32,487 nt of DNA from an uncultured bacterium (GTDB taxonomy: Bacteria; Cyanobacteriota; Vampirovibrionia; Gastranaerophilales; Gastranaerophilaceae), in NCBI GenBank assembly GCA_902783785.1, contig CACZSH010000047.1, positions 1-32,487 on the forward strand, in the 5' to 3' direction. A program made the translations under genes and the position numbers. Under the pieces are notes generated by a model. It had not been told where the DNA came from. It made no database searches and saw only the letters and a list, made by a program, of their open reading frames with translations. Positions 1 to 32,487 of this stretch are shown here, piece by piece (position 1 is the first letter of the stretch; each line of letters begins with the position of its first letter).

Positions 1-4
1 GATT

Positions 5-274
5 ATGTTAGAAGCTTTACAAACAGACCTTAGAAGATTCAAAAACTTTTTAGGATATGCACAAAATTTCATTAAAAAGACAAATTTTGTACAAGCAATC
101 TTCGGTGATTTGATACAAGCTATAAAAGAAGCTTTGACAGTAAAGAAAAAGTTAAAAATGGCTCAATATAGATTGAATTATCACAAACACCAATTGAACA
201 GAATGGAGTCTTTGATAGCAGAAAACAATCAACACGCATTTTTAAAAGGCAAGAATCTTAATGAAACCAGATAA
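5..274 (+). CDS. small helical protein of unknown function, possibly 5'-truncated
   Basis: This 89-residue reading frame is rich in Lys, Gln and Asn and lacks a signal peptide or membrane segment. Its second half (from about residue 45) is predicted to be helical or coiled coil. The frame is open to the edge of the window, so the ATG used here may be internal and the true start may lie upstream. It ends 11 nt before the next small helical protein, whose ribosome-binding site overlaps this stop codon, so the two are very likely co-transcribed. I do not recognise a family. Confidence 0.55.
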   Translation: MLEALQTDLRRFKNFLGYAQNFIKKTNFVQAIFGDLIQAIKEALTVKKKLKMAQYRLNYHKHQLNRMESLIAENNQHAFLKGKNLNETR

Positions 275-285
275 GGAATAAAGAA

Positions 286-606
286 ATGGGTTTACTTACA
301 GCAAGCATGAGAATGGCATATTTGAATGCCTCAAGATTAGATTTAGAATACAAAATACAATTAGTATCACAAGCTAAAGTTGATTTAGCAACTCAATCAA
401 CAGAGCTTGTTAATGCAGGTACTGATTTGGATCCAAATAGTCCTGTTGTTAAACAGTTGGAAGCTCGTAAAGAAAGATTGCATTTGTTAGAAAAGAAATT
501 AGATCAACAAATGTTACAATATCAAAGCAGATTGACGTTGATTGAAGCTGAATTTAAGTCAGCTCAAAAACAATTCCAATCTAATGCTTCATCGGTGTCT
601 TACTAA
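286..606 (+). CDS. small coiled-coil protein of unknown function
   Basis: A 106-residue protein starting at an ATG eight bases after the AAGGA of the preceding stop region. Almost all of it is predicted to be alpha-helical. The stretch from about residue 55 to 95 has heptad-like Leu and charged spacing (for example KERLHLLEKKLDQQ), suggesting a coiled coil, and the tail is Ser/Gln-rich. It has no signal peptide, transmembrane segment or Cys. It is the last gene of its operon, followed 25 nt later by a strong intrinsic terminator. Size and all-helical build resemble small secretion or flagellar accessory proteins, but nothing diagnostic supports that, so the function is left open. Confidence 0.65.
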   Translation: MGLLTASMRMAYLNASRLDLEYKIQLVSQAKVDLATQSTELVNAGTDLDPNSPVVKQLEARKERLHLLEKKLDQQMLQYQSRLTLIEAEFKSAQKQFQSNASSVSY

Positions 607-630
607 ATATGACCAATTAAATAAAATTTA

Positions 631-666
631 AAAAAAGAGAACTTGTTTTTATAAGTTCTCTTTTTT
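631..666 (+). terminator. intrinsic terminator after the small-protein operon
   Basis: An inverted repeat GAGAACTT (637-644) and AAGTTCTC (653-660) with an eight-base loop is flanked by an A-run on the left and an eight-T run on the right. The T-run gives a canonical Rho-independent signal on the plus strand, and the A-run extends the stem to about 14 bp. It separates the first two small genes from the tig promoter. Confidence 0.85.
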
Positions 667-698
667 TTGAATAAATCTTTTCAGGCTTTGTTATTAGC

Positions 699-726
699 TT
701 TACAAAGATTTTTTTTTTGTTATAAT
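699..726 (+). promoter_or_regulatory. sigma-70-type promoter for tig
   Basis: TTTACA at 699-704 and a perfect TATAAT at 721-726 are separated by 16 bp. The predicted start of transcription near 733 leaves a leader of about 20 nt containing AGGTGAGG (743-750) just before the ATG at 754. Confidence 0.7.
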
Positions 727-753
727 CTTTGTGTACAAAAATAGGTGAGGAAT

Positions 754-2049
754 ATGAAAACACAAGTAGAAAAACAAGAAAAAAATGTAGTAAAATTAAG
801 TATAGAAGTTCCTGCTCAAGAAGCTGTTGATGCATATAACAGAGCAGTACAAAGAATTTCTCAACATATTAATATAGCAGGTTTTAGAAGAGGTAAAGCT
901 CCAAGACCGATTGTTGAGCAAAATGTAGGCAAAGAACGTATTAAATATGAAGCTTTAGAATCAATGCTTCCAAGAATATTTCAAGAAGTAATAAAAGAAA
1001 ATAATTATGATATAGTTACTCAACCTAGTGTTGATTCTTACGAATTCAATATTGGTGAAGATTTAAAAATATCTGCAACTGTTGAATTAAGACCTGAAGT
1101 TAAATTGGGTGAATATAAAGGAATGACAATAAAAGTTGAATCTGAAAAAATTCCTGAAGATGCTTTTGACAAAGCTTTAGAAAGTATGAAAAAACAAGCT
1201 GTAACAACTGAAATTGTTGTTGATAGAGCTTCTAATGAAACCGATTTTGTAACTTTTGATTTTGACGGTTATGTTGATGGGGAAGCTATTAAAAACGGTT
1301 CAGGTAAAAATTATACGTTAGATATTGCAAATTCAAGCTTTATTCCAGGCTTTGCAGAACAATTAGTAGGTCATACGACAGGTGAAGAATTTGAAATAAA
1401 TGTTACTTTCCCTGAAAATTACCATGAAGAAAAATTGGCAGGTGCACCTGCTGTGTTCAAAATTAAGCTTCATGAAATCAAGCAAAAAATTGAACCTGAA
1501 TTGAACGATGAATTTGCTAAAAAGGTTGGTCCTTTTGAAACATTAGATGATTTGAAAGCTGATATTCAAAAATACTTAGAAAATACAAGAGCTAATAAGA
1601 ATAAAGAAAAAGCTGACGAAGCTATTTTTGAAAAAGTTTTAGAAAATACAGAATTAGAAATACCTGATTCTATGATAGAAAGAGAATGTGATCACCTTCT
1701 TGATGAATATAAACAAAAACTTGCAATGCAAGGTTTTACGTACGAACAAGCTCTTCAACAATATGGTGAAGATAGTATAATGGATCAGTTGAAAGAAGAT
1801 GCTGTTAAAAGAATAAAAAATTCTTTAGTAATTGATAAGATTGCTTCAGAAGAAAAAATAACTGTTCAAGCAGAAGATATGGAAGCGAAACTGGCTAAAA
1901 TGCAAGCTGCATATCAAATGGATAAAACATCTTTAATGAAACAATTATCTCAAAATCCGGGATTTTTGAGTTCTTTGTCTCAGCAGGTGATAAATGAAAA
2001 AGTTTCGAACTTTTTAGCTGAAAACAATACAGTAGAATTTACAGACTAA
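754..2049 (+). CDS. tig: trigger factor, ribosome-bound chaperone and prolyl isomerase
   Basis: Trigger factor binds the ribosome exit tunnel through L23 and shields nascent chains. The ribosome-binding signature GFRRGKAP is at residues 43-50 of the N-terminal domain. An FKBP-like middle domain follows at about 150-240 (FDFDGYVDGEAI, then FPENYHEEKLAG), and a long helical C-terminal cradle runs to residue 431, a normal family length. A GTG at 745 is also open in frame, but it lies inside the Shine-Dalgarno sequence AGGTGAGG, so the ATG at 754 is the better start. It heads the tig-clpP-clpX cluster, a common bacterial arrangement linking folding of new chains with ClpXP proteolysis. Confidence 0.97.
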   Translation: MKTQVEKQEKNVVKLSIEVPAQEAVDAYNRAVQRISQHINIAGFRRGKAPRPIVEQNVGKERIKYEALESMLPRIFQEVIKENNYDIVTQPSVDSYEFNIGEDLKISATVELRPEVKLGEYKGMTIKVESEKIPEDAFDKALESMKKQAVTTEIVVDRASNETDFVTFDFDGYVDGEAIKNGSGKNYTLDIANSSFIPGFAEQLVGHTTGEEFEINVTFPENYHEEKLAGAPAVFKIKLHEIKQKIEPELNDEFAKKVGPFETLDDLKADIQKYLENTRANKNKEKADEAIFEKVLENTELEIPDSMIERECDHLLDEYKQKLAMQGFTYEQALQQYGEDSIMDQLKEDAVKRIKNSLVIDKIASEEKITVQAEDMEAKLAKMQAAYQMDKTSLMKQLSQNPGFLSSLSQQVINEKVSNFLAENNTVEFTD

Positions 2050-2065
2050 TAATATATAATATAAA
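2038..2065 (+). promoter_or_regulatory. possible internal promoter for clpP
   Basis: TTTACA (2038-2043) and TATAAA (2060-2065) are 16 bp apart, the same spacing and -35 hexamer as the tig promoter. The -35 overlaps the last codons of tig. The AT-rich setting makes chance matches likely, so this is tentative. Confidence 0.35.
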
Positions 2066-2085
2066 TTATAAGAAAGGAAATAAAA

Positions 2086-2673
2086 ATGAGTTTTGTACCT
2101 GTAGTAATAGAACAATCAAGTAGAGGCGAACGTTCTTTTGATATTTTTTCAAGATTATTAAGAGAAAGAATTATCTTTTTAGGAACACCTATTGATGATA
2201 TGGTAGCAAATTTAATAGTTGCTCAATTATTATTATTAGATAGTGAAAATCCTGAAAAAGATATTATGTTATATATAAACAGCCCAGGAGGATCTGTAAC
2301 AGCAGGTTTTGCAATATATGACACAATGCAACACATAAGAGCTGATGTTTCAACTATTTGTTTAGGTCAAGCAGCTTCAATGGGTGCATTCTTGTTATCA
2401 TCTGGTACAAAAGGAAAGAGATTAGCTCTACCTCATTCAAGAGTATTGATTCACCAACCTTTAGGTGGTGCTCAAGGTCAAGCTACAGATATTGAAATTC
2501 AAGCAGCTGAAATTTTGAGAATTAAAAAATCATTGAATGAAATTTTAGCATCAAATACAGGTCAATCATTAAAGAAAATTGAAAAAGATACTGATCGTGA
2601 TTATATAATGACTCCTCAAGAGGCATTAGAATATGGTATGATTGATAAAGTAGTTTCAAGAGATGCAGTTTAA
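2086..2673 (+). CDS. clpP: ATP-dependent Clp protease proteolytic subunit
   Basis: ClpP forms the double heptameric barrel that degrades substrates unfolded by ClpX. The catalytic triad is intact: Ser98 in GQAASMGAF, His123 in [10 protein letters not shown] and Asp172 in the DTDRDY segment, matching classical numbering. The 195-residue length is standard. The start has a good ribosome-binding site (AGAAAGGAAA, ending a few bases before the ATG). It lies 36 nt after tig and 18 nt before clpX, forming the usual tig-clpP-clpX set. No long propeptide is visible, only a short N-terminus. Confidence 0.98.
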
Positions 2674-2691
2674 TTCGGGAGAATATAAAGC

Positions 2692-3999
2692 ATGCCAAAA
2701 CATGATGACAGTAGATTAAAATGTTCATTTTGCGGAAAAACTCAAGACCAAGTAAAAAAACTTATTGCTGGTCCTGAAGTTTATATATGTGATGAATGCG
2801 TTGAATTATGCAACGAAATATTAGATGAAGAAATCTTTGAAGGTAAGGAAAAAGAAAAAGCCGAAGAAGCTAAAAAGGCTGATGGTGAATACAAAGATAT
2901 TCCAAAACCACATGAGATAAAAGCATATTTAGATGAACATATTGTTGGTCAAGATGATGCAAAGAAAGTATTATCTGTTGCTGTTTACAATCACTATAAA
3001 CGTCTAAGACACAATAAAGAAGGTAATAAAGCAGAAGTTGAAATTCAAAAGTCAAATGTTCTTCTAGTTGGTCCGACAGGTAGCGGTAAAACATTATTAG
3101 CGCAAACTTTGGCAAAATTGCTTGATGTTCCTTTTGCAGTTGCGGATGCTACAACATTGACAGAAGCTGGTTATGTTGGTGATGATGTTGAAAACATTTT
3201 ACTAAGATTATACCAAGCAGCTGACTATGATGCTCAAAAAGCTGAAAAGGGTATAATTTATATTGACGAAATCGATAAAATTGCAAGAAAATCTGAAAAT
3301 ACATCAATAACAAGAGATGTTTCAGGTGAAGGTGTTCAACAAGCTTTATTAAAGATGATTGAAGGTACTGTTGCAAATGTTCCTCCTCAAGGTGGAAGAA
3401 AACATCCTCATCAGGAATTTATTCAAATAGATACAAGTAATATTCTATTTATTGTTGGTGGTGCGTTTGTCGGTTTGGATAAAATTGTTGAAAAACGTGC
3501 AGAAGAAGGTACTTCTATTGGTTTTGGCGCAAAAATCCTTACAAAAGCTGATAAAGAAGCAGCTGCATCAAAAATGTTGAAAAAGTTGCAGCCTGAAGAT
3601 TTATTGAAGTTCGGTTTGATACCTGAATTTATCGGTCGTGTTCCTGTTTATGCAGTTTTAGATGCATTGGATGAAAAAACTTTAAAAATGATTTTAACAG
3701 AACCAAAAAATGCTATTTTAAAACAATATCAATGCTTGTTAAAAATGGATGGCGTTGAATTGGAATATGAACAGGATGCTATTGATTTAATAGCTCAGGA
3801 AGCTATTAAGCGTAAAACAGGTGCAAGAGCTTTGCGTTCAATCGTAGAAGAACTTATGCTTGACATTATGTATGATGTTCCTTCAAAAGATGATGTTAAA
3901 AAATTTGTTATAACAAAAGATATGGTTGAAAACAGAAATAAGGCAGAATTGATTAAACTTCCTAAAAAGAATGCAAAAGTTAAAGAAGAAATTGCATAA
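2692..3999 (+). CDS. clpX: ClpX, AAA+ unfoldase of the ClpXP protease
   Basis: ClpX recognises tagged or native substrates, unfolds them with ATP and feeds them to ClpP. The N-terminal zinc-binding domain has Cys11, Cys14, Cys33 and Cys36. Walker A GPTGSGKT is at residues 127-134, followed by the Walker B segment IIYIDEID. The ClpP-docking IGF loop is at 276-278 (SIGFGAK), so it should work with the ClpP encoded just upstream. The sensor-2 region TGARALRSI is near the C-terminus. The length of 435 residues is typical. The stop TAA shares one base with the ATG of the next gene, indicating translational coupling. Confidence 0.98.
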
Positions 4000-4460
4000 T
4001 GAAATCTCGATTTTTAGGCATTATCCTTATTTCTCTGTTTTTAATACAGTTTTATACTGTTACAAGTTCGAAGGAATTTGTATGTTATAAATCTAAAAAT
4101 GTTTGTCAGGTAAAAAAATTATTTTATGACAAACAAGTTTTTGATACATATGATTTGGATAGAATTGAAAAATTAAATTGGGAATGGAAATACAGAAGAA
4201 AAAATCCGAGAACTCAACAAGTTTATATGATGTATAAAATGATTGATGAACAAAGTGTTGACAGAATAAATCTTATAAATACGGATTTTGCAGATGATAA
4301 AATTACGGAGTTTAATGAATATTTAAAAAGTGACGAAGAAAAATACAGCTTTAATAATTTACTTTTGTATTCCGTAATTTTAACAATACTAACACTTTTC
4401 TTTTTTGTGCCGTTGGGAGTCGTACTTTTAAAAAAAGATAGCAAGTTTGAAATAAGATGA
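3999..4460 (+). CDS. small two-membrane-segment protein of unknown function
   Basis: A 153-residue protein whose ATG overlaps the clpX stop (TAATG). An N-terminal hydrophobic segment at about residues 5-22 is a signal anchor or signal peptide. It is followed by a polar, probably extracytoplasmic region of about 95 residues with two Cys (near 29 and 36), which could form a disulfide. A second hydrophobic helix at about 120-143 ends in a short basic tail (KKDSKFEIR). No conserved enzyme motif is visible. Its location between clpX and polA points to co-transcription with housekeeping genes but gives no function. Confidence 0.75.
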   Translation: MKSRFLGIILISLFLIQFYTVTSSKEFVCYKSKNVCQVKKLFYDKQVFDTYDLDRIEKLNWEWKYRRKNPRTQQVYMMYKMIDEQSVDRINLINTDFADDKITEFNEYLKSDEEKYSFNNLLLYSVILTILTLFFFVPLGVVLLKKDSKFEIR

Positions 4461-4481
4461 TATTTATGTAAAAATTGTCTT

Positions 4482-7298
4482 ATGGCAAAGACATTGATTT
4501 TAATAGACGGGCATGCTTTAGCTTTTAGACAATATTATGCACTTGAAAGAACAAATATGCAGACATCGGATAATATTCAAACATGGGCTGTATATGGTTT
4601 TTTTAAGGCAATTTTTGATCTTTTAGATAACAAAACAATAAATGCGGATTCTCTTGCAGTAACATTTGATGTTAGCAGACATACATTCAGAACGGATATG
4701 TATGAGGAATATAAAGGGCAAAGAGAAGCTATGCCGGATTCTTTGCATGAACAATTGGGATATATTTGTGAAGGGTTACAGGCTTTTGGTATTCCTGTTT
4801 ATACAAAAGAAGGTTTTGAAGCTGATGATTTAATCGGTACAATCAGTAAAAATGCAACTGAATTGGGTTATAAAACTTATATTCTAACAGGGGATCAAGA
4901 TTCATTTCAGTTAATTGATAAATTAGGTTTTACCAAAGTTTTAATTCCTTATGGCGGTAAATTAATTCAATATGATTGGGAAAAAGTTTTTGAAAAATGG
5001 GGAGTTTATCCTGACCAAGTTATTGATTATAAAGCGTTAAGAGGTGATGTTTCTGATAATATACCCGGGGTAAAAGGTATTGGGGAAAAAACTGCGCAGA
5101 ATTTACTTTCAAAATATAAAACTCTTGAAGCGGTTTTGGCTGATTGTGAAAATCTTACGCCACCATCTGTTAAAACAAAAATATGTGACGGGAAAGAAAT
5201 GGCACTTTTAAGTCAGAAACTTGCAACAATTATTAGAGATGTTGAAATTAATTTTGATTTTGACGAGGCAAAACTTGCTCTTCCTGAAATGGAAAATGTT
5301 TTAGAATTTTTGAAAAAATATCAATTGAATTCTTTTATGAAAAATATTGATAAAATTATTAAAAGATTTAGTAAAAACGGACTTAAACGAGAAAGTTTGG
5401 AAAGAGCTTGTAATAAAGAAAATATTGAAAACAAAAAACAAGAAACAGTAGTTTCTCAAAAACAAAATAAATCCGATAATTCTGATATTGTTCAATTAGG
5501 ATTGTTTTCTACCGTACAGGAAATAGTTAATGATAATACTATTGAATATGAAAAAGAGATTGTTAATGAAGGCTTTGACCGTATAGTTGATATTATAAAA
5601 AAAGAAAAATGTTTTGCACTAGATATTGTTGCAAATTTTGAAAATGCTGTTGAAAATGAAATTCTTGCAATTACTTTTGCAATTGGTAAAAAAGCTTATT
5701 ATGTTCCATATTCAAAGGAAGCGTTAGATATTTTTAAAGAAATATTTGAAGATGAAAAAATAGAAAAAATTACTTATGACGGAAAAAATAATATTAATAT
5801 TTTAAGATGTAATGGAATTAATTTAAACGGAATAAAAACGGATGTTGTCCTTGCTGATTATGTAAAAAATCCCGCAAATAAGCATGAATTAGATGTTCAA
5901 TCTTTAAATTATCTTGATTATTTAATGAAAAATTTACCTGATAGTGTTCAAGTTAAAAAAGGTATTTTAGATTATAAACGAGCAGTGGAAAGTGAATTAT
6001 TTGAATATTCATCTGATAGAGCATATGTTACATTGGAACTTTCTAAATATTTTGATAGTAATCTTGATGAAAAAGAGAAAAAACTTTTAAAAGATTTTGA
6101 AGTGCCGCTGCTTTACGTTTTGGCAGATATGGAATATAACGGTGTTTCGATTGATGTTGATTATTTAAGCCAATTATCTTCAGAAATGTCAAAAGAAATT
6201 GAAAATTTGGAAGAAAAGATTTATGAAATAGCAGGTGAAAGATTTAACGTAAATTCTCCAAAACAAGTTAGCGAAATTTTATTTGATAAATTGCAACTAA
6301 AAGTAAAAGGTAAAAAGCAGAAAAAATCAACAAGTGCGGAAGTTTTGGAAGAATTAGCCGAAGAGTTTGAAATCTGTAAATTCTTACTTGAAGATAGAAA
6401 ATATTCTAAATTGAAAAATACATATACAGATGCTTTACCTGAACTTGTAAGTAAAAAAGATAACAGAATTCATACGACATATAATCAGGCTGTTACAACA
6501 ACAGGCAGATTATCTTCTTCAAATCCCAACTTGCAAAATATTCCTGCAAGAACAACAGAAGGTAACAAATTAAGAGCTGCAATAATTTCAAAAGATAAGG
6601 AGCATAATTTAATTTTATCTGCGGATTATTCTCAAATAGAGTTGAGATTATTAGCGCATGTTTCAAAAGATAAAAATTTAATAGAAGCTTTTAAATCTGA
6701 TGGTGATGTTCATACATTAACTGCTTCAAAAGTATTTAATGTTGATATTGAAAAGGTTACAAAAGAAATGCGTTACAAATCAAAAGCCGTAAATTTTGGT
6801 ATAATTTACGGTCAAACAAAGTACGGTTTAGCAAAAGCGCTTGGTATTTCTGCCTACGAAGCTCAAGATTTTATAGATAAATATTTTAAAACATATCCGA
6901 AAGTTTTAAATTATATGGAAAATACAGTAGAATTTGCACTATCTCATGGCTATGTTGAAACAATATTCGGAAGAAAAAGATATGTACAAAATGAATTAAC
7001 AAGCCCAAATCACATGATAAGAGAATTTGGAAAACGTGCAGCTATAAATCAGCCGCTTCAAGGTACAGCAGCCGATTTAATGAAGCTTGCCATGATAGAA
7101 ACATATAAAAAACTAAAAGAAAATAAATTAAAATCAAAAATGATAATGCAAGTACATGATGAAATTGTGATAGAAGTGTACGAAAATGAAGAGGATATAG
7201 TAAAAGAATTAGTAGTAAAATCAATGGAATTAAATCAACCTCTTGAAATTCCATTGAAAGTTGATGTAAATGTAGGTAAAACATGGAAAGAACAATAA
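4482..7298 (+). CDS. polA: DNA polymerase I; proofreading site apparently degenerate
   Basis: PolA fills gaps and removes RNA primers. The N-terminal 5' nuclease domain (about 1-290) shows LILIDGHALAFR, EADDLIG, TGDQDSFQL and the helix-hairpin-helix GVKGIGEKTA. The polymerase domain (about 530-938) has motif A DYSQIELR (Asp715), motif B RYKSKAVNFGIIYG (from Arg764) and motif C HDE (892-894). The middle 3'-5' exonuclease-like domain keeps Asp381, but the Glu of the DxE motif is Val383 and the YxxxD aspartate position is Arg513. Proofreading is therefore probably lost, as in Taq and some Bacillus enzymes. A poorly conserved linker (about 300-345) joins the first two domains. No clear Shine-Dalgarno precedes the ATG. 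The end overlaps the next gene by 16 nt. Confidence 0.97.
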   Translation: MAKTLILIDGHALAFRQYYALERTNMQTSDNIQTWAVYGFFKAIFDLLDNKTINADSLAVTFDVSRHTFRTDMYEEYKGQREAMPDSLHEQLGYICEGLQAFGIPVYTKEGFEADDLIGTISKNATELGYKTYILTGDQDSFQLIDKLGFTKVLIPYGGKLIQYDWEKVFEKWGVYPDQVIDYKALRGDVSDNIPGVKGIGEKTAQNLLSKYKTLEAVLADCENLTPPSVKTKICDGKEMALLSQKLATIIRDVEINFDFDEAKLALPEMENVLEFLKKYQLNSFMKNIDKIIKRFSKNGLKRESLERACNKENIENKKQETVVSQKQNKSDNSDIVQLGLFSTVQEIVNDNTIEYEKEIVNEGFDRIVDIIKKEKCFALDIVANFENAVENEILAITFAIGKKAYYVPYSKEALDIFKEIFEDEKIEKITYDGKNNINILRCNGINLNGIKTDVVLADYVKNPANKHELDVQSLNYLDYLMKNLPDSVQVKKGILDYKRAVESELFEYSSDRAYVTLELSKYFDSNLDEKEKKLLKDFEVPLLYVLADMEYNGVSIDVDYLSQLSSEMSKEIENLEEKIYEIAGERFNVNSPKQVSEILFDKLQLKVKGKKQKKSTSAEVLEELAEEFEICKFLLEDRKYSKLKNTYTDALPELVSKKDNRIHTTYNQAVTTTGRLSSSNPNLQNIPARTTEGNKLRAAIISKDKEHNLILSADYSQIELRLLAHVSKDKNLIEAFKSDGDVHTLTASKVFNVDIEKVTKEMRYKSKAVNFGIIYGQTKYGLAKALGISAYEAQDFIDKYFKTYPKVLNYMENTVEFALSHGYVETIFGRKRYVQNELTSPNHMIREFGKRAAINQPLQGTAADLMKLAMIETYKKLKENKLKSKMIMQVHDEIVIEVYENEEDIVKELVVKSMELNQPLEIPLKVDVNVGKTWKEQ

Positions 7299-8071
7299 AA
7301 TTATTAGTAGTATTATTTGTATTTTTAGCTTGTGTGCAACAAGTAAAATCGGCAGAAGTAATAAAAGCAGAACCAATATTTACAACGACAAGTCCTGCTA
7401 TAAAACCTCATATCGTAGAACCTCCGACAAAACCTGTTCAGACAATGGTACCGGATATAAATTATGTACCAAAAGTTAATCAAAATACAAATGTTCCGGT
7501 TGTAAAAAATGCAACTTTAAATATTACAACATCTCCAAGTCAACAAAATAATACTTTAAATAAACCTATAAATAGTAGTGGTACTACTGTAATATTAAAT
7601 CCTTCATTACAATCTCCGGTTGAAAAACCTATTGTAATGCCGAGCAATACTTTTTCACAACCGACAAAACCAATAGTAAATCCTCAATCTACTTTAAATC
7701 AATCTACAAATAATATCAAACCTGTTGCTTCTCAATCAATAACTCAAAATTTTGCAGTTATACCTCAGGTTATATCTTTTCAAAAATGTACTAAAATTTT
7801 TCCGATAGATAGTGAAAAATTATTTTATTTAGCTATTTCTTCTATAAATGCAAATAAATTTACAATAAATGAAATTCAATCAAAAAGCGGATATGTGTTA
7901 TTTTCCGTATTGCAAAAACAATTTTTATTAAGTGTTGCATCTGTTGATAAGAAAAATGCAATAGTAAAAATAACACCTGCAAATAATAATTATTATTTTC
8001 CTGAAGGGATAGTTACAAATATATTTAAATATATAGATTTAAATACTGATATAGTAATTTCCAAAATATAG
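7283..8071 (+). CDS. exported protein with Pro/Thr/Asn-rich linker and small C-terminal domain
   Basis: The 262-residue product begins with a signal peptide (MERTIKLLVVLFVFLACVQQ, probable cleavage after VKSA near residue 24). Residues of about 30-160 form a low-complexity Pro, Thr, Asn, Gln and Ser-rich stretch, probably an extended spacer. A compact C-terminal part (about 165-262) mixes hydrophobic strands and a helix and has a single Cys. The layout suggests a periplasmic or surface protein with a tethered domain. The start lies inside the 3' end of polA (16-nt overlap). I do not recognise the C-terminal domain. A faint resemblance to helix-grip or BamC-like folds is only an impression. 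Confidence 0.75.
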   Translation: MERTIKLLVVLFVFLACVQQVKSAEVIKAEPIFTTTSPAIKPHIVEPPTKPVQTMVPDINYVPKVNQNTNVPVVKNATLNITTSPSQQNNTLNKPINSSGTTVILNPSLQSPVEKPIVMPSNTFSQPTKPIVNPQSTLNQSTNNIKPVASQSITQNFAVIPQVISFQKCTKIFPIDSEKLFYLAISSINANKFTINEIQSKSGYVLFSVLQKQFLLSVASVDKKNAIVKITPANNNYYFPEGIVTNIFKYIDLNTDIVISKI

Positions 8072-8086
8072 AAAAAGTGCTATAAT
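8058..8086 (+). promoter_or_regulatory. extended -10 promoter immediately before the fliI-like gene
   Basis: TGC followed by a perfect TATAAT (8081-8086) forms an extended -10 element. A weak -35 TTTCCA (8058-8063) lies 17 bp upstream, overlapping the end of the preceding gene. Transcription should begin about seven bases after the -10, at or next to the ATG at 8094, which predicts a leaderless or nearly leaderless mRNA. Confidence 0.6.
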
Positions 8087-8093
8087 AACGAAT

Positions 8094-9446
8094 ATGATTG
8101 CTGATGAAATAAATCAAGAACGTATAGATGAAATAAAACAAAAAGCTAAAAGAGTAATTGATAATACATGTTTGTATCAATATAAAGGTACTGTATCAAA
8201 ACTTTTAGGTCTAACTGTTGAAGTAAAACTTCCAGGATTAAAAATTGGTGATTTATGTTATATAGAAACAAATACCGGTGAGAAAAAACCTGCCGAAGTT
8301 GCTGCATTTAAAGGCGAAGTGGCTCAATTACTTTTACTTTTGGATGGAAATGGAATAGGTCAAGGTTGCTTGGTATCTTCAACAGGTCAGCCTATTACAA
8401 TTCCTGTCGGGGATTTCTTGCTTGGAAGATTAATTGACCCTATGGGAAATCCAATGGATGGACAACCGCTCAATTTAGAAGGTGCTTCATGGCGAAGTAT
8501 TGAAGGTCCACCTCCGAGCCCTTTTGAAAGACCGATTATTACGGAAATGTTTTCAACTGGGGTAAGAGCTATAGATTCATGTTTAACATTTGGCTGCGGA
8601 CAACGTATGGGGCTATTTGCTGGTTCCGGTGTTGGTAAATCTACGCTTTTGGGTATGATTGCAAGAAATTCTGATGCTGATGTAAACGTAGTTGCTCTAA
8701 TCGGTGAACGTGGTCGTGAGGTAAAGGAATTTATTGAAGATGCACTTGGCCCTGAAGGTATGAAAAAATCTGTTCTTGTTTGTGCAACAGGTGATCAACC
8801 TCCATTGATTCGTCAAAAATGTTTACTTGCGGCGACTGCTGTTTGTGAATATTTTAGAGATCAAGGTAAAAAGGTATTCTTAATGACAGATACAATTACT
8901 CGTTGTGCGATGGCAGGTCGTGAAGTTGGATTGTCATTAGGTGAACCACCTACAATGAAAGGTTATCCTCCGTCAATCTTTTCATGGCTTCAAAAAGTCC
9001 TTGAAAGAGCAGGTAACAGTCCTAAGGGCTCAATTACGGCTTTTTATACAGTACTTATGGAAGGTGATGATATTAATGACCCGATTGTAGATACTGTTCG
9101 TGGTATTACAGATGGTCACATTTTCTTGTCAAGAAAAGTTGCGGAAGCAAACCACTATCCTGCTATTGATGTTTTGGGAAGTATTTCCCGTTTGATGAGT
9201 GCTATTGCATCATCAGAACATAAAGAAGCTGCAGGGAAAATGAGAAAATTGCTTGCTTTGTATAGAGAAAATAAGGACTTAATAGATGTAGGTATGTATC
9301 AGGCAGGTTCAAACCCAAGCCTTGATATTGCTATTGAAATGATGCCTCAAATTAATGCTTTTTTACAACAAAGAACAACTGATATTGTAAGTATGGATAC
9401 AACAATTGATACTTTAATTCAAATGATGGCAAATATAAATATTTAA
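8094..9446 (+). CDS. fliI: FliI-type flagellar export ATPase
   Basis: FliI is the hexameric ATPase at the base of the flagellar type III export apparatus. The protein has a beta-barrel N-terminal domain, then a RecA-like core with Walker A GSGVGKS (177-183; Lys182), the segment VALIGERGREVKEF and the downstream LSRKVAEANHYPAIDVLGSISR, all characteristic of the FliI/YscN family. Length (450) is typical. A virulence-type secretion ATPase (YscN) is the alternative, but rod genes in this window favour the flagellar role. It sits alone among housekeeping genes rather than next to fliH or fliJ. No Shine-Dalgarno is visible, and a strong -10 element ends seven bases before the ATG. Confidence 0.9.
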   Translation: MIADEINQERIDEIKQKAKRVIDNTCLYQYKGTVSKLLGLTVEVKLPGLKIGDLCYIETNTGEKKPAEVAAFKGEVAQLLLLLDGNGIGQGCLVSSTGQPITIPVGDFLLGRLIDPMGNPMDGQPLNLEGASWRSIEGPPPSPFERPIITEMFSTGVRAIDSCLTFGCGQRMGLFAGSGVGKSTLLGMIARNSDADVNVVALIGERGREVKEFIEDALGPEGMKKSVLVCATGDQPPLIRQKCLLAATAVCEYFRDQGKKVFLMTDTITRCAMAGREVGLSLGEPPTMKGYPPSIFSWLQKVLERAGNSPKGSITAFYTVLMEGDDINDPIVDTVRGITDGHIFLSRKVAEANHYPAIDVLGSISRLMSAIASSEHKEAAGKMRKLLALYRENKDLIDVGMYQAGSNPSLDIAIEMMPQINAFLQQRTTDIVSMDTTIDTLIQMMANINI

Positions 9447-9448
9447 GG

Positions 9449-9454
9449 TATAAT
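9449..9454 (+). promoter_or_regulatory. possible -10 element before the NTF2-like gene
   Basis: A perfect TATAAT ends six bases before the ATG at 9461, right after the fliI stop codon. No good -35 is seen. AAGG (9445-9448) is an alternative, distant ribosome-binding site. If active, the promoter would yield a leaderless message. Confidence 0.35.
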
Positions 9455-9460
9455 AAATTT

Positions 9461-10351
9461 ATGAAAAAGATTATTTTAACAATTATATTTCTTCTTTGTT
9501 TTTATCCTCAAGCATTTTGTGCTCAAAAAAATATCTCGCAAAAGGCTAATGATAAAGCTGTAAAGGAAATAAAGGCTGTTTTAACAGAGTATGTCCAATA
9601 TGAAAATAGTAAAAATATTGAAGGTATAAAGCGTCTTCATGCTGATAATTATATGACAGTTGATGCTATGCCTAAAAAAGTTTATCTTGATATTTTAGAT
9701 AAAACATGGAAAAAATATGACGATATAAAACAAGAATTGAAGATAAATAATATTGATATAAATGGAAATTATGCGATAGTAGAAGTTACAGAATTCTTAA
9801 ATGGTACAACATCTGAAATGATTGATGATAAATCCGTAGCCGGTAAATTAGATAGTGTATCTCATATCGTTTATTATATGGAAAAAACTCAAAATCAATG
9901 GAAGTTTGTATCTGATTATGTAATTGATGAACAAACTACTTTAGCTTTTGAAAAAGCAAAAGATTTAGATATCTTGTTTACTACTCCAAATAGGGTTTTA
10001 GCAGGTAGAGAGTATGTTGCAACATTTAATGTAAAAGGTGTTCCGAGAGATTCTTTTGTAGTTGCTACTATCGGTCAAGAAAAAATTATTTATCCTCATA
10101 AAAATGCAGAAGAAGTTTATAGAAAAGTTTCTCAAGACGGAATATTAGAAAGAGTTTTTAAATCAAATAAAGATAATCTAAATGAGTATGCTGTTGTTAC
10201 ATATTGTATTACAAAGCCTATTTTAAATAAAAATAAACAAATTGAAACTTTGTTAACAGGTGTTGGTTATATTATAAATAGAGTTAATGTAGTTCCGGAA
10301 AACAAATTTATTACAATAACAGAAGATGGCAAGAAAGAAACGAAAATCTAA
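9461..10351 (+). CDS. exported protein with NTF2-like domain
   Basis: This 296-residue product starts with a signal peptide (MKKIILTIIFLLCFYPQAFC, processing near residue 21; a Cys at 20 could also suggest a lipoprotein, though the lipobox is poor). Residues of about 30-165 look like an NTF2/SnoaL-type alpha+beta domain: a first helix with YENSKNIEGI, the DNYMTVD turn, then alternating strands ending in QNQWKFVSDYV. The C-terminal part (about 175-290) looks like a beta-rich domain of unknown type. Such domains bind small ligands or act as structural modules, so no reaction is claimed. The gene overlaps lspA by 26 nt. Confidence 0.7.
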   Translation: MKKIILTIIFLLCFYPQAFCAQKNISQKANDKAVKEIKAVLTEYVQYENSKNIEGIKRLHADNYMTVDAMPKKVYLDILDKTWKKYDDIKQELKINNIDINGNYAIVEVTEFLNGTTSEMIDDKSVAGKLDSVSHIVYYMEKTQNQWKFVSDYVIDEQTTLAFEKAKDLDILFTTPNRVLAGREYVATFNVKGVPRDSFVVATIGQEKIIYPHKNAEEVYRKVSQDGILERVFKSNKDNLNEYAVVTYCITKPILNKNKQIETLLTGVGYIINRVNVVPENKFITITEDGKKETKI

Positions 10352-10844
10352 TAAAGTAGAAAAAATAGTTGAATCGTCAATTACCGGTAAGATGGTATAT
10401 CTTATTGTTACTTTGGTATTTTTTATTGCGGCAAATATGTATTTGACAGATTTATTGTTGGATGAAATCGAATTAGGTTTGTCTGTTGCAAATCCTGTAT
10501 TTATATTAAAATATGTTCAAAATACCGGTGCTGCATTTAGTGTTTTAGAAAATTATCCGTATGCAATTATTGCAATTTCTGTGATAGCCTTAATTGTTGT
10601 TTTGGTATATACAATAAATAATCTTCAAACTTTATCTATGAAGGCAATTTTTTGTTTTTCTTTATTAATGTCCGGTATATTTTGTAATTTGTACGAACGG
10701 ATATTTTTTGGATATGTTAGAGATTTTATTTACTTAAATTTTATAGATTTTCCTATTTTTAATTTTTCCGATATTGCAATAAATGTTGCAGTTTTGGGTA
10801 TAATAATTTTATTATTGAGAAAAGATATTTTGAAGAATATATAA
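10326..10844 (+). CDS. lspA: lipoprotein signal peptidase (signal peptidase II) with Glu at first catalytic Asp
   Basis: LspA cleaves signal peptides from diacylglyceryl-modified prolipoproteins in the inner membrane. The 172-residue protein has four membrane segments, the conserved VQNTGAAFSVL motif and FNFSD carrying the second catalytic Asp (Asp149). The usual GNxxDR motif reads CNLYER, so the first catalytic Asp is Glu124 (codon GAA at 10695-10697) and the preceding Gly is Cys. The basic N-terminus (ARKKRKSNK) is longer than usual. It may be active with Glu or impaired; the sequence cannot decide. The start overlaps the preceding gene, and rluD-like follows after one base. Confidence 0.9.
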   Translation: MARKKRKSNKVEKIVESSITGKMVYLIVTLVFFIAANMYLTDLLLDEIELGLSVANPVFILKYVQNTGAAFSVLENYPYAIIAISVIALIVVLVYTINNLQTLSMKAIFCFSLLMSGIFCNLYERIFFGYVRDFIYLNFIDFPIFNFSDIAINVAVLGIIILLLRKDILKNI

Positions 10845-10845
10845 T

Positions 10846-11754
10846 ATGGAATATTTAATAGAAGAAACTGACGAACATAAGCGTCTTGATAAATTTGTAA
10901 GTGAAATGTTTGAGGATGTTTCAAGAAATACTGTTCAAGATGCTATCAAAAATGGTCTAATTAAGGTTAATGGAAATATAAAAAAATCCTCTTATGTTCT
11001 AAAAGAACTTGATAAAGTTCAATTTGATGATGATATTTTTGAAATAAAGCCTTTAAATGCCGAAAGAATTCCTTTGCAGATAGAATATGAAGATGAAAAT
11101 ATGCTTGTTGTTAACAAGCCTTCCGGCATGTTGACTCATCCTGCAGGAAAAGAAAAAACTGGAACGCTTGTTAATGCTCTTTTGAATTATTGTCCTGATA
11201 TGTTATCTGATATTGGCGGTGAATTTAGAAAAGGTATTGTTCATAGATTAGATAGAAATACTTCAGGATTATTAATGGTTGCAAAAAATAACAAAACACA
11301 TGAATTTTTGCAAGAACAAATAAAAACAAAAACTGCTATCAGAAAATATTATGCAGTTGTAAAAGGTATAATGGATTCTGATAACGGTACAATAAACAAG
11401 CCTATAGGAAGAAATCTTAAAAACCCTCAAAGAATGGATATAGTTGAAGGTGGAAGAGAAAGCATAACTAATTTTAAAGTGTTGGAAAGATTTAAAGAAT
11501 ATACTTTTGTAGAACTTGAATTAAAAACAGGCAGAACTCATCAAATTAGAGTTCACATGTCATCAATAGGTCATCCTGTTATGAATGATACTTTGTATGG
11601 TGCAGGCATGTCTAAAGTTCATACTCAAGAACAGGTTTTAATGGCGTATTCTCTAACCTTTACAAAGCCTTTTTCTGATGAGATAATAAATATACAAATT
11701 GATTATGATGAAAAATTAAAACGAGTATTAAATTATTTAAGGAGTAAAAATTGA
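10846..11754 (+). CDS. RluA/RluD-family 23S rRNA pseudouridine synthase
   Basis: These enzymes isomerise uridines in large-subunit rRNA or tRNA. An N-terminal S4 RNA-binding domain (about 1-65) precedes the catalytic domain, which carries the signature GIVHRLDRNTSGLLMVAK with catalytic Asp136. A further family motif, GRTHQIRVH, is present near residue 225. The length of 302 is normal. RluD (helix 69 of 23S rRNA) is the most likely specificity, and pairing with lspA just upstream is common in bacteria. RluC or another RluA-type specificity cannot be excluded. Its stop TGA overlaps the TTG start of the next gene. Confidence 0.93.
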   Translation: MEYLIEETDEHKRLDKFVSEMFEDVSRNTVQDAIKNGLIKVNGNIKKSSYVLKELDKVQFDDDIFEIKPLNAERIPLQIEYEDENMLVVNKPSGMLTHPAGKEKTGTLVNALLNYCPDMLSDIGGEFRKGIVHRLDRNTSGLLMVAKNNKTHEFLQEQIKTKTAIRKYYAVVKGIMDSDNGTINKPIGRNLKNPQRMDIVEGGRESITNFKVLERFKEYTFVELELKTGRTHQIRVHMSSIGHPVMNDTLYGAGMSKVHTQEQVLMAYSLTFTKPFSDEIINIQIDYDEKLKRVLNYLRSKN

Positions 11755-12047
11755 AAATTTTATTTAAATTAATAACAATATCACTATTAGCTGTAATTGG
11801 ATATTTGATATATACAACTCATAGTAAAATGATTGCACTAACAGGTGCGATTGGTTTATTTGCCGGTATATTTTATATGCAATCTTTTATTTTTGTTTTG
11901 AATGATAAAATAAAAAGTTATAAACGACAAGTAGAAAAAATTGATATATCTGACAGCGAAAATTCTTCAAAAGTAGAAGTTTTGGAACAAAAAATAGTTG
12001 TACTTGAAAAAGCTTTAAAAAATGCTCTTGAAAATAACAATAACTAA
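11751..12047 (+). CDS. small membrane protein with C-terminal coiled coil
   Basis: A 98-residue protein starting at TTG, supported by AAGGAG at 11739-11744 and a 4-nt overlap with the stop of the rluD-like gene. Two hydrophobic segments (about 4-21 and 26-48) are followed by a charged helix with heptad-like Leu and Val (VEVLEQKIVVLEKALKNAL), a probable cytoplasmic coiled coil. This two-helix-plus-coiled-coil plan is like LapA/DUF1049 proteins, but no specific motif proves it. Translational coupling ties it to the upstream gene, and yidC follows after 79 nt. Confidence 0.75.
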   Translation: MKILFKLITISLLAVIGYLIYTTHSKMIALTGAIGLFAGIFYMQSFIFVLNDKIKSYKRQVEKIDISDSENSSKVEVLEQKIVVLEKALKNALENNNN

Positions 12048-12053
12048 GTTGAT

Positions 12054-12081
12054 TTGACTTATGGGTATTTTTGGGTTATTT
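12054..12081 (+). promoter_or_regulatory. weak candidate promoter before yidC
   Basis: TTGACT (12054-12059) is followed 16 bp later by TTATTT (12076-12081). The -35 is good but the -10 is poor. GAGGAT shortly before the ATG at 12127 is the probable ribosome-binding site. Confidence 0.3.
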
Positions 12082-12126
12082 TAAACAAAGTTAGATTAGG
12101 GAAACATAAGATTTGAGGATATAAAA

Positions 12127-13209
12127 ATGGATTTTGTAACTTTAATGATAAAATTGTTAAAATCGCTATCTGTAGTTGGCGGTTTTGGTGTTGGAATTAT
12201 TTTATTAACAATAGTAATAAGAGCTTTAATGTGGCCTTTGGGAGTGTCTCAACAGCGTTCAATGCGTATAATGCAAACATTACAGCCTAAAATGAAAGCT
12301 ATTCAAGACAGATATAAAAACGATCCTCAATTAATGCAAAAGAAAATGATGGATTTTTATAAGGAACATAAGTTTAATCCTATGGCAGGATGCTTTCCTT
12401 TATTAATTCAAATGCCTATATTCATTTTGTTATATACATCTTTAATGAGTCCGCAATTTATTTCAATGGCGGGTGATACATCATTTTTGTTTATAAAAAG
12501 ACTTGATGCAACTTTAAAAACTAATGCAGGTATATCAAATGACGGTGTGATGGGTGTTTCAAAATATGATACATTTATGTTAAATAAAACCGCAAAAGTT
12601 TATTTCAATGACGGTACTGTTGAAGATGCGGTAAAAATTGAAAAACCTAATAAGGCTTTGAGTGTTCAAGGTGATATAATTCCTGATCAACCTATTGATT
12701 TTAAAATTAGTTTAGATAGTTTGGATTTGAAATTCTCTAAACTTGATAAAATAGAAAAGGCAGAAGTAAAAGTAACAAATATGCAGACAAAAGAATCAGA
12801 GGATGCAACTTTTGTTAGAAAAGATGGTATTTTGATGACAGAAATGCCTTCAAAAGCTGTTAAAAACAGTTTTCACTATGATGTATTGTTGTTAATCGTA
12901 TTATTTGGTTTGACAATGGTGTTCAGCCAAAAGGTAATGATGGCAACAAATAAAAATGCTCCGCAAGATCCTGCTCAACAAGCAATGCAAAAATCTATGA
13001 ATACATTTATGCCGATTATGTTAACAGCAACATTCGTATTTATTCCTATTCCGGCAGGGGTTTTGTTGTATCTTGTTGTTTCTAATCTTTTCCAAGTATT
13101 CCAAACAGTTGTTATTAATAAACAAATAGATAAAGAAGAAGAAGCTAAAAAACAAAAGATTGACGATGACGTTGTTGCAAAGGCTAAAAAAATAGAACCA
13201 AAAGAATAA
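12127..13209 (+). CDS. yidC: YidC/Alb3/Oxa1-family membrane insertase
   Basis: YidC inserts and folds inner-membrane proteins, alone or with SecYEG. The first core helix carries the conserved groove arginine (Arg32 in TIVIRALMWPL). The cytoplasmic helical hairpin follows (about 40-85), then the helix containing FPLLIQMPIFILLY (90-103), and later helices from about 255 onward, with a basic and acidic tail. Between the second and third core helices lies a long extracytoplasmic region (about 108-250) much larger than in proteobacterial YidC, resembling the insertion found in cyanobacterial homologues. There is no large N-terminal periplasmic domain. It precedes queA by four bases. Confidence 0.93.
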   Translation: MDFVTLMIKLLKSLSVVGGFGVGIILLTIVIRALMWPLGVSQQRSMRIMQTLQPKMKAIQDRYKNDPQLMQKKMMDFYKEHKFNPMAGCFPLLIQMPIFILLYTSLMSPQFISMAGDTSFLFIKRLDATLKTNAGISNDGVMGVSKYDTFMLNKTAKVYFNDGTVEDAVKIEKPNKALSVQGDIIPDQPIDFKISLDSLDLKFSKLDKIEKAEVKVTNMQTKESEDATFVRKDGILMTEMPSKAVKNSFHYDVLLLIVLFGLTMVFSQKVMMATNKNAPQDPAQQAMQKSMNTFMPIMLTATFVFIPIPAGVLLYLVVSNLFQVFQTVVINKQIDKEEEAKKQKIDDDVVAKAKKIEPKE

Positions 13210-13213
13210 AGTT

Positions 13214-14254
13214 ATGTTAGTGTCAGAATTTGATTATAATTTACCGGAAGAATTAATCGCTCAAACTCCAAGTGAAAAGCGCGAAAATTCTCGAATGATG
13301 GTTCTGGATAGAGCTGGCCATAAATTTTATCACAAGCATTTTTACGATATTGTTGAATACTTAGATGAAAATTATATTCTTGTCTTAAATAATACAAAAG
13401 TTATTCCTGCAAGACTCTATGGACACAAGGATACTGGTGCATTAATTGAAATATTTTTGCTTAAAGATTGTGGAAATAAAACTTGGGAAGCTTTAATTAA
13501 GCCTTCTAAAAGAATAAAGTCAGGTATGGAAATTAAAATAGCTGATTGTCTTTCTGCTAAAGCTTTAGAAAATTTAGGTGATGGAAAATGGCTTATTGAA
13601 CTTATTTATGACGGAATTTTATATGAAATTCTTGATAAAGTGGGAAACATTCCGCTTCCTCCATATATTGAAAGAAAAATGACGGATGATGAGAGAAAAT
13701 CTCTTGATTATGATCGTTATCAAACGGTTTATGCCAAGCATGAAGGTTCTGTTGCAGCTCCTACTGCAGGATTACATTTTACACAAGATATTTTAGAAAG
13801 ACTTAAAAATAAAGGTGTTGAGATAGCTTACGTTAATTTAACCGTCGGCTTGGGAACATTTAGACCTGTTAAATGTGAAAATATACTTGATCATAAAATG
13901 GATTCTGAGGAATTTGAAATATCTCAAGAAACAGCAGATATAATTAACAGAGCAAAAGCACAAGGTAAAAAATTGGTTGCCGTCGGTACAACTTCTGTTC
14001 GTACACTTGAAACAGCTTATCAACAATTTGGTGAAATTAAGGCTTGCAAATCATCATCAAGACTTTTTATTTATCCGCCTTATGAATTTAAGGTTGTTGA
14101 TAATTTAATAACTAATTTTCATCTTCCAAAATCAACTTTACTAATGCTTGTAAGTGCTTTAGCAGGAAAAGATTTTATATTTAATGCTTACAAATCAGCG
14201 ATTGAAGAAAAATATCGCTTTTATTCTTATGGCGATTGTATGTATATATCTTAA
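13214..14254 (+). CDS. queA: S-adenosylmethionine:tRNA ribosyltransferase-isomerase (queuosine pathway)
   Basis: QueA transfers and isomerises the ribosyl part of S-adenosylmethionine onto preQ1 at position 34 of tRNAs, giving epoxyqueuosine. Family motifs are clear: an N-terminal FDYNLPEELIAQTP, then VLNNTKVIPARLYG, GSVAAPTAGLHFT, VGLGTFRPV and, near the end, NFHLPKSTLLMLVSAL. The length of 346 residues matches the family. It follows yidC by four bases and ends three bases from the stop codon of the convergent ligase gene. No terminator is seen between them, so transcripts probably overlap. Confidence 0.97.
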   Translation: MLVSEFDYNLPEELIAQTPSEKRENSRMMVLDRAGHKFYHKHFYDIVEYLDENYILVLNNTKVIPARLYGHKDTGALIEIFLLKDCGNKTWEALIKPSKRIKSGMEIKIADCLSAKALENLGDGKWLIELIYDGILYEILDKVGNIPLPPYIERKMTDDERKSLDYDRYQTVYAKHEGSVAAPTAGLHFTQDILERLKNKGVEIAYVNLTVGLGTFRPVKCENILDHKMDSEEFEISQETADIINRAKAQGKKLVAVGTTSVRTLETAYQQFGEIKACKSSSRLFIYPPYEFKVVDNLITNFHLPKSTLLMLVSALAGKDFIFNAYKSAIEEKYRFYSYGDCMYIS

Positions 14255-14257
14255 ATT

Positions 14258-15574
14258 TTAAAATTTTTCTTCAAAAAGTTTAATTCTTAAAACTGCACAC
14301 ATTATCCAGAAAATAATTTGTATTTGAGGTCTGAAAAATACAGTATCTACTAATCCGTGTACCATAACTCCGATTATGCTTAAAAGCCCTGCCGATATTA
14401 AAATGATGTCGTAAATATTGTTTGAATTTAAAATAAATTTTATTCCATTAGAAAGAATAATATATAGAAATGCGATAAATGCAACAAGAGCAAAAATACC
14501 GCTTTCTACTGCTGTTTCAAGGAATATATTGTAGCAGCTTAAAGCATCAAAGCCTGTTTTCATATATAATCCGTAAATCTCTCTAAAGTTTTGATTGCCG
14601 CAGCCGATACCTAAGAGCCAGTTATCTGCAAACATTTTTAGAGATGCTTGATAAACATTAAATCTAAATGAATTTGAACTATCCTGTCTCATTATAAATA
14701 TTGACAAAAATCTCATTCTGACAGATTGCAAAGAAAGTATTACAATGGCAGAAAGCGAACAAATAAAACCTAAAACTGATAAATAGATTTTTTTGTAATT
14801 TTGCCATAAAAATTTTGCTGATATTAAAATAATTCCGAAAAGAATTGATAAAAGCGCTAAATAAGCTCCTCTGCAACCTGTGCAAATTATTGCCCACGAA
14901 CATATAGCAGATAAAATTAATGTTAAAATTCCTGTTTTATAGTGTTTTTGAACTAAAAGATATGCACAAATTCCATATAGGACAGGTATACATACTATTA
15001 AAAATCCGGCAAGAAGATTTGGATTATATGGTTGTAATGTTCCATAAACCCTTGTCATAACTTCTTCAGGTCTTAAATAACTAACATCTTGCCAAGTTAA
15101 ATTTGTATTTGTGGGAATAGTATTTTGAAATATTGCATAAATTGATTCAAAACTCAAGATTGATACAATTGTCAAAAGAATAGATTTTATTTTGTTTTTG
15201 TTGCTGTTTAAATAATGTACAAGTGCAAGATAAAAACCTAGGTAAGTACAAGTTTTTAAAAAACCTTTTAAGCTTAAATAAAAAAGGCTTGAACCCGCTA
15301 AGCTAATTACTACAAAAATAAAATATACCAGTAATGCTATATCAATATTTTTCGTTTTAGTAATTTCATCTTTTTGTACAAAAAGCTTTATTGCTGTTAA
15401 AAATATTACAATTAAACTTAAGAATCCTATTGTATCTGTTGTACAAAATAACGTTGAAACAAGTGTGGTAATTATAAAAAATAAAATTATATTATTTAAA
15501 TTTTTTATAATAAAACTGTTTTCACTGATATATTCACATTTTTCTCTTGAAAAAGTAATTATTTTGTCAAACAT
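14258..15574 (-). CDS. O-antigen ligase/IctB-family polytopic membrane protein
   Basis: A 438-residue membrane protein with about ten to twelve hydrophobic segments. It carries the O-antigen ligase (Wzy_C) core, with the segment TGCRGAYLALLSI and the large loop FRFNVYQASLKMF, LLGIGCGNQNF and ALSCYNIFLETAVESG. The motif GTLQPYNPNLLAGFL and this loop closely resemble the cyanobacterial IctB family, once called bicarbonate transporters but belonging to the ligase/polymerase superfamily. A role in joining or polymerising envelope polysaccharide is likelier here, given the sugar kinase in the same operon. It starts 11 nt after the DUF4330-like gene and converges on queA. Confidence 0.85.
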   Translation of the reverse strand: MFDKIITFSREKCEYISENSFIIKNLNNIILFFIITTLVSTLFCTTDTIGFLSLIVIFLTAIKLFVQKDEITKTKNIDIALLVYFIFVVISLAGSSLFYLSLKGFLKTCTYLGFYLALVHYLNSNKNKIKSILLTIVSILSFESIYAIFQNTIPTNTNLTWQDVSYLRPEEVMTRVYGTLQPYNPNLLAGFLIVCIPVLYGICAYLLVQKHYKTGILTLILSAICSWAIICTGCRGAYLALLSILFGIILISAKFLWQNYKKIYLSVLGFICSLSAIVILSLQSVRMRFLSIFIMRQDSSNSFRFNVYQASLKMFADNWLLGIGCGNQNFREIYGLYMKTGFDALSCYNIFLETAVESGIFALVAFIAFLYIILSNGIKFILNSNNIYDIILISAGLLSIIGVMVHGLVDTVFFRPQIQIIFWIMCAVLRIKLFEEKF

Positions 15575-15585
15575 TGCCCTTTGCC

Positions 15586-16158
15586 TTAAGTAATACTGTC
15601 CGGAGATTTTTTCACTTCTTTATCTTCTTCGGTATTTTGATTTTTTTCTTCCTCGTTTAGTATTTGAATATCTGAAATAACTCCGTTAAATCTGTAATTT
15701 TTACCTTCAATAGTAACAGGAATACCTATTTTTATTTTATTTCCGCCAACTACAGCACCATCTTTAGTTATTTTTGCTGTGTCAACTATTGTTAGTAAAA
15801 TGTCATAAGAAAAAGCTTGTGATGCATCATCTACCATTGTAAACGGTTCTTTTCCTTTTATATTGGGTAATATTATTTTTTTTGTATCAAATTTAACATC
15901 AACAACATCAAGATCTTTATAAGGAACATTTCTTATTGTTAAAAATGTTTTTTCTCCAGATTTCATAGGTAGTTCGTTACTTGTTATTGTAACGCTTCTT
16001 AAAAATACTTGAAATCCTATCTTAGAAGTTGCTTCTATTTGATTTCCAGCGGTTTGTCTTACGTGTGAAAATGTTAAAAATCCAACTATTATTGCCGTTA
16101 ATATGCCAACAGCTATTATCCAATCAATTGTTTTGATTTCTTTTAATTTTGCTATCAT
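15586..16158 (-). CDS. DUF4330-like single-pass membrane protein
   Basis: This 190-residue protein has one N-terminal membrane helix (about 12-30, DWIIAVGILTAIIVGFL) and an extracytoplasmic beta-rich domain. It ends in a charged Glu, Lys and Asn-rich tail. The spacing of RNVPYKDLDVVDV, GAVVGGNKIKIG and GKNYRFNGVISDI recalls DUF4330, a family I associate with cyanobacteria and some Firmicutes and whose role is unknown. The start has a strong ribosome-binding site (AAGGAG on the minus strand). It lies between the sugar kinase and the ligase, so a supporting role in polysaccharide export or assembly is a fair inference. Confidence 0.7.
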   Translation of the reverse strand: MIAKLKEIKTIDWIIAVGILTAIIVGFLTFSHVRQTAGNQIEATSKIGFQVFLRSVTITSNELPMKSGEKTFLTIRNVPYKDLDVVDVKFDTKKIILPNIKGKEPFTMVDDASQAFSYDILLTIVDTAKITKDGAVVGGNKIKIGIPVTIEGKNYRFNGVISDIQILNEEEKNQNTEEDKEVKKSPDSIT

Positions 16159-16189
16159 ATTTCGCTCCTTTTTCTAGTGTTATTGATTT

Positions 16190-17215
16190 TTATTTAATGC
16201 AGAGTTCTTTTTCTTTTTTTTGAGTCATTTCTATTAATTCATCTATTGTTGTTGTTGCGCAACCAAATTGTTTTATTACTATGCTTGCTGCAATATTACC
16301 TATAATTGCTGCGTAAACAGGTTCAGCTCCTATGCTTAATGCCATTGTGTATAGAGCTGTTACTGTATCTCCTGCACCGGTTACATCAAATACGTGTGAT
16401 TTATTAAATACAGGAATTTCGGTTACTTTATAATCAGGTTCTATAACCATCATTCCTCTATCGCCACAGGTTATAAGTATAGACTTTGATTTTATCATAT
16501 TATGCAAAATACTTCCTGCTTTTTCAAAATCTTCTTTTGTATTTAAATTAAAACCTAAGAACTTTTGTGTATCAGGAAGATTTGGTGTCAATGATGTTAT
16601 ATTTTTGTACTTGTCAAAATCTTTTTGTATATCAGCTACTATAACTTTGTTATATTTATTTGCAAGTTCAATAGATTTATCTATAATTTTTGGGGTTAAA
16701 GTTCCGATGTGATAATCAGAAAGAATTATGGCATCATAATTCGGAATAGCTTTTTCTATTTGTTCAATAACTTTTTCTTCAGTTTCTTTTGAAAGAGGTT
16801 CTTTTGTTTGTCTGTCAATTCTTACAATTTGTTGTGTTACAGATTGAGAACAAGAACCAGATATACGTGTTTTTGTTGTGGTTTTTCTTGTTTTATCATA
16901 TACAAGATAATCTGTTTTTATTCCCTCTTTTTCGAAAGATTGTTTTAATTGTTCTGCTTGATAATCTTGACCAAGAACTCCAATAACAGCAACTTTGCCG
17001 CTATTTATTTTAGAAACATTGTTTGCTGCATTTGATGCTGCCCCAAGTATTAATTTTGTTTCTTCATGCAGTAAAATTAATACAGGTGCTTCTCTTGATA
17101 TTCTTTCCGTATTACCATAAACCATTTCGTCCATAGCTAAATCACCGATTATCAAAACTCGAGTATTTTTTAACTCATTTATATAACCGATTAACTTGTC
17201 TTTATTGATGTTCAT
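16190..17215 (-). CDS. rfaE1: PfkB-family sugar kinase, probable heptose-7-phosphate kinase (RfaE1/HldE kinase domain)
   Basis: The protein has the ribokinase/PfkB fold: an N-terminal RVLIIGDLAMDEMVYG start, the LGAASNAANNVSKI substrate-binding segment, and the catalytic anion-hole motif DVTGAGDTVTALY with its base Asp near the C-terminus. The sequence pattern DxxxDxxxxGxxxRISREAPV is typical of heptose kinases that phosphorylate D-glycero-D-manno-heptose 7-phosphate for LPS core synthesis. Only the kinase half is present; the nucleotidyltransferase (HldE C-terminal) domain must be encoded elsewhere if the pathway is complete. First gene of a three-gene minus-strand operon and divergent from the acidic membrane protein. 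Confidence 0.82.
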   Translation of the reverse strand: MNINKDKLIGYINELKNTRVLIIGDLAMDEMVYGNTERISREAPVLILLHEETKLILGAASNAANNVSKINSGKVAVIGVLGQDYQAEQLKQSFEKEGIKTDYLVYDKTRKTTTKTRISGSCSQSVTQQIVRIDRQTKEPLSKETEEKVIEQIEKAIPNYDAIILSDYHIGTLTPKIIDKSIELANKYNKVIVADIQKDFDKYKNITSLTPNLPDTQKFLGFNLNTKEDFEKAGSILHNMIKSKSILITCGDRGMMVIEPDYKVTEIPVFNKSHVFDVTGAGDTVTALYTMALSIGAEPVYAAIIGNIAASIVIKQFGCATTTIDELIEMTQKKEKELCIK

Positions 17216-17279
17216 AGTTGATAATTCCTTAGATATAATATATAATTATTTTAGCATAAAGAAAATTTTTGAGGAAAAG
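17216..17279. promoter_or_regulatory. divergent promoter region between sugar kinase and acidic membrane protein
   Basis: Only 64 bp separate the two start codons. On the plus strand two overlapping TATAAT hexamers lie at 17234-17239 and 17241-17246, and GAGG (17271-17274) serves the TTG at 17280. On the minus strand the same AT-rich block offers TATATT/TATATC-like -10 sequences, and AAGGA precedes the kinase ATG. No convincing -35 is seen. Confidence 0.45.
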
Positions 17280-17876
17280 TTGGACGAAAAAAATTTAGAT
17301 TCTGAATTATCGGAAGAAGATAAATATAATTCTCTTGATGATGACGACGATGATGATGATATAGAGTTTGATGATAACATAAATATTGAAGCATTAACTC
17401 AACAATTACAGCAGCATGTTGATATTGGTGATGCTGCTAATCTTTCTAATGAAGATTTTAATAAAGAACCTGAAAAGGTTGTTGATACTACTAAAGATTC
17501 TGCTCCTAAAACTTCACCGGATGCAGTTTTTCCTAAAGTTAGCTACAAAAAATATGTTGTTTATATTACTCCTGATAATGTTGATTATGTTGATAATTTG
17601 TCCATTGATCAAAGAACAGAGTTGATTAATAATATTATTACCGAAAAGCAAAAAACGAGTAAAAAATCACAAGTTTTAAAATCTCGTCAAGATTATTTAA
17701 AACATTTGTTATTGGTATGTGCTACGGTTATTATATCTTTTCCGCTTCTTTTTTATGCTGTTAATAAGTCTTTACAGCTTACAATTACGAATTATCAGCA
17801 ATCTCAACAAAATTTTCAAAAATTGTATAAGGAAAGAGGTAAATATAATTCTTACAGAAAAATGGACTTAAAATAA
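17280..17876 (+). CDS. acidic single-pass membrane protein of unknown function
   Basis: I place the start at TTG 17280, which has GAGG six bases upstream and follows good -10 sequences. The frame is open further upstream to an ATG at 17196, but that start would lie inside the divergent kinase gene and before the promoter. The resulting 198-residue protein is very acidic at first, with a run of eight Asp near residue 20. Next come a Pro/Thr/Ser-rich stretch and a small conserved-looking segment (YKKYVVYITPDNVDYVDNLS). One membrane helix lies at about 145-165, and a Gln-rich coiled tail follows. Topology suggests a cytoplasmic acidic head. No family is recognised. Confidence 0.7.
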   Translation: MDEKNLDSELSEEDKYNSLDDDDDDDDIEFDDNINIEALTQQLQQHVDIGDAANLSNEDFNKEPEKVVDTTKDSAPKTSPDAVFPKVSYKKYVVYITPDNVDYVDNLSIDQRTELINNIITEKQKTSKKSQVLKSRQDYLKHLLLVCATVIISFPLLFYAVNKSLQLTITNYQQSQQNFQKLYKERGKYNSYRKMDLK

Positions 17877-17943
17877 TTATTTTTAATAATTTACCTATTG
17901 TAAAAATTTTTTTTGAATAGTAAAATAAATATACAGCATAAGA

Positions 17944-17973
17944 TTGACTGTGTTGACGGTTAGACAGTATAAA
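17944..17973 (+). promoter_or_regulatory. promoter for pgi
   Basis: TTGACT (17944-17949) and TATAAA (17968-17973) are 18 bp apart. A second TTGACG at 17953 is too close to the -10 to be used. GGAGAG (17983-17988) gives the ribosome-binding site nine bases before the ATG at 17998. Confidence 0.6.
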
Positions 17974-17997
17974 TTACCCAATGGAGAGTATTAAGAA

Positions 17998-19386
17998 ATG
18001 ATTAAGTTGAATTACCATTATGTAGACAAAGACATTATAGGAAAAGATCACGGTTTAGAAGTTGAAAAAGAGTTTGCAAAACATAAAGATAAAATTGCAC
18101 AAATTATTACAGATTTGAATAAAAGAAAAGATAAACCAGGTCAATGGTTACAGTGGATGAATCTTGGTTATAATGAAGAAACTGTTTGGTATGTTAAAGA
18201 ATTTGCAGCTATGGTTAGAGGCAGATTTGATAATGTTTTAGTTTTAGGTATCGGTGGTTCTGCTTTAGGCGGTATTGCTGTTTCTGAAGCTCTTTTAAAA
18301 CCTTATTGGAATTTATTAACTCCTGAACAAAGAGATAATTATCCAAGATTATTTTTCTTAGATAATATTGATCCTGACCAAATTACAGGATTGTTGAATA
18401 CAATAGATTTAAAAAGAACTCTTGTTAATGTAATTACAAAATCAGGTTCAACAGCAGAAACAATGTCTCAATATATGATTGTTAAAGACATAATGGAAAA
18501 AGAACTTGGTGATGAATACAGAAAAAATATTGTAGCAACGACAGATAAAAAAGTTGGTGTTTTAAGACAATTAGCTGATCAAGAAGGTTATAAAACATTT
18601 GTAGTTCCTGATGATGTAGGTGGTAGATTTTCTGTATTTTCAGCAGTTGGTTTATTACCTTTGGCTCTTGTTGGTATTAATATTGATGAAATTATGAATG
18701 GTATTAAAGATATGGATTTAGCATTGAAAAATACTAATATTTCTGAAAATATTGCCGCACAAAATGCTTTAATTCATTATTTGTATGATACAAAGAAAAA
18801 TAAAAGATTATCTGTTATGATGCCATATTCAAGCAGATTAAAATATGTTTCAGACTGGTATGTTCAATTATGGGCAGAATCATTAGGAAAACAAGTTGAT
18901 AATAAAGGTAAAGAAGTTCATGTTGGTCCTACACCAATTAAAGCTTTGGGTGCAACTGATCAACACTCTCAAATTCAACTTTATAATGAAGGTCCTAATG
19001 ATAAGGTTATTTCGTTTATTCGTGTTGAAGAATTCGATAATGAATTAAAAATTCCTGAAATATTTGATTATACAGGCATTGGATATTTAGGCGGTAAGTC
19101 TATTAATCAATTAATTAATGCAGAAGCTGATTCTACAAGAGTTGCTTTGGCAGACTATAAACGTCCTACAATAACTATTTCAATACCAAAAGTAGATGCT
19201 TATAATGTTGCTCAATTGTTGTATATGTTAGAAGTTCAAACTGCAATAGCCGGAGAATTATATAACATAAATACATTTAATCAACCTGGTGTTGAACAAG
19301 CTAAAAATTATACATATGCATTGATGGGAAGAGCAGGTTATGAAGAATCTGCTAAAACTCTTCAAGAAAAAATGGTTACTGTATAG
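17998..19386 (+). CDS. pgi: glucose-6-phosphate isomerase
   Basis: Pgi interconverts glucose 6-phosphate and fructose 6-phosphate in glycolysis and sugar-precursor supply. The sugar-phosphate-binding SIS fold is seen in VLVLGIGGSALGGIAVSEAL and in NVITKSGSTAETMSQY. The family active-site segment ATDQHSQIQLYNEGPND is present near residue 320, and a C-terminal segment carries the EVQTAIAGELYNINTFNQPG signature. The length of 462 residues fits the shorter bacterial form. It has its own promoter and is followed by a strong hairpin, so it is probably monocistronic. Its product may also feed the sugar nucleotide routes implied by the nearby heptose kinase. Confidence 0.97.
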   Translation: MIKLNYHYVDKDIIGKDHGLEVEKEFAKHKDKIAQIITDLNKRKDKPGQWLQWMNLGYNEETVWYVKEFAAMVRGRFDNVLVLGIGGSALGGIAVSEALLKPYWNLLTPEQRDNYPRLFFLDNIDPDQITGLLNTIDLKRTLVNVITKSGSTAETMSQYMIVKDIMEKELGDEYRKNIVATTDKKVGVLRQLADQEGYKTFVVPDDVGGRFSVFSAVGLLPLALVGINIDEIMNGIKDMDLALKNTNISENIAAQNALIHYLYDTKKNKRLSVMMPYSSRLKYVSDWYVQLWAESLGKQVDNKGKEVHVGPTPIKALGATDQHSQIQLYNEGPNDKVISFIRVEEFDNELKIPEIFDYTGIGYLGGKSINQLINAEADSTRVALADYKRPTITISIPKVDAYNVAQLLYMLEVQTAIAGELYNINTFNQPGVEQAKNYTYALMGRAGYEESAKTLQEKMVTV

Positions 19387-19415
19387 TTAAAGGTATATAA
19401 AATTTATGAAATTAA

Positions 19416-19444
19416 GCAAATGCCACATTTTATGTGGCATTTGC
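19416..19444 (+). terminator. perfect 13-bp hairpin after pgi
   Basis: Arms GCAAATGCCACAT (19416-19428) and ATGTGGCATTTGC (19432-19444) pair perfectly around a three-base TTT loop, 29 nt after the pgi stop. The downstream sequence (CAAATTTATAAAA) is AT-rich but lacks a clean T-run, so it may act as a weak terminator or an mRNA 3'-end stabiliser. Confidence 0.65.
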
Positions 19445-19529
19445 CAAATTTATAAAAAATAAAAATTTTTTGGATTTTTTAGAAACAAAATAAAAAAGTT
19501 TACGTCAAAAATTATATAAGGGTGAGGAA

Positions 19530-20498
19530 ATGAGTACAGTTTTGGAATACGATACCGTGATATTGGGCGGAGGCCCTGCCGGTTTGTCTGCCGGTATTTA
19601 TGCTGCAAGAGGTGCAGGGAACGTTGCTATTGTTGATATAAGTATGTTTGGAGGTCAGCCTTCTAATTATTTGGAATTAGAAAATTATCCCGCTTTTCCT
19701 ATTATTGGCGGGTATGATTTAATGGAAAAAATGGAAGAACATGCTGATAAATTTAATGTTAACAAATATCCTATGGAAGAAATTCAAAAAGTAGATTTAG
19801 TTTCAAATCCAAAGGTTATAGAAACGTTAACTCATACTTTTAAAGCTAAATCAGTTATTATAGCAACAGGTGCTCAACCAAGAAAATTGGGTGTAAATGG
19901 GGAAAAAGAATTTGTCGGTCGTGGTGTAAGTTATTGTGCTATTTGTGATGGCGCTTTTTATAAAGATAAAGTTGTTGCTGTTGTCGGTGGTGGTAATGCA
20001 GCATTAGAAGAAGCAATGTATTTGACTAAGTTTGCTACAAAAGTTTATGTTATTCACAGAAGAAATGAATTTAGAGCTGATAAGATTGTGCAAAATCTTG
20101 CATTTAAAAATGAAAAATTAGAATTTGTTTACGACACGGTTGTAAATGAAATTTTAGGTGAAGATACTGTTAAATCAATTAAAATTACTAATGTAAAAAC
20201 AAATGAAGTTTCAAGCTTAGATGTTGACGGAATTTTCCCATATATTGGATTTTTGCCTAATACAGATTTGATTAACGGTCAAATTGCGCAAGATTCAAAT
20301 GGTTTTATTATCACAGATGAAACAATGGAAACTTCAATAAAAGGTGTTTTTGCTGCTGGTGATGTTAGAGTTACTCCTTTAAGACAAGTTATTACTGCAA
20401 CTTCTGATGGAGCTGTTGCTGCTGTTTATGCAGGAAAGTATGTTGAAGCTCTTTCGAATGCTGAAGTTGAGGTTCAAGAACCTGTTGCTAATAATTAA
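19530..20498 (+). CDS. trxB: thioredoxin reductase
   Basis: A low-molecular-weight flavoprotein that passes electrons from NADPH to thioredoxin. The FAD-binding GGGPAGLSAGIYAARG is at the N-terminus. The redox-active disulfide CAICDG has Cys136 and Cys139, and the NADPH-binding GGGNAALEEAMYLTK follows at about 152. The C-terminal FAD-contact motif GVFAAGDV is at about 270. Length 322 is standard. The product may specify a ferredoxin-type variant in some anaerobes, but the presence of the VIHRRNEFRA segment after the NADPH site favours the NADPH form. GGTGAGG lies just before the ATG. Confidence 0.95.
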   Translation: MSTVLEYDTVILGGGPAGLSAGIYAARGAGNVAIVDISMFGGQPSNYLELENYPAFPIIGGYDLMEKMEEHADKFNVNKYPMEEIQKVDLVSNPKVIETLTHTFKAKSVIIATGAQPRKLGVNGEKEFVGRGVSYCAICDGAFYKDKVVAVVGGGNAALEEAMYLTKFATKVYVIHRRNEFRADKIVQNLAFKNEKLEFVYDTVVNEILGEDTVKSIKITNVKTNEVSSLDVDGIFPYIGFLPNTDLINGQIAQDSNGFIITDETMETSIKGVFAAGDVRVTPLRQVITATSDGAVAAVYAGKYVEALSNAEVEVQEPVANN

Positions 20499-20618
20499 TA
20501 AATAGTTGACTATTACACTATTACAATGCTAGAGTAAAACTTTTTATGTTGTGCTAAAATTATTTCAGCATTTTCTAACAAACCGATTCTGCGGGAAACC
20601 GGATGTTTTTCTAAAATT

Positions 20619-20652
20619 TAAAGATGTTTGAAAAAGTAATCAAACATCTTTA
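20619..20652. terminator. bidirectional hairpin between trxB and the lytic transglycosylase
   Basis: TAAAGATGTTTG (20619-20630) pairs with CAAACATCTTTA (20641-20652), 12 bp around a ten-base loop. The genes on both sides converge on it. On the minus strand it is followed by an AT-rich AATTTTAG tail, and on the plus strand there is no T-run, so it should work better for the minus-strand gene. Confidence 0.6.
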
Positions 20653-20673
20653 ATATGACAGTATAAGCAAAGT

Positions 20674-22650
20674 TTAGTATAATCTTATATAATTCCAGTA
20701 ACTGCGCATAACTTTTTTTAGATAATTTTGCGTTTCCTGATAAGGAACTTGTTCTAAAAAGTCATTATTACATTCATAGTCCAAATAATCTTTCCATTTG
20801 TTTACAGCGTTAAAACCTCCGTTATAAGCTAATATAACAAAAAAGTCTTTTCCGTGAAGAATATTTTTTAAATATGAGTAATAAAGATTACCAATTAGCA
20901 GATTATCTTTTATTTTATATAAATCAAAATATCCAATACCATTTCTTTCAGCTATATCGTTAGCTGTTTGCGGCATTAGTTGCATTAAGCCTTTTGCGCC
21001 AACTGAGCTCGTTGCATTGGTGTTAAAATAACTTTCTTCCCTAACTAGAGAAAGTATTATAACAGGATTATTTTTTCCGGCATATTGCTTTATTTCATTG
21101 TAATAATGGATAGGATATACCAATCTCCATCTTAAATCATTTACCGGTGGTTTTTCTTTTAATTCTGCCATTGCATCTCGTGCTAAAACTGCTGATTTTG
21201 AATATTCTCCTTTTTGATATTCAAGCCAGCTTTGGATAAATTTATCTTCTTCGCATATATCTTTTAATAAAGAATAATCTTCAAGCATTGCCAATTTGAC
21301 TATCATATCGTTACTACTATTCATTTTATATGGAAACATAACTTTTTTTTCTGTTATATCAGTTTTTAATATAGGATTTTCTATTCTTTTTGATTCTAAA
21401 TACGCTTGAAAAGCATAATAATCATCAGGATATTCTTTTAGTAGTTTTTCATAGTAATTTTTTGCAGTGTTATAATATTTTAATTTATCGTGAACTTTTC
21501 CAAGCCAAAACATCACTGCAGGTGTGGAATTTGTGTTTGGATATAGTTTAAGATGTTCCTCTCCTAAATTTTTTGCGTAAAGATATTGTTTTTGTTTTAT
21601 TGCATCATAAAAGACGTTATAAAGAGCATCTGCTGCGAATTGTCCGTTTTGGTAATTGAAGTATATGTTTTTATAACATTCAGCTTGTTTTTGTTGAGGA
21701 ACATTTTTGCAGTTTAAGTACAAAAGATAATCATAGCCATTAGCTCTTTTGTTAAGATTTAAAAGTGTTTTTATACCCTCTGATTTATTGTTGAGTGTTG
21801 AAATGTATAAGTCTATGGCTTTATGGATATCTTTTGATTCTACATTATAAGAATATTCCATCATTCCTCGTTCTGTTAAGGCTCTTAACGTAGAATAATT
21901 TTTAAGCTCATAATCATTTTTTACTATATCTGTCCAATATTTTGGTATATTTGTTTTTGCAAAATATTTTGAAGCTGTATTGTAGTCGTATAATGAATAG
22001 TAAGCTTTTGCTATTAAGTAGTTATCTTCAGCGGATAATTTGTTGTTTTGTAATTCTTTTATTTTGTTTATACAGCTTTGAGAATATTTCCCTCCAGGGG
22101 CAGTATCAATATATTGTCTAAAACGTATTAATGCTTTTTCTTCTGTAAATAGTTTTTGGGTTTGATTTTGCATAGTTTTTGATTTTTTATATTCTATCAA
22201 ACCTAAGTAATATTCACTTGCTATAGCATATTCGCTATCAGTATATTTGTTTGATACTTCTTTAAATAATTTTTTTGCTTGATTATATTTTTCTATATCA
22301 TAAGATAGTTTTGCAGCGTTATATTTTGCTTTTGGTGTTAATTGAAAATTAGGATATCTTAAAGTCAGAATATTATAAGTTAAAATTGCTCTTTGAAAGT
22401 GTCCTGACTGTTCTAAGGCTCTTGCTTGTCGATACATTGCCGCAGGTTTTAGTGTAGAAAAATGTGAAATTTTAGAAAAAGTTTTATAAGCTTTTGTATA
22501 GTTATTTTCTTTATAATATTCTAATCCGGCACTATAAATATTCAATGTTTTTGCCAATGTCATTTTTGAATTAAAAGATGTTACTATCCCTAATACAATA
22601 ATAGTAAGTATTAATATTGTTATTAAAATTGGTTTTTGGTTTGAATTCAT
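20674..22650 (-). CDS. soluble lytic murein transglycosylase with TPR-like repeats (Slt70-type)
   Basis: The enzyme cleaves peptidoglycan glycan strands, forming 1,6-anhydro ends. An N-terminal hydrophobic segment (about 8-27) acts as a signal peptide or anchor. A long superhelical region of repeated helix pairs follows (YKENNYTKAYKTF, YDIEKYNQAKKLF, LKYYNTAKNYYEKLL). The C-terminal SLT domain (about 525-640) has the catalytic Glu539 in REESYFN, then SSVGAKGLMQLMPQTA and ILAYNGG, all canonical. Total length 658 fits Slt70-like enzymes. It is the last gene of the minus-strand envelope block but has its own upstream TATAAT on the minus strand (22691-22686). Confidence 0.93.
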   Translation of the reverse strand: MNSNQKPILITILILTIIVLGIVTSFNSKMTLAKTLNIYSAGLEYYKENNYTKAYKTFSKISHFSTLKPAAMYRQARALEQSGHFQRAILTYNILTLRYPNFQLTPKAKYNAAKLSYDIEKYNQAKKLFKEVSNKYTDSEYAIASEYYLGLIEYKKSKTMQNQTQKLFTEEKALIRFRQYIDTAPGGKYSQSCINKIKELQNNKLSAEDNYLIAKAYYSLYDYNTASKYFAKTNIPKYWTDIVKNDYELKNYSTLRALTERGMMEYSYNVESKDIHKAIDLYISTLNNKSEGIKTLLNLNKRANGYDYLLYLNCKNVPQQKQAECYKNIYFNYQNGQFAADALYNVFYDAIKQKQYLYAKNLGEEHLKLYPNTNSTPAVMFWLGKVHDKLKYYNTAKNYYEKLLKEYPDDYYAFQAYLESKRIENPILKTDITEKKVMFPYKMNSSNDMIVKLAMLEDYSLLKDICEEDKFIQSWLEYQKGEYSKSAVLARDAMAELKEKPPVNDLRWRLVYPIHYYNEIKQYAGKNNPVIILSLVREESYFNTNATSSVGAKGLMQLMPQTANDIAERNGIGYFDLYKIKDNLLIGNLYYSYLKNILHGKDFFVILAYNGGFNAVNKWKDYLDYECNNDFLEQVPYQETQNYLKKVMRSYWNYIRLY

Positions 22651-22720
22651 ACGTTTTTTCTTACTATCCCTAATATTTATTATTTATTATAATGTTTTTT
22701 TTATTTCAATTTTGTATATT

Positions 22721-22840
22721 ATGTTTATGGCTAAAAAATATACTAATTTTGTTTATATGACAAATCCTGTCAAAAAATCTAAATCTAAGATAATTAAGAA
22801 TTATATTCTTTCATCTGCTGTTAAAATCCTCAAATCTTAA
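22721..22840 (+). CDS. candidate small basic ORF antisense to the lptD-slt spacer
   Basis: An open frame of 39 codons (37 from the second ATG at 22727) encodes a Lys-rich peptide containing TNPVKKSKSKIIKNY. A TATATT (22715-22720) ends six bases before the second ATG, so a leaderless message is conceivable. No Shine-Dalgarno is seen. The stop lies directly against the stop of the convergent lptD-like gene. The AT-rich spacer makes a chance frame quite possible. Confidence 0.25.
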   Translation: MFMAKKYTNFVYMTNPVKKSKSKIIKNYILSSAVKILKS

Positions 22841-25018
22841 TTATAGTTTTTCATTTTCCATTCTTAATGAAGAGTCTTCAATATCTGTTACTTGACATTT
22901 TTCAAGATAAACTTTGTTTGATATTGAAACCGGTTTATAAACATTGTATTTTGTTTCCTCGCTTTCATCTATAGTTTCAAGAGATGATAGTCCATGTTTA
23001 TCTTTTTTTCCAAAGTTATCAGGATTTTTGATTTCCATTTTGTCGTAGTAAAGTTCAGAACCTTTAGCATCCATATCAACAACAAAGCCAATATATGAAT
23101 TTTGTCTTGCAAAGTCCCATCCAATATTTAATCTTAAATCATCAGGCCCGATACCTATTACAACTTTACTTTCTTGTAACATTCTTTTATCAGGAGAGTC
23201 ATCAGAAAGGTTTGCAGAACCGTACCAAGAAAGCATAAGCATTTTTGTTAATTTTATTGATTCTCTTAAATATACATTTGATCTACCATATCTGTATGCA
23301 TCAAAAATAGGTACAGGTGTTTCATCATTATATGCAGATTGATAATATCCTAGCTCTTGCATCCAATACTTACTTTGTGTTCTTATCATTGGGCCAACTC
23401 TGCCGATAAATTGTGTATCTCCGGTACCGTAAACAGATGCCGAACCTTGCATATATAAGAAGAAATCTGCAAATAATAATTTTTCAGGATTTTCATAGTG
23501 ATATATGTTTTGGTACATGTTTAACATATATCTTAAACGGGCTGTTCCAATATTATTACTGTGTATTTTATTATGATTAGCATCATAAATACCTCTGTTC
23601 CATCCGTCATATCCTTCTTTTGATCCATCATCCTGTATATAACCGGCACTTAAAATTTGTTCAAAATGTAAGTGTTTTTTATCTCCCATGAAATTTGATA
23701 TATTATTTCTTTTTTCATATACAAGATCTGCTGCATATTTTGCCCAGCCTTCTCCTAAAAATCCATTTTGAATATATGAATTCATACCATAATTTAAGTA
23801 TAAATTTTTATCTAATTCTTGACGACCTTTTACTGTAAATATATTTGCAGCTGTTCCATATCCTATTTCTGTCATGTTTGTAGAACTTCTAAATTTACCA
23901 ATACCACCAATACCGACTTTCCCTTGATAATTGAACATTGGTATTGCTTTAAAAATGGCTCCTTTTGGTAATTCGAAAACTATTCCGGGACCTGCAAAAA
24001 ATCCTAATTTAGATCTAGATCCTATTTCTGGATAATTACCTTCAAAATAATCTCTTTCTTTATTTTGATAGAAAGTTGTTGATGGTAATCTTAAAATTCT
24101 TTTTCCGTTTCTATAAACTTCAACATTTTTTAATGTTATTTTATCTAAATCTTTTTTTGAATTTACGATTATATGGCTTGATTTTATAACAAATTTGCTA
24201 TTATGAGTCATGTCTTCATAAGTATATCTATCCTCATTTCTGTATTGAATATCAGGATCACCATACATTCCAGAGCGAGTTTTTACTTTGAATGATTTGG
24301 CTACAGTTAAGTGTCCGTTTTCTTGTATTGTTGTATCACCATACATTATACCTTTTTCTGCAACTGTTTCTATTTCATAACCTGATGATTTAACATTATC
24401 TAAAATGCCGATTTCTTCATTTAAGTCTATCTGCATATAATCACCAGTCATTTCATCGTTATCACCTCTTTTGATAACAACATTATCTATCATTTTTATA
24501 AGGTTTTCTTTTTGATTATAAATCATAGTGTTGGCAGTTGCTGTCATTTTTTGTTCAGGAAATATAAGTTTGGCTCCGCCCCTTGCTTGAATTTCTTTTA
24601 AATCAGATAAATATTCCATTTCTTTACATTCAAGCAATAACTTTGTTTGTGGTTCTGTAATCGTTTCTTCACTTAAATCTTCTGCAATTGTATTTCCATT
24701 TTTCTTATTTTTTCTTTCGGCTAATGATTTTTTTATCTTTAATCTAACAAGCTGTAATGGTTTTATAGAATTTCCATTTGAGTGATACATTGATTTGTCG
24801 AATTCTTCTGTTAGTACTATTTGTTTTTGTTGTTCTCGTTTTGCTTGTTCTTGTTCTTCAAGTTTTTCTTCAAGAGTTTTTGTAGGTATAAAAATAGGTT
24901 TGCTCAAATCTTCCAAAGAAGGGGCTCCCATAGACTCATTAAGCGTTTTTTCTTGTATAGCAAACACAGTTTGAGAACTTAGTATTATAGTAATCAGTAA
25001 TATTAGTATTTTTTTCAT
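22841..25018 (-). CDS. lptD: LptD/OstA-like outer-membrane LPS-assembly protein
   Basis: LptD forms the outer-membrane barrel that places LPS into the outer leaflet. A signal peptide is present (MKKILILLITIILSSQTVFA). After a charged linker, an OstA/LptA-like jellyroll runs at about 125-260, with YLSDLKEIQARGGAKLI, MIYNQKENLIKMIDNVVI and ENGHLTVAKSFKVKTRSGMYG. The remainder has many alternating short strands with aromatic residues, as in a beta-barrel, ending in a hydrophilic tail rather than the usual terminal aromatic residue. Length 725 is close to bacterial LptD. Cyanobacterial homologues are often annotated as DUF3769. It follows the EnvC-like gene by 24 nt, with a good AAGGGAT ribosome-binding site. 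I cannot confirm the LptE partner. Confidence 0.8.
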   Translation of the reverse strand: MKKILILLITIILSSQTVFAIQEKTLNESMGAPSLEDLSKPIFIPTKTLEEKLEEQEQAKREQQKQIVLTEEFDKSMYHSNGNSIKPLQLVRLKIKKSLAERKNKKNGNTIAEDLSEETITEPQTKLLLECKEMEYLSDLKEIQARGGAKLIFPEQKMTATANTMIYNQKENLIKMIDNVVIKRGDNDEMTGDYMQIDLNEEIGILDNVKSSGYEIETVAEKGIMYGDTTIQENGHLTVAKSFKVKTRSGMYGDPDIQYRNEDRYTYEDMTHNSKFVIKSSHIIVNSKKDLDKITLKNVEVYRNGKRILRLPSTTFYQNKERDYFEGNYPEIGSRSKLGFFAGPGIVFELPKGAIFKAIPMFNYQGKVGIGGIGKFRSSTNMTEIGYGTAANIFTVKGRQELDKNLYLNYGMNSYIQNGFLGEGWAKYAADLVYEKRNNISNFMGDKKHLHFEQILSAGYIQDDGSKEGYDGWNRGIYDANHNKIHSNNIGTARLRYMLNMYQNIYHYENPEKLLFADFFLYMQGSASVYGTGDTQFIGRVGPMIRTQSKYWMQELGYYQSAYNDETPVPIFDAYRYGRSNVYLRESIKLTKMLMLSWYGSANLSDDSPDKRMLQESKVVIGIGPDDLRLNIGWDFARQNSYIGFVVDMDAKGSELYYDKMEIKNPDNFGKKDKHGLSSLETIDESEETKYNVYKPVSISNKVYLEKCQVTDIEDSSLRMENEKL

Positions 25019-25042
25019 ATCTATCCCTTGATTTTATTTAAA

Positions 25043-26155
25043 TTAAATATAATTTAGCGGATTTTTTGTTTTACCGTTTACACGAACTTCGAAGTGAACG
25101 TGAGGTCCTGTTGAATAACCTGTTGTTCCTTCAAGTCCTATAACTTGACCTTTTGTTACATAAGCGCCATTACTTACCTTTATTGTATCCATGTGAGCAT
25201 ATAAAGTTGAAGTTGGTTCTCCATTTATAGTTCCGTGGTCAATAATTACAACTTTACCATATCCGCCATACCAACCTGTAAAGATAACTTTTCCTGAATT
25301 TGATGCATGAATTGCACCTCTATATGGACCTCCTATATCGATTCCTGAGTGGAATGTTCTACTGTTGAATATAGGGTGTGTTCTGTAGCCATATGGAGAA
25401 GTTATTCTTCCTGATATAGGTTTTATGAAGCCTGATACGACCTTAACGGATTGACTAGAATTAGAGGAACTTTTGCTTATCATTGTTCCTATGCTTTCCG
25501 ATTGTTTTGCAAGTTCTTTTTCTGCTTTTTCATAAGCAACTCTATCTGTTCTTAATTTGTTAATCATATCTTCGTTCCTTGATATAGAACGTTGAATATA
25601 TGCTTGTTGTTGATTTATTTGTCTTATAGAACTTGCCAGAATTTTTTTCTTTTCTTCTATATTATATTTTAGATATGCAATTTCTTTGGCTTTTGCTCTT
25701 GCCTGAACCATATTTTGATAATCTCTCTTTAAGATTATATTTGAATAATAAATTCTATCTAAAAAATCATTAAAGTTATTAGATTCTAATAGTAAAACAA
25801 CTACACCCTTTCTTTGTGTTTTAAAAATTTGGCGAATACGATTTTTTAGTTGATAATCCATTGAATTATATTCACTTAAAGCTGTTGATAATTGCCCTTC
25901 TAAAGCTGATAATTGATCTTTTGTAGTTGAATATCGTTCTTTTGAGTATTTTAAATCTGCAGTCGTTGTTTCCAACTTCTGCTGGTTTTTGTACAACTTA
26001 TTTGATTCTACCCTTTCTAAAAATTTTAATCTGTTAATTTGTTTTCTGGCTTCTTCTTTTGTTTTAACTTTTGCATAAGAAACAGATGTAGTTAGCGAAA
26101 ATACTACTACAAATAGAGTTAGGTATTTAAGTATATTATATAATCTTTTTTTCAC
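25043..26155 (-). CDS. EnvC/NlpD-like coiled-coil protein with LytM (M23) metallopeptidase domain
   Basis: Starting at GTG 26155, supported by AAGGG four bases upstream and giving a normal signal peptide (MKKRLYNILKYLTLF), the product has 370 residues. An ATG at 26176 is also open but would add seven residues before a good signal peptide. A long coiled coil (about 30-230) is followed by the LytM domain. The zinc ligands look intact: His269 and Asp273 in HSGIDI, and the HxH at 352-354 in GPHVHFEV. It is therefore a likely active endopeptidase rather than a degenerate activator of amidases, although EnvC-type activation of amidases is the main alternative. Co-transcribed with the 34-residue membrane ORF upstream. 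Confidence 0.88.
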   Translation of the reverse strand: MKKRLYNILKYLTLFVVVFSLTTSVSYAKVKTKEEARKQINRLKFLERVESNKLYKNQQKLETTTADLKYSKERYSTTKDQLSALEGQLSTALSEYNSMDYQLKNRIRQIFKTQRKGVVVLLLESNNFNDFLDRIYYSNIILKRDYQNMVQARAKAKEIAYLKYNIEEKKKILASSIRQINQQQAYIQRSISRNEDMINKLRTDRVAYEKAEKELAKQSESIGTMISKSSSNSSQSVKVVSGFIKPISGRITSPYGYRTHPIFNSRTFHSGIDIGGPYRGAIHASNSGKVIFTGWYGGYGKVVIIDHGTINGEPTSTLYAHMDTIKVSNGAYVTKGQVIGLEGTTGYSTGPHVHFEVRVNGKTKNPLNYI

Positions 26156-26162
26156 GTTTCCC

Positions 26163-26267
26163 TTATCTGAATACAAGAGGAAGCATTAAAAGTCCAACAG
26201 TCCAGCTTATAAAGGTTACAGCTATAATTCCTATAATAAGTTTTTGGTGTCTTCTGAAAAATTCCAT
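26163..26267 (-). CDS. 34-residue single-span membrane miniprotein
   Basis: A short frame starts at an ATG with a very strong ribosome-binding site (GAGGGGGAT on the minus strand, a few bases upstream). The peptide has a basic head (MEFFRRHQK), one hydrophobic helix (LIIGIIAVTFISWTVGLL) and a short tail ending LPLVFR. The positive-inside rule predicts an N-in, C-out insertion. Its stop TAA overlaps the AAGGG of the EnvC-like gene, so the two are translationally linked. The head resembles the N-terminal anchor of PpiD/SurA-type proteins, but no further domain follows. It is too short for standard gene calling. Function unknown. Confidence 0.7.
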   Translation of the reverse strand: MEFFRRHQKLIIGIIAVTFISWTVGLLMLPLVFR

Positions 26268-26308
26268 TTTATCCCCCTCTTTATTAATATTTTATTGTTA
26301 AAAGGTTT

Positions 26309-26337
26309 ATTTTACAATTATTTTATATTTATTTGCA
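26309..26337 (-). promoter_or_regulatory. promoter for the miniprotein-EnvC-LptD operon
   Basis: On the minus strand TTGCAA (26337-26332) and TAAAAT (26314-26309) are 17 bp apart. Transcription would start near 26302, about 35 nt before the miniprotein ATG. The divergent gene at 26368 begins only 31 bp from the -35. Confidence 0.55.
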
Positions 26338-26367
26338 AAAAAAGTTAAAATAGCTTAATATATCTTT

Positions 26368-28956
26368 ATGAAATATCAATTTCTTAACTTTTTTTTAGAG
26401 AGAAAAGATTTATTAAAACAAAATTCAGATATGATAGACCCATTTCTGTTAGAAAATAATAAGGAAAACTTAGAGTCCTTTTATGATTTTTATGGAAGTG
26501 ATACTCCTATATTGTTTGTTAACGGTTTTATGGGAACAGGTAAAAAGCAGATTGTAAACTATTCTTTGAATTTTTTGTCAAAAGAATCTCTTGTATTGTG
26601 GTATAACTGCTTTGAAACAACTATTTTAGATGATATTTTACTTGTGTTTTTTAATGAATTTAGAAAGCTGCAAACTCAAGGTATTCTTGCACCACTAAAA
26701 ACAAAAACTGAAAATTTTACGGCGAAGATAAATGCTTATTTTACTTCTATTGAAAAACCAATTATTATTATTTTGAATTCTTTTGATTCAATTCAAAAAG
26801 AAAATGTTGCGGAAATTGTTGATTTTATTAATCACGTTATAGGTTTTGAAAAAATAAAAGTTATTGTTGTTTCACGAACCTTGGATAGAAAAATATTTAC
26901 TGATGATTCTAAATATGAAAGGATTACTCTTTCTGCTTTAGAAAAGAACTTGTTTGAAAAGTTTTTAAAACAAAGAAAGATTTCTTTATCATCATCTTTG
27001 CTCGAAGATTTATATAAACATACAAGAGGGTATTATTTTTATACATCCATAACTGCAAGTATTTTAAAGTATAAAAATCTTGATGTAAAAGATTTTATGG
27101 AAAGTTTTAAATTAAGTTTTCTTAGTTATAATAAATACTTAGAAAAAGAAATTATAGATATAATTCCTGCAATATCTGTTCAATTCTTTTGGTTATTGTG
27201 TTTATTGAGACATGGTGTTACAACTCAAATTTTAAAACAATTACACTATTATAATGAAGAGAATATTGAATTTTTAACCGGTAATCAGTTATTGATTCAA
27301 AATAACGGATTGATTTTTGTTCATGATTATTTTAGAGAACAAATGGATATATCTATTCCGGATAATGTTGCTCAAAAGCTTCATAAATTTATTATTGATT
27401 TTTATGAAAGTCAACTGCCGTTAAAGCCTTTGGAAAGAGGGGTTTTACTTTCTCGTCAAACAATAAGAAATGAAATTGAATATCATACTTTGTTTTTGCC
27501 GAGAAAAACTGAAGTAAATCCAAATGCATACAAAGCTATGGCAAGAGGACTAGATTATGATTTGTCGAGATTGAAACAGAATAAAGACAGTCAAAGAAAT
27601 GAAAACGATGAACAGCACAATACTACTCCTCAAGTAGATAATAAACAAAATAATCCTGATTATATATCAACTGTTACGCCTAACGTATCAAATATTGACA
27701 TTAATTTGAGTAATTTGCCGTTTAAACTGACAGAAGATGAATTAAAATTATTGAATGTTTCAACACCTAGTAAAAATTTGTCTGAAAGAATGCAGTCTTC
27801 TATAAATATTGATGTACGAAGAGATGATAATGAAGGTGTTGTAGAAATTAAACAAGAAGAAACTACGGATTCTTTAGCTTATTATTTAAAATTGGCAAAA
27901 TCTGAGGAATCAAAATATAATTATAAACTGGCATGTGAATTGTATAAAAAAGCTTTAACGTTTACTGAAGATGAACAATATAAAAATCTTCTTCCTAAGA
28001 TTTATACAAAATTGGCATTTGGATGCCATAAATTATCAGAAATAGATAATGCTTTAAAATATTATAATCTTGCTAAAGATTGTTATGCACAAAGAGATGA
28101 AAAGATAAAGGAAAATTATATCAAACTAAGTATTGCAAATGTTTATTATGAAACATATAAACTTGATTTGGCGAAGAGTACTTTGTTAGAGATAATTAAT
28201 ACACAAGGAAATCCTCATATCTTAACAACAAAGACATATATTGCCCTTGCTAATATTGAAGATAGCTTGTCTAATACGAATGCTGCATATGATTATTATA
28301 AAAATGCTTTGGAATTATCTAATACAACTATGGATACAGAAACATTATCAGAACTATATTTTAAATATGCACTAATATCTGATGACAAGAATGATATTAC
28401 GACTGCGATTGAATATTATGAAAAATGTATAAATATAAATAAAGATCCAAAAGTAAATAAGTTTTTATCGTCAGCATATTCTAATATTGCAACTTTGTAT
28501 TTAGAAAAAAATGATAATGCGATTGCAGTTAAAAACTTCTTACAGGCTTATCAAATTGATGAAAGTAATCAGAATTATGACGGAATGTATTTTTCTGCTA
28601 CAAAATTAGCTCAAGTAATGCAACGGAAATTACCGGATAAAGCTGTTTATTACTTTAAAAAAGCAAAAGAATGCGCAAAAAAATTAAATGATATTTTCTA
28701 TCAAGCTTCATCTTTATTAGCTTTTGGCGATTTCTACTATGCTCAAAAACAAGATGCATTAGCTTTAAATGAATATTTTGAGGCTTTGGATTTGGTTAAA
28801 AATGATTTTTCAAAGGATAATATAAACAAAATTGAAATGCGCATAAACGATATAAAATTCCGTCTTGGCCATGATAAATTTACGGTAATAGAAAATGAGT
28901 ATAAATTTAGAAAAGCAGAAGCTCAAAAAGAACAACAAAATAACGAAATTCAGTGA
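26368..28956 (+). CDS. large P-loop NTPase-like protein with C-terminal TPR array
   Basis: The 862-residue protein has an N-terminal region (about 45-330) built like a STAND/AAA-type ATPase. A Walker A-like GFMGTGKK (53-60, Lys59) has Lys where Ser or Thr is normal, and a Walker B-like IIIILNSFDSI has Asn for the first Asp, followed by VIVVSRTL (sensor-like Arg). A winged-helix-like part follows (about 270-345). A disordered, Asn/Gln/Asp-rich linker (about 385-475) leads to TPR repeats from about 490 to 840 (LACELYKKALTF, NALKYYNLAKDCYAQ, TAIEYYEKCINI, LALNEYFEAL). Probably a scaffold or signalling switch with impaired hydrolysis. No Shine-Dalgarno is seen. It overlaps rsmG by 62 nt. Confidence 0.8.
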   Translation: MKYQFLNFFLERKDLLKQNSDMIDPFLLENNKENLESFYDFYGSDTPILFVNGFMGTGKKQIVNYSLNFLSKESLVLWYNCFETTILDDILLVFFNEFRKLQTQGILAPLKTKTENFTAKINAYFTSIEKPIIIILNSFDSIQKENVAEIVDFINHVIGFEKIKVIVVSRTLDRKIFTDDSKYERITLSALEKNLFEKFLKQRKISLSSSLLEDLYKHTRGYYFYTSITASILKYKNLDVKDFMESFKLSFLSYNKYLEKEIIDIIPAISVQFFWLLCLLRHGVTTQILKQLHYYNEENIEFLTGNQLLIQNNGLIFVHDYFREQMDISIPDNVAQKLHKFIIDFYESQLPLKPLERGVLLSRQTIRNEIEYHTLFLPRKTEVNPNAYKAMARGLDYDLSRLKQNKDSQRNENDEQHNTTPQVDNKQNNPDYISTVTPNVSNIDINLSNLPFKLTEDELKLLNVSTPSKNLSERMQSSINIDVRRDDNEGVVEIKQEETTDSLAYYLKLAKSEESKYNYKLACELYKKALTFTEDEQYKNLLPKIYTKLAFGCHKLSEIDNALKYYNLAKDCYAQRDEKIKENYIKLSIANVYYETYKLDLAKSTLLEIINTQGNPHILTTKTYIALANIEDSLSNTNAAYDYYKNALELSNTTMDTETLSELYFKYALISDDKNDITTAIEYYEKCININKDPKVNKFLSSAYSNIATLYLEKNDNAIAVKNFLQAYQIDESNQNYDGMYFSATKLAQVMQRKLPDKAVYYFKKAKECAKKLNDIFYQASSLLAFGDFYYAQKQDALALNEYFEALDLVKNDFSKDNINKIEMRINDIKFRLGHDKFTVIENEYKFRKAEAQKEQQNNEIQ

Positions 28957-29524
28957 GATATTTTTAGAAAAAAATAAAGTTATAAATCTTATCAGTAAAA
29001 ATGATGAAAAAGTTTTATTTGAAAAGCATATTTTTGACAGTCTTGCAATATCGTATTTCTTTGAAAAATATAATATAACTCCAAATGGTTTAACGCTGCT
29101 TGACATTGGTACCGGTGGAGGTTTTCCTGCTGTGCCTATTGCAATTAATTATAAAGATTTAAATGTTGTCGGTCTTGATAGTATAGCAAAAAAAATCAGA
29201 GCAATAGAGGAATTTAAACAGGAATTACAACTGGATAATCTTACGCTAATTAATGATAGAGCCGAAAATATACAAACAGAATATGATATAGTTGTAAGTC
29301 GTGCAGTTTCTAAATTAAGTAAAGTTGTACAGTATGCAATGCCTTTGTTAAAAAGTGGCGGTTATTTTGTTTGTTATAAATCTAAATCAGCATTTGATGA
29401 AATACGAGAAGCAAAAGATATTATTTTAAAAAATAAGGCGGAATTTTTAGAGGTTATAGAGTATAAATTACCATTGGAAGAAAATTTTGATAGATTTTTA
29501 GTTGTTGTTAAGAAAAAGTTTTAG
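28895..29524 (+). CDS. rsmG: 16S rRNA (guanine-N7) methyltransferase
   Basis: RsmG (GidB) methylates N7 of G527 in 16S rRNA. The SAM-binding motif is LLDIGTGGGFPAVPIAI, followed by VGLDSIAKKIRAIEEF. The segment VVSRAVSKLSKVVQYAMPLL and the C-terminal GGYFVCYKSKS are characteristic. Length 209 is close to normal. The ATG overlaps the previous gene by 62 nt. That gives a short N-terminus (residues 1-18 are Lys-rich) ahead of the conserved FLEKNKVINLISKND helix, so the start is plausible. Translational coupling with the TPR gene is implied. Confidence 0.95.
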   Translation: MSINLEKQKLKKNNKITKFSEIFLEKNKVINLISKNDEKVLFEKHIFDSLAISYFFEKYNITPNGLTLLDIGTGGGFPAVPIAINYKDLNVVGLDSIAKKIRAIEEFKQELQLDNLTLINDRAENIQTEYDIVVSRAVSKLSKVVQYAMPLLKSGGYFVCYKSKSAFDEIREAKDIILKNKAEFLEVIEYKLPLEENFDRFLVVVKKKF

Positions 29525-29537
29525 TATTGGTACTTTT

Positions 29538-29681
29538 TTATATCGACAATAGCCGTAGTGCAATTGATGGAGTTTGGTTGGCTTGGGCAAGCAAGCTTGC
29601 TGTGGTTTGCTGCAATATCTGTGATTTGATAAAATTACTGCTTTCTTTGGCCATATCAGCATCTTTCACAACAGATAGCAT
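29538..29681 (-). pseudogene. flagellin C-terminal remnant
   Basis: On the minus strand, 47 codons ending at TAA (29540-29538) encode VKDADMAKESSNFIK, SQILQQTTASLL and LAQANQTPSIALRLL. These are the hallmark of the flagellin C-terminal D0 helix, whose consensus is ...SQILQQxxxSxLAQANQxPxxxLxLL. Upstream, homology stops within a few codons of the ATG (about 29681). The D1/D2 domains and N-terminal helix are absent, and heptamer repeats (29707-29734) lie just beyond the break. It sits on the same strand as, and downstream of, the rod operon. A short antisense frame over the same bases should not be annotated. Confidence 0.85.
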
Positions 29682-29706
29682 AGCTATCTTAAAATCCTTG
29701 AATGTT

Positions 29707-29734
29707 AGTAGTGAATGGTGAATTGCGAGTAGTG
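29707..29734 (+). repeat. degenerate heptamer tandem repeat
   Basis: Four consecutive seven-base units read AGTAGTG, AATGGTG, AATTGCG and AGTAGTG. An inverted counterpart, CTATTCACTATTC, follows at about 29739-29751, so the block could fold back on itself. It lies at the break point of the flagellin remnant. Confidence 0.6.
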
Positions 29735-29785
29735 TTTTCTATTCACTATTCTTACATTTGTACGTTGTAAATATTATAAAAATAA

Positions 29786-29809
29786 GGACTTTATCTTGTG
29801 ATAAAGCCC
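29786..29809 (-). terminator. intrinsic terminator of the rod operon
   Basis: On the minus strand GGGCTTTATC (29809-29800), loop ACAA, and GATAAAGTCC (29795-29786) pair with one G-T wobble. They are followed by TTATTTTTATAA, a U-rich tail. It lies about 65 bp downstream of flgC and before the flagellin remnant. Confidence 0.75.
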
Positions 29810-29823
29810 TTTGTGTAGAAAGA

Positions 29824-29851
29824 TTAGTGGGTATAGGGATTAGGTATGGGG
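29824..29851 (+). repeat. second degenerate heptamer repeat
   Basis: Units TTAGTGG, GTATAGG, GATTAGG and TATGGGG follow in exact seven-base register (complement: CCCCATA, CCTAATC, CCTATAC, CCACTAA). They lie between the terminator and the flgC stop codon and have no coding sense. The pattern recalls the short tandem heptamer families of cyanobacterial genomes. Confidence 0.55.
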
Positions 29852-29874
29852 TAATTTGTGATAGTTAGATTTTA

Positions 29875-30315
29875 CTATTTGCCAATTTCAGCCGCTTTAA
29901 GAGCCATTGCTTTAGAAATGTTTAAAACGGCTAAGTTGGCTTCATATGCTCTTTGAGCAAGCATTGCATCTGCAATATCAACCATAGCATTTACGTTAGA
30001 ATTTCTTATATATCCGTTTTCATCTGCATCCGGATGACCAGGTTTGTAAATTTTTTCACCTAAAGTAGGATCTTCCACAATTCCATTAAAACTAACTCCG
30101 CCTTCAAGGGTTCCGCTGCCTGACATAAATCCGCTTTGCATTGAACCCATTATTCCTGCGAAAGAAACACCGCCGTTTTCGGCATTTAACATAGGGATTT
30201 TTCTTACGTAATTTGGTGTATCAACGTTTGCTACGTTCTTTGCGTGAACATCTAATCTGTGACCATGTACTTTTAGGGCATTTGCGCCGATATACATTGA
30301 ATCCATTATACCCAT
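29875..30315 (-). CDS. flgC: flagellar basal-body rod protein FlgC
   Basis: FlgC is a proximal rod subunit exported by the flagellar type III system. The N-terminal rod signature KNVANVDTPNYVRK is present, as is the C-terminal RAYEANLAVLNISKAMALKAAEIG, which together form the D0 coiled coil. The 146 residues match the family. The middle is rich in Gly, Ser and Met (FAGIMGSMQSGFMSGSG), slightly unusual. A strong ribosome-binding site (GAGAGGAAA on the minus strand) precedes the ATG. It is the last gene of the rod operon, 33 nt after flgB. fliE, often next in other bacteria, is absent. Confidence 0.94.
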   Translation of the reverse strand: MGIMDSMYIGANALKVHGHRLDVHAKNVANVDTPNYVRKIPMLNAENGGVSFAGIMGSMQSGFMSGSGTLEGGVSFNGIVEDPTLGEKIYKPGHPDADENGYIRNSNVNAMVDIADAMLAQRAYEANLAVLNISKAMALKAAEIGK

Positions 30316-30348
30316 AATTTCTTTCCTCTCTTTTCTCTTTAACTAATC

Positions 30349-30699
30349 TTATTTTCCTACGTTTATTACTGTTTTCATTTGAGTGATTATGTTTGACATT
30401 CTTCTTGTTGCTACTGTATATAGTAAAGAATTGTTTTGCATTTTTACTAATTCTTCGGCGGCATTGATTGGTTCGTCTGATGTTTCTGATGCTACCATGC
30501 CTCCGTCAAATTTTCTTGCAAGTTTTGTTTCAAGGTTATTTGATGAGCCGCTTAATACTTGTGAAAAATTAATATCTTGTTTCTGATAGCCTGGTGTGTC
30601 CATGTTTGCTACGTTTGCACCAAGAAGTTTTTGTCTTTCTGATATTAAATTTAAAATATTTGATGTTTTATTTAAACTATTTGATACGCTAAAATTCAT
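30349..30699 (-). CDS. flgB: flagellar basal-body rod protein FlgB
   Basis: FlgB begins the proximal rod on the MS ring. The N-terminal motif ANVANMDTPGYQKQDINF is nearly identical to the family pattern (NxANxxTPGYKxxDxxF). The C-terminal helix NNSLLYTVATRRMSNIITQMK is the expected D0 segment. The length of 116 residues is at the short end of normal. It has AAGGAAT before the ATG and follows the upstream rod gene by 18 nt. Confidence 0.94.
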   Translation of the reverse strand: MNFSVSNSLNKTSNILNLISERQKLLGANVANMDTPGYQKQDINFSQVLSGSSNNLETKLARKFDGGMVASETSDEPINAAEELVKMQNNSLLYTVATRRMSNIITQMKTVINVGK

Positions 30700-30717
30700 T
30701 TTGTTATTCCTTTATAA

Positions 30718-31434
30718 TTAAGATTCTCTAATGTTTATACCTTTGTTGTACATATCATATGCAACTTTTAATAATTGCATGTGAGCAAGCATTGATGCGT
30801 TTAATCTCAACATATTGTTAACTTCACCGTATATATCAACATTCGCTGTTTCTAAGTTGTTTTGATATATGTAATCATGATTTTTAATTAATTTAGGTTC
30901 TCCTGATTCTGCTGTTTGTACTAATTTGTTGTGTCCTGTTTCTTTTAGGCTTTCTGGTGATTGGAATTGAACTAAAGGAATAGAACCGATTTTTCTTGGT
31001 TTTGACATTGCTGTGTCCATAACCATAACATCACCATTTCTTTTTATTTGGAAATTGTGTATGTTTGAAGGAATTTGAATGCCGCTTCCTACCATCCAGT
31101 CATCGCTTGTTACAAGATAACCTTCTTTACCAATCTTGAATGAACCATCTCTTGTATAAGCCACTTTACCGTCTTCTGATACAACTGGAATATATCCTGT
31201 TCCTTTGATTGCTACATCATAAGGATTGTTTGTGATTCTTAGTGAACCTTGTGAACAATTTGTTCTTGTTGTACCTGATACGTAACCTTCTTCTGTAAGA
31301 AATTGTTCGAAAGTTACATTTTTATAACCTGTTGTTCCAAAGTTTGCAAAGTTAGTACCTACATAACCTAGTCTTTCAAATTGTATATTTGAGTTGTTTA
31401 TACCTTTTCTGATAATTCCTTGTAAATTGTACAT
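30718..31434 (-). CDS. FlgF/FlgG-family flagellar rod protein
   Basis: A 238-residue rod protein of the FlgE/F/G family. The N-terminal rod motif NFANFGTTGYKNVTFEQFL, the middle domain DVAIKGTGYIPVV and AYTRDGSFKIGKEGYLVTSDD, and the C-terminal ETANVDIYGEVNNML are typical. The tail ends KVAYDMYNKGINIRES rather than the standard FlgG ending, so FlgF is the slightly better guess. Both are subunits that build the distal or proximal rod. It lies 32 nt after a paralogous rod gene and 18 nt before flgB. Confidence 0.85.
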   Translation of the reverse strand: MYNLQGIIRKGINNSNIQFERLGYVGTNFANFGTTGYKNVTFEQFLTEEGYVSGTTRTNCSQGSLRITNNPYDVAIKGTGYIPVVSEDGKVAYTRDGSFKIGKEGYLVTSDDWMVGSGIQIPSNIHNFQIKRNGDVMVMDTAMSKPRKIGSIPLVQFQSPESLKETGHNKLVQTAESGEPKLIKNHDYIYQNNLETANVDIYGEVNNMLRLNASMLAHMQLLKVAYDMYNKGINIRES

Positions 31435-31466
31435 AATTCTTTCTTTCTCTTTACCCTATAATTTAT

Positions 31467-32165
31467 CTACTGAGCACTGCTTAATTGGCTTATTGTTTTT
31501 TGAAGAACTGAGTTTTCTATCATAAATATTTGTCTGTTAGCATCATAAGCTTTTAGTGTTGGCATTAAATTCATAAATTCGTTTTGAATGGCTACATTTG
31601 AATATTCCAAAAATCCTTGTGCAACTTCAGGATTTGTTATTCCTACACCGTTTGAATCTACGATACCGATTGTTGCTACATTATCTAATTTTTTAGTGTG
31701 TTTATTGAAAACTTTTACTTGTCCTTTTGTGTTAACAACAACATCAGAAATTTTGTCAGGTACAAAAGGAAGTTTTATTGGAACACCTGCATTTGATAGT
31801 AATGGTTGATCTTCAAGATTAAGAAGATTACCTTGTTTGTCCAGTTTAAAACGACCATCTCTTGTTAATCTAATACCATCTCTGCCTTGGATTTGGAAAT
31901 AACCTTTTGTATTAAGAGCTAAATCTAAAGGGTTTGCAGAAGTTGAAATTCTGCCTATTGTTGTATCAGTTGCTTGTGATAATCCGTTAACACCAAGATA
32001 TTCCGTGAAAGAAGATACAACAGCTTCTTTTCTTTGATAACCGATTTTATCAAATCCTAAAACATTTTCGTTAGCGACACCAACAATAGCTTGTTGTAAT
32101 TGCATAGCTTTTATAGCTGTTCTGATACCATTGTCTGTAAAGCGAATACCACTTTTGATTAACAT
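31467..32165 (-). CDS. FlgF/FlgG-family flagellar rod protein, first gene of the operon
   Basis: A 232-residue paralogue of the next gene. The N-terminal rod motif is diverged (VANENVLGFDKIGYQRK). The central domain has DLALNTKGYFQIQGRDG and RLTRDGRFKLDKQGNLLN, classic FlgF/G sequence. The C-terminus EYSNVAIQNEFMNLMPTLKAY and ENSVLQKTISQL resembles FlgG (distal rod), so FlgG is somewhat favoured. It follows a sigma-28-like promoter (32201-32227) with GAGG ten bases before the ATG. The two rod genes probably arose from a duplication common to the FlgE/F/G family. Confidence 0.85.
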   Translation of the reverse strand: MLIKSGIRFTDNGIRTAIKAMQLQQAIVGVANENVLGFDKIGYQRKEAVVSSFTEYLGVNGLSQATDTTIGRISTSANPLDLALNTKGYFQIQGRDGIRLTRDGRFKLDKQGNLLNLEDQPLLSNAGVPIKLPFVPDKISDVVVNTKGQVKVFNKHTKKLDNVATIGIVDSNGVGITNPEVAQGFLEYSNVAIQNEFMNLMPTLKAYDANRQIFMIENSVLQKTISQLSSAQ

Positions 32166-32200
32166 TTTTCTAATTACCTCATAATTTATTTATATTGTTA

Positions 32201-32227
32201 ATATCGGCATTGTGAAAGAAAACTTAG
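32201..32227 (-). promoter_or_regulatory. sigma-28 (FliA/SigD)-type promoter for the rod operon
   Basis: On the minus strand CTAAGTTT (32227-32220), an exact 11-base spacer, and GCCGATAT (32208-32201) match the flagellar sigma-28 consensus TAAAGTTT-N11-GCCGATAA in spacing, in the -10 (7 of 8) and in six of eight -35 bases. Transcription from about 32194 would leave a leader of roughly 29 nt that contains the GAGG ribosome-binding site. Confidence 0.75.
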
Positions 32228-32307
32228 ACTATTTAATAAAAAATCCTCTATTTGTACTACCTCTATAAATGTATATAAGAATATTTTTTAATAAGTCAAA
32301 ATTTTGC

Positions 32308-32336
32308 TTGACATAAAATAATTTTATAAATACAAT
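32308..32336 (+). promoter_or_regulatory. near-consensus promoter for tRNA-Thr
   Basis: A perfect TTGACA (32308-32313), a 17-bp spacer and TACAAT (32331-32336) form the strongest sigma-70-type promoter in the window, about 65 bp before the tRNA. The predicted start is near 32343. Confidence 0.8.
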
Positions 32337-32400
32337 AGAAATATGCTACTGCATGAATTACTAACAAAAAACGTGCAAATGGCTGAAAGAGTAACAGATT

Positions 32401-32472
32401 GCCGGCATAGCTCAACGGTAGAGCAACGGTTTTGTAAACCGTAGGTTGTAGGTTCGATTCCTATTGCCGGCT
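32401..32472 (+). tRNA. tRNA-Thr(UGU)
   Basis: The 72-base cloverleaf has a seven-base acceptor stem (GCCGGCA with TGCCGGC at 32465-32471), a D-arm (GCTCAACGGTAGAGC), and an anticodon stem ACGGT/ACCGT around TTTGTAA, whose anticodon TGT reads ACA (Thr). It ends with a T-arm containing TTCGATT. CCA is not encoded, so it must be added after transcription. The base after the acceptor stem is T. Confidence 0.97.
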
Positions 32473-32487
32473 ATTACCTTATCAAGA

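Follow-up and report, generated by a model that had tools for sequence, protein, structure and literature searches.

A probable remnant of a truncated flagellin gene copy between the rsmG-like and flgC genes of a Gastranaerophilaceae genome

A flagellin 3′ fragment of 162 bases was found between two unrelated genes in the window (the whole 32,487-nucleotide stretch that was analysed), and is probably what is left of a flagellin gene copy that was truncated recently and no longer functions, that is, a pseudogene remnant. The earlier note had already described it as the remnant of a flagellin copy, and this description held, as near-complete paralogs are present in the same genome and the fragment is joined to a flagellin upstream block in the manner of a copy that has lost its middle. 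Duplication would have brought a flagellin gene and its upstream region into the rsmG–flgC interval, where a single illegitimate deletion (about 2.3 kb, 1-bp microhomology) would then have removed the promoter-proximal region together with the N-terminal and central domains. This two-step history is a reconstruction, because no genome with an intact gene at the site was found and one other species of the genus was compared.

The fragment and its surroundings

The 47-codon minus-strand frame reported in the earlier note was present exactly where it had been placed (Table 1). The reading frame is also open upstream of its ATG, the longest open frame being 66 aa, and flagellin homology starts at position 29699, upstream of the ATG, which is therefore an internal Met codon. 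At the other end, homology to flagellin stops at the stop codon or just beyond.

Table 1. Features at the rsmG–flgC interval of the window
Feature	Coordinates	Strand	Basis or remark
rsmG-like 16S rRNA methyltransferase gene (presumed), converging on the remnant	28895–29524	+	Named by recognition, with no profile search behind the name
Flagellin 3′ remnant, GLUG-type; last 54 codons, stop counted (KDFKIAMLSVVKDADMAKESSNFIKSQILQQTTASLLAQANQTPSIALRLLSI and stop)	29538–29699	-	Flagellin_C, paralog DNA alignment, codon comparison
47-codon frame of the earlier note, product MLSVVKDADMAKESSNFIKSQILQQTTASLLAQANQTPSIALRLLSI	29538–29681	-	ATG internal to the flagellin frame, no true start
53-bp palindromic heptamer block	29699–29751	-	100% over 53 bp to C49:897-949
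About 26 bp between terminator and block	29752–29777		Unmatched elsewhere in the genome and at the sister site
Intrinsic terminator of the flagellar rod operon	29784–29811	-	Terminator scan; conserved in the sister species
flgC (taken to be, by recognition), last rod operon gene, intact	29875–30315	-	94% identical to the sister copy

In a Pfam profile search the fragment matched Flagellin_C with 46 bits (E 6e-12; score cut-off 23 bits), and it was also above the cut-off in a search of the whole genome, a signal far beyond chance. The flagellin D0 C-terminal signature that had been read from the letters was thus borne out by the profile match on which the earlier reading had been made to depend. 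The match covers only profile positions 44–86 of 86, less than the full-length domain of a functional flagellin. Flagellin_N was not detected at the fragment, its matches in the genome being confined to contigs C49, C14 and C97, and the fragment has no N-terminal or central domain, as the earlier note had stated. The loss of the start and of essential domains is as in a truncated duplicate. As the fragment has neither an N-terminal D0/D1 region nor an evident translation signal, it should yield no filament protein. An RNA family search gave no score near the gathering threshold.

The stop codons of the remnant and of the convergent gene, which is presumably rsmG and has relatives in 144 of 146 genomes, are 13 bp apart. 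On the other side, the remnant lies beyond the operon terminator, as the earlier note had stated. The sister species (G001; contig CADCPD010000004.1, isolate RUG14857), the sole other species of the genus compared, carries the same rsmG and flgCB genes (84–94% identical protein) and the same terminator. The gene content, together with the rumen source that the isolate name hints at, would point to Gastranaerophilales. However, its rsmG–flgC interval contains neither block nor fragment, only a short terminator–rsmG spacer, so that the intact flagellin copy which the earlier note had proposed to look for in a related genome was not found there. As flgC adjoined rsmG at none of the 28 other rsmG loci read in the family, there is no outgroup from which the ancestral state of the sister's empty site could be decided. 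Nevertheless, the empty site in the sister species and the presence of paralogs elsewhere in the genome favour a gain in the window's lineage, either of a full copy followed by deletion or of directly inserted pieces.

Flagellin paralogs and the age of the truncation

The draft genome (G000; 1.78 Mb, 122 contigs, 97% complete) was searched by query, and five Flagellin_C matches were found, in C71, C113, C96 (at the contig start), the fragment and C97. The 391-aa frame in C97 is probably the hook-filament protein FlgL, judging from its length and weak scores. The ends of C49 and C14 and the starts of C71 and C113 share the same exact 50-bp overlap inside a flagellin gene, indicating two full flagellin genes that were not threaded by the assembler through their common stretch. 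The N-terminal halves are on C49 and C14 and the remainder on C71 and C113, and the central region of both paralogs includes GLUG repeats (PF07581). C96 carries another kind of flagellin gene, whose 3′ end is 86% identical to the single ordinary flagellin seen in the sister species.

GLUG (PF07581) flagellins were recorded at L016:3-1661 and L017:3-1604, where the central domain additionally gave a weak IgA-protease N-terminal-like match; none of the papers searched contained both "flagellin" and "GLUG". In both GLUG flagellins of the genome (C14: L086, L010; C49: L085, L009) the ribosome-binding site GGAGGTGATG is complementary to the early Asn-Ile-Thr-Ser codons ACATCACCTC. By folding, the start-region hairpin is predicted to reach about -21 kcal/mol, with z scores of -5.3 and -4.9, and it could hide the start site until opened.

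The search of the genome for complete flagellin genes and comparison of their 3′ ends, as the earlier note had advised, yielded two near-complete paralogs. DNA identity of the fragment is 93% over 182 bp to C113 (G000:C113:1443-1622) and 92% over 162 bp to C71 (C71:1500-1661), such near-identical longer relatives in the same genome being a mark of a truncated duplicate. Immediately past the stop codon, similarity to the paralogs falls away, and a short gapped extension to C113 is weak. Over the 162 coding bases, the fragment differs from C113 at 7 positions and from C71 at 13, and C113 and C71 differ from each other at 14. The codon differences are synonymous in 6 of 7 cases against C113 and 12 of 13 against C71, and the predicted product has the residues of both paralogs except for one at the broken edge.

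Selection on the small frame was considered, as the mostly synonymous pattern resembles constraint, and was rejected. When changes were assigned by lineage, only three belonged to the fragment, two of them synonymous and the other a nonsynonymous replacement of Ser by Phe in the third codon past the break, with the rest in the intact genes, and the pattern thus reflects selection on those genes and not on the fragment. Three unique changes, one of them nonsynonymous, are too few to tell whether selection has been relaxed. So small a number does indicate that the fragment is young, and the truncation is recent compared with the split between the paralogs.

Compared with the GLUG flagellins on C49/C14 and C71/C113 (Pfam PF00669 / PF00700), the remnant has the same D0 residues, 92–96% DNA identity over the last 162 bp and the same upstream block, but is without the start region, the N-terminal D0/D1 region and the GLUG central domain, and it begins only partway into the C-terminal profile. 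It resembles bacterial truncated-duplicate pseudogenes in being a partial 3′ copy with no start, in its intergenic place and in the few changes since truncation. There is no essential difference from these, though the retained upstream block makes the deletion here unusually readable.

The upstream block and the junction

The block directly adjoins the fragment and consists of an imperfect palindrome (GAATAGTGAAT ... ATTCACCATTC) and two adjoining ATTCACY units, with a folding z of -4.5. The "heptamer repeats" of the earlier note are thus repeat sequence adjoining the fragment, as claimed, but form a single 53-bp palindromic block with two such units. A repeat-finding search alone listed nothing at the block. 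On C49, about 470 bp separate the block from the flagellin start codon downstream of it, and the C14 flagellin has a diverged version of the block at the corresponding upstream place. The 13-base block core, GTGAATAGAAAAC, has three exact occurrences in the genome, upstream of both flagellin genes (C49 and C14) and in the window.

In the sister species, related palindromic heptamer blocks with 80–90% identity separate genes other than flagellin genes (L081:1561-1600, L082:1902-1955, L083:906-957), and in another genus the exact core separates two tandem flagellin genes (L129:472-484). The repeat family is dispersed in the genus, but in the window's genome it is a marker of the regions upstream of flagellin genes. 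The block is 100% identical to its C49 copy, whereas the coding part differs from its nearest paralog at 7 of 162 bases, a rate at which about 2 differences would be expected in 53 bp. An exact block beside a diverged coding part would be compatible with a common origin, and would fit separate origins too.

Read in the flagellin orientation, the window contains the terminator, 26 unexplained bases, the 53-bp block, flagellin codons and a stop. A full flagellin locus consists of the block, about 470 bp, the start codon, a gene of about 1.8 kb, the matching codons and the stop. The order and orientation of block and fragment are those of the flagellin locus minus about 2.3 kb, and by calculation one deletion of that size, with 1 shared base at the join, converts the full layout into that of the window. 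The earlier note had proposed loss by deletion or repeat-mediated rearrangement. The fragment does have the appearance of a gene copy that has lost its middle; however, homologous recombination between heptamers was rejected, as no heptamer is present at the 3′ breakpoint, which falls within codons, and the two sides of the join have only a single base pair in common. The exact junction was not found in viral contigs.

The site may never have held a full gene, if joint copying of 53 bp of flagellin upstream sequence and the 162-bp 3′ end, through template switching in the course of repair for instance, produced a partial-duplication insert. The empty sister site, the absence of any trace of other parts of a flagellin gene, and homology that ends near the stop codon and is flanked on either side by unexplained bases would all suit such an event. 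It is nonetheless rather unlikely, as one deletion in a full copy explains the colinear order and orientation at least as simply.

An assembly or binning artefact, in which the contig joins unrelated pieces via the 53-bp exact repeat, is improbable. The assembly does break at flagellin genes with exact 50-bp overlaps, and the block is exact and close to this length. However, both flanks are syntenic with the rsmG–flgC neighbourhood of the sister species, the C49 side is colinear with the C14 paralog through the same block, the fragment includes bases present in neither paralog, and a false join would be needed twice.

Other possible roles and recurrence in the family

The earlier note had also suggested that the fragment could be a donor cassette recombining with an intact flagellin gene elsewhere; with expressed genes, such a role would serve antigenic or phase variation. 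At 92–96% DNA identity with two genes at their 3′ ends, the fragment could take part in gene conversion. However, the fragment holds conserved D0 codons only and no variable domain, and since its product is the same as that of the paralogs but for the edge Ser-to-Phe residue, conversion would not vary the filament. The archived vmp pseudogenes of relapsing-fever Borrelia are an example of a silent-cassette antigenic variation system (PMC11977308). The likeness is in an incomplete gene copy apart from the expressed gene; the fragment differs in being single, without a variable region, and the same in protein sequence as the intact genes. The alternative variable sequence of a silent cassette is thus missing.

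Recurrent cassettes were not found in the lineage either. In a sample of 17 family genomes from 17 other genera, none of the 94 Flagellin_C matches was an interior orphan, away from a contig end. Three short matches above the cut-off (frames of 48, 54 and 72 aa) begin at contig bases 1, 2 and 7. A cassette role is accordingly very hard to credit, and the fragment is a one-off accident rather than a system. There is likewise next to no likelihood that rsmG readthrough gives, in the tail of the rsmG mRNA, a putative antisense RNA to the flagellin 3′ end able to pair with and regulate the two GLUG-flagellin mRNAs: fragment and rsmG converge, the fragment ending 13 bp from the rsmG stop codon, and a terminator scan found no plus-strand terminator between them, but the fragment is not conserved in the sister species and its changes are too few to reveal selection.

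Contigs of several drafts begin inside flagellin C-terminal codons (G000:C96:1-170; G030:C19 and C20; G006:C11), making flagellin counts in such drafts unreliable. Flagellin_C was also present in very long open frames of 1191 to 3249 aa in several family genera (G033:C1:138514, G039:C1:27549 and C11:4777, G025:C16:5612, G017:C28:13820), possibly giant flagellins or in-frame neighbours. Literature searches on Gastranaerophilales flagellin, GLUG flagellins and flagellin pseudogenes or gene conversion returned nothing on this case.

The remnant of a truncated flagellin gene copy is ordinary in kind and reveals no new mechanism. It warns that a lone Flagellin_C match is not to be counted as a flagellin gene, and it records one flagellin copy loss in a lineage where several genera have many flagellin paralogs.
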